A stretch of 43,412 nt of DNA from ANME-2 cluster archaeon (GTDB lineage: Archaea; Halobacteriota; Methanosarcinia; Methanosarcinales; Methanocomedenaceae). The notes beneath the pieces are model-generated. The model was given only the letters and a program-made list of their open reading frames with translations. It did not search any database and was not told the DNA's origin. The position numbers were made by a program, and so were the translations under genes. Location: NCBI GenBank assembly GCA_019429385.1, contig JAHYIS010000022.1, positions 1 to 43,412 on the forward strand, written 5' to 3'. Positions 1 to 43,412 of this stretch are shown here, in pieces. The number at the start of each line of letters is the position of its first letter. The stretch's first letter is position 1.

Positions 1-2
1 TC

Positions 3-503
3 AGGACAAACCTGTTAAAGAAAATAACGATCGACCCCGATGCCTATGCAGACGATTCGGACATGCTCTTCAAGGTGATCAGATCGGGCTATCGTGTGGT
101 GTACGAACCAAAAGCCATTGTATATGAACGTGTCCCATTGAGTGTAAAAGGTCGTATTATCCAGAAGATGAAACGGATAAACGGATTGAGAAGAGTATAC
201 AGTAAGAATCTCGATATGCTTGGAAAAGGACGATTTGGAAGAATCATCTATCCATACGCTCTTCTGACACATATCGTCTCTCCAGTGATAGTTCTATTAC
301 TAACTGTTCTTTATCCAATGGTCGCCATACAAAACCCTGCATACCTGGTATTTCTGGTATTTTTCATCCTGCCTAAAATGGGTGAAACCGTCCGATCCTT
401 CGTGATTACCCAGCTCATCATGAACTTTTCATCCTTCATCCCAACATCTGGCTCATGGGAAGCAGTTGAAGATGTAAGATACAACATAAACCAGGATATT
501 TAA
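3..503 (+). CDS. Glycosyltransferase family 2, C-terminal part (cut by window edge)
   Basis: The reading frame is open to the first base of the window, so the N-terminal catalytic half is missing. Visible residues begin with a D-D-S-D motif, which matches the acidic E/D-D-x-D stretch of processive GT2 enzymes. A segment typical of the acceptor-binding region follows, then basic residues (K/R-rich), then two hydrophobic segments around residues 75-125 that look like membrane helices. The family transfers sugars from nucleotide or dolichol-phosphate donors at the inner face of the membrane. Placement just upstream of the oligosaccharyltransferase gene, same strand, suggests a role in surface glycan assembly, but a gap of about 120 bases with an AT-rich stretch lies between them. 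The substrate cannot be told from this fragment. Confidence 0.75.
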   Translation, partial: RTNLLKKITIDPDAYADDSDMLFKVIRSGYRVVYEPKAIVYERVPLSVKGRIIQKMKRINGLRRVYSKNLDMLGKGRFGRIIYPYALLTHIVSPVIVLLLTVLYPMVAIQNPAYLVFLVFFILPKMGETVRSFVITQLIMNFSSFIPTSGSWEAVEDVRYNINQDI

Positions 504-626
504 TGATGTCATAATATTCAGGACTGCACAAAAAACGAAACTATTCAAAACATTTATTTACATTTCTATTATACTATGATGTTATTATAATTATATCTTC
601 TTTGATTTAAATGTGAGGAATAACAA

Positions 627-3218
627 TTGACTGAAAAATCAGATGACATGCCCGATCCAAAGCCTGAAAAAGCTCCAATAATTTCTTCGCTGAAAAATAT
701 GTTTTCAATTTACACTCCCTTTGTCATATTTATTTTTGCCCTTGCTTTGTACATACGCACAGTGCTCCCATATGATGCCGTATTCAGGGGAGGCATAGTA
801 GGATTTGCCGCCGATGATGCCGTATTCCATATGCGTCTTGTTGAGAACCTTCTTAAGAATTTTCCACATAGGATCTGGTTTGAAACATTCACATTATACC
901 CGTATGGCCAAAGCATCCACTTCGGCCCACTCTGGACATACATGATCGCTATCACTTCATTGATTTTGGGGGCAGGTTCCCCCAGTCTGGATTTGACACG
1001 AATGGTTGGTGCATATTTCCCCGGTATATTCGGCGCATTATTGGTATTTCCAGTGTATTTCATGGGAAGGGAGGTATTTGACAGGCGTGTGGGTCTGCTG
1101 GCGGCTTTCATGATTGCTGTTATGCCTGGTCAGATATTGTCTCGTTCCATAATGGGGTTTACTGACCACCATGCAGGTGAAGTGTTTTTCAGTACGTTAT
1201 ATTTGATGTTTTTAATTATGGCAATTAATTCGGTCAAGGGAATGGATATATCGGTTTTTGATATTCTTGAAAAAAATTGGGCCAAAATTAAGCATCCAGC
1301 TATTATTTCCATAATATCTGGAGTAGCTTTTAGCTTATACATGTTACAGTGGTCTAATGGTGTTTTCTTCGGTGGTATTGTTGCTATTTTCATTGTCCTG
1401 CAGTTTATAATATATCATATGAAGAACCAATCTAGCGAAGGATTATCTTTTGTTAGTTTTATCTCTTTTTTGTCTGCCTTTCCTTTAATTTTGTTTTTCG
1501 TTGACCCGATGAATTCATTCTCAGCCCACCGTTACTCCTACCTCCACATCCTTATCACCCTGGGCAGCGCCATATTCTTCCTGATTCTGGGCCTACTATC
1601 CATAAAAATGCGGGAAAAGAACATTGAGAGAATCTACTACCCCCTCACCATTGTTGGCATATACGCCACCGGTCTGGTCATAGCCAAGCTCTTCATTCCC
1701 AGCGTATTCTCAAGTTTTGCCACATTCTTCACCATCTTCCAGCCCCGCGAGGGCGGCGGCCTCACCATCGCCGAAGCCTCCCCCCCGCGCCCTGAAATGA
1801 TATTCGGATATGCTGGTTACCCCAACAATTTCGGCAACTACCCCGGCATCTTTGATTTCGTATCAACCTATTATATCGCCCTGCTTGCTATGGTTGTCAT
1901 CGGGGCCATACTCATCTTCCGCAAGTGGGAACCTGAAAAAGCCATGTTCCTTATATGGTGTTTCATAATGTTTGCCCTCACAACCGGCCAGAACCGCTGG
2001 TTCTACTACTATTCAGTCAATGTGGCCATACTATCATCCTTCATAGGCATAGGACTTCTCGACATTGCAGGCTTCAAAGACCTATCTCTAAAATTAAAAA
2101 CCCGGGTCTCGACCCCCAGCGACCTGCAGGAATTCATAACATCAGACCTGTCCCGTCATCTGCTATCCGCTCTCATTGTCGCAGTCGTGATCATGCTGGT
2201 ATTCCTGCCCAACTTCAACGTAGCATCCCGTTCCACAGCCGGCGGAGCAACCAGTTCAGACTACTACCAGTGGTACGAATCCATGAACTGGATGCGCTAC
2301 AACACCCCGGACCCCGGCCTTGACTTCGATGCTGTATATGACCGTCCACCAGCAGGTGAGACGTTCCCGTATCCGGACACCGCCTACGGAGTCATGTCCT
2401 GGTGGGACTACGGCCATGTCATCACCTACTTCGGTCACCGCATACCCAACGCCAACCCTTTCCAGGCAGGTATTGGCGGCGGCCCCTCCCACGCCCCGGG
2501 TGCATCTACATTCTTTACTGCCCAGTCAGAGGAAGATGCCGATGAAGTATTATGGAACCTTGGTATCAATGACAAACCGGGTTCACGCTACATTGTGAGT
2601 AACGCATACATGGCCTATGCCATTAATGATGTCATGGGTATATGGGACGGGAAGGACTGGAGCGATTTCAGGACGTATGCCGTGATTTCAGGTCAGCAAC
2701 AACTCGTTTACAAACAATACTGGTACACCAGCATGGAAGGTCGTCTGCATATCTTTGACGGTGACGGACTGAAACATTACCGTCTCGTGCATGAATCACT
2801 GGCCAATCCTTATGCCAGCGGTGGCAATATGGAACAGAGCTGCAAGGCACAATATAATATGCTCTATAGTGGAAATCTTAAAATCGAGAACACCGGTTTT
2901 GTCAAGATATTCGAATTTGTTGAGGGAGCTACCATTACTGGTAGTGCACCTGATAATGCTATTGTAACTTTATCGAATGATATTATGACCAATCAGGGAC
3001 GTTTATTCACCTATACCCAGACAACCACAGTTCAAAACGGTACATTCAGCTTTGAAGTACCTTATTCCACACTTGGCCCCGTTTCAGGCCAGACTAATTT
3101 CGACACCAGACCTATCGGCCCCTATACGCTCACGGTGGATACCATATCGAAGACAGTGGACGTGGCTGAACAGGATGTATTGAACGGGGGAACGCTCACG
3201 GTTAATATGATGGAATGA
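627..3218 (+). CDS. aglB: Archaeal oligosaccharyltransferase AglB (STT3 family)
   Basis: AglB transfers a lipid-linked oligosaccharide to asparagine in N-x-S/T sequons on the outer face of the membrane. The 863-residue protein has the family architecture: a short cytosolic head, a first membrane helix near residues 30-48, an acidic motif (A-D-D-A, residues 62-65) in the first external loop, many membrane helices to about residue 540, and a soluble domain carrying the signature W-W-D-Y-G at residues 592-596. The C-terminal ~100 residues look like a beta-rich extension. I use the TTG at 627 because GAGG (615-618) sits 8 bases upstream; the ATG at 648 has no such site. Codons for residues ~188-293 are much more AT-rich than the flanks (see findings). 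Identification is firm because of the signature and topology. Likely substrates include the sequon-rich cytochrome at 29.5 kb (inference). Confidence 0.95.
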   Translation: MTEKSDDMPDPKPEKAPIISSLKNMFSIYTPFVIFIFALALYIRTVLPYDAVFRGGIVGFAADDAVFHMRLVENLLKNFPHRIWFETFTLYPYGQSIHFGPLWTYMIAITSLILGAGSPSLDLTRMVGAYFPGIFGALLVFPVYFMGREVFDRRVGLLAAFMIAVMPGQILSRSIMGFTDHHAGEVFFSTLYLMFLIMAINSVKGMDISVFDILEKNWAKIKHPAIISIISGVAFSLYMLQWSNGVFFGGIVAIFIVLQFIIYHMKNQSSEGLSFVSFISFLSAFPLILFFVDPMNSFSAHRYSYLHILITLGSAIFFLILGLLSIKMREKNIERIYYPLTIVGIYATGLVIAKLFIPSVFSSFATFFTIFQPREGGGLTIAEASPPRPEMIFGYAGYPNNFGNYPGIFDFVSTYYIALLAMVVIGAILIFRKWEPEKAMFLIWCFIMFALTTGQNRWFYYYSVNVAILSSFIGIGLLDIAGFKDLSLKLKTRVSTPSDLQEFITSDLSRHLLSALIVAVVIMLVFLPNFNVASRSTAGGATSSDYYQWYESMNWMRYNTPDPGLDFDAVYDRPPAGETFPYPDTAYGVMSWWDYGHVITYFGHRIPNANPFQAGIGGGPSHAPGASTFFTAQSEEDADEVLWNLGINDKPGSRYIVSNAYMAYAINDVMGIWDGKDWSDFRTYAVISGQQQLVYKQYWYTSMEGRLHIFDGDGLKHYRLVHESLANPYASGGNMEQSCKAQYNMLYSGNLKIENTGFVKIFEFVEGATITGSAPDNAIVTLSNDIMTNQGRLFTYTQTTTVQNGTFSFEVPYSTLGPVSGQTNFDTRPIGPYTLTVDTISKTVDVAEQDVLNGGTLTVNMME

Positions 3219-3249
3219 CAGGTCAGATGATATAATGGAGTGAACAACT

Positions 3250-3654
3250 ATGAAACACACAATATTACTCATATTGATATTGGTAAGTATATTCACTACC
3301 ATCGGGTGCACTTACACGAACATCCCCGAACCCACAGAAACAGCCACTGAAACGCCTACCGCAACACCTACAACTTCACCAACAGCCACTCCAGTATCCA
3401 CTCCAAGAAATGGCCTTACAGAAGTGACCATGGAAGGTAATGCATTCGTCCCTGAAACGATTACCATTCCAATGAAAGGTGTGGTGAAATGGACCAATAT
3501 GGACTCCACGCCGCATAAAATAACGATCATAGGCATGGTCACAGACGATCTGGGTGAAGGTGATTCATTCATATGGACCTTTAATCAAATAGGAATATAT
3601 GAATATTCATACAAATATCATCCAAATATGAAAGGTACCGTTATCGTTCAATGA
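3250..3654 (+). CDS. Cupredoxin-like lipoprotein with the copper cysteine replaced by tyrosine
   Basis: A 134-residue secreted protein. Residues 1-20 form a signal peptide ending in a lipobox-like T-I-G-C, so Cys20 may be lipidated. Residues 23-53 are a Thr/Pro/Glu-rich linker typical of archaeal surface proteins. Residues 56-134 are a plastocyanin/halocyanin-type domain: F-x-P-x-x-I, K-W-T-N, T-P-H-K (His89) and the C-terminal loop Y-K-Y-H-P-N-M-K-G (His124, Met127). In type-1 copper proteins the residue three before the second histidine is cysteine; here it is Tyr121. The site keeps His, His and Met but lacks the thiolate, so normal blue-copper electron transfer is unlikely. It lies 31 bases after aglB and probably shares its transcript. 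It could be a copper-binding or structural variant, or a recently mutated gene. Confidence 0.8.
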   Translation: MKHTILLILILVSIFTTIGCTYTNIPEPTETATETPTATPTTSPTATPVSTPRNGLTEVTMEGNAFVPETITIPMKGVVKWTNMDSTPHKITIIGMVTDDLGEGDSFIWTFNQIGIYEYSYKYHPNMKGTVIVQ

Positions 3655-3702
3655 ATAGTCTTCATTAATGTTGAGTGAAAACATCTCCTGCAGTATGATG
3701 GT

Positions 3703-4373
3703 ATGAAAAAAACCATTTCACACCTGGACATTGAATCTGCCTGGAAGATTTTGCTTATCTGGTTCGGCCTGGTTATCCTGGCTTTAAGCCTAGCCGGAGA
3801 ATGGAGAGTAGTGGCCTTTGGTGTAACCTCGGCCTCATATTCGGTGGGCTAGCGTATCGTTTTCGCCATCTTGTTGTCCCGTATTTTGAGCGGATAGGAT
3901 TATATAATTATAAAGGATTCCTGCTGTTATCCATTATTGTAACCGTTACCGAGGAGACATATTGCTACCTGCTGGGAAATAAAATTGCATACCCTGTTCT
4001 CTGGATAGACCTTGTACTGGTCACTGGCCTGTGGACAGTGTGGTTCGGTACCTGGTATTTGTATCTGTCAAAGAAATATGCTTCTACTGAAAAAGAAGCA
4101 TTGATGACCGCTGCTTCTACAGGTGTATTGTAAGAATACATCGGAACCGGTTATTTCCTGCAAAATCCTCTCGGCGTTGTGCTGGCATTTCCCCTGGGAG
4201 TTGTTGTTTATGCGGCCATTTTTATCCTTCCCATGCAATTGATACAATTCACTGGTACCAATAATTCAAGAGTGAAATATCCAGCAGGTATTATCCTGCC
4301 TTTCATTTTGACGATTCCTGCAGCTGTTCTTATATATGTGCTGTTTTTAACCGCAGGTTATCCCCTTGAGTGA
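3703..4373 (+). pseudogene. Multi-spanning membrane protein, disrupted by a frameshift and a stop codon
   Basis: An ATG at 3703 opens a frame (first residues M-K-K-T-I-S-H) encoding a membrane helix, but it stops at 3849. The hydrophobic protein continues in another frame from about 3820, so a one-base shift around 3800-3826 is needed. That second frame is interrupted by TAA at 4131-4133 and resumes at once in the same frame as more membrane helices, to 4373. The joined product would be about 220 residues with five or six helices. I do not recognise the family. The stop is TAA, so pyrrolysine (UAG) readthrough does not explain it. Either the gene is decaying or the read contains errors. It directly precedes the gate-domain gene at 4437, to which it may once have been functionally tied. 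Confidence 0.65.
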
Positions 4374-4436
4374 TGATTCGTGGTTATTAATACAAGCCCG
4401 AATTCTTATCTCATGTGAACACAATTTCATTCATCT

Positions 4437-5372
4437 ATGTGGCTGGACGCACTGTACTATGCTATTGAATACCTCCTCAGAATCATTCCCCCCACTGTGC
4501 TGGGTATCTTTATCATGGAATGGCTTGTGGAGATGGGACTCGTGGCCAGGCTGGGATTTGTTACTGCACCGTTTATGCGGTTCGCCCACTTAAGGGAAGA
4601 CATCGGTGTGAGTTTCCTGGCATCTTTTGGTTCGCCCACAGCAGGCAATTCCATGGTGGCGCAGATGTACAATAAGGGGATAATTGACAGGCGTGAGACC
4701 ATTTTAGCATCGCTCATCAATTCGTTCCCGTCCACCATTGTAATATTGCGTAACATGCTGCCCGTTATTGTAATCCTGCTGGGCACAACCGGTCTGATAT
4801 ACCTGGGTGTGGTGGTGTTCGTGGGATTGTTGAGGACAGTATTAACGCTGGTAGTGGGTCGGTTTTTGCTTGAACCAAAGGAAGCATGTAACGTTGATTG
4901 CTATCCTCAGAAGGGAAGTGGGGTCCGGGCTGGGTTCAGGAATGCTGCAAGGGCATCAGCCAGGCCGTTAAAACGGATAATAATCACTATGACCGTTGTG
5001 TCGATTGTGGTGTTCCAGCTTATTGATATGGGATTCTTTGATACCGTTTCAGTATACCTGAACAGTTCATTCATTACCAGATATGTCCCGGTCGACGGAT
5101 TGCCAATAATAGCAGGATGGTTTGCCAGTAATATTGCAGCGTATACTATTGCAGGTAACTTATTGACAACGGGTATGTTGTCTTCAAAAGATATTGTTAT
5201 TACACTTCTTATAGGAAGGATGTTATCAAGTATTGTCAGGATGAGGTCTTCGCTGCCGTTTTACGTGGGAATTTTTAAGTCAGATCTGGGCGTGCCGATT
5301 ATGCTCATATCGTTGATCATGCAGGATGGTATTATGCTTGTGATCACCGTTGTTCTGGTTCTGTTTTGGTAG
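4437..5372 (+). CDS. Nucleoside-recognition (Gate) domain membrane protein
   Basis: A 311-residue polytopic membrane protein. Two copies of a gate-type unit are apparent: residues ~1-130 include a conserved A-S-F-G-S-P-T-A-G-N stretch followed by M-Y-N-K-G-I-I-D-R-R-E-T, and residues ~175-311 form the second hydrophobic half with another glycine/serine-rich re-entrant segment. The family occurs in concentrative nucleoside transporters, FeoB cores and sporulation proteins; in archaea the substrate is unknown. The ATG at 4437 is used because the protein begins directly with an amphipathic then hydrophobic stretch. It follows the broken membrane gene by about 60 bases on the same strand. The function is transport-like; nothing in the sequence names the substrate. 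Confidence 0.8.
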   Translation: MWLDALYYAIEYLLRIIPPTVLGIFIMEWLVEMGLVARLGFVTAPFMRFAHLREDIGVSFLASFGSPTAGNSMVAQMYNKGIIDRRETILASLINSFPSTIVILRNMLPVIVILLGTTGLIYLGVVVFVGLLRTVLTLVVGRFLLEPKEACNVDCYPQKGSGVRAGFRNAARASARPLKRIIITMTVVSIVVFQLIDMGFFDTVSVYLNSSFITRYVPVDGLPIIAGWFASNIAAYTIAGNLLTTGMLSSKDIVITLLIGRMLSSIVRMRSSLPFYVGIFKSDLGVPIMLISLIMQDGIMLVITVVLVLFW

Positions 5373-5540
5373 GATAAAAGAGAAGTAATACCATATCATT
5401 AACCTCCTCTTTAATGTAAGTCCTTATCATTGCTTCAGGGTTATACCTCAAGACAGGGATAACACTACGTGTATCCATTTCGTGTTTTCGGAATTTAATT
5501 CAAGAACTACCGTTGAAATACTCTGATATTTCGGTGAGAC

Positions 5541-6269
5541 CTATTTCACATTACCTGCGTGCAGTCCGCATTCTTTCTTGGTGGCTTCTTCCCACCACCA
5601 CCTGCCATCCCGCTCATGCTGGCCTGGAAGGACCTGTCTGGTACAGGGTTCGCATCCGATACTGGTAAATCCCTGTTCATGCAGTTCATTATAGGGGACA
5701 TCGTTGGCCCTGATATAGTCCCATACCTGTTTTGAGGTCCAGTTTGCAATGGGGTTGAACTTGACAAGTTGGTGGTCAGCACTGCCGAATGTCGGGTCGT
5801 CCTGTATCACGGGTACGTGGGTCCTGGTATTCGGGCTCTGGTCCTTGCGCTGTCCGGTAATCCAGGAATCCAGTTGAGAAAGTGCCCGCCTCAGGGGGTC
5901 CACTTTGCGCGCCTGGCAGCATTCCTGGTGGCCGTCGCGGTAGAATGAGAACAGTCCTTTTTCCTTGACCAGTTTTTCGGTTCTGTCCCTGTTGGCAAAG
6001 AATATCTCGATATTGATGCCGTAATGTTCACGCACTTTCTCGATGAACCTGTACGTTTGCGGGTGGAGCCGCCCGGTATCCAGGCTGAACACCCTCACAT
6101 TATCACTGAGTTTTGCTGCCATGTCAACCAGTACCACATCCTCTGCACCGCTAAATGAGATAGCTGCATTATTTCCAAAGGTATCCAGTGCTAATTTCAG
6201 GATGTCCTGGGGTGAGCGGTGCTCGTATTCGGCTGCAAGTCTTTCAATTTCTGCTGTTTCCATTGTCAT
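5541..6269 (-). CDS. cysH: Assimilatory APS (adenylylsulfate) reductase, CysH family
   Basis: A 242-residue cytosolic enzyme reducing activated sulfate to sulfite. The PP-loop S-F-S-G (residues 38-41) and [10 protein letters not shown] (63-72) mark the CysH family. Cys117-Cys118 plus Cys206-x-x-Cys209 form the CC...CxxC set that ligates a [4Fe-4S] cluster in APS-specific and dual-specific reductases, so APS is the more likely substrate than PAPS. The catalytic cysteine is in E-C-G-L-H (Cys234). A second ATG, two codons in, is equally possible as start. It is the last gene of a three-gene minus-strand operon (sulfite reductase, TusA-like carrier, then this gene, 4 bases after the carrier). That order gives sulfate-to-sulfide assimilation. 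No sulfurylase is seen in the window. Confidence 0.92.
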
Positions 6270-6273
6270 TTAT

Positions 6274-6513
6274 TCACCTTTTTTGAATGAGCATCCTGTA
6301 ATGGGTGTCACATTTTTCCAGTTTGATTATGCGGTTCCCGTCTTCCTTTACACTGCGAGAGACGTTCCTGACAGGTTCCCCCGCTTCAAGGGTGACTTCC
6401 AGTATCTCTCCCGGCAGCATGTCCTTCAGTTCGAACTTTGTCCGTACCATGTTCATAGGACAGACCTCGCCGCAGGTATCTATTGACCTTGAGGGGACCA
6501 TATCCGGATTCAT
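6274..6513 (-). CDS. TusA/SirA-family sulfur carrier
   Basis: A 79-residue protein of TusA size. The conserved cysteine that carries persulfide sulfur is in the motif C-G-E-V-C-P-M-N (Cys14, Cys18); canonical TusA has C-P-x-P, here C-P-M-N, a variation also known in TusA-like proteins linked to sulfite reductases. The rest has the usual beta-alpha-beta-alpha-beta pattern with a G-E-x-L-E-V segment. Its ATG overlaps the stop of the sulfite reductase gene by four bases (6510-6513), indicating translational coupling. It may relay sulfur from the reductase to biosynthetic targets or to the APS reductase step; which of these is inference. It is not a thiamine-type ThiS protein because there is no C-terminal Gly-Gly. 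Confidence 0.88.
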   Translation of the reverse strand: MNPDMVPSRSIDTCGEVCPMNMVRTKFELKDMLPGEILEVTLEAGEPVRNVSRSVKEDGNRIIKLEKCDTHYRMLIQKR

Positions 6514-7364
6514 AGTACAGCCTTCCTGAATGGTTCAATGCCCACACGAGTTACTGTATCGCCAATGCGTTCGCCTTTTTGGGCATTGTCTTTAAAGAAC
6601 CGGATGGTCTTATCAAGTATCTCAAAGAGCTGCACTTCATCCACCAGTTCAACGAATGCGGTGCCCAGTTGAGGGAACCGTCCTATTTTGCCGCCAATGA
6701 GCAGAGTATACCCTGTCTTTTCGATAATCCATGCGTCGGTGGGACAGGATGAGATACAATCACCGCAGAGGTCGCATTTCTCGCGGTCGAATGTTACGAC
6801 ACCGTCCTCGACAATGATGGCATCCTTGCGGCATATCTCCTGGCACAGGCCGCAGCCAATGCATTCCTCTTCGAGCCATTTAGGCTCCACACCGCCGATG
6901 GCCCCGAAATCGTTCTCCTGGGGTTTGGCGCAGGAAGCCGGGCATCCTGTGATGCTTATCTTGAACTTATGGGGAACTCCGGCAGCAAAATATTTCTCAT
7001 CGATCTTCTGTGCCAGGTCCTGCGGGTTGACCAGGCCCCGCGGGCAAACGGTATTGCCCTGGCAGGCCATGATACCCCGTATGCGGGGTCCGCAGGTACC
7101 TTTGCGCAGGTTGGCATCTGCCATGTCTTTCCTGACTGATTCCACATCATCTGCGTGTATGAACGGGATCTCAATACCCTGCCTGGTGGTCAGGTGTATA
7201 TGCCCGTCCCCGTATTTTTCTGCTGCATCTGCCAGCGCCCTGAGCTGGTCGGCTTCGATACGGCCGCCCACTACCCTCAGGCGGAAGGCGAACTGGTTTG
7301 GCTGGCGCTGCCGCATGAAACCGCCTGATTTAAGAGATTCATAATCTATAGTTCGTTGTGTCAT
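6510..7364 (-). CDS. Small assimilatory-type sulfite reductase with ferredoxin domain
   Basis: A 284-residue sirohaem protein of the small dsrA/asrC-like (Fsr C-terminal-like) type. It opens with an N-terminal half-domain (residues ~15-75, ending H-I-H-L-T-T-R-Q-G-I-E). The sirohaem/[4Fe-4S] ligands follow in order: C101-x5-C107 and C141-x3-C145. Inserted after them are two ferredoxin motifs, C168/171/174/178 and C197/200/203/207, which would feed electrons to the active site. The protein reduces sulfite to sulfide; methanogen homologues also defend methyl-coenzyme M reductase against sulfite. It is the first gene of the operon with the TusA-like carrier and APS reductase. The start ATG at 7364 lies 176 bases from the divergent phosphate permease gene, so the shared spacer should hold both promoters. 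Confidence 0.9.
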   Translation of the reverse strand: MTQRTIDYESLKSGGFMRQRQPNQFAFRLRVVGGRIEADQLRALADAAEKYGDGHIHLTTRQGIEIPFIHADDVESVRKDMADANLRKGTCGPRIRGIMACQGNTVCPRGLVNPQDLAQKIDEKYFAAGVPHKFKISITGCPASCAKPQENDFGAIGGVEPKWLEEECIGCGLCQEICRKDAIIVEDGVVTFDREKCDLCGDCISSCPTDAWIIEKTGYTLLIGGKIGRFPQLGTAFVELVDEVQLFEILDKTIRFFKDNAQKGERIGDTVTRVGIEPFRKAVL

Positions 7365-7563
7365 TGTAATCTGCTACTTTTCCTTTGTTGTAGTTAAATA
7401 TACATGCTTGATGTGGCAAATGTTGCTCCATTATTACAAATGGGTAAATATGGCCGTATTCTCTATTCCTTTATAATAAATGCATAATCTACAGACAGGA
7501 AAATATGTATGATAATTGTTTCCAATTGTTATATAAATATTGAAATGGAGTAAAGAACTACAA

Positions 7564-8529
7564 ATGTCTTTGATACTATTATTGGCTGCCTATGCTGCTG
7601 CTGTTTTCATGGGATTGAACATTGGCGGGAACAATGCCGCAGCATCTATGGGTGCTGCCTACGGGGCTAAGGCACGGACCAGGCAACAGGCAGTGATACT
7701 CATTGCGATATTTGCTTTCCTGGGTGCGGTATTGAGCGGAGGCGAGGTCATCAAGACCCTGGGTAACGGTATTGTACCCAGCGGGAACATTACGGTTGTC
7801 TATGCTATCGTTGCCATTTCGGCTGCAGGTATCAGCATGTTCATAGCGAATATGCTTAAAGTCCCCATTTCCACCAGCCAGGCTGCCGTAGGCGCGGTTG
7901 CAGGTTTGGGTATTTACGTGGGGATGCTGGATATGAATGTCCTGACGAGGATAGTATCCTGGTGGGTTGTCACTCCCCTCGTGGCTTTTTTCCTGGCTTT
8001 TATCATGGGAAAATATTTTCACCCGGTTATTCTTTTATGGATCGTTGACCATAAATCAGAAGCTACAATACGAAAAATCATCGGGTTACTGCTTACTATT
8101 TCCGGATGCTACGTGGCATATTCGGCAGGCGCCAACAATGCCGCAAATGCTGTGGGCCCTCTGGTCGGCGCAGGGTTCATGGATTCTGGCACCGGAGCTG
8201 TCATAGGCGGTCTGACCATCGGTGTAGGAGCGATATTGCTCGGGTCGAGGGTCCTTGAAACGGTGGGAAATGGGATTACTGAACTCTGCGCGATAAGGGC
8301 GGTATTTGTTGAGTTCGTTGCAGCTGTCTTAGTCCATGCAGCCTCTATTATGGGAATCCCTGTTTCACTGGGTGAGATTGTCACGGCGGCAATAATCGGG
8401 ATAGGGTGTGCCAATGAAGGACTGCTGACAGCAAGGAATGAAACAGTACAGAAGATAGTCACTATGTGGTTTGTGTCTCCACTGGCAGCCGGGGTGATTA
8501 CGTATGGAGCATTGGTGGTAATTGGGTAA
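7564..8529 (+). CDS. pitA: PiT-family inorganic phosphate permease
   Basis: A membrane transporter of about 321 residues that imports phosphate with a cation. Both signature repeats are present: G-G-N-N-A-A near the N terminus and G-A-N-N-A-A-N-A-V-G-P-L in the second half, in the inverted two-fold topology of the PiT family, with about ten helices. The frame extends up to a TTG at 7540, but I prefer the ATG at 7564 because the protein then begins at the first helix and a GGAG (7547-7550) lies upstream, although the spacing of 13 bases is long. No PhoU-like gene follows. It is divergent from the sulfite reductase operon. Phosphate is the common substrate; some family members carry sulfate, and the neighbouring sulfate-assimilation genes make that an alternative worth keeping. 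Confidence 0.88.
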   Translation: MSLILLLAAYAAAVFMGLNIGGNNAAASMGAAYGAKARTRQQAVILIAIFAFLGAVLSGGEVIKTLGNGIVPSGNITVVYAIVAISAAGISMFIANMLKVPISTSQAAVGAVAGLGIYVGMLDMNVLTRIVSWWVVTPLVAFFLAFIMGKYFHPVILLWIVDHKSEATIRKIIGLLLTISGCYVAYSAGANNAANAVGPLVGAGFMDSGTGAVIGGLTIGVGAILLGSRVLETVGNGITELCAIRAVFVEFVAAVLVHAASIMGIPVSLGEIVTAAIIGIGCANEGLLTARNETVQKIVTMWFVSPLAAGVITYGALVVIG

Positions 8530-8966
8530 GCATGTCTGATGCTGATGTGGTGGTTTTTTGGAGGGAAATATGGTAACTGCTTTACCATTGAACCTGCCTT
8601 GTAACGGTTTGCTAAATTGTGGATTATTGAATGGTTTATGAACCGCCCTCTATAATGTCCCTTAAACCTCCTCAATATCGTTCGAAGTTTCAGGATCACT
8701 CATAATCTCGAAAGTGTCTCTTGCTGGTACAATCTCATCATCCAGTTTTTCAAGCGTCCCTAATAATAAATCCTAATAAATGCACTTTCAATAAATACGT
8801 TTATGCAATAACGGTATCAGGAAGTGTTAAATATTATCAAATTAACAACATAAGTCACGATTCGTAAATTTTAGGCAAAAACCTGGATCAATATTCATTT
8901 ACAAATATCGACAAAATAAAGGAGTCCTGAAAAATAAATTATTCGAAATTACACTAGTATTTTGAG
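8530..8966. other. Non-coding spacer with a possible gene remnant
   Basis: This 437-base stretch holds no convincing complete gene. Its second half is AT-rich and may carry the promoter of the small membrane protein that follows. The only coding-like piece is the short minus-strand frame listed separately at 8662-8772. Confidence 0.4.
8662..8772 (-). pseudogene. Possible C-terminal remnant of an unidentified gene
   Basis: A minus-strand frame without a start codon reads as an acidic, protein-like tail of about 36 residues ending in D-I-E-E-V and a TAA stop. Its amino-acid composition (charged residues at regular spacing) resembles a real protein C terminus rather than random spacer. A stop lies immediately upstream in frame, so no complete gene is present. 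It could be a decayed antitoxin or regulator; no family is recognised. Confidence 0.25.
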
Positions 8967-9275
8967 ATGGTAAATGCTATAATCGGTTTTGTTATTTTAC
9001 TAATGTTATCATATATATTATGGTTCATGGTGACGAAAAAGGATATTGTAAAAAGCATATTGTTCCTGAAAGGAGACAAATTTAAAACTCCTACCATAAT
9101 AATCTCAATTGGAATCCTATTGTTTGTTATAAGGGAATCCTATAAAGCGATTTATCTATTCGGTTTTACTATTTCTGAATTGTTCGTGGAATTATTGGAA
9201 TTAGGAACAATACTATTCATTTTTATTGGTATCTTTATGGTTTTCAGTCTCTTTTTTAAGAGGAAAATCAAATGA
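8967..9275 (+). CDS. Small membrane protein, three predicted helices
   Basis: A 102-residue hydrophobic protein of unknown function. Helices are apparent at residues ~4-23, ~42-65 and ~72-96, separated by short loops, the first carrying a K-K-D-I-V-K segment and the second E-S-Y-K-A. The C terminus is basic (F-K-R-K-I-K), consistent with the positive-inside rule. The ATG at 8967 has only a weak GAG upstream. It stands alone between the phosphate permease and a convergent minus-strand gene. Codon use is AT-rich compared with most of the window, which may mean transfer or weak selection. I do not recognise the family. Confidence 0.55.
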   Translation: MVNAIIGFVILLMLSYILWFMVTKKDIVKSILFLKGDKFKTPTIIISIGILLFVIRESYKAIYLFGFTISELFVELLELGTILFIFIGIFMVFSLFFKRKIK

Positions 9276-9430
9276 TTATCCGAATAAAGACAATTTTCAA
9301 CTCATTTTTGTATACAGTTTTACTTTAAAAGGTAACAGTTCATCCAATGATATCAAAACCATTGTTCTTTTTATGTTCGGTATGTTGTACTTCCTGAGAA
9401 TTGCCAAAATAAAAACACATGGTGATCAAT

Positions 9431-9844
9431 TTAGATAGACCTGATAAATTCCAGCAAAAGCCCGCGCAGCTCGTCCAGATCATCATAATCCTGCACCACA
9501 ATCCCCCTATTCCCCAGTACCATAGCAGACACTTTAGCACCCCGTTCATACACACAGAGCACAGGTTTCTTCAGACCCACAGCATGGCATATCTCATACC
9601 CCACACCCACCGAAGGCACGCTCACCTCTGCCACCAGGCAGTCACACTGCTCGATGCCGTCCATATCCCGCTGAAAAATCTCATCTTCGGTCATGTTTTT
9701 CTCTTCCGCAAACACGTTTTCTTTAGCTACATGCTCACTTAATACTTCCATTCCCTCACCTATCATCACATCAGCCATGAACCGATAGGTTTCAACCAAC
9801 CTGCGCCCCCCACGTATAGCACCGGACAGGAACACCCGACCCAT
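9431..9844 (-). CDS. Nucleoside 2-deoxyribosyltransferase / DNPH1-like hydrolase
   Basis: A protein of about 137 residues with the fold signature of the nucleoside 2-deoxyribosyltransferase superfamily. It begins R-V-F-L-S-G-A-I-R-G-G, has a central M-D-G-I-E-Q-C-D-C-L-V-A-E stretch, and the catalytic-type motif S-V-G-V-G-Y-E. Size and motif order resemble 2'-deoxynucleoside 5'-phosphate N-hydrolase (DNPH1/Rcl), which cleaves the N-glycosidic bond of dNMPs. A deoxyribosyltransferase role is the alternative. The ATG at 9844 shares its first base with the TGA of the upstream U32 gene, so the two are translationally coupled; a GTG one codon earlier is also possible. The coupling to a U32 protein has no obvious functional meaning to me. 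Confidence 0.8.
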   Translation of the reverse strand: MGRVFLSGAIRGGRRLVETYRFMADVMIGEGMEVLSEHVAKENVFAEEKNMTEDEIFQRDMDGIEQCDCLVAEVSVPSVGVGYEICHAVGLKKPVLCVYERGAKVSAMVLGNRGIVVQDYDDLDELRGLLLEFIRSI

Positions 9845-12342
9845 CACAGAACCCCCCTGAAATAATGGCCAGATGTCAAACCGCTGGTAAACAGCTGCTT
9901 CACCTGTGCCAGATACTCGCTACCATTGAACTGCTCCCCCGTAACCAAGCAGGAATCAAGGGCCTGCCTGTAGAGTCCGGTAATCTCGCCCACCTGCGTA
10001 TTATTGTATCGCATCCCGTCGATCCGCAATAACGAAACACCCGCATCCAGCACACCCGGAAGGCGGTCTATCATGCACAGTTCCCGGGAATTATACACAT
10101 GCGTCCTGCACCGATCGTCCTGCTCGACAGGGAACGTGAATTCTTTCTCATCCCTGATGGCATAAGGAGTATCACACGGTCTTTCTACCCTGAATCCACC
10201 CTCCTCATTCTCATCTCTCTTCGGACTGCCGCATCCCTTAATGCCTCCAATGAGGCAATGTTCAGATACCATTAACTGTATACCCCCCTGCACAACACAT
10301 TCAATAGTGTATGCTTCAGACATGCATGCGATCTCCTCAAGGGTAAGTTCAGGCGAAACCGTAATGCTACCCGCTCCCATCCCGGTCAGGAAATCCAGGC
10401 TCTTGCGGTTGAAAGCATTTGTGGGATAGTCCACTGCAACTGCAATGTCCATATCCCTGAACATGTACATCTGGTCAGGTGCAGCAGCAAGTATACCGTC
10501 AATTTCACTCAATCCCCTGACTGTAGTAATAACCAGGTCTGCCTCGCCGTCTTTTACAATATCAGGCAGCCGGACATACACGGTCGCACCTGCCAGATGT
10601 GCTTGCTGGATTGCAACATTGGTCAGGGGAATATTCCCGATGATGCCCTCAATATCAATATATATCCTATCAGCACCGGCAGTTACCGCGGTATTGACAC
10701 CATCAGGTCCGGATACACGGATTGACAATAGTGCTCGTGCGGCTCTGTTACTATTTGGATGAAGGATAATATCGGACCTGAATATATCGGATAAGGGTGT
10801 AGCTGATACTTTTGTTTTGCATTTGCGCCGGTACTTTTCGACACGTAGCTGCGCAAGCTTCTCCACAGCCTCGCGCCGAACAGAATTTATGACTCCTATG
10901 GGTATGAAAATATTCCCATCCATCCGTATATCAACATTTTCGGCCGCAAACACAGTATCACCCAATTTACTGACCTGTGCCCCCAGACCTTTTTCATCCA
11001 GCGGCCTCTGCCTGGCAGGTGAGATGACCGCATCAGAGATGGCCTGGGCTGTTAAACCATCCCGGTCAGTCAGCTTTATCAAGAGTTGTTTACCAACTAT
11101 TGCCTCTACTTCAATATCAAGCGGAATCTTTCTGTGCATCGAGTGGTATGTCGCCTTTGTCCATTCCATCAGTACAGGGTCAAAGTTCCGGTAAACAGGA
11201 GTACCGTTAGGAACCGGCGTGTCAAACGTAAAACTTACTGTAGAACCGACCGATCCCGTGTCGATCTTCTCTCTTCCAATCCATAATGTATTGATTGTCG
11301 TGCCTTTATCTTCGATCGAGACACCATCACCAGGATTGAGAGGAACATCCAGCTTCACAGACACCCTGCCCCGCCCACCGCCGCCGTATCCAGTCACGCG
11401 CCCAACCAACGTACCGCGATTACCAGGTTTATCCATGCTCATAAGTGACCTGGCAGGGTCACCGGTAATATAACCTTCCGTGAACCCCCTGCTGAATATT
11501 GTCTCAAGACGCTGCTGTTCTTCTGGTGTAACAGTGGCATCCGGGTCATCAGAATACCGGTCCAGGATATCCCTGTAGGTCTTTGTGACCACAGCTACAT
11601 ATTCGGGACGTTTCATGCGCCCTTCTATTTTCAGGGAATCAACACCTATCTCCATCAGGTCATGCAGCCGGGAAGACAGGTTGAGGTCCTTTGGACTCAA
11701 CAGGTATCCGGTAGTGTTCCTGCGCCCTGGCAGTTCATACAATTTCCTGCATGGCTGGGCACAGTGTCCCCGATTACCGCTTCTGCCGCCCATAAAACTG
11801 CTCATCAGGCACCTGCCCGAATAGCAGATACACAATGCTCCGTGTACGAAAACCTCAAGCTCGATATCTGTTTCCGAACGGACGGACCGTATCTCTTCAA
11901 GGCTCATTTCCCTGGAAAGCACTGCCCGTTTCACTCCCAGGTCCCGGAACATTCGTGCTCCCGCACTGTTATGGACGGTCATCTGCGTGCTTGCCGTCAT
12001 GGGTAGACCAGGCATGTGTGTCCTGAGCATCCCCAGCAAGCCGATATCCTGGACGATCACAGCATCTGCACCGTGCTCGCAGAGCAGTTCCAGATACGCA
12101 GTGGCATCACTGAGTTCACTGTCCTTCAAAAGGGTATTGACCGTGATATAAGCCGAAACATCCCTCTGGTGGGCAAGATCAATTGCCTCCAGCAGTCCTT
12201 CTGTGTCAAAATTATCGGCCGATTGCCTGGCACTGAACTCCTTTGCTCCCAGATAAACGGCATCTGCCCCGTTTTCCACAGCAGCTTTTAATGATTCCAT
12301 ACTGCCAGCAGGGGACAGCAATTCAGGTGTAATGAGTTTCAT
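9844..12342 (-). CDS. Peptidase U32 family protein (RlhA/YdcP-like)
   Basis: An 832-residue cytosolic protein. The N terminus P-E-L-L-S-P-A-G-S-M-E-S-L-K-A-A-V-x-N-G-A-D-A-V-Y-L-G is the classic U32 start of the TIM-barrel half. The cysteine cluster typical of the family is visible at C-I-C-Y-S-G-R-C with C-A-Q-P-C-R. A middle beta-rich domain (residues ~310-520) corresponds to the collagenase-like/DUF3656 insert, and a second barrel-like half follows. E. coli RlhA of this group hydroxylates C2501 of 23S rRNA, and other members act on tRNA; the protease activity for which the family was named is doubtful. At 832 residues it is longer than RlhA (about 650), the excess lying in the C-terminal half. 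rRNA hydroxylation here is therefore an inference. Confidence 0.88.
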   Translation of the reverse strand: MKLITPELLSPAGSMESLKAAVENGADAVYLGAKEFSARQSADNFDTEGLLEAIDLAHQRDVSAYITVNTLLKDSELSDATAYLELLCEHGADAVIVQDIGLLGMLRTHMPGLPMTASTQMTVHNSAGARMFRDLGVKRAVLSREMSLEEIRSVRSETDIELEVFVHGALCICYSGRCLMSSFMGGRSGNRGHCAQPCRKLYELPGRRNTTGYLLSPKDLNLSSRLHDLMEIGVDSLKIEGRMKRPEYVAVVTKTYRDILDRYSDDPDATVTPEEQQRLETIFSRGFTEGYITGDPARSLMSMDKPGNRGTLVGRVTGYGGGGRGRVSVKLDVPLNPGDGVSIEDKGTTINTLWIGREKIDTGSVGSTVSFTFDTPVPNGTPVYRNFDPVLMEWTKATYHSMHRKIPLDIEVEAIVGKQLLIKLTDRDGLTAQAISDAVISPARQRPLDEKGLGAQVSKLGDTVFAAENVDIRMDGNIFIPIGVINSVRREAVEKLAQLRVEKYRRKCKTKVSATPLSDIFRSDIILHPNSNRAARALLSIRVSGPDGVNTAVTAGADRIYIDIEGIIGNIPLTNVAIQQAHLAGATVYVRLPDIVKDGEADLVITTVRGLSEIDGILAAAPDQMYMFRDMDIAVAVDYPTNAFNRKSLDFLTGMGAGSITVSPELTLEEIACMSEAYTIECVVQGGIQLMVSEHCLIGGIKGCGSPKRDENEEGGFRVERPCDTPYAIRDEKEFTFPVEQDDRCRTHVYNSRELCMIDRLPGVLDAGVSLLRIDGMRYNNTQVGEITGLYRQALDSCLVTGEQFNGSEYLAQVKQLFTSGLTSGHYFRGVL

Positions 12343-12409
12343 ACTATTTCCTGGTTACAATAACAAGATGGAAAGATATAAGAGTGTCTAAAAATAAAAC
12401 TGGATGTAG

Positions 12410-12658
12410 GTGAATAACGTGCTAAAAGAATTAGTAGATTCAGAGTTAAAATTATATTACCTGGCCCTGGCAACAGCAATAGTTGCTGCCTTTATGGGCA
12501 TCACATTTCTGGTATTCAAGTCAACATCAACGCTTGTCATGATGATGTCTGGCATTCTGATCTTACTGGCTGCAATTATCATTCTGGTTGTTGCTGTATA
12601 TCTTGATTATATCGAGGGCAGATTCAGCACTGCTTATCAATACCATCCCGGGAGATAA
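12410..12658 (+). CDS. Small two-helix membrane protein
   Basis: An 82-residue protein of unknown function. Two membrane helices are clear (residues ~16-36 and ~42-65), with a short acidic/leucine-rich N-terminal segment and a soluble tail containing D-Y-I-E-G-R. The start is a GTG at 12410 or a second GTG at 12419; the sequence AGGTG just before 12410 overlaps the first, so the second may be the real start. It is divergent from the U32 gene across 67 bases and precedes the YHS-FrhB gene by about 100 bases. Composition and length match small conserved membrane proteins in Methanosarcinales, but I cannot name a family. Confidence 0.55.
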   Translation: MNNVLKELVDSELKLYYLALATAIVAAFMGITFLVFKSTSTLVMMMSGILILLAAIIILVVAVYLDYIEGRFSTAYQYHPGR

Positions 12659-12743
12659 TAATTTACCAGTCACTTTTTCATAATGCAAAAAGTATGACTC
12701 TGTATCAGTACATACTGTATTACTTTATGTACCATGCACAACT

Positions 12744-12750
12744 GGGAAGG
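12744..12750 (+). promoter_or_regulatory. Ribosome binding site deciding the YHS-FrhB start
   Basis: GGGAAGG lies seven bases before the ATG at 12758 and inside the frame that would be translated from the ATG at 12734. It supports the shorter protein, which then begins directly at the YHS domain. Confidence 0.6.
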
Positions 12751-12757
12751 AACATAC

Positions 12758-13915
12758 ATGCCTGTCGACCCTATTTGCAAACGTGAAGTTCCCCGGACAA
12801 CTCCGTATTTTACCGAATCTGAAGGTAAAACGTATTATTTTCACGACCCCGAATGCAAGAAAAAATTCGATGACATGGCAAAGAACATTGTCAGGGTCAA
12901 ACGCAGCCTGAAGACGAAAGAGAAGATATCATTCGGACAGCTGCGCAAGGATATTATCAAACCCGGTATCTGTGCGGCATGTGGAGCCTGTGCTGCCAGT
13001 TGTCCGTCCATTATTTTGGATGGTGAAAAACCGAAGTTGATAGGACCCTGTACGGCCTGCGGTATCTGCTATAACCAGTGTCCCCGCACCATTACCACCG
13101 AGAACGGGCTCATCGGCAGGATACGACATCCCTATGCAGCACGGTCAGCAATGAAAGGGATTCATGGACAGGATGGGGGTGTGGTCACGGCCCTGCTGGC
13201 CTATGCACTGGAGGAAGGACTCATAGATTGTGCCATCGTCACAGTAAAATCCAGGGATGACCCCTGGAGACCCGTACCTATCATTGCCACGACTGCTGAT
13301 GAATTGATGGAGTCTGCCGGCAGCATCTATACGCACAGCATGACCATCCAGGCCCTGATGAACGCTGTCCAGCAGGGAATGCGCAGTATTGCCTTCGTGG
13401 GCCCATCCTGCAATATCGATGCGGTCTACAAAATATACAAAAGCCCTTACGGATTGCTGCATATGTTCATGCGTGCCAATATCCTTCCCCTGGGACTGTT
13501 CTGCATGGATACGTTCTCCGATGAAGGTATTGAGAAGTTTGTGGCATCCAGGCACCTGAAACTGGAAGATATTGAGAGCATGAAGATACGGCGGGGCAAA
13601 ATAGAACTGGAAACTGGCGGGGAAACCTTTGTGCACGACCTTAGTGAGCTTGACCCCTACCGGAGTTCTTCATGCAAGTACTGTACCGACCTGACTGCCG
13701 AAAATGCCGCTATCAGTTTTGGGGGTGTTGGCACTCCTGATGGCTGGACCACGGTATTTACCAGGACTGGCCGGGGGTACGAGATATTCAACGAGGCGGT
13801 TGAGTCTGGTTATATTGAATCCATGGACCTTGAAGAAAAGGAGATGGCAAGAGTATTGAACCTTGCCAGGATGAAGAAGGTCCAGAAGTACAGTGTCTTA
13901 CGCAGGGAGAAGTAA
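12758..13915 (+). CDS. YHS domain fused to FrhB/FpoF-like F420-dependent iron-sulfur protein
   Basis: A 385-residue predicted cytosolic oxidoreductase. Residues ~1-45 form a YHS-type metal-binding domain (D-P-I-C near residue 4, then T-Y-Y-F-H-D-P-E-C-K-K-K-F). Residues ~65-110 carry two [4Fe-4S] motifs, C-x-x-C-x-x-C-x3-C in C-A-A-C-G-A-C and C-T-A-C-G-I-C. The remainder is the FrhB/FdhB coenzyme F420 hydrogenase beta-subunit domain, with the H-G-Q-D-G-G-V-V-T region expected to help bind FAD/F420. The family moves hydride between F420H2 and iron-sulfur partners. I choose the ATG at 12758 because GGAAGG (12745-12750) lies 7 bases upstream; the ATG at 12734 has no such site. The partner is unknown: no Fpo, Frh, Fdh or Hdr genes lie nearby. 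Confidence 0.88.
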   Translation: MPVDPICKREVPRTTPYFTESEGKTYYFHDPECKKKFDDMAKNIVRVKRSLKTKEKISFGQLRKDIIKPGICAACGACAASCPSIILDGEKPKLIGPCTACGICYNQCPRTITTENGLIGRIRHPYAARSAMKGIHGQDGGVVTALLAYALEEGLIDCAIVTVKSRDDPWRPVPIIATTADELMESAGSIYTHSMTIQALMNAVQQGMRSIAFVGPSCNIDAVYKIYKSPYGLLHMFMRANILPLGLFCMDTFSDEGIEKFVASRHLKLEDIESMKIRRGKIELETGGETFVHDLSELDPYRSSSCKYCTDLTAENAAISFGGVGTPDGWTTVFTRTGRGYEIFNEAVESGYIESMDLEEKEMARVLNLARMKKVQKYSVLRREK

Positions 13916-13919
13916 CTGG

Positions 13920-14252
13920 TCAACCGAATATGCCCAGGAAATCCTTGAGTTCGGACAACCTCTGCGGCACTCGTTCTTCTATGGCCTCGACAAATGCGTA
14001 CATATCGCCTTCTGCCAGCCCCCTGATATCTTCCTGTGCTTTGAGCCCCAGGTCCAGCAGGTATTCCAGTTCCTCATTGGTGAGACGCAATAGCCGTTCC
14101 TTGAAGTCCTCGCTTGACTCGGCCACCTTGTGGGAGAGGGGGCGCAGGATGAAGAGGTACTGGTGACCTGCGGGGGAATTCAGGTTGCCTTCCATTTCAG
14201 GGGCAAGTTTGTTGAAAATGTCGATGTCTTTTTGGGTGAATTCTCTTGACAT
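13920..14252 (-). CDS. Conserved-looking hypothetical protein, 110 residues
   Basis: A soluble, mostly helical and charged protein. Leu/Glu-rich segments (E-E-L-E-Y-L-L-D-L-G-L and the C-terminal L-S-E-L-K-D-F-L-G) suggest amphipathic helices. The sequence is free of cysteines and membrane segments. It is convergent with the YHS-FrhB gene, the stop codons being four bases apart. The ATG at 14252 is preceded by a purine-rich stretch only weakly like a ribosome site. Codon use matches the neighbours, which supports a real gene. I recognise no family. Confidence 0.6.
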   Translation of the reverse strand: MSREFTQKDIDIFNKLAPEMEGNLNSPAGHQYLFILRPLSHKVAESSEDFKERLLRLTNEELEYLLDLGLKAQEDIRGLAEGDMYAFVEAIEERVPQRLSELKDFLGIFG

Positions 14253-14287
14253 AATGTGGTATTAGTGCTAATAGAAAATATCCATTT

Positions 14288-14360
14288 CCCCTGGCATCTG
14301 GTGCTGGGTTCCGTTTCGATCCCAGAATACTGCGGTTCGACTTATTCTGGTTGCCCAGGG
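14288..14360. repeat. Structured inverted-repeat element
   Basis: The spacer between two minus-strand genes contains nested complementary arms: CCCTGG (14289-14294) with CCAGGG (14355-14360), an inner CTGGG/CCCAG pair near 14304-14324, and AGAATA/TATTCT near 14323-14347. The layout resembles a multi-branch RNA but lacks the conserved tRNA positions. It may be a transcript end signal or a small structured RNA. Confidence 0.3.
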
Positions 14361-14551
14361 TATCCAGTATTTCTATTTGTTTTCAGTCTTGCATTTTTGA
14401 TTGTACATAAAGTATAACTTTTTGTACTCAAGTTAATCCGACCGGAGGGATGATTTTCTTGTAAGGTTCACTGAGAAAAAAGTATCGAGGGAAATGATAT
14501 GTTTAATCTATCTTCCCTCTTGTTTAATAATTTAAATATTATATAATTCAA

Positions 14552-14758
14552 TTATCTCTTTGGCCTATGCTTCTGGTAACATTCTCTGCAGTACACTGGT
14601 CTATCACCGGATGGAACAAAAGGTACTTCAGTCTCCACACCGCAATCTGCACAGGTTGCCTTATGCATTTCTCTTGGACCCATGGATGCAAAACCGCCTC
14701 CGCCTCTTCCACCGCCGAAGCCGCCACTGCCGCCTCTACCACTTCTATCATTTCTCAT
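14552..14758 (-). CDS. CxxC-x17-CxxC zinc-ribbon protein with RGG-type N terminus
   Basis: A 68-residue protein. Residues 7-23 are Gly/Arg-rich with RGG/RGGG repeats; residues 36-60 hold C-A-D-C, exactly 17 residues, then C-R-E-C, ending in a basic tail (K-H-R-P-K-R). This matches the CxxC-x17-CxxC zinc-binding domain described in methanogens (NCBIfam TIGR04272). RGG repeats plus a zinc ribbon and a basic tail suggest nucleic-acid, probably RNA, binding in the cytoplasm. The ATG at 14758 gives the RGG-containing form. The gene stands alone, with AT-rich flanks that would suit its own promoter. The function is not established. Confidence 0.8.
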   Translation of the reverse strand: MRNDRSGRGGSGGFGGGRGGGGFASMGPREMHKATCADCGVETEVPFVPSGDRPVYCRECYQKHRPKR

Positions 14759-15123
14759 ATATTATTCCTCTATGTTATTTTATTTAGTTTATATAAACCA
14801 GAGCTGCAATTGCGGATTTTTTCATGAAAGCACTTTGAATAAAAAAGAGCATATTCATTGAGAAGTCTATACAATTTATTCTTCTGATTTTCCAGTCAAT
14901 TAATCCAAAAAACGTTATATAGCTGGACCATTTTCCAATCTATAAGTAATTGAATAAGCTGACTGTTATAATGTAAATATAATTTGTATGTATATAAACT
15001 CATGGTCATCTCACAATAATAAATAACGATTCAAGTGTTGAAATATCCTGACCAAACGTTATTGCGCAAACTTTTTCATGATAAAGACCATTAAAACTCC
15101 CAATCACCAAGACAGGGAATACC
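14759..15123. other. AT-rich intergenic region upstream of alaS
   Basis: A 365-base spacer between divergent genes with no open frame of note. It should contain promoters for both the zinc-ribbon gene (minus) and alaS (plus); the best TATA-like element for alaS is listed at 14991-14998. Confidence 0.5.
14991..14998 (+). promoter_or_regulatory. TATA-box-like element upstream of alaS
   Basis: TATATAAA fits the archaeal TATA box. A start about 25 bases downstream would leave an untranslated leader of roughly 100 bases before the alaS ATG. Chosen by eye; the region is AT-rich, so chance matches are expected. Confidence 0.35.
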
Positions 15124-17913
15124 ATGCAAGAAGACGAATACCAGCTTGAATACTTCTTTGAGAACGGCTTTGTAAGAAAAACCTGTTCAAAATGCAGCAG
15201 TGTATACTGGACACGTGACCCGGACAGGACAACATGCGGAGATGCACCCTGCGACCATTATTCATTCATAGGCGCCCCCGTCTTCAAAGAACAGTATAAC
15301 CTCTCCCAGATGAGGGAGAAATTCCTTTCCTTCTTCGAGGCACGGAAACATACCCGGCTGGACCGCTACCCTGTTATTGCCCGCTGGCGGGACGACATTT
15401 ACCTTACCATCGCCAGCATTGCCGACTTCCAGCCATTCGTGACCTCGGGAATGGTACCACCCCCGGCCAATCCCCTGACCATCAGCCAACCCTGTATCAG
15501 GCTGCCCGACCTGGATTCGGTGGGGCGCAGCGGCCGCCATCTCACCAATTTCGAGATGATGGCACATCACGCTTTTAATGACCCACAGAGGGAAATTTAC
15601 TGGAAGAACGAGACCGTCGCTTACTGTGATGCCCTGCTTACCGAGCTGGGCGCCGACCCAAAAGCTGTGACCTTTAAGGAAGAACCGTGGGCGGGTGGTG
15701 GCAATGCCGGGCCTTGCGTCGAAGTGCTTATAGGCGGTCTTGAGGTGGCCACGCTCGTATTCATGGACCTCAAGCAGCAAAAGGGTGGCAGTATCATTAT
15801 CAAAGGCGACCCATATGTGAAAATGGACAATTACATCGTGGATACCGGTTACGGTCTTGAGCGGTTCGTATGGGCCAGCAAGGGTTCGCCAACTATCTAT
15901 GATGCAGTGTTCCCCGAAATTGTCAGTAAACTCATGGAAATGGCAGGGGTGGAGCATAAGCTGGACGACCCCGTGTATGCCAATATCCTTGCCCAGAATG
16001 CAAAGCTTGCAGGAATGATGGACATTACGGGACATGCAAACCTTACAGAACTCCGCAAGAAGGTGGCTGCAAATATCGGCATTGAAGTAGAAACGCTCCA
16101 GACCATTATGGAACCTGTGGAACGAGTGTACGCCATAGCCGACCACAGCAGATGCCTTGCCTTCATGTTCGGGGATGGCATCATTCCCTCTAACGTGAAA
16201 GCGGGATACCTGGCACGGCTGGTATTGCGCAGGACCCTGCGCCTTATGGCTGAAGCCGGAATGAAGGTGCCACTATCCGATATTGTTACCATGCAGATCG
16301 ACAATATGCCCGAATATCCCGAGTTCAGGGAGCGGCTGGGTACCATTGTGGAGATACTTGGCAGGGAAGAGGAGAAATATGCTGATACCCTCGAACGGGG
16401 GCGGCGATTGGTAGCAAAGACAGCACGCCATTATATGGACAAAGGTGAGCAATTCCCGCTGAATGAGGTCATCCAGATGTACGATACTCATGGCATACCC
16501 CCTGAAATAACGGCAGAGGTGGCCAGGGAGATCGGCCTGAGGATAGACCTGCCCGATACATTTTATTCACTTGTGGCTGAAAGCCACAGTAAAGCGGAAG
16601 AGAAGGAAGAAATAGCAGTGGCAATTCCCGGTATTGAGGGAATTCCCCCTACAGAGAGGTCATATTATTACCAGCCAGAAGAGCTTGAATTCGAGGCAAA
16701 AGTGGTTGCAGTGGTGGACGGTAATATTATTCTTGACAGGACACAGTTCTATCCCGAAGGCGGTGGACAGCCCCATGACCATGGTGTGATCACAAAAGGG
16801 GATACAACATATCATGTGGTGGATGTCCAGATAGGACAGGGAGTGATATTACATACGGTCACAGAGGATAACATTGACCTGAAACCGGGGGATATAGTTG
16901 ACGGTTCGGTGGACAGTAAGAGACGGATGGCCCATATGCGGCACCATACTGCCACCCATGTGGTGAACGATGCCGCCAAGACGGTACTGGGCAAACATAT
17001 CTGGCAGGCCGGTGCCCAGAAAAGCGCGGACAGAGCACGTCTGGACCTTTCTCATTTCAAACGTATCACGAATGATGAATTAAAGAAAATAGAACTTATA
17101 GCCAATCAATCGGTAATGGCCAACATCCCGGTGGAGATCACCTGGATGGACAGGACCGAGGCTGAACAGAAATTCGGGTTCGTTCTCTACCAGGGTGGTG
17201 TGCCTCCCGGTAAACAGATACGGGTGCTCAAAGTGGGAGATGATGTGGAGGCTTGCGGCGGGACCCATGTGAGCAATACCGGGCTTATCGGTCCCATCAA
17301 GATACTGAAGACCGAGCGGATACAGGATGGCGTTGAGCGGCTGGAATATGCGGCAGGAGAGGCTGCTGTGAAGCGCTGGCAGGAGCTGGACGACCTGCTG
17401 CGCCTGAGTGCTGATGTATTTGATGTGACACTTGAACACCTACCAGAGACTTCTGCCAGATTCTTCAATGAATGGAAGGAGTTCAAGAAGGAAACTTCAA
17501 GGCTAAAGGAAGAATTAGCGATAGCTAGAGCTGCAAGTTACATTTCAAAAGCTAAAAAAGATAAAAAAAATGTAATTAAAGGTGTAATAATAGTTAAGGA
17601 AAAATTTAATGGAGCTAATGTTGAAGAACTAGTGAAACTCGCAAGCGAATTAACAGGAGACCCAGATGTAGTTGCACTATTAGGAAGTAAATTTGAAGGT
17701 GCAAAGATTGTAGTAGCATTTGGGCAATATGCTCTGCCAAAATCTATAAATAAGGTTCATTCAGGCGACCTTGTCCGGGAGATGTCTAAAGTCGTGGGCG
17801 GCGGCGGCGGCGGCAGGCCCGAACTGGCACAGGGTGGCGGTCCCGATGATGGTAAGATCGCTGAGGCTCTGGAGCGAGGGGTGGAAATGCTTCGGGAAAG
17901 CCTGGGCCAATGA
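15124..17913 (+). CDS. alaS: Alanyl-tRNA synthetase, archaeal type
   Basis: A 929-residue enzyme that charges tRNA-Ala and edits mischarged Ser/Gly. The N terminus has the archaeal-specific zinc-finger-like C-S-K-C...C-G-D-A-P-C. The class II catalytic core follows (R-x-x-D...F-E-M-M-A-H-H-A-F). The editing domain has H-H-T-A-T-H (His608, His612) and C-G-G-T-H (Cys711, His715). The C-Ala domain ends with a glycine-rich G-G-G-G-G-G-R-P-E segment and DHHA1-type sequence. Start ATG at 15124 is preceded by AGGGAA. Length and order are normal. Residues ~793-880 are encoded by strikingly AT-rich codons, unlike either flank, without breaking the frame (see findings). The gene is monocistronic and convergent with cofE. 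Confidence 0.97.
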   Translation: MQEDEYQLEYFFENGFVRKTCSKCSSVYWTRDPDRTTCGDAPCDHYSFIGAPVFKEQYNLSQMREKFLSFFEARKHTRLDRYPVIARWRDDIYLTIASIADFQPFVTSGMVPPPANPLTISQPCIRLPDLDSVGRSGRHLTNFEMMAHHAFNDPQREIYWKNETVAYCDALLTELGADPKAVTFKEEPWAGGGNAGPCVEVLIGGLEVATLVFMDLKQQKGGSIIIKGDPYVKMDNYIVDTGYGLERFVWASKGSPTIYDAVFPEIVSKLMEMAGVEHKLDDPVYANILAQNAKLAGMMDITGHANLTELRKKVAANIGIEVETLQTIMEPVERVYAIADHSRCLAFMFGDGIIPSNVKAGYLARLVLRRTLRLMAEAGMKVPLSDIVTMQIDNMPEYPEFRERLGTIVEILGREEEKYADTLERGRRLVAKTARHYMDKGEQFPLNEVIQMYDTHGIPPEITAEVAREIGLRIDLPDTFYSLVAESHSKAEEKEEIAVAIPGIEGIPPTERSYYYQPEELEFEAKVVAVVDGNIILDRTQFYPEGGGQPHDHGVITKGDTTYHVVDVQIGQGVILHTVTEDNIDLKPGDIVDGSVDSKRRMAHMRHHTATHVVNDAAKTVLGKHIWQAGAQKSADRARLDLSHFKRITNDELKKIELIANQSVMANIPVEITWMDRTEAEQKFGFVLYQGGVPPGKQIRVLKVGDDVEACGGTHVSNTGLIGPIKILKTERIQDGVERLEYAAGEAAVKRWQELDDLLRLSADVFDVTLEHLPETSARFFNEWKEFKKETSRLKEELAIARAASYISKAKKDKKNVIKGVIIVKEKFNGANVEELVKLASELTGDPDVVALLGSKFEGAKIVVAFGQYALPKSINKVHSGDLVREMSKVVGGGGGGRPELAQGGGPDDGKIAEALERGVEMLRESLGQ

Positions 17914-18002
17914 GTCCGGGGTCATTTTTCAAGGGTAATACGCGACTATTATAAACCTGGGAAGCTTGATAATTGTCAATACGTACAGTAACATCAGCTG
18001 TA

Positions 18003-18767
18003 TCAATTTGATATATTACTATAATACATACATTCCTTTTTCGTGAATACCGGTATCCCTACATCCTCATCCACGACAATCCCTCCGTTCCCCCTCACAA
18101 CTACCGCCGGTATGCTCTCCCCCGCTTCCCCCATTATCAACTGGGCCGCAGACATAAGATTATCGGCAGTGGCCTTCCTGGTAATAGCAAGTTCCTTCCC
18201 GAAAAGGTCCCTGGTGCCCCTGGCATCTTCCACGGGCAGGACCCCTGAACATCCCAATGCAATACCCACACATCCCAACCGCATGGGCTGGGTGCGGCTA
18301 TCGCCCACAATGACACCAAGGCGGCAGTTGAACTCTTTTTGCAGTTGTTTCCTTATCCGTACAGCACTGGCTGTCGGGTCTTCCGGCAGCAACACCACAC
18401 ACCCTTCAGGGGCATTCGAGCTGTCTATCCCTGCATTGGGTGACATGTTCCCCTTCGTAATTGTCAGTACCGCACCCGGGACACCCCCCAGTATTTCATC
18501 GCATTCCTGAAGCACCAGTTCCATCTCCCTGGGGTCCACGGCATATTTTTCCCCGAGTGCTATTGCCTCCCTGCCAGGTATCACATTCTTCAGGTCCACC
18601 ACCCTCCCTTCAGAAGTAGCCACAGCAGATTCGGCCAGCACCACGATGTCCCCTTCCATGATGGTCAGCCCGCTATCCCTTATCGAATGGATGAGCACGC
18701 TGCCTATATCATCACCCGGCCTGATAAGCGGCGTCTTTATCCCGAATAATTCAAGTTTTTCTGGCAT
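18003..18767 (-). CDS. cofE: Coenzyme F420:L-glutamate ligase
   Basis: CofE adds glutamates to F420-0 using GTP, the late step of coenzyme F420 biosynthesis. The ~254-residue length is normal. Family motifs are visible: an early G-I-K-T-P-L-I-R-P-G-D-D, the L-A-E-S-A-V-A-T-S-E-G-R segment, N-A-G-I-D-S-S-N, and V-G-D-S-R-T-Q-P-x-R-x-G (nucleotide/metal region). I use the ATG at 18767 because it starts two codons inside a GTG at 18773 and gives M-P-E-K as in relatives. It lies about 10 bases after thiC, the last gene of the long minus-strand run. Its presence shows an F420-using organism, consistent with the FrhB-type protein at 12.8 kb. Confidence 0.93.
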   Translation of the reverse strand: MPEKLELFGIKTPLIRPGDDIGSVLIHSIRDSGLTIMEGDIVVLAESAVATSEGRVVDLKNVIPGREAIALGEKYAVDPREMELVLQECDEILGGVPGAVLTITKGNMSPNAGIDSSNAPEGCVVLLPEDPTASAVRIRKQLQKEFNCRLGVIVGDSRTQPMRLGCVGIALGCSGVLPVEDARGTRDLFGKELAITRKATADNLMSAAQLIMGEAGESIPAVVVRGNGGIVVDEDVGIPVFTKKECMYYSNISN

Positions 18768-18777
18768 AAACACTCGA

Positions 18778-20112
18778 TCATAGTATTTTTGACTTTATTG
18801 TCCCTTCTTTTACCATTGACCCGTTGTTACCATTACTACTACTGTCACCAGTATCACCATTCAAAAAATCATGCATGATCTCAAGAGCGCAGAAATCCCC
18901 GCACATAGTACAAGGGCCCCGTTTTGGACACATTTTCGATGCCTTCTCAGGTTCTATAGCATGCTGCATCTGCCCGTCCCAGTCCATCACTGCCCTGGAT
19001 TTAGCCAGTTCCCTATCCTGCTGTCCGGCTCCGAACTTTATGGAATCGCCAATATGCGCAGCAATGCGAAACGCCACCAGGCCTTCCCTCACATCGTCCA
19101 CCGTGGGCAGCCTCAGGTGTTCTGACGGTGTTATATAGCACAGGTAATCAGCACCGGCACCTGCAGCCATGGATGCGCCAACAGCACCGGCAATATGGTC
19201 ATAGCCCACGGCAACGTCGGTTGGCAGCGGTCCGGCAACGAACAGAGGAAAATCCCCCGCATCTTTATGGTATCTCACATACCCGGCCACCTCAGATGCC
19301 TGTACGTGCCCTCCCATACCTTCCACTATCACCTGTACACCTGCAGCGTTCGCTCGTTTTGCCAGTTTCATGTTTGTCAGCATTTCCTGTCGCTGCGGGG
19401 AATCAGGTTTGTCATGGATGCAGCCGCTGCGCATGGTATTGCCCAGTGACAGTACTACATCATTCTTTTTCAGGATATCCATGATAGAATCGAAATTATC
19501 TATGAACGGATTACCGCATTCATTGGTAAGCATGTAGATACTGGTAAAGGAGCCCCCCTTTGATACCATTCCCATGATACGGGGATTGCCTTTCAATTTC
19601 TCGATACAGTCACGCTCGATGCAGTGCAGTACCACAGAACTTGCTCCTTCATCGACCTGGCTTTCAATCGTATTCAACAGGTAATCTTCTGTCATGGAGT
19701 AGATACCCTGCTGTGCCACTGACTGGTAAATGGGGACCGTGGTAATGGGCAGGGTGGTATGCTGGTAGATAGACCGCCTGATAGAGGGGATATCCCCGCC
19801 CATTGACAGGTCGGTCAGGGTATCAGCCCGGTATCTCTCGGCCACCCTGGCCTTTTCAATTTCTTCTTCAGGGTCTATCTTTGCACTGGAAGTACCGATG
19901 TTCACATTGACCTTGGTAGTAGCACCTTTGCCTATTGCCACCGATACCTGGCCCCTGGTCATGATGACCAGGCTCCCCTCTGCTATCCTGCTGAGGACCA
20001 CTTCAGATTCTATACCTTCACAGGATGCAACAGCTTCCATCTGCGGGGTAATAATGCCACATTTTGCCAGTTCTACGTGTGTTTTTCCGTTTTCCATAGT
20101 TCTCACATACAT
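18778..20112 (-). CDS. thiC: ThiC-family radical SAM enzyme (phosphomethylpyrimidine synthase)
   Basis: ThiC rearranges aminoimidazole ribotide to the thiamine pyrimidine HMP-P using an S-adenosylmethionine iron-sulfur radical. The 444-residue sequence has the short archaeal/clostridial architecture and the motifs G-T-S, L-S-M-G-G-D-I, S-V-A-Q-Q-G-I-Y, G-G-S-F-T and G-G-H-V-Q. The C-terminal cluster motif reads C-T-M-C-G-D-F-C, i.e. CX2CX3C, one residue shorter than the CX2CX4C of E. coli ThiC. It ends in an Asn/Ser/Gly-rich tail of ~25 residues. The related BzaF/HbzF enzymes make 5-hydroxybenzimidazole, the lower ligand of methanogen cobamides, so that is a live alternative. It sits 18 bases after metF in the C1 operon. 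Confidence 0.85.
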   Translation of the reverse strand: MYVRTMENGKTHVELAKCGIITPQMEAVASCEGIESEVVLSRIAEGSLVIMTRGQVSVAIGKGATTKVNVNIGTSSAKIDPEEEIEKARVAERYRADTLTDLSMGGDIPSIRRSIYQHTTLPITTVPIYQSVAQQGIYSMTEDYLLNTIESQVDEGASSVVLHCIERDCIEKLKGNPRIMGMVSKGGSFTSIYMLTNECGNPFIDNFDSIMDILKKNDVVLSLGNTMRSGCIHDKPDSPQRQEMLTNMKLAKRANAAGVQVIVEGMGGHVQASEVAGYVRYHKDAGDFPLFVAGPLPTDVAVGYDHIAGAVGASMAAGAGADYLCYITPSEHLRLPTVDDVREGLVAFRIAAHIGDSIKFGAGQQDRELAKSRAVMDWDGQMQHAIEPEKASKMCPKRGPCTMCGDFCALEIMHDFLNGDTGDSSSNGNNGSMVKEGTIKSKIL

Positions 20113-20130
20113 GTAGTTACAATAATTCGT

Positions 20131-21000
20131 TCAGTCCAGGCCGCACATCTCAAGCAGCCGCCTGGTATTTCCCTGTCCGCCGACAGGCATGATATGTATG
20201 CCCCGGCAGTGTTGCCTGATCCTGGCTATGGTTTCGGCTGCGATTTCCAGCCCTTCTGATACCGGGTCTGATGCTGCTTCCATTCTTCTCATATCATCTT
20301 CGGGGATGGTAACACCCGGTATCTTCTCATTCATGAACCTGGCGCTCCGGGCAGACTTTAAGGGTATGATACCGGCAATAAGCGGTATTCCGGTACTTTT
20401 CATAACATCTGCGAACTCATGGAACACTTCTGCATCGAACACAGCCTGGGTCTGGATAAAACGGGCTTTTGCCGATACTTTTTTATTGAGCTTAAGCAAT
20501 TGCAGCGCCAGCGGCCTGGCACCGGGATTTGCCACCGCACCGGCACACAGGGATGTGGGACCATCAATGGGCTCATCCTGGAAATCGAGTCCATTGTTCA
20601 TCTTTTCAATCATCTGCAACAACTGCACAGAATCCAGGTCAAATACCGGTTTGGCTGATGGCTGGTCACCCATGGTCGGGTAGTCACCTGACATAGCCAG
20701 TACATTACGTATTCCCAGTGCATGGGCTGCCAGCAGGTCGGACTGGAGTGCCAGCCTGTTACGGTCCCTGCACGTTATGTGCATAATAGTAGTAAATCCG
20801 GCCTCTTCCAGCCTGTGGCAGAGTACCATGGGAGACATCCGCATCATGGCACGCTGGTTATCTGTGACATTCACGGCATCCACCAGGCCCTGCAGTTGAT
20901 GGCTTTCGGCCAGTACTCCTGATAGGTCAGTACCTCTGGGCGGACTGACCTCGGCAGTTATTATGAATTTCCCTGAATCCAGCACATCCGCAAATCCCAT
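20131..21000 (-). CDS. metF: 5,10-methylenetetrahydrofolate reductase
   Basis: A 289-residue TIM-barrel flavoprotein that reduces methylene-H4F to methyl-H4F. The family pattern is clear: I-T-A-E-V-S-P-P-R-G-T-D near the N terminus, V-N-V-T-D-N-Q-R-A, a central H-I-T-C-R-D-R-N-R-L-A-L-Q-S-D-L-L, and V-L-A-M-S-G-D-Y-P. I choose the ATG at 21000 because a perfect AGGAGG (21013-21008) lies seven bases upstream; the frame's earlier ATGs lie inside metV. It is coupled to metV, whose stop is two bases away. In some alkane-oxidising archaea MetF is thought to replace Mer on H4MPT; here the folate-specific neighbours favour a H4F role. Confidence 0.93.
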   Translation of the reverse strand: MGFADVLDSGKFIITAEVSPPRGTDLSGVLAESHQLQGLVDAVNVTDNQRAMMRMSPMVLCHRLEEAGFTTIMHITCRDRNRLALQSDLLAAHALGIRNVLAMSGDYPTMGDQPSAKPVFDLDSVQLLQMIEKMNNGLDFQDEPIDGPTSLCAGAVANPGARPLALQLLKLNKKVSAKARFIQTQAVFDAEVFHEFADVMKSTGIPLIAGIIPLKSARSARFMNEKIPGVTIPEDDMRRMEAASDPVSEGLEIAAETIARIRQHCRGIHIMPVGGQGNTRRLLEMCGLD

Positions 21001-21001
21001 C

Positions 21002-21622
21002 TTACAGCCTCCTGTCATGGCACACCGGTGGCCTGGTATCATCCAGTAATGCTAACAAACCCCTGCTATCAAGGGTCTCGAATATCCTGGCCCAGATACA
21101 TTTCCGCCCCCCTACCTCGCAGTCTCCGTCACTGGAGCCGCCGCAGGGCCCATTTACCTGGGATTTGGGACAGCCTGATTTCGGGCACAGTCCCGCATAT
21201 ATGGCCACATCGCATTCCCCGCACATACTGCACAACCCCTCAGAGATATCATCTCCAAGAGCGCCGCCGATGGATGTAGTATCAAGGCCGGGCAGCACGG
21301 GTTTACCTGAGATACGGCCCAGCAATGAAACACCGGCACCGCAGCTCAGCACAAGCAGTGCGCTGGCCTGTGCAAGTGCAGGAACTTCCTCACTCAACTC
21401 ATCCCATGACGTGGCACTGCAGGCATGTTTTACCATTTTGCCGTCAAGCACGTCAAGGCCGTGGCTGCGCAGTTCATCTACCAGACTGGTCACCTGGGTT
21501 TCACCTCCGGTCTGTATCTTACGGGCGCATATGCCACAACCAACCACGCAGATAGGTGAAGGTGCGAACTTCTCAAGCATGGTGAGTATTTCTTCGATTG
21601 TCTTTGGGCGTGTAATTATCAT
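21002..21622 (-). CDS. metV: MetV, zinc/iron-sulfur partner of methylene-H4F reductase
   Basis: A 206-residue cysteine-rich protein of the methylene-tetrahydrofolate reductase C-terminal-domain family. Visible motifs are I-C-V-V-G-C-G-I-C near residues 25-32, L-V-L-S-C-G-A-G in the middle, and a dense C-terminal cluster L-C-S-M-C-G-E-C-D followed by C-P-K-S-G-C-P-K and C-G-G. In acetogens MetV forms a complex with MetF and is required for its activity, probably as an electron-transfer subunit. The gene lies four bases after the folP-like gene and two bases before metF, which supports a MetVF complex. It is soluble; no membrane segment is seen. Confidence 0.9.
   Translation of the reverse strand: MIITRPKTIEEILTMLEKFAPSPICVVGCGICARKIQTGGETQVTSLVDELRSHGLDVLDGKMVKHACSATSWDELSEEVPALAQASALLVLSCGAGVSLLGRISGKPVLPGLDTTSIGGALGDDISEGLCSMCGECDVAIYAGLCPKSGCPKSQVNGPCGGSSDGDCEVGGRKCIWARIFETLDSRGLLALLDDTRPPVCHDRRL
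21008..21013 (-). promoter_or_regulatory. Shine-Dalgarno site fixing the metF start
   Basis: AGGAGG on the minus strand, seven bases before the ATG at 21000 and within the last codons of metV. It decides between the ATG at 21000 and the longer frame starting at 21042. Confidence 0.75.
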
Positions 21623-21626
21623 GCGT

Positions 21627-22850
21627 TCATCCGTACCTGTAGTCAGTATCCCTGAATCGCTGCAGGGTGGATAGTATCAATCCGGATATTAAGGGTAGGT
21701 CCCTTGCCTGACCCTCCAGTTTTGAGGCCAGGCGTTTCAACTGTAACTCAGTCCCCATCACGATAAGGTCTGTGTTCTGGGTCTCGTGTGATACGGCATC
21801 CCTGGGCAGCGCAGCATCACACCCCCGGGATAGAGCTTCCTGTTTTATTATCAGTGCTTCGGTGGTGCTCACATTCGTTATCCTCAGCACCCTGAGGACC
21901 GTCTTGTCTTTCATCACCCGTGAGCCGGTGCCTGTGGTCCCTATCCAGGAAAAGTAACCAGGCGCATCTTCTGTATTGACCACGTCCAGCGCTTCAATGG
22001 AATAACCCGAACCTTCGGAAGAGACGCTATGCCCCCTGATCGCTTCTGCCACCCTGGCGGCATCGGCAGTATCTGCCACGTCATGCGTCCGGATAATATG
22101 CGCACCCTTATAGACTGCAATAGCAGTGGCGGCAATGGAACCCATAAGCCTTTCTGTGGCCGGCTTTCCCAGCACCTCGCCTATGAACGATTTCCTGGAT
22201 ATGGCGACAAGTACCGGTTTGTTGAACACTTTCAGGCGTTCTAACTGGTCAAGAGTCTCAAAATCATACATGGGAGCTTTTTCCGGCAACCATTTCCCGA
22301 TTGCGGGATCGATGATGATGTTACCAGAGGGTATACCTGCATCCTCGCCTGTACGTATTATCCTGCCAAGCGAGCGCATTACGGCATCCATGCCCAACGG
22401 GTCACCGGGCATATGTTCCGATGCCATGACCACTATAGGACAGCCGAATTCACGGGCGACCCTCACCATTGTCGGGTCTGCGGTCAGGCCGCTCACATCA
22501 TTGATAATATGTGCCCCCAACTCAAGTGATTCCCGGGCCAGGTCAGCGAACTGGGTATCCACAGAGATGGGCACTTCCACGGCATCCACAAGCAATTCCA
22601 GTGCCGGGATAAGCCGCCTGCGTTCTTCTTCCTTCGTGATGGTATCAGCGAGCGGCCAGGTAGACCGTGCACCTACGTCCAGCAGGTCTGCACCTTCGGC
22701 CACCATCCGCTGGGCCGTTTCAATGATATGTTCGGACCCGGTCACCGAACCTTTGTAAAATGATTCACTGCTCAGGTTTATAACACCCATTATGCGTACC
22801 GGATGTGCATCTCCCACTCCAATACCAGCAATTTCGGTGTCAACTGCCAT
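21627..22850 (-). CDS. folP: Dihydropteroate synthase-like protein with C-terminal extension
   Basis: A 407-residue protein. The N-terminal ~270 residues are a pterin-binding barrel: M-G-V-I-N-L-S-S-E-S-F-Y-K-G-S aligns with the G-x-L-N-x-x-x-D-S-F motif of DHPS, followed by D-V-G-A-R-S-T, S-V-D-T, I-N-D-V-S-G and S-R-K-S-F-I-G. Almost all substrate-binding motifs of DHPS are present, so condensation of a dihydropterin with p-aminobenzoate is plausible. The C-terminal ~130 residues form an extra alpha/beta domain starting W-I-G-T-T-G-T-G, absent from bacterial FolP. Archaeal DHPS-related proteins of this shape have also been linked to methanopterin. Location between folD and metV makes folate the better guess. 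The start has AGG about 10 bases upstream. Confidence 0.85.
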   Translation of the reverse strand: MAVDTEIAGIGVGDAHPVRIMGVINLSSESFYKGSVTGSEHIIETAQRMVAEGADLLDVGARSTWPLADTITKEEERRRLIPALELLVDAVEVPISVDTQFADLARESLELGAHIINDVSGLTADPTMVRVAREFGCPIVVMASEHMPGDPLGMDAVMRSLGRIIRTGEDAGIPSGNIIIDPAIGKWLPEKAPMYDFETLDQLERLKVFNKPVLVAISRKSFIGEVLGKPATERLMGSIAATAIAVYKGAHIIRTHDVADTADAARVAEAIRGHSVSSEGSGYSIEALDVVNTEDAPGYFSWIGTTGTGSRVMKDKTVLRVLRITNVSTTEALIIKQEALSRGCDAALPRDAVSHETQNTDLIVMGTELQLKRLASKLEGQARDLPLISGLILSTLQRFRDTDYRYG

Positions 22851-22874
22851 ACATCATACCTTATTCATACCCGA

Positions 22875-23732
22875 TTATTCCGATATCCTGCGCGCAGATT
22901 CGAGTGTATGCTGCAACAGGATCGAGATGGTCACAGGACCCACGCCGCCAGGGACCGGGGTGATAAGGGAAACTTTCGGCAGTACAGCCTCAAAGTCCAC
23001 ATCTCCTACCACTTTACCGTCCTTCTGGCCAATTCCAACATCAAAGACTACTGCCCCCTCCTTCACCATGTCAGCCTTGATAAGATGGGGCACGCCGGTA
23101 GCTGAAATGAGGATATCTGCCTGCGCGGTGTATTTTTTCAGGTCATCAGTATATACATGACAGACCGCCACTGTCGCGTTGCGGTTCAGAAGCATGGCTG
23201 CCATGGGTTTGCCAACTACGTTACTGTGTCCTATGATGACCGCGTTCTTCCCTTCTAGTTCCACCCCATACTCTTCCATGGCACGGATGATACCTTTCGG
23301 GGTACAGGGAACCAGTCCTTCCTTTCCTATAAGAAGTTGTCCCATATTGTAAGGAGCAAAGCCATCTGCATCTTTATAGGGTGCAATGGCTTCCATAGCT
23401 GCCTGTGCATCCAGGTGGGGTGGCAGGGGCAGTTGCACAAGAATTGCATGAATATCTTCCCTCTCGTTCAGTGAGTGTATCAGTGCTATCAGTTCTTCCT
23501 GTGTGGAACTGGCGGGCAGGGTGTGGTCCTCTGCATGGATACCGGCACGCTCACATGCCCTGTGCTTGAGCCTCACATACATCTTAGAAGCTTCGTCGTC
23601 GCCCACAAGTATCGTCGACAGCCCCGGAGTGATGCCCTTTTCTTCTTTGAGCAGAGCTACGGCGTTTGCAACTTCCTGTTCGATGTTCTTTGCAAGAGCA
23701 CGGCCGTCTATGAGCTTATTGCCGGATTCCAT
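22875..23732 (-). CDS. folD: Bifunctional methylene-H4F dehydrogenase / methenyl-H4F cyclohydrolase
   Basis: FolD interconverts methylene-, methenyl- and 10-formyl-H4F with NAD(P)+. The 285-residue length from the ATG at 23732 equals the family norm; the frame runs on to 23765 but that overlaps glyA. Motifs: Y-V-R-L-K-H-R-A (catalytic Lys), V-Q-L-P-L-P (C-terminal of the substrate loop), P-C-T-P-K-G, the dinucleotide site [11 protein letters not shown], and the closing [10 protein letters not shown]. Archaea using only methanopterin do not need FolD, so its presence argues for a real folate pool, as shown biochemically for Methanosarcina barkeri. It starts 8 bases after glyA stops. Confidence 0.96.
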
Positions 23733-23739
23733 TATTATC

Positions 23740-24975
23740 TCAAACGTTGATAGGGAATTGTGCACACAGTTCTTTCATGTTGGCCTTTACTTCATTGAGT
23801 TTGACCTCATCGTTTATATTATTAAGAGCAATATCGATATTTTCAGCAATGACCTGCATCTGGGGTTCCTTCATACCCCTTGTAGTGATGGCGGGTGTGC
23901 CCAGCCTGACACCGCTGGTGATAAAGGGGCTGCGTTTCTCAAAGGGTATCGTGTTCTTGTTGGCAATGATACCGGCCTTGCTCAGGACAGCTTCACCGTC
24001 CTTACCGGTAATATCGAGTCTGGTCAGATCCACCAGCATTAAGTGATTATCAGTACCTTCAGACACGATATCGTGTCCCATACCCATCAGGTCCGAGGCC
24101 AGTTTCTTTGCATTGGCCACTATCTGTGCCTGGTATTTTTTAAACTCAGGAGCCTGTGCTTCCTTGAAGGCTACAGCCTTTGCTGCGATTATATGCATGA
24201 GCGGTCCGCCCTGGATTCCAGGGAACACGGACCTGTCAATAGCCTTTGCATACTCTTCCCTGCACATTATCATACCGCCCCTGGGACCCCGCAGGGTCTT
24301 GTGTGTGGTCGTGGTCACGAAATCAGCATGGGGTATCGGGCTCTGGTGTACACCGCCCACTATCAGGCCTGCAATGTGTGCAATATCTGCCAGCAGGTAA
24401 GCACCCACTTCATCAGCTATGTCCCTGAAAGCGGCAAAGTCAATTTCCCTTGGGTATGCGCTGGCACCTACCACGATCATCTTTGGTTTGTGTTCCTTTG
24501 CTATCTGCATCAGTTCATTGTGGTCAATGGTCATGGTCTCCCGGCTCACACCGTAAGGCACCACATTGTACAGCTGACCGCAGAAGTTCACATGGCTGCC
24601 GTGCGACAGATGGCCACCGTGGGACAGGTCCATGCTCAGGATAGTGTCGCCGGGTTTTAGTACTGAAAAATACACGGCCATGTTGGCGCCCGAACCTGAA
24701 TGGGGCTGGACGTTCACATGCTCGGCGCCGAACAGGTCCAATGCCCGTTCTATTGCCAGGTTCTCTGCCACATCTACGAACTCGCACCCGCCATAGTACC
24801 GCTTGCCCGGATACCCTTCAGCATACTTGTTTGTCATAATACTGCCCTGGGCCTCCATGACAGCCTTGCTGGTATAATTTTCCGAAGCGATCAGGTTAAG
24901 CTTGTAATCCTGCCTCTCCTGTTCGTTTATCAGGGCCTGGGCAAGTTCGGGGTCTATTTTTGAGATATATGACAT
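23740..24975 (-). CDS. glyA: Serine hydroxymethyltransferase
   Basis: A 411-residue PLP enzyme that splits serine to glycine and methylene-H4F (or H4MPT). The PLP-lysine motif [13 protein letters not shown] is complete, and [20 protein letters not shown] and H-L-S-H-G are all present. A strong ribosome site, GAGGAG, lies 10 bases before the ATG. In the operon it supplies the C1 unit for folD, metF and purN. Cofactor choice cannot be read from the sequence alone; the folate neighbours favour H4F. Length and motifs are normal. Confidence 0.97.
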
Positions 24976-25034
24976 AGTGAATTATTCTCCTCTTCTCGAT
25001 TATTATCTTTTATGTTACCATGATTAATGTAAAT

Positions 25035-25649
25035 TCAACCAATAATTCTTACTTTTCGACCTTCAATTCTCAGTTTTCCCTCGACGAACAATCTGACCGC
25101 CTCCGGGAATATCCTGTGTTCCTGCTCCAGGATCCTGTCTGCCAGCACATCTGGGGTATCATTTTCCAGTACAGGTACGCAACGCTGGATAATTATGGGG
25201 CCGGTATCCACGCCTTCGTCCACGAAATGCACGGTACATCCGCTTACCTTGACCCCATGGTCGAAAGCCTTTTGCTGACCATGCAATCCGGGGAAGGATG
25301 GCAACAGTGCGGGGTGGATATTTATCATCCTGCCTTTATATGGTGTCAGCAGGGTCGGGCCCACCACGCGCATATATCCTGCCAGCAGGACCAGTGTGAT
25401 GTCGTGTTCTGCCAGGATGCGCAGAATTTCATTCTCAAAACCGGATCTATTTTCGTAGTTATCAGGATCCACAAAGACAGCTTCTATACCGTGCTGTTTT
25501 GCCCGCACAAATGCAAAGGTGCCGTTCGCATCACTGATAACCACTTTTATCGATGCACGGGGGATAGTGCCATTGTTAATATTGTCGATTATGGACTGCA
25601 GGTTTGAGCCCCGGCCTGAGACAAGAACCGCGATGTTCGTGATATTCAT
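25035..25649 (-). CDS. purN: Phosphoribosylglycinamide formyltransferase
   Basis: PurN transfers the formyl group of 10-formyl-H4F to GAR in purine synthesis. The 204-residue protein starts with I-A-V-L-V-S-G-R-G-S-N-L-Q and carries the catalytic N-I-H-P-A-L-L-P-S-F-x-G with G-C-T-V-H-F-V-D-E-x-x-D-x-G-P-I-I. It heads the minus-strand run, with a 59-base gap before glyA that contains only glyA's ribosome site, so co-transcription is likely. Use of formyl-H4F rather than the formate-dependent PurT route fits a folate-based purine pathway. Start ATG at 25649 follows AGGAAAT. Confidence 0.95.
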   Translation of the reverse strand: MNITNIAVLVSGRGSNLQSIIDNINNGTIPRASIKVVISDANGTFAFVRAKQHGIEAVFVDPDNYENRSGFENEILRILAEHDITLVLLAGYMRVVGPTLLTPYKGRMINIHPALLPSFPGLHGQQKAFDHGVKVSGCTVHFVDEGVDTGPIIIQRCVPVLENDTPDVLADRILEQEHRIFPEAVRLFVEGKLRIEGRKVRIIG

Positions 25650-25792
25650 ATGATGATTTCCTGGGTAACAGTGATACAGGGTTGAGCATCTGGTTAGATA
25701 GCAGGATGATAATTAAGTTTTACTGATAAGTCAGGTTTTTCAATCGAATTTATGTACAAGCGGGTATTAAAGAAATATCAGGTGCTCGAAAT

Positions 25793-26023
25793 ATGTCCGA
25801 TAACAATATGATCACTGCTGACATGAAAATAGAAGAGATAGTAGCTAAATACCCCCAGACCATTGGAATATTCTTCCAGTACGGGCTGGGCTGCGTTGGC
25901 TGTCATGCAGCATCATTCGAGAGCCTGGCCGAAGGTGCCATGATGCACGGCATTGACCTGGACGCCATGCTCAAGGAGCTGAATGAACTTGCCTTAAAGG
26001 TCCAGGCTAAAAAAGAAGCATAA
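25793..26023 (+). CDS. DUF1858-domain small redox protein
   Basis: A 76-residue soluble protein. It has the DUF1858 pattern: an amphipathic N-terminal helix (M-K-I-E-E-I-V-A-K-Y-P), F-F-Q-Y-G-L-G-C-V-G-C-H near residue 34, then S-L-A-E-G-A-x-x-H-G-I-D. The C-x-x-C may form a redox disulfide or bind a metal; the fold is related to the N-terminal domain of ScdA/YtfE-type iron-sulfur repair proteins. It is transcribed divergently from the purN-glyA operon across about 140 bases. A role in redox or cluster repair is likely but not shown. Confidence 0.85.
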   Translation: MSDNNMITADMKIEEIVAKYPQTIGIFFQYGLGCVGCHAASFESLAEGAMMHGIDLDAMLKELNELALKVQAKKEA

Positions 26024-26126
26024 AAGCATTCATTATTCCAGTCTTATGAGACAATTATGTGGTAAGCAATAACGCTTTTGTTTTTTGGGTTGTTGCCAAA
26101 ATCGACAAGTATTTAACGTAGAATAA

Positions 26127-26312
26127 ATGATAATCAATGAACACAGTTACATAAAAATTAAGGTGCCGCATTTTATGGATTATACTATTCAAGAACACAA
26201 TGATAATAAAATGGCTTTAGTGCCTCTTAAAAAGAATATGGATAAAAAATGGGAGGAAGAACTTCGCGAATGGGTCGTCGAAGAGTTCTATATACCATAT
26301 CAGGCATCATAA
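26127..26312 (+). CDS. Small hypothetical protein
   Basis: A 61-residue charged protein with no recognised family. The second half (K-K-W-E-E-E-L-R-E-W-V-V-E-E-F-Y) forms an amphipathic, acidic helix, which looks like real protein rather than noise. An internal ATG at 26175 would give a 45-residue form. No strong ribosome site precedes either. It stands between the DUF1858 gene and a zinc-finger ORF on the same strand. Confidence 0.4.
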   Translation: MIINEHSYIKIKVPHFMDYTIQEHNDNKMALVPLKKNMDKKWEEELREWVVEEFYIPYQAS

Positions 26313-26359
26313 TTTGCTTTCAATATCATAATGCAACGATTTCCAAGTGAGGAATATTC

Positions 26360-26530
26360 CTGGAATTAAAGGGAATTTGTAGTATTTGCCAGACGTCTGG
26401 TACGATGTATACCTGTCAGTTATGCGGCCGTCTTGTTTGCAGCCATTGTTTTGATGTGAACAGGAGTGTATGCATACAATGCAGCCGGGGACGGGTATTG
26501 GGGTCTACGAATCCTCAATTCAGTGTTTGA
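26360..26530 (+). CDS. Small four-CxxC zinc-finger protein, apparently with a CTG start
   Basis: A 56-residue frame encodes four CxxC pairs in the order C-S-I-C, C-Q-L-C, C-S-H-C and C-I-Q-C, matching small archaeal zinc-finger proteins that bind two metal ions. An in-frame TGA at 26348 precedes the frame and there is no ATG, GTG or TTG between it and the first cysteine. The first possible start is CTG at 26360, with GAGG (26349-26352) 7 bases upstream. The first in-frame ATG would lose the first CxxC. Either initiation is non-canonical or there is an error in the read. The product ends 25 bases before the convergent DHH gene. Function unknown; nucleic-acid or protein binding is likely. Confidence 0.6.
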   Translation: MELKGICSICQTSGTMYTCQLCGRLVCSHCFDVNRSVCIQCSRGRVLGSTNPQFSV

Positions 26531-26555
26531 CTCTCTTTATTTGAACCCCTAACTG

Positions 26556-27620
26556 TCAATTTCTATCCGGTTTACTTTCTCCTTCTTCAATGGTGTTCAG
26601 GAACCGGTTGTAAATTGAATTGGTGATAATTTCGAGCATCAACTGTTTGCTGTCTTCACTACTCTTGCTTTTTGTAATAGCACAGAACACACCAAGTGGA
26701 ATAGTTATGGAAGAATAAGAGGAACTGCCAATAATATTTCCGCAATGACCAAAAGCTTTCCTGAAAATCTGGTTCATGTTAATTTCAATATTATTAGAAT
26801 TGGCATATACGTATATGTTATAGGTATTAACTGCAAATACCAGCGCGGTTGATATCCCCTCCAGGTCCAGCATATATTTAACGACTTTTGAAAGCGTACT
26901 TGGGTCTTTCATATAACCGGTATTGGTCAGGAGATATGCACCTTTGATATGTTTGTTATTGATAGCGTTAGCAAGGTCGCTGAACGTTTCAGGTTTTACA
27001 GCCGGTTTTTCAAGTTTTAATAGCAGGTCATTGTCTATGTACCCCAGTACATAGTGGTAGGCTTCCAGACCATTGAGGTTCACGTTGGTCAAAAATGTCT
27101 TGGTACGGTCCCTGATAGCGAACAGAAGTACCGTGGCTACCGTATTGTCCATGGGTACCTTCAGGCTCCGCATATACTGGACCATGAGGGTGGAAGTGGT
27201 CTCTATGTTTTCACGAATATCCTTGTACCTGCATTTTATATCTTTTGTCGCTACTTTGGAATGTGAGATTATGAGATCGGGCATGCCAATGATAAGATTC
27301 AGGTCTTCGGGTAATTCCCTGGGTACTACATCGACCAGGGCCACAGTCCTTGAAAGCTCATCAGTGATAACATCAGGAAGCGGTTCAATATTGTGACCCA
27401 CGATATTTAACAGTCCTTTATGATACGCTGTTCCGGTAAAGTAACATTTGGCATTAATGTGGAAATATTCTGCGATTCTAGTCAATGCATACGCGCTGGC
27501 AAGTGAATCAACCGTGGGATTTGGTCTTAGCAGTATTGTAAGACCCCTCTTGGAGAAGTTCAATATCCTTTTGAACTTTCTGCGGTTTAAAAAACCAAGT
27601 TTTTTCACAATGTACCCCAT
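26556..27620 (-). CDS. DHH-family phosphoesterase-like protein with degenerate active site
   Basis: A 354-residue protein with the overall order of a DHH/DHHA1 phosphoesterase (RecJ/NrnA-like). The N-terminal motif expected as H-x-N-P-D-x-D reads R-P-N-P-T-V-D (near residue 32), the second acidic motif is V-D-V-V-P, the D-H-H signature is replaced by S-H-S in I-I-S-H-S-K-V-A, and the C-terminal G-G-H loop reads G-H-C-G-N. Several metal ligands are thus lost, so hydrolysis of oligonucleotides or cyclic dinucleotides is doubtful; binding or regulation is the alternative. The N terminus is strongly basic (K-K-L-G-F-L-N-R-R-K-F-K-R), which may bind nucleic acid. It lies on the same strand as mtrH, about 100 bases downstream. 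Confidence 0.75.
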   Translation of the reverse strand: MGYIVKKLGFLNRRKFKRILNFSKRGLTILLRPNPTVDSLASAYALTRIAEYFHINAKCYFTGTAYHKGLLNIVGHNIEPLPDVITDELSRTVALVDVVPRELPEDLNLIIGMPDLIISHSKVATKDIKCRYKDIRENIETTSTLMVQYMRSLKVPMDNTVATVLLFAIRDRTKTFLTNVNLNGLEAYHYVLGYIDNDLLLKLEKPAVKPETFSDLANAINNKHIKGAYLLTNTGYMKDPSTLSKVVKYMLDLEGISTALVFAVNTYNIYVYANSNNIEINMNQIFRKAFGHCGNIIGSSSYSSITIPLGVFCAITKSKSSEDSKQLMLEIITNSIYNRFLNTIEEGESKPDRN

Positions 27621-27723
27621 CCGATAAAATCGACGATAACAATAGATTGTTTCCTTGATAGATATTGTATTATTAGTAATTTATGGATGTCGATACTAAC
27701 CTGAAGTACAATAGGGACCAACT

Positions 27724-28656
27724 TCAGACCAGTTTCCTTATAGGATGACCGTCGACCGGTTCCACGTCCAGGTCGGCCACGCTTTCAGATATCATGATGT
27801 CTGCCATTGCTGCAACAGGAAATGTGTACTTCGCATTTTCGATAGGCCCGTAAAGTATGAAATCGCCGGCAGCCATCTGTTGCAGACCAGTGGATGCGAT
27901 GTCGCATATCCGGTAGATGAGCTTGTCTTCCTTACTTTTATCACGTAGCCAGTTCCAGGCTGATGGTGCATTGTGAATACCTGAACCTACAGGATACCCC
28001 CATTTCGCTTTGGCACTTATGCACATTCTCAGTGCGATACCTGCACCATTGCCCATGGGAGTAATGCTCGGGTCAATTAACTTTTTCGTTATACCGCATT
28101 CATCAGCAGTTTCCAGTAACCCGTGCGGGAGTACACGTCCGCCGTTTTCAAGCAGTTCCATTCTCCCGTCAAGACTGGAATCCATTGCATTGAATCCCAG
28201 GATGATGGCGGCGTCAATATCTGAATTGGCCAGTGCTTCGACCTCATCATCTGTGACCGACATGTTCAGGCTGTTGTAGATGGTCTTGTCTGCCAGCCCC
28301 ACTTCGCTGACATAATTCGCAGCTGCCGCTCGCACCGTGGAATCAGTGGAATCGAGCAGGAATGGGACATCGGTTGTTGCACTGACAAAGTCCAGGTAAC
28401 GTTGTGCAGCCTGGGGGGTTTCAGCATAGATGTGTATCATGTGCGGATTGCCGGTCTCATCTGAAAGGGTCTCCTGCATGTTGATAAGTGATTCTGCGGC
28501 CTGTTTGTCAAATATGCCTGCGCCTGGGTCCGATACTATATTGTGTTTATTGTAGAAGATAGTGCCTGCCAGTACAGTAGGGAACTGCCCTGGTTGACCT
28601 CCGATCCTGACATTCGCGATATTGATGACCTGCTGTTCTTTTTTGAATACGAACAT
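27724..28656 (-). CDS. mtrH: MtrH-family methyltransferase subunit
   Basis: A 310-residue soluble protein. MtrH transfers the methyl group between methyl-tetrahydropterin and the corrinoid on MtrA. The sequence begins F-K-K-E-Q-Q-V, then I-G-G-Q-P-G-Q-F-P-T-V-L-A-G-T-I-F-Y, the hallmark of MtrH, and continues as a pterin-binding TIM barrel with S-D-P, L-L-D-S-T-D, I-L-G-F-N-A and D-P-S-I-T-P-M-G-N-G-A-G. Its gene follows mtrA by 25 bases; none of mtrB-G is nearby. The sequence is complete. Because the partner MtrA is unanchored, the pair probably acts in the cytosol without sodium pumping, like the Mtx proteins of Methanosarcina. The pterin could be H4MPT or H4F (inference). Confidence 0.88.
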   Translation of the reverse strand: MFVFKKEQQVINIANVRIGGQPGQFPTVLAGTIFYNKHNIVSDPGAGIFDKQAAESLINMQETLSDETGNPHMIHIYAETPQAAQRYLDFVSATTDVPFLLDSTDSTVRAAAANYVSEVGLADKTIYNSLNMSVTDDEVEALANSDIDAAIILGFNAMDSSLDGRMELLENGGRVLPHGLLETADECGITKKLIDPSITPMGNGAGIALRMCISAKAKWGYPVGSGIHNAPSAWNWLRDKSKEDKLIYRICDIASTGLQQMAAGDFILYGPIENAKYTFPVAAMADIMISESVADLDVEPVDGHPIRKLV

Positions 28657-28681
28657 TGTTATCTATCCTGAAAATTTGGGA

Positions 28682-29275
28682 TTATATCTGGACGAACACT
28701 AACCCTGATGTGGTATCCATCAGAATATCGTTGGCTATCATTATATCTGCACCTTTTATTTCGCGCTCAACGTGTTTTTTCTTTCTGGCTGATTGGACCA
28801 CCATGGGCGGGTGGGGGAAGGGTTCACCTTTCGACTTATATTCCTCGATTATCGCCTGAATCTCACCAGCCTCAACCAGTCCCCGCCTGTCGATGAGTTC
28901 AACCTGCGCCCTGAAATGTTCAATGGCATCGTGTGGGATGTTCTCAATAAAAGGTATGGCTCCGTTTGAACCAATAATCCTGCCATGTCCATCTATACCG
29001 TTGGTGTGGATTGCCAGGAGTGTATTTCCTGACAGGTGTCCTTTTGATTCCTGGCCGCACACCAGGATATACCTGATATTTGAATTGGAGATGGTATTTG
29101 CCATTATTTTCTCTATGCCAAGGTTCTCGGTCTTGCAGCTTCCCATTATACAGGCACCAGGGAGCGGGTCCATATCGCTTGCAAGGGTGACCACAGAAAT
29201 GCGGGATTCAGGGTCTATTATGGTATAATCTCCCCTGACCGGTGGCCATTCCTGCGCGATGGTGTCATTTGACAT
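28682..29275 (-). CDS. mtrA: MtrA-family corrinoid protein lacking the C-terminal membrane helix
   Basis: A 197-residue corrinoid-binding protein. Motifs of MtrA are intact: W-P-P-V-x-G-D-Y near the N terminus, G-S-C-K-T-E-N-L-G-I-E-K (residues 45-56), and G-Q-E-S-K-G-H-L-S-G, where His80 corresponds to the lower axial cobalt ligand. N-G-A-I-P-F-I-E-N-I-P follows. Methanogen MtrA is about 240 residues and ends in a membrane helix; here the protein stops at V-F-V-Q-I with no hydrophobic segment. It is therefore probably soluble. It is the first gene of a two-gene unit with mtrH and has its own upstream region with a TATA-like element. The methyl acceptor (CoM, homocysteine or other) is unknown. 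Confidence 0.9.
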   Translation of the reverse strand: MSNDTIAQEWPPVRGDYTIIDPESRISVVTLASDMDPLPGACIMGSCKTENLGIEKIMANTISNSNIRYILVCGQESKGHLSGNTLLAIHTNGIDGHGRIIGSNGAIPFIENIPHDAIEHFRAQVELIDRRGLVEAGEIQAIIEEYKSKGEPFPHPPMVVQSARKKKHVEREIKGADIMIANDILMDTTSGLVFVQI

Positions 29276-29333
29276 TGTCGTTCACTCAAAAGTTAACTGA
29301 TTCGAATGGAATATGGTTTGAATGCTTATTGTT

Positions 29334-29346
29334 GATATACTTTTTT
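29334..29346 (-). promoter_or_regulatory. BRE/TATA-like element upstream of mtrA
   Basis: Minus-strand AAAAAAGTATATC has an A-run followed by a TATA-like core. Transcription about 25 bases downstream would leave a leader of roughly 40 bases before the mtrA ATG. By-eye assignment in an AT-rich spacer. Confidence 0.35.
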
Positions 29347-29423
29347 AATAGAATAAGTTCAGGTGTTTTAAAATAGAGTAATTCCTGAACCATATTCTCG
29401 AAATTAAGGATAAAATGTACAAA

Positions 29424-29432
29424 ACTATATAG
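29424..29432 (+). promoter_or_regulatory. TATA-like element upstream of the giant cytochrome gene
   Basis: ACTATATAG in an AT-rich stretch is the best match to an archaeal TATA box before the cytochrome. It implies a leader of about 90 bases, long for an archaeal mRNA, which could allow post-transcriptional control. By-eye assignment. Confidence 0.35.
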
Positions 29433-29544
29433 TGCTACTACAATAATTCTAGTCTGGTATGCATTGAGTGGATATTAGCTTACGATAAGATTTTGCTCCA
29501 TTGATTAGGCAAATCTCTCAGCCGGATATCCTGGTGGTCTGGAA

Positions 29545-32500
29545 ATGTTAAACATTCAAAATAGATTGATTGTTGTATTTTTGATTTTGTTTATCGTATT
29601 TAATACCGGTACTGTAAGTGCAACATCAGATTGCCTGGATTGCCATGCTGAAACTGTAACAATAATGCCCGATATTGAAAATCCACATTTGCTACCTGAA
29701 CCCGCTCAAACTGTATCTTCTATGAGTACCACGGGTTCTGAGGTCGGGATCCTCTCAGCCAGTTCCCCTCCCCTGGTGTATGATATTACTTCAAGAGGAA
29801 AAGCAACAACTGCATTTATCGCCTGGAAGACCAACGAATCCACTGATAATCGTGTGTATTTCGGGACCGATGAGGCAGATATTACTTCCTGGGTCAACGG
29901 AACATGGAGCAACTGGAAAAATAACACCCTTTCCCCCTCAATTACTTTGACAGACCTTTCCATAAATACCTCTTATTATTATCGAATTGAAAGTACTGAT
30001 GACTATGGAAATGTTAATAGTACCGACATACCTGTCCAGTCTTTTACCACTGCTTTTTTGAATATGGAGATATCCACAAATCGAATTGTGATACTGGATG
30101 ACCCAATGTATGCAGGGAGCAATGCAGCACCGGGGTTTGAGAATCCGCCAGACCCTGTTTTACAGCAAAACTGGACCGGCAATGACTGGAACAACGATTA
30201 CTGGAAAGATGAATCTACCACTATCCGGGCTTATGTATTAGTTATGGATGTTCAGGGAATGGGCGCAGATAACACACCTGTAAACTTCACTTTGAAAAAT
30301 CCGGCAGGGATTGTAATTGACCAAAGCAGTTCGATCACCGATTCAGGAGGCATCGCTTCGTATCTATTTGATATGAATAATAAGAACTACTGGGGAACCT
30401 GGATAATCGAGGTCAATTCTACTGTTGATGGTAAGTTTGTACATTCAAGCACTGATTATATCCTCAACTGGTGGGGATGTGCACTGTGCCACGGAGACCC
30501 GGGGCCTGTGATTTTCAACCAGACCCTGAGCATGAACGGTAATGCAACCAATCCTGATTTTCCAATCCCGAATTCTCCCTATGCTATGGGGTATGACATG
30601 GCACACCAGCTTACTGTTGTCGGTGGAAATATGAGTAATTATCATGGCAAGTTTTATTCTATAGATTATTCTTTACTTGGATGGTACGGAAACGGACATG
30701 AGAACTATTCTTATAACCCTGTAGGGTATAGTCAGTTCCCGGATACTAAATGTGTGCACTGCCATCAGGGGTATGATGGTTATCCCGGAGGGAATACTTC
30801 GGCAACATACATTGACTTCAGACAGGACTACCATAATTTTTCATGCGATTCTCATGCCTGTCACGCCGTTGAGGGGCGGGTGCAACCCTATCAAAGTAAT
30901 TTCGGGATTCCTGAGATGAAGTCATGCGGGTTCCAGTTCATTCTGCCTGACGATGGCGGGATTGCCAGTAAACAACCCCAGTGTCATGCAATATGGGGTG
31001 ATATTTATGACGTACCATATGTGGCAGGTGGGAATGGAAACGTAACCATCGTATCCACTCTGGATGACAATAACAATGATTCAAATGATCAGGCAAGGGT
31101 CAATTACTCGGATTCAATTCCAGCGTCAGGAGACCCACTTAGATTGCACACTCTAAATGATAAGGTCCCATGCGTCCTATGTCATGGCCCGAATCACGGT
31201 ATTAGAAATCCGGACCCTTCCACATTTGAACGTAGATTATCTGCTGTTGATGAGGCCGATAAAATTGCTACCAGATTTGCAGATGGGTGTGTAATATGCC
31301 ATCAGCCGGAGCCTACTTATAAGAATCCCGAATCAACATGTGAAGTATGTCATGTTGGTTTGGATATTTTACCTTTTGAGCAAAATTCGAATGGGACTAC
31401 TGAGATATCCCACTGCCAGACCTGTCATACAAAAAAGCAGCACAATGCATCTGTTGACTGCACGGTATGTCACAGCCAGGATGCACATATAATAAAATAT
31501 TTTGATATAAACGGTGATTATAGTCCTTTACAATCAAATGCCGGGAACTGTACTACCTGCCACCAGAATAATAAATTAAGTACTATCCTGGCAAATCCCA
31601 AAGCTGGTACCTATTCTGGCAATGCACCACTGGTAAATGACCCTACCACACACAGTGTAAATAGCATCAACGGTACTCTCTGGGACCGGGGTGTCAATTT
31701 CTGGGTTAATACAAGCCAGGTTACAACATGTTTATACTGTCACGGGAACACAACACATGAAAGTACTGCGTTAGGATATCCCGGTATTTTCCAGGGGATA
31801 AATATCGTAGGTGGCGACCTGTCTGGTTCGTGGTGTGGAAGTTGTCATTACCAGAATAACACAAATTATGATGTGATGGCAGGAACAATGGACCCTGTCC
31901 CGCCAGAGATAACCGGAAATGCTACGTATGGGAATTATACAATAGCGGATGACGGAACCACTATCTATTTCGACCATTCAAATATCAGTTCATTTAATGA
32001 TTCACGGTGCAGTCATTGCCATAATAACTCCGCGACCACTTCCACCGGACTCATGCATGGTGTCCTGGATGGATTGGGGGGACCGGATTGCATTTTGTGT
32101 CATGAAGGCAGTGGTGTGATTGGTACATTGACCATCAATATGACGCTATTCAACCAGTCGCCACATGCGAACATCAATAATGGCAATGCCACAAATAATA
32201 AGCACTGTTATATGTGCCACCGGGATGGTACGGCGCCAATTGGTGCCACCGGCCAGGCAGAACATATCTCAAAAGAGATACGGTACAATGCTTCAGACAG
32301 GTCATGTGCGGATACGGAATGCCACGGGAACACTTCATCTTCGATATATGTAGGTTCCCACTTTGATAATGCCACCCAGTACGGCAGGTTTGAATCCGGT
32401 TTTGTCCGTACATCCCAGACGTGCGAATTCTGTCATGGGAAGACCCAGGTGCCCATATTCAACGAATCCATCCCCGGTAATGGTAGCAACATAAGCATGG

Positions 32501-35500
32501 TCCTGGACGACGGCACAGGTCCAACTGGCCATTATGTGAGGAACATAGTAGATGGTGATAGCCACTATGTGGTCGATACTGTTGGCTGGGAAGTGGACGG
32601 GAAGAACGGGAGCCAGGGTTGTGTTTACTGTCACAAGGACCAGAGTGAGGTCTTTGGCGCCACGAATATATCTTCCTGGGCAAACCATTCAACATTTGGC
32701 AATAACTGTTATCGCTGTCATATCAACGGCACTACGTACCTTCATGACCTGGGTGTTATTACGGCATCTGGCGGCACACCTGATTGTCTTGGTTGTCACG
32801 GATTGGGTAGACCCCAGGAAGATATCAATGAAACCGCCTTCGGCCTGAGTATCCATAAAGACCTCAATACGAATGCCACAAATGTGACCGTCCTTAACAA
32901 CACCCTGAGCAAAACCTGCTGGGCCTGTCATGGCAACGGTTCAGAACCTGGCGGCCATATTAATAATTCACTGGGACCCAACGTCCCTGCCAACACCACA
33001 CGGCCGCTAAACTGCAGCGAGGCAAAGTGTCACGTCAACGGTACAGCGATCTACAATGTCACTATCAACGGTACCCAGCCTATTTCAACCATTGAACACA
33101 TTCCCGGGCAGTTCAGAAGTACCCTCACAGATATTATTGCGGTTGACTGCACCCTTTGTCATAAAAATTCCCTTACCTATAATAATGATACAAAACGCGG
33201 GCTTGCTAATGAATCAGATGCATCGAACGTGTCCCATTATGGCAGTTTGACAACTACGAACATCAGTGCGGTCAAGCCCACCACGGATTGCACACTGTGT
33301 CATAAGAACACCACCAACAATGTCACGTGGGGTGGTGCGATGCAGGTCAGGCATCCGGTGAACAAATCGACCAGCTTTTGCGTGAATTGTCACGGTAGTG
33401 GGACTACCTTCCATGCCGAGAATCTTTCCACGGTTCCTGAGATACATTCATCTGGTTTTGACTGGGAAGGTGATGGTATTGATTCTTTTTCCATATATCC
33501 TCCTTTATTATCACAGGATATGGAGGGTTGCTTTGCCTGTCACAATGGAACCGTGGATTTTGCCACAATGGGTCAGGATATTGATGATGACAACAGCAGG
33601 ATATGTGAAGAATGCCACTATAACAATTCTGTTGGTCCATTTACTATTAACATCAGCATGCGAAGTGATGTATCCGATACTATTCCACGCGTATACAATC
33701 ACATAAATGATAGTGCGAATGCTACGGTTGTCATAAGGACGAACCTGACCGCATCAAGTACTTCTCAGTTAAGCAGCCCATCGACATGTTTCAACTATAA
33801 CAATAACACCGGTAATGGAGCATGCCATGGTGTGAGCTATGAGAACCGGACTGATGCTGGCGGATATTATGCTTTCAATAATTATGAAATATCAATGAAA
33901 GCAAGCACGAACATGAGTCCGTATCGTTATACACAGACCATTGACCACATGCCCAACACCACAGACTGCCGCATATGCCACCTCGGTGCAAATAGTAGTG
34001 TAGGTACCCTTGTTGAAAGTTCTTACTGGGGCAATCCCATGAACGTTTCTGACACCAAACCCACCATTCCTACCCACATCAACATTAATGCCCAGATAGG
34101 GGACTGCTGGGCCTGCCACGTATTTGGCGGTGTACAACCGCTGGACTTCCATGATGTCAATATCACCGGTGGTGGCGGTCCGGATTGTATCAGTTGCCAT
34201 GATGTGGGACGTAGCGGTGCAACATCATGGGTCAATGTCAGTGCCTTGAACGGCAGTCTCAATGGCAATGCCAGTATCCATTACGCAATCAATAACGCCA
34301 CTACAGGCACCGGAGGCAGTACGGGTAATCCTGACAACCAGATATGCTGGGCATGTCACCAGTCCGACGGCAGCGAACCGTCAGGCATGGGCGATATTTT
34401 CGAAGATCCCTACAAGTGCTATGACTGCCATGACGGTACAGCACCGTATACTAATGTCAGCAATGCTCCTGGCGTTTTCCAGCACTTTGTGAACGGCAGT
34501 GCATTGAAAGCGGCATCTAATGCTCCTGACAATTCCAGTTCATGCCTGGTATGCCACAACCTCACCGAGATGAAGGTAGAATACAGCGAAGGTATCGACA
34601 CCTACAGTACGAATTATTCCATTCCATCCCACTACGGCCGTAACCGCAGCAGCGGTCCCGACAGCCTGAGAACAGGCCCCGGCAACAGTGTCAACTGCAG
34701 CTACTGTCACCAGACCCCGGGCAACAACTTCACCTCAGCCATGGTCAATATCAACAATGCCTCAGTACCTAACCATAGCCTTGCCTATAACGCTACCACC
34801 CCCTACTGTACCGAATGTCACAATGGCGGCTGGATGCACAACGCATCACTATACAAACCCACGAACCTCACCATTGAGAGTTCAGGTCTGTGTCTTTCCT
34901 GCCATGGAGATGCGAAGAGCTACACCGGTCCAATGGTCACCAGTAATAAATCCAGGCACAACAACAGCCTTGATTGTACCCAGTGCCATATCAATACCAG
35001 TAAACGCGACATCCATGGTATCAAGTACCTGCAGACCGACGGCAGTTCATATACAACAGTCAATACCACAGCAGTCAACTGCACCACCTGTCACCAGGAC
35101 AATGCCTCGGCTGTGAACCAGTCACTTAACCCGATACCATTGATACAAAAACCCATGTACCACAGCGAGGACCCAATGGCAGGCCGGAAATGGAATGATT
35201 CGTATAGTCCTTACTGGAACAACACCAATGAAGCCTGCGAATACTGCCATAACGCGACGTTGCATGAAGTGGATGCCCTTGGCAACCTCGCATCCTTGCG
35301 CAGCAATACTACTGACCTGAGTGATTACATATGTGCTTCCTGCCATAAGAGCGGCAGTGCCATGTACAGCTCGATCGGAGGCAATGCAAACTTCAGTAAG
35401 ACTCCACCCGAGATTACTTTGACAATTAATTCAAACGATGGTACATTTTTCTACAACCACAGTACACTCTCAGATTTCATTGATTCGATATGCAAAGGCT

Positions 35501-36246
35501 GCCATGGCAATTCAAGCAATCCACCACAAAATACGACTATTTTCGCACATGACGTATATGGGGCAAATATCACTTTGTGTATCAACTGCCATGATGCTCC
35601 ACTTGGTCTGGTACCCACTACTGTTCAGTTGAATGTTTCGGCCACCAACAACGGTTCGGAATCAATACATTATAATCTTAACAGTGCAGCTTCAGATGAT
35701 AACCTGCGTTGCTATGCGTGTCATGCGAATGGCAGTGCTCCATCCAGCCATCCATCACTTTCAGACGCTAAACTGTGCGATGAGTGTCACGTTACCCTCA
35801 ACTTCAGTGCGCCATTGGTTGGCAGGCATATACCAAATGCTTCAGCTCCACAGCAGTTTAGTACTTCCAATATAACGACGAATTATGCCCAGTGCTGGAA
35901 CTGCCATAACAACAGTGTCAATAGCAGTGCAACCATGTGGCAGAACAACAGGTCTCTTGTATCCCATTACGGTACGAACAGCAGCCTGGTCAGGACCAAT
36001 TCAAATAGTACTGTAGACGAGTGTTACAATTGCCACTGGAATACCACAAACCAGTATAAGTATGGAAATGCTCCCCAGACCCAGATGGCATCCCAGATAC
36101 AGTGTTACGAATGCCATAATGGCGACTGGAAGTTCGAGAGAAGAATGCCGGGCCTCCCAGAGATGTGGGTGTTCTATTCATCAGAACCGGGAGATTTGCA
36201 CAATCAACAGATGGGGACGTATTGGGCTTGTTCCACGTGCCATTAA
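29545..36246 (+). CDS. Giant multihaem cytochrome c with about 45-50 haem-binding motifs
   Basis: A 2233-residue exported protein. Residues 1-26 are a signal peptide; the first haem motif (C30-L-D-C-H34) follows at once. Residues ~70-170 resemble a fibronectin type III domain and ~172-305 a second beta-sandwich. From residue ~311 to the end the protein is almost entirely haem-binding: by eye I count 45 CX2CH motifs, three CX4CH (30844, 32305, 33013) and two long-spaced candidates (CX18CH at 30925, CX11CH at 33787). Asn/Thr/Ser content is very high and N-x-S/T sequons are abundant, so it may be heavily glycosylated. There is no evident C-terminal membrane helix or S-layer domain; the last residues are C-S-T-C-H. 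It likely conducts electrons outside the cell, as proposed for ANME multihaem cytochromes. ResB and CcsA genes follow directly. Confidence 0.95.
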   Translation: MLNIQNRLIVVFLILFIVFNTGTVSATSDCLDCHAETVTIMPDIENPHLLPEPAQTVSSMSTTGSEVGILSASSPPLVYDITSRGKATTAFIAWKTNESTDNRVYFGTDEADITSWVNGTWSNWKNNTLSPSITLTDLSINTSYYYRIESTDDYGNVNSTDIPVQSFTTAFLNMEISTNRIVILDDPMYAGSNAAPGFENPPDPVLQQNWTGNDWNNDYWKDESTTIRAYVLVMDVQGMGADNTPVNFTLKNPAGIVIDQSSSITDSGGIASYLFDMNNKNYWGTWIIEVNSTVDGKFVHSSTDYILNWWGCALCHGDPGPVIFNQTLSMNGNATNPDFPIPNSPYAMGYDMAHQLTVVGGNMSNYHGKFYSIDYSLLGWYGNGHENYSYNPVGYSQFPDTKCVHCHQGYDGYPGGNTSATYIDFRQDYHNFSCDSHACHAVEGRVQPYQSNFGIPEMKSCGFQFILPDDGGIASKQPQCHAIWGDIYDVPYVAGGNGNVTIVSTLDDNNNDSNDQARVNYSDSIPASGDPLRLHTLNDKVPCVLCHGPNHGIRNPDPSTFERRLSAVDEADKIATRFADGCVICHQPEPTYKNPESTCEVCHVGLDILPFEQNSNGTTEISHCQTCHTKKQHNASVDCTVCHSQDAHIIKYFDINGDYSPLQSNAGNCTTCHQNNKLSTILANPKAGTYSGNAPLVNDPTTHSVNSINGTLWDRGVNFWVNTSQVTTCLYCHGNTTHESTALGYPGIFQGINIVGGDLSGSWCGSCHYQNNTNYDVMAGTMDPVPPEITGNATYGNYTIADDGTTIYFDHSNISSFNDSRCSHCHNNSATTSTGLMHGVLDGLGGPDCILCHEGSGVIGTLTINMTLFNQSPHANINNGNATNNKHCYMCHRDGTAPIGATGQAEHISKEIRYNASDRSCADTECHGNTSSSIYVGSHFDNATQYGRFESGFVRTSQTCEFCHGKTQVPIFNESIPGNGSNISMVLDDGTGPTGHYVRNIVDGDSHYVVDTVGWEVDGKNGSQGCVYCHKDQSEVFGATNISSWANHSTFGNNCYRCHINGTTYLHDLGVITASGGTPDCLGCHGLGRPQEDINETAFGLSIHKDLNTNATNVTVLNNTLSKTCWACHGNGSEPGGHINNSLGPNVPANTTRPLNCSEAKCHVNGTAIYNVTINGTQPISTIEHIPGQFRSTLTDIIAVDCTLCHKNSLTYNNDTKRGLANESDASNVSHYGSLTTTNISAVKPTTDCTLCHKNTTNNVTWGGAMQVRHPVNKSTSFCVNCHGSGTTFHAENLSTVPEIHSSGFDWEGDGIDSFSIYPPLLSQDMEGCFACHNGTVDFATMGQDIDDDNSRICEECHYNNSVGPFTINISMRSDVSDTIPRVYNHINDSANATVVIRTNLTASSTSQLSSPSTCFNYNNNTGNGACHGVSYENRTDAGGYYAFNNYEISMKASTNMSPYRYTQTIDHMPNTTDCRICHLGANSSVGTLVESSYWGNPMNVSDTKPTIPTHININAQIGDCWACHVFGGVQPLDFHDVNITGGGGPDCISCHDVGRSGATSWVNVSALNGSLNGNASIHYAINNATTGTGGSTGNPDNQICWACHQSDGSEPSGMGDIFEDPYKCYDCHDGTAPYTNVSNAPGVFQHFVNGSALKAASNAPDNSSSCLVCHNLTEMKVEYSEGIDTYSTNYSIPSHYGRNRSSGPDSLRTGPGNSVNCSYCHQTPGNNFTSAMVNINNASVPNHSLAYNATTPYCTECHNGGWMHNASLYKPTNLTIESSGLCLSCHGDAKSYTGPMVTSNKSRHNNSLDCTQCHINTSKRDIHGIKYLQTDGSSYTTVNTTAVNCTTCHQDNASAVNQSLNPIPLIQKPMYHSEDPMAGRKWNDSYSPYWNNTNEACEYCHNATLHEVDALGNLASLRSNTTDLSDYICASCHKSGSAMYSSIGGNANFSKTPPEITLTINSNDGTFFYNHSTLSDFIDSICKGCHGNSSNPPQNTTIFAHDVYGANITLCINCHDAPLGLVPTTVQLNVSATNNGSESIHYNLNSAASDDNLRCYACHANGSAPSSHPSLSDAKLCDECHVTLNFSAPLVGRHIPNASAPQQFSTSNITTNYAQCWNCHNNSVNSSATMWQNNRSLVSHYGTNSSLVRTNSNSTVDECYNCHWNTTNQYKYGNAPQTQMASQIQCYECHNGDWKFERRMPGLPEMWVFYSSEPGDLHNQQMGTYWACSTCH

Positions 36247-36396
36247 GGGACTCCATACAGATAGAAACAGGTGTGTCCGGAACTTATTCGGCAGGATATT
36301 TGTGTGAAGAACACAGTTTATTCCCATCCTGTTAAGCAAAACAATATTAAATGATAGTACTGATACTGCCGTAATAAAACAGGATTAGGTAGATTT

Positions 36397-37824
36397 ATGG
36401 AATTGATTGATACGTGGATAAAAAAGGTCCCTCGTTTTTTCCGGTCAAGAAAACTTACCATCTACCTGATCTCAATGGTCATATTACTTTCATTTATTGG
36501 TACCATCATTCCCCAGCAGCATATTTTTACTCATACACACATGGAGGAGATGAAAAACCAGAGTGTATTCCTGGATTATATGGATACGATAGGATTCACC
36601 GCAATCTACACTTCATGGCTGTTTTTCGGGGTAATGCTCCTGTTGTATCTTAACACGATATTCTGTACGTATGATATGTGGCGGAATTCTATCCGGAAAA
36701 TGAAACGAGGTAGCAATTTCAGAAAAAAAGATGGGATATCCGGACTTGCCAATAATGCCCTCGTGGTACTTGCTGGAACATCTGTTCAATCTCGTGATAC
36801 AATAATATCTCACCTTGAAAAACGGCGTTATAAGGTGCAGCAAAATGGGAATTCCTTTGTCGCCACAAAGAACCGGCTTGGGATATTTGGCACCCCTGTG
36901 TTCCACCTTTGTATCCTGCTGGTACTGGGAGCTATTCTGTATGGTGGTGTAGGCAGGATGGAAGGGCGGTTGCAGCTGGTGGAAGGCCAGACATTGTATG
37001 AGCAGCACCAGGATTATTTTTACGTGGCTGAAGGTCCACTGTTTGATGAGAAGCACCAGAATTTTGGTTTTATTCTTGAGCGGTTCCATCCCCGGTATGA
37101 AGATGATGAAGGTGTTTACCGGGGGATTGCCAGCGAGATCCTTATTATTAGGGATGGAAAGGTGGTGAAAAAAGACGTGTTGCACTCCAACCACCTGATA
37201 ATCTATGAAGATGTAACCCTCTTCCAGAACGAGTACGGGTTTGCACCCCTGTTCCTATTGAAAGATGCGACCGGTGCGGTGATATCCGGTTCGTATGTGT
37301 ATGCAGAGGACGATGGCAGTGGCAGGTATTTAACCGTATTTCCGGTGGCAGATACCGGGCTTACGGCCCAGATAACCCTGTACCCGAACACTTCAAGGAG
37401 AATACTGGAAAGTGGTTATGATATGCCCCAGAATCCACAGGTATATCTTGAACTGTTCGAGGGGGAAGAGCAGGTATTTGACGGTGTGTTAGGGTTGAAC
37501 CAGCTGGTGAAGCTGGGTAATTATCCTGGTATGGGTGAAGTGACGCTGGGATTCTATGACCTGAAGTATTGGAGCATTATTTCTGTCGTGACAGATCACG
37601 GGATACCCTTTATCTTCGGGGGAATATACCTGGCACTATTTTCAATGATAGTGATGTTCTTTTTCAGTCCCAAACATATTTTTGGGGTATTTGAGAATGA
37701 TGGGTTTGGTAGACCTGTTTTATATATAGGTGGAAAGAGTGATAAATATAAATCGTCATTTGAATATGTATTTAATAATCTAATTGAAGAAATAAAAGAG
37801 GCAGTACAAGATGAGTCAACTTGA
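36397..37824 (+). CDS. resB: ResB/Ccs1-type cytochrome c biogenesis protein (System II)
   Basis: A 475-residue membrane protein. It begins with a short cytosolic segment and a helix containing I-S-M-V-I-L-L-S-F-I-G-T-I-I-P-Q-Q, the hallmark region of ResB; a second helix lies near residues 65-88 and a third near 167-190. A large external domain (~195-400) and a final helix (I-P-F-I-F-G-G-I-Y-L-A-L-F-S-M, ~410-430) follow. ResB with CcsA exports haem and ligates it to CXXCH cysteines outside the membrane. The gene starts 150 bases after the giant cytochrome and overlaps the CcsA gene by 14 bases, so it is probably dedicated to, or at least co-expressed with, that cytochrome. No System I (Ccm) gene is in the window. 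Confidence 0.9.
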   Translation: MELIDTWIKKVPRFFRSRKLTIYLISMVILLSFIGTIIPQQHIFTHTHMEEMKNQSVFLDYMDTIGFTAIYTSWLFFGVMLLLYLNTIFCTYDMWRNSIRKMKRGSNFRKKDGISGLANNALVVLAGTSVQSRDTIISHLEKRRYKVQQNGNSFVATKNRLGIFGTPVFHLCILLVLGAILYGGVGRMEGRLQLVEGQTLYEQHQDYFYVAEGPLFDEKHQNFGFILERFHPRYEDDEGVYRGIASEILIIRDGKVVKKDVLHSNHLIIYEDVTLFQNEYGFAPLFLLKDATGAVISGSYVYAEDDGSGRYLTVFPVADTGLTAQITLYPNTSRRILESGYDMPQNPQVYLELFEGEEQVFDGVLGLNQLVKLGNYPGMGEVTLGFYDLKYWSIISVVTDHGIPFIFGGIYLALFSMIVMFFFSPKHIFGVFENDGFGRPVLYIGGKSDKYKSSFEYVFNNLIEEIKEAVQDEST

Positions 37825-38653
37825 ATGGATCTTATATTTATCCGCGTCTTCATTGTATGGTATTAGCGCTGTATTATATATTCTCAGTGTGGTTTTCAAG
37901 AAAGAAGAATGGTTGAGATATGGTGCACTGGCAGCGTTTGTCGGGCTATTGCCCCATACGGGTTCATTGTATATCAGGTGGGTAGAGTCGGGACATGGAC
38001 CCTATATGACCATACATGAAGTATTTTCATCCTATGCCTGGGTCTCAGTGGCTCTGTTCCTGCTTGTGGCTCTAAGAGTAGAAAGGATACGGTTGGCGGG
38101 AATGGTCGTGGTTCCTGTTTCGTTTATTATGATGGGAATGGGAGCAACTCTTTCACGGGAAATATACTCAATTCCTGCATCGCTGAGCAGTTACTGGCTG
38201 ATCGCTCATGTGGGTTTTGCCAAACTTGCTTTTGGAGGTATTCTGATAGGTACTGCTCTTGCGGTGTTATACATCCTTAACGAGCGACAGGAGCAAGGAA
38301 AGGGTTCTGAGGGGATGAAGAAGTTCCTGGGGCGTTTTCCTGGTAAAGATATGATGGACGACCTGAGCTACCAGTTTGTAAGTGCCGGCTTTTTATTTCT
38401 CAGTGTGATGATAGGGGCAGGAGCGATATGGGCTTACCAGACCTGGGGACGGTACTGGGCATGGGACCCTATTGAGACCTGGTCTTTGATTGTGTGGTTT
38501 ATTTATGGTATTTTCCTGCACTTGCGGATGAATGCTGGATGGCGGGGTAAAAAGAGTGCTTGGATGCTTGTTGTAGCAATATTCATACTGGCTTTTTCGT
38601 TGTTTGGTACTGGTATTGTTTATACTGGATTACACTCTGCATATATGGTATAA
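37811..38653 (+). CDS. ccsA: CcsA/ResC-type haem-handling protein (WWD domain)
   Basis: A 280-residue protein with about eight membrane helices. The tryptophan-rich WWD motif W-G-R-Y-W-A-W-D is at residues 212-219 in the context G-A-I-W-A-Y-Q-T-W-G...D-P-I-E-T-W, which fits CcsA rather than CcmC. External histidines expected as haem ligands are visible at H-T-G-S near residue 56, at H-V-G-F near 136 and near the C terminus at G-L-H-S. Together with ResB it forms the System II cytochrome c synthetase. The ATG overlaps the end of resB by 14 bases and GAGG (37798-37801) lies upstream. The gene is followed by about 170 AT-rich bases, probably the operon end. Confidence 0.92.
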   Translation: MSQLEWILYLSASSLYGISAVLYILSVVFKKEEWLRYGALAAFVGLLPHTGSLYIRWVESGHGPYMTIHEVFSSYAWVSVALFLLVALRVERIRLAGMVVVPVSFIMMGMGATLSREIYSIPASLSSYWLIAHVGFAKLAFGGILIGTALAVLYILNERQEQGKGSEGMKKFLGRFPGKDMMDDLSYQFVSAGFLFLSVMIGAGAIWAYQTWGRYWAWDPIETWSLIVWFIYGIFLHLRMNAGWRGKKSAWMLVVAIFILAFSLFGTGIVYTGLHSAYMV

Positions 38654-38826
38654 CGGGCTATAAAACGTAGGAGTGGAATAATTATGACCAGAGTAAAATT
38701 ATTTTAAACAGATGAGATAAACATTTTAACAATAAAATATATATGTTATTTAGTGTAGTAATCTATAAGTTCATATACACCTAACTTGCTACTCTATTCG
38801 ACGATAAGAAAAATCAGGTATTATTC

Positions 38827-40275
38827 ATGAAAAAGAAGGTCCTTTTAATCACTCCTCCCTACCACTGCGGGGTACTTGAATCTGCAGGGTCCTGGATGCC
38901 ATTGGGTCTGGTATATGTCGCAGGGAGCCTGCAGCAGGCGGGCTATGAGGTGGAGATATATGACGCGATGACCAGGTTCGATACTTTTGATGATATCAGG
39001 GTACGTATTGAAGCGTCTGCGCCTGATGTTGTTGCTTCTGCCGGTTATACTTCTAGTAATTATGATGCTATCCAGGTGCTTCGCATCGCCAAGGAGGTCA
39101 ATCCGGAGATAATCACCAACCTGGGCGGTATCCATGCTACGTTCTGCTGGAATGAGATCCTGGAGGGCGATGCTGAGGCAGTGGATTATGTGATAGTTGG
39201 TGAGGGCGAGGAAACTACGGTGGAATTGCTTGACCACATTTATTCTGGCAGGGACCCGTCGGGTGTGGCAGGGATAGCGTACGTCAAGGATGGGAAGGTG
39301 GTTCATACCGGACCCCGGACATTTATTACTGACCTGGATTCGTTGCCTGCGGCCTGGGACCTGGTGGAATGGGGTGATTATTCGTTCAAGACCAAGGCGA
39401 ATTCTATTCTGGCGGTGGTGAGTTCATCGAGGGGGTGCACCCAGAAGTGCACGTTCTGCTCCCAGAGGTTGTTCTGGAAAGAGACGTGGCGTGCCCGGAG
39501 TCCTGAGAATTTCGTGGCTGAACTTGAGCATCTGAACCGTACCTATGGCGTGGATGTGGCTATGATAGCGGATGAGTTCCCTACCTATGACAGGGAGCGG
39601 TGGGAGAAGATCCTTGATCTGCTTATTGAGAAGGGACTGGACCTGGAGATATTGATGGAGACCAGGGTTGATGATATTTTGCGGGACAGGGATATTATCC
39701 ACAAGTACCGGGAGGCGGGTATTTTGCACATTTATGTGGGTGCAGAGTCTGCTGACCAGGAAACACTGGACAGGTACCAGAAGGACCTGAAAATAGAAGA
39801 GTCCAAGGAGGCTATCGACCTTATCAACAGCATGGATATTGTATCCGAGACCTCATTCGTGATGGGGATGCCAAATGAGACAGCTGAGTCTGTCAGGGCG
39901 ACCCAGGAGCTGGCTGCGTATTATGATGCAGACCTGACATTCTTCCTGGCAATTGCGCCCTGGCCGTATTCTGATATTTATGCTGAACTCGAGCCGTATG
40001 TTGAGGTTAAGGATTATTCCAAGTATAATCTTGTCGAGCCTGTGGTGCGGCCTATTGCTATGAGCAGGGACGAGTTGAATGCTCACCTGCTGGAGTCGTT
40101 CCGGAAATTCTACATGGATAAGTTGTCCAGGGTAGAGGAGATGAGCGATTTCAAAAGGCGCTATATGATCGATGTGACCAAACTGCTGATAAGTGATTCT
40201 TACCTGTCCGAGCAGATGAAAGGTGGCGAGATGCCAATAGTAGTCAAGAAGTTCTTTGATAGATATATTGACTGA
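38827..40275 (+). CDS. Cobalamin-binding radical SAM protein (class B methyltransferase/BchE-like)
   Basis: A 482-residue cytosolic enzyme. Residues ~1-140 are a Rossmann-like B12-binding domain (L-L-I-T-P-P-Y near the N terminus, then P-L-G-L-V-Y-V-A-G-S-L and V-G-E-G-E-E). The radical SAM motif C-T-Q-K-C-T-F-C lies at residues 204-211, followed by a TIM-barrel half with A-D-E-F and a C-terminal helical domain. Members methylate unactivated carbons or do oxidative cyclisations such as BchE; the substrate cannot be deduced. Relatives are common in Methanosarcinales. It stands alone after the cytochrome biogenesis genes, with ~170 bases between, so a haem- or tetrapyrrole-related role is possible but only suggested by position. 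Confidence 0.88.
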   Translation: MKKKVLLITPPYHCGVLESAGSWMPLGLVYVAGSLQQAGYEVEIYDAMTRFDTFDDIRVRIEASAPDVVASAGYTSSNYDAIQVLRIAKEVNPEIITNLGGIHATFCWNEILEGDAEAVDYVIVGEGEETTVELLDHIYSGRDPSGVAGIAYVKDGKVVHTGPRTFITDLDSLPAAWDLVEWGDYSFKTKANSILAVVSSSRGCTQKCTFCSQRLFWKETWRARSPENFVAELEHLNRTYGVDVAMIADEFPTYDRERWEKILDLLIEKGLDLEILMETRVDDILRDRDIIHKYREAGILHIYVGAESADQETLDRYQKDLKIEESKEAIDLINSMDIVSETSFVMGMPNETAESVRATQELAAYYDADLTFFLAIAPWPYSDIYAELEPYVEVKDYSKYNLVEPVVRPIAMSRDELNAHLLESFRKFYMDKLSRVEEMSDFKRRYMIDVTKLLISDSYLSEQMKGGEMPIVVKKFFDRYID

Positions 40276-40588
40276 AAAATGTTGCCGTGTGAAGGTCCAT
40301 TATTCAGTTCCCGGTTATAAGTACTCCTGACCCTCGACGAGCAGCAAAGGCAATGTTACCAAATAGGGATCCAATGTTAAGTATATCCTCCTCCCTGCGA
40401 TTTGAACGATGGGAGAAGACCCGTCTCCTTTTTTAAGAGCCAATTTGCATTGTCAGGTTCTCTCCTCATATCGTCGCTGCCTGCACTTCTGGTGCGGGAC
40501 ATTCATGTTCTACCTGGGGATGACCGAGCGGGAGGTTGGCCTGCAGATTGGTTAGGTCAGATACTTAATAGATATTATGAGAGGGCTG
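40276..40588. other. Spacer and degenerate sequence before the first RFAP-synthase fragment
   Basis: No complete gene. A frame at about 40440-40588 reads as protein-like residues (including P-A-L-L-V-R and P-A-D-W-L-G) that may be a decayed part of the fragment that follows, but it matches no motif I can name. Confidence 0.3.
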
Positions 40589-40748
40589 GGTACCTATGGA
40601 GCCTGCATCAGTTCGTTCGGGCCGATGGTTTATGCTGTGGCTGAGGAGCTGGGGGGAGGTGAAGATGGTTGTGGCTGAATTTTGGGATACGACTATTAGG
40701 GGGCAGGTTTTTGTTACAAGGGCAAGGAATAGGGGGGCGAAAATATAG
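40589..40748 (+). pseudogene. 3' fragment resembling beta-RFAP synthase (GHMP-kinase fold), frameshifted
   Basis: The sequence encodes S-S-F-G-P-M-V-Y-A-V-A-E-E-L, the C-terminal motif region of GHMP-fold beta-ribofuranosylaminobenzene 5'-phosphate synthases. After an apparent one-base insertion in a G-run near 40650-40656 the frame continues V-V-A-E-F-W-D-T-T-I and ends V-F-V-T-R-A-R-N-R-G-A-K-I at 40748, as such proteins usually end. The enzyme makes the first committed intermediate of methanopterin. Only the tail is present, so it is a remnant. A second copy lies at 41.5-41.7 kb. Confidence 0.55.
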
Positions 40749-40908
40749 GTTAAGTAAAGTGGGGCTTCCTGTATACCATTAATATGAATCGTTCTCTCAA
40801 TTTATGGAATCCTAACCTTTTACTAAATATTTGACCAACCGTGAAAGAAAGGCATTCCCAAATGTTTTTAAGATATCGAAACTAAGAATGATATGGCAGG
40901 TGACAATA

Positions 40909-41124
40909 ATGTCAGAAGCTGAAATGTTGACTGAAATAAAGACTGATTTGGATTTTCTTAAAGAAAAAATGGCTCGAATAGAGGTTACTGTTAACGAGAT
41001 TGACAATGATCTTCATAGCAATCCAAATCCTGAGTACATAAAGAAACTCGATCAAATAGAAAACGAAGAAAAGAAAATCCATTTTAAAAATATGAACGAA
41101 TTCGACAGGCAGTTTGGATTATAG
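40909..41124 (+). CDS. Antitoxin of a RelBE/ParDE-type pair (first module)
   Basis: A 71-residue acidic, largely helical protein. A coiled-coil-like stretch (M-L-T-E-I-K-T-D-L-D-F-L-K-E-K-M-A) is followed by E-V-T-V-N-E-I-D-N-D, and a basic/aromatic tail ends F-D-R-Q-F-G-L. The ATG at 40909 is chosen because AGGTGA lies seven bases upstream; the open frame runs back to 40831. It precedes a RelE-type toxin by 11 bases. It should neutralise the toxin by direct binding and repress the operon. Identification rests on size, charge and position. Confidence 0.75.
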   Translation: MSEAEMLTEIKTDLDFLKEKMARIEVTVNEIDNDLHSNPNPEYIKKLDQIENEEKKIHFKNMNEFDRQFGL

Positions 41125-41135
41125 GCGATTTTTGC

Positions 41136-41396
41136 ATGTCTTATGAGTTTGAAATTACTGAAACTCTCCTTCGAAAATTCAAAAAACTTCAAAAAAAGGA
41201 TAAAGTGCTCTTTTTGGCATGCCGCAAAAAGATTAGCGAGATCATACAGAATCCATTGCATTACAAACATCTGAAATATGAAGACCGTTTTAGGGTGCAT
41301 GTTGGCGGTTCGTTCGTTATGACATACAGAGTATTTGAAGAAGAAAAACTGATACTCTTTCTGGATATTGAACATCACGACAGGGTATATCTGTAA
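41136..41396 (+). CDS. relE: RelE/ParE-superfamily toxin (first module)
   Basis: An 86-residue basic protein with the RelE fold pattern: an N-terminal beta strand F-E-I-T-E-T-L-L, helix L-R-K-F-K-K-L-Q-K-K-D-K, then H-L-K-Y-E-D-R-F-R-V-H-V, G-G-S-F-V-M-T-Y-R-V, and the closing strand I-L-F-L-D-I-E-H-H-D-R-V-Y. RelE-type toxins cleave mRNA at the ribosome; ParE-type members poison gyrase. The arginines and the final H-H-D-R-V-Y favour mRNA interferase. Paired with the antitoxin 11 bases upstream. Confidence 0.85.
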   Translation: MSYEFEITETLLRKFKKLQKKDKVLFLACRKKISEIIQNPLHYKHLKYEDRFRVHVGGSFVMTYRVFEEEKLILFLDIEHHDRVYL

Positions 41397-41409
41397 ATGT
41401 TGTAATATA

Positions 41410-41735
41410 TTGAGTGGGTAAATATTAAACAGGATTTACAGGATGATGCGAACCACTTTCAGATCCCGTTAATCCTAATATCCCACGTTTCTCAGGTGGC
41501 CGCTAAGGTCGGTAAGAGCGGGACATCTGGTATAGGTGTTGAGGCTTTCGAGCGCGTCAGGTCCATTGTGGATGGCAGATACCAGTCTGACGATAAGGGT
41601 GCCTATGGAGCAGGCATGAGTTCGTTCGGGCCGGCGGTTTATGCTGTGGCTGAGGAGCTGGGGGAGTGAGGAAAGTTGTGGCCGAATTTTGGGGATTCGA
41701 CTATTGGATGGCAGGTTTTTGTTAGTGGGGGGAGT
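41410..41735 (+). pseudogene. Second beta-RFAP-synthase-like fragment
   Basis: Coding traces include K-S-G-T-S-G-I-G-V-E-A-F-E, the G-T-S-G-I-G-V motif of beta-RFAP synthase (GHMP superfamily), then an apparent internal deletion and D-K-G-A-Y-G-A-G-M-S-S-F-G-P-A-V-Y-A-V-A-E-E-L-G-E with a stop at 41667-41669. Downstream sequence still resembles the normal tail (V-V-A-E-F-W) in a shifted frame. From 41598 on it is closely similar to the 40589-40748 fragment. No start codon or N-terminal half is present. A functional copy must be elsewhere if the cell makes methanopterin. Confidence 0.6.
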
Positions 41736-41833
41736 ATTGGGGAGGAGTCACGGACGCCGGATTGCATCGCTAAATCCGGGGCATCGAGGCGGATGCTCAG
41801 AGTTTAGTTTATAAAAGTTTCTAAATTGAGTCA

Positions 41834-41845
41834 AATTTAAATAAT
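41834..41845 (+). promoter_or_regulatory. TATA-like element upstream of the second toxin-antitoxin pair
   Basis: AATTTAAATAAT lies about 35-45 bases before the antitoxin ATG (41878), a fitting distance for an archaeal promoter with a short leader. By-eye assignment. Confidence 0.35.
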
Positions 41846-41877
41846 GTAAAAACATCTTACTTATCGGCGTTTAAATT

Positions 41878-42066
41878 ATGGCAGCAACTCACGAAACCAT
41901 CTATAAAGAACTCAAACTTCTAAGAGCTGAAATTCATGAGCTCAAAAATCTTCTAGTTCCTGAAGCTGAACCGGTGGAAGATGAAATAAATTCGATAATT
42001 GAAGGTGAAAAAGAGTTCAATGCAGGTGAATATACCGATTGGAAAGCACTAAAAGCGAGCAACTAA
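41878..42066 (+). CDS. Antitoxin of a RelBE-type pair (second module)
   Basis: A 62-residue acidic protein. The first 25 residues form a helix with heptad-like leucines (I-Y-K-E-L-K-L-L-R-A-E-I-H-E-L-K-N-L-L), then a Pro/Glu-rich linker, and the C-terminal I-I-E-G-E-K-E-F-N-A-G-E-Y with D-W-K-A-L that typically threads over a RelE toxin. It lies one base before the toxin gene, the usual coupled arrangement. It would inhibit the toxin and autoregulate. The sequence is unrelated to the first antitoxin. Confidence 0.82.
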   Translation: MAATHETIYKELKLLRAEIHELKNLLVPEAEPVEDEINSIIEGEKEFNAGEYTDWKALKASN

Positions 42067-42067
42067 A

Positions 42068-42325
42068 ATGTATAATGTTGTTTTAACAAATAGAGCTGTG
42101 AAGAATTTTAAGAAATTGCCTGAAGAATTACAAAATCGATGTGGAGAAATATTTGATGACCTTGAGTATTCTTTCGCTCCAATCAGATTAAATGTTAAAA
42201 AACTAAAAGGATATGAAAACACTTACAGAATTCGCATAGGTTCGTGGCGGATAATTTATAAAGTAGATAATAATATAAAATCGATTGTTATTTATGATAT
42301 TTTACCAAGAAAAAGTGCCTATTGA
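42068..42325 (+). CDS. relE: RelE-family mRNA interferase toxin (second module)
   Basis: An 85-residue basic protein matching RelE: V-V-L-T-N-R-A-V-K-N-F-K-K-L-P at the N terminus, a helix with L-P-E-E-L-Q-N-R, then V-K-K-L-K-G-Y-E-N-T-Y-R-I-R-I-G-S-W-R-I-I-Y-K-V, the hallmark L-x-G-x-x-x-x-Y-R-I-R-x-G-x-x-R-I-x-Y, and the tail I-L-P-R-K-S-A-Y. The conserved arginines and the C-terminal tyrosine suit mRNA cleavage at the ribosome. Both genes of the pair are AT-rich compared with the core genome, a common sign of transfer. Confidence 0.92.
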   Translation: MYNVVLTNRAVKNFKKLPEELQNRCGEIFDDLEYSFAPIRLNVKKLKGYENTYRIRIGSWRIIYKVDNNIKSIVIYDILPRKSAY

Positions 42326-42387
42326 TTTTTATTATTTGTTCTGACTTAAATACCTACTACCTTTGCGAGCATGAATCCCCCATCCTG

Positions 42388-43160
42388 GTAGAGTTAAGGA
42401 GTGGCTTTCACCACCCCCTCCTCATCAAACCACTCGTACGGATTTCCCGTATACGGCTTTCGTTTGGCATTGTCCCATTGCAGGAGATGATTTCATCAAT
42501 TGATGTTATCATCGGTCATCGGTTTTCAGCAGTTATTCCATCATCCTCACATATTATCCAGATGGCGTTTTTCCTACTTTATTTCAGGAGCTACCTTTCT
42601 GGCATTTTTTTTTATCCATTGATGTTATCATGCTAAATCCTCTGACTCGACCAAAGCTAGAACCCCTTCGCTAAGTTGGGTTTTACCTCGTACCGTCGCC
42701 CCCTGCATCCTGCGATGCAGGTTCTGTATGTCATTGGCCCAACCATTATGGCTACTATGAGTTCATCCGACTTCTCATACTGCATGGCTCTGGCTTTCCT
42801 TTTCAGTTATACCTCGGCTACCTGTTGTCCGTCCACTTAGTCCATTGAACCAGAAACGTGTAGGATATAAACCAGCTTCGGGCAGGACAGTATGAGACCT
42901 CCCCCGGTCACATAAAAGAGCATTCGCAACCATCCTGACGATAACCACCCCAGCGATTATATTCTGCTCAAGCTTCCACTGTGACTGGGAGTGTCGCCAA
43001 TCGCTAAGGCCACTTCTCGTTCGCTTTCGCTTCAAGCTGTGGTTGCCGATACTAGGGAACTCCGCACAGCACCTCACGATACCGCACTTCCCGTTCTCTT
43101 CACCCGGGAGCAGACCCGGACGGCGGGATTTTAACCCTTGTGGGACATATTTCTTCATTT
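42388..43160 (-). mobile_element. Group II intron, minus strand, with reverse-transcriptase ORF almost entirely deleted
   Basis: Read on the minus strand the element ends with a domain V hairpin (42426-42461: A-G-C triad in GAAAGCCGTATACGG, GAAA loop, CCGTACGAGTGGTTTG) and domain VI (about 42393-42425), with a 3' end at CTCTAC, 42388. Upstream are stretches typical of domain I-III (for example the AAGCGAAAGCGAACGAG segment near 43020-43040). In domain IV only the start of the intron-encoded protein remains: an ATG at 42632 and 15 codons, then TGA. A 14-base direct repeat (42618-42631 and 42499-42512) flanks the lost segment. The 5' end, near 43160, is uncertain because no clear GTGYG was found. 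It may still splice with a reverse transcriptase supplied in trans. Confidence 0.8.
42499..42631. repeat. Pair of 14-base direct repeats inside the group II intron
   Basis: ATTGATGTTATCAT occurs at 42499-42512 and 42618-42631, 119 bases apart. On the minus strand the second copy contains the start codon of the lost reverse transcriptase. The repeats fit a deletion or duplication event in domain IV. Confidence 0.7.
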
Positions 43161-43412
43161 TTTTCCAATGTCCTGTTTGAATTCATTCTCTTTTACGCTT
43201 CAAGGCACGCGAGTCACGACCTCCGACCAAAGGTCGCAGGCATCGATGTCGCATAGTAGATTGATGAAGATGGAGTGACAACCTAGGATATTTAAAAACG
43301 CAAAAATTTTTAGATTATGTAATTTTGGATTTGCCATTTCTCAAGATGCCACTGCTGTAAGAATTAAAAAGGATGCGTTAAATGGCTATCGTGCATCCTT
43401 TACGTTTATTTC
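43161..43412. other. AT-rich non-coding end of the window
   Basis: No gene is evident. It contains the presumed upstream flank of the group II intron and an inverted repeat at 43368-43401. A gene into which the intron inserted could lie beyond the window or be lost. Confidence 0.4.
43368..43401. repeat. Inverted repeat (hairpin) near the window end
   Basis: AAAGGATGC and GCATCCTTT form a nine-base stem around a 16-base loop, followed on the plus strand by a T-rich stretch. It may be a transcription terminator or the end of a small mobile element. Confidence 0.45.

Follow-up and report, generated by a model that had tools for sequence, protein, structure and literature searches.

A predicted extracellular 50-haem cytochrome of an ANME-2 cluster archaeon with a haem-ended tail shared among paralogs

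Introduction

How ANME archaea transfer electrons to bacteria is an open question in global methane cycling. Giant multihaem cytochromes (MHC) of these archaea are already known, and the types A, B and C carry 20-80 haem sites, are secreted and in some cases show non-standard cysteine spacing (PMC9012536). Here we ask how one more giant of this kind is built and what it may do. Its gene lies in a stretch of 43,412 nucleotides from an ANME-2 cluster archaeon (the window). A sequence-only reading had described it as an extracellular conductor with about 45 CX2CH motifs and up to 50 haem sites, near the upper end for a single chain.

Results

Haem sites and integrity of the gene

From an ATG start, the gene runs for 2,233 codons without interruption (ORF check), with the following features:

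29545..36246, + strand: giant multihaem cytochrome c, 2,233 aa, 50 haem-attachment sites (Pfam PF22113, PF14522)
29632..29646, + strand: first haem motif, CLDCH, residues 30-34, immediately past the signal peptide
30478..36243, + strand: haem array, residues 312-2233, 49 sites, about 39 residues per haem
30925..30987, + strand: unusual haem motif CX18CH, residues 461-481
33787..33828, + strand: unusual haem motif CX11CH, residues 1415-1428, signature PSTCFNYNNNTGNGACHGV

The script count gave 45 CX2CH motifs and 50 sites in total, just as had been estimated, the others being three CX4CH (residues 434, 921 and 1157), one CX11CH (residue 1415) and one CX18CH (residue 461). All 100 cysteines of the protein are consumed by these 50 motifs, with none left over. 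Shuffles of the same residues produced 0.2 CX2CH on average and two at most, ruling out a chance origin. Near-regular spacing up to the last residue had also been claimed; the final residue is indeed the His of a haem motif, but consecutive CX2CH lie 15 to 140 residues apart (the opening gap being 282), so that the spacing is only roughly regular. The CX18CH site is CX18 in one sister species (G004) and CX13 in another (G006), with the Cys and the CysHis kept in both. We regard the CX11CH motif as genuine and not as an accident of counting: many paralogs within the genome carry its signature, as do two sister species and G033, whose giant cytochrome belongs to another family.

In a congeneric species with its own, independent assembly (G004; JAMJFV, 'ANME-2 cluster archaeon B4-08'), a full-length ortholog of 2,243 aa lies syntenic beside MtrA/MtrH; it is 70% identical overall and likewise has exactly 50 sites, its 100 cysteines all being paired. 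This locus answers the earlier concern that a frameshift might split the gene. Conservation between the two proteins reaches 95% for His, 99% for Cys and 97% for Trp, against 46-78% for the majority of other residue types. Every one of the 50 proximal His is kept, as are 48 of the 53 others, a pattern that fits haems that are almost all bis-His and of the electron-transfer type. The gene is intact and, with a whole-gene dN/dS of 0.18, under purifying selection.

Source organism

The source genome (2.4 Mb, 70 contigs) encodes a canonical McrA, which is nearest the ANME-2a/b/2d side; MCR is present, and the assignment to an ANME archaeon stands. McrA is 88-96% identical within the family of the source genome. 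A second family (78-80%) is probably Methanoperedenaceae, and a third (64%) is ANME-2c-like, the solved ANME-2c McrA scoring about the same. The homologues of a fourth are divergent (42-47%) and resemble ethyl-CoM reductase, and those of a fifth are methanogen-like in appearance. By elimination among these families, we infer that the source genome belongs to the ANME-2a/b family. Judging by the names of their records, in which CSMAG would stand for cold-seep MAG, the sister species probably stem from marine samples.

Secretion, head domains and glycosylation

29545..29622, + strand: signal peptide, residues 1-26, the sole hydrophobic stretch (cleavage between ...TGTVSA and TS, placed by eye)
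29788..30051, + strand: beta domain 1, residues 82-169, purple-acid-phosphatase-N / FN3-like (PF16656)
30220..30417, + strand: beta domain 2, residues ~226-291, MG2 / Big_1 Ig-like (PF01835)
627..3218, + strand: AglB/STT3 oligosaccharyltransferase, outside the cytochrome cluster (PF02516, PF22627, PF18079)

The only hydrophobic stretch of the cytochrome lies at residue 8, in agreement with the signal peptide proposed before, and no second hydrophobic segment or other membrane helix was found across the 2,233 aa. Together with the 50 motifs and the complete use of cysteines, this bears out a secreted multihaem cytochrome. The two beta domains were also recovered: Pur_ac_phosph_N matches residues 82-169 with 31.5-35 bits, above the Pfam cut-off of 30, and MG2 matches residues ~226-291 with 27.7-30.2 bits, just under its cut-off of 32.8. 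Residues 174-350 have counterparts in giant cytochromes from other ANME-related families. Anchoring to the S-layer through these domains, as once suggested, was not borne out: no S-layer domain (PF07752) gave a match in the cytochrome at E up to 10. The same search, again at E up to 10, gave no pectin-lyase / beta-helix match, and it found no M6 domain. A different giant of the same genome, on contig C18, does carry an S-layer domain. It is possible that the beta domains bind a partner or a surface.

The array consists of diverged repeats of ~200-240 residues, and its haem modules match the MtrC/MtrF domain II/IV and c7 families (PF22113 and PF14522, profile search). Queried with the full-length cytochrome, the solved structures of the PDB gave no match at E<=0.01, filament cytochromes included. 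AlphaFold2 models reached a pLDDT of 26.7 for the N-terminal 518 residues (2 sequences) and 25.0 for the C-terminal 704 (5 sequences).

The protein contains 119 N-X-S/T sequons where 41.7 are expected, a 2.85-fold enrichment that none of 300 shuffles reached. The excess sits in the haem array, and none was seen in nine other proteins of the window. Such an excess suggests that the cytochrome is probably heavily N-glycosylated. The AglB/STT3 gene of the window encodes a candidate enzyme for this predicted modification.

A shared tail and exchanged blocks

35614..36243, + strand: C-terminal module, residues 2024-2233, ending in haem motif WACSTCH, common to paralogs C5, C41 and C51
32065..33324, + strand: exchanged haem block 1, residues ~841-1260, nearer own paralog C19 than the G004 ortholog
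34225..35664, + strand: exchanged haem block 2, residues ~1561-2040, mostly nearer own paralog C35 than the G004 ortholog

The C-terminal module is about 73-86% identical across several paralogs and orthologs. C41 and C51 match it with 84-86% identity along their final 135-150 residues, and C5 does so with 76-87%, although the genes of these three paralogs differ elsewhere. Across 135 codons the DNA of C41 and C51 is 98.8% identical. An initial suspicion that the two are a single gene was ruled out by their differing 3' flanks, so that the source genome has at least four genes with this tail. Full-length copies are confined to the genus, and the matches in other genera end ~40-55 residues short.

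Sliding comparisons of the cytochrome with the G004 ortholog, with G006 and with paralogs of its own genome revealed a mosaic. Residues ~1-840, ~1261-1560 and ~2041-2233 are nearest the G004 ortholog (or G006). In block 1, by contrast, 92 of 120 residues, for example, are shared with C19 and 46 of 120 with the ortholog. Synonymous divergence from the ortholog varies in step with this: it is 0.47 at the head and saturated at residues 1641-2020. These comparisons indicate that paralogs have swapped blocks of the haem array, whereas the head, core and tail track the ortholog. In block 1 G006 agrees with the window cytochrome, so that this replacement may have occurred in G004. Despite the exchange, the number of sites stays at 50 in both species.

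A System II pair beside the cytochrome

36397..37824, + strand: ResB, System II cytochrome c synthetase subunit (PF05140, 158.6 bits)
37811..38653, + strand: CcsB/CcsA-type haem handling subunit, System II (TIGR03144, 194.2 bits, cut-off 187.6)
38827..40275, + strand: B12-binding radical SAM protein, conserved ResB-CcsB neighbour (PF02310 and PF04055)

ResB starts 150 nt downstream of the cytochrome and overlaps CcsB by 14 nt. The WWD segment of CcsB, WGRYWAWDPIETW, and its AHVG, LHLR and GLHS segments align with solved CcsBA, and among them, we assume, are the catalytic/axial His of CcsA. The structures to which CcsB aligns are 25vk and 7s9y. Both subunits of System II are thus present and adjacent, with the WWD segment and the His regions. 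Known CcsBA shares these traits; the pair described here differs in being archaeal, in consisting of two separate genes and in lying beside a giant cytochrome. In a survey from 2015, archaea yielded no proteins of Systems II-V (PMC4429474).

The radical SAM gene adjoins ResB at eight of the 10 loci counted and is 71-73% identical across families. ResB-CcsB also adjoins a giant cytochrome in G006, G029, G033 and G037. In G007 the Mtr genes stand directly next to ResB-CcsB-radical SAM, with no cytochrome between. Most relatives with giant cytochromes lack ResB, G008 and G018 among them. Within the genus, ResB is present in the source genome (G000), G004, G006 and G007 and absent from G001, G002, G003 and G005; the same four genomes with ResB have the shared tail (G007 through short end fragments). 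This co-occurrence is only suggestive, the genomes being incomplete and their ancestry shared. System II need not serve the cytochrome, since the source genome also encodes System I CcmF-like proteins, and ResB-like proteins are not unique to the genus, since the ResB profile also matched Methanosarcina acetivorans in a control.

Discussion

Our data support the existence of a giant cytochrome of known kind. With 50 sites it is not a record, and the idea that such a number approaches the limit of a single chain has to be corrected. In the same genome, contig C5 encodes a cytochrome of 6,597 aa with ~73 CH sites, and the relative G029 encodes one of 5,599 aa (L119) with ~121. The largest published ANME-2c cytochrome has 86 haem sites (PMC9012536), and that of Methanoperedenaceae Mn-2 has 113 haems (Leu et al. 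2020, PMC7327174). As exactly 113 of the sites in the G029 protein are CX2CH, it may be the published cytochrome or a close relative. It is 25-29% identical to the window cytochrome, and an MG2-like region is common to both; the window cytochrome is under half the size of the 113-haem type and does not have its C-terminal membrane helix.

The window cytochrome resembles MHC types A, B and C (Chadwick et al. 2022) in its exceptional size, secretion and many haems, but has an FN3/MG2-like head and none of their S-layer, C-terminal transmembrane, M6-peptidase-like and pectin-lyase-like domains. The S-layer domain and C-terminal helix of MHC-A are absent, as are the S-layer domain and M6-like N-terminal region of MHC-B. 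The MHC-B gene is adjoined by a dedicated haem-attachment protein, CcmF2 (PMC9012536), whereas here the neighbour is ResB-CcsB, not CcmF. The absence of S-layer and transmembrane segments agrees with MHC-C, but no pectin-lyase/beta-helix was matched at E up to 10 and the N-terminus is PAP_N plus MG2. Decahaem MtrC/MtrF and cytochrome c7 share its haem-module families, with c-type haems for extracellular electron transfer; MtrC/MtrF hold 10 haems at the bacterial outer membrane, compared with 50 at a predicted archaeal surface. The filaments OmcS, OmcE and OmcZ and the archaeal PcECN and AvECN are likewise extracellular chains of c-type haems, and the CX14CH of OmcZ is comparable to CX11CH and CX18CH, but filaments are made of many small subunits and the window cytochrome of one long chain. 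Provisionally, this architecture is undescribed in the open-licence literature searched. The new details are the shared haem-ended tail, the block exchange and the presence of ResB-CcsB beside giant cytochromes in several species.

We consider it probable (roughly 75%) that the protein, secreted and glycosylated, conducts electrons along a chain of 50 haems on the outer side of the cytoplasmic membrane in a methanotroph of the ANME-2a/b family. The extracellular conduction proposed before thus stays the likeliest role, given the 50 sites, the conserved His, the signal peptide and the homology of MtrC/MtrF type. The 50 covalent haems would form a conducting chain beyond the S-layer. Its array would accept electrons from cytochromes of the membrane or the S-layer (the giant on contig C18 being an example of the latter) and pass them outward to a partner bacterium, the matrix or matrix cytochromes. 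The FN3-like and MG2-like head would most likely be the variable part that binds the cell surface, matrix or partner. The haem-ended tail would probably be a common contact, at which electrons pass between a shared redox neighbour and the cytochrome or its paralogs, and haem attachment would probably be carried out, at least partly, by the adjacent ResB-CcsB.

A somewhat unlikely but serious competitor is the view that the protein stores charge or acts as an adhesive cytochrome of the matrix, working as an electron capacitor and scaffold and not as a directed wire. A glycosylated secreted chain with 50 haems, adhesin-like beta domains and several divergent paralogs would suit it; the conserved sites, and the presence of almost one additional His for each haem, are equally compatible with conduction.

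It is improbable that the protein is instead an S-layer conduit like MHC-A/B. The organism group and size class are the same and other giants of the genome have S-layer domains, but here neither that domain nor a C-terminal membrane helix is found, and the chain terminates at the His of a haem motif. We judge just as poorly a head-to-tail polymerisation into a nanowire, with the haem-ended tail joining the next subunit. The mature chain does have terminal haems at both ends (residues 30-34 and 2229-2233) and its tail is strongly conserved; however, solved cytochrome filaments give no sequence match, and a tail common to paralogs with different heads is just as consistent with docking on one common partner. 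Finally, many contig ends of the genome lie within such repeats, but an assembly chimera or pseudogene is highly implausible given the purifying selection and the complete, syntenic 50-site ortholog of an independent assembly.

The cytochrome offers a clean test case for electron transfer from ANME to bacteria: 50 sites fixed in two species, an absent S-layer domain and a shared haem-ended tail. The nearby haem-attachment pair belongs to a system that the 2015 survey did not detect in archaea. More doubtful is the broader view of a modular set in one genus, with varied heads, swappable array blocks, one conserved haem-ended tail docking on a common conduit, and maturation by a dedicated archaeal System II. 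If it were true, these cytochromes would be plug-in molecular wires tuned by recombination.

Other giant cytochromes

The same genome and that of a relative encode further giant cytochromes:
L118:118-19911 (contig C5, genome G000), secreted cytochrome of 6,597 aa, 73 CH sites
L100:12198-17594 (C43, G000), 51 CH sites over 1,798 aa, an open fragment of one more giant cytochrome
L119:93-16892 (C49, relative G029), cytochrome of 5,599 aa, 113 CX2CH plus 8 longer motifs

In the 6,597-aa protein, matches to cytochrome families lie towards the C-terminus; FG-GAP, MG2 and F5/8C domains come before them, and the chain finishes with the same haem-ended tail as the window cytochrome. A 225-aa cytochrome-c-assembly protein lies immediately 3' of the C43 fragment. 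Cytochrome starts at the contig ends of C24 (L094) and C38 (L095) are near-identical, and these contig ends overlap the start of C18 (L098), whose cytochrome carries an S-layer domain; these G000 pieces probably represent one giant gene and a recent duplicate of it. The relative's protein, which has a C-terminal membrane helix, is possibly the published 113-haem protein (PMC7327174).

Elsewhere in the window

Other genes of the window include:
5541-7364 (-), PAPS-reductase-domain and sulfite-reductase-like genes, of assimilatory sulfur type
27724-29275 (-), methyltransferase genes of the MtrA and MtrH type, running divergently from the cytochrome gene
38827-40275, B12-binding radical SAM protein, adjoining the haem-attachment pair ResB-CcsB
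41136-41396 and 42068-42325, short ORFs that by eye may be RelE-type toxins, with small partners upstream of them

After the methyltransferase genes come SHMT, pterin-binding, formyltransferase and MTHFR-like genes, together a C1/folate-type cluster. The radical SAM gene adjoins ResB-CcsB at eight of the ten ResB loci counted, and its product shows 71-73% cross-family identity, against ~40% for ResB; we would guess at a role in haem or cytochrome maturation.
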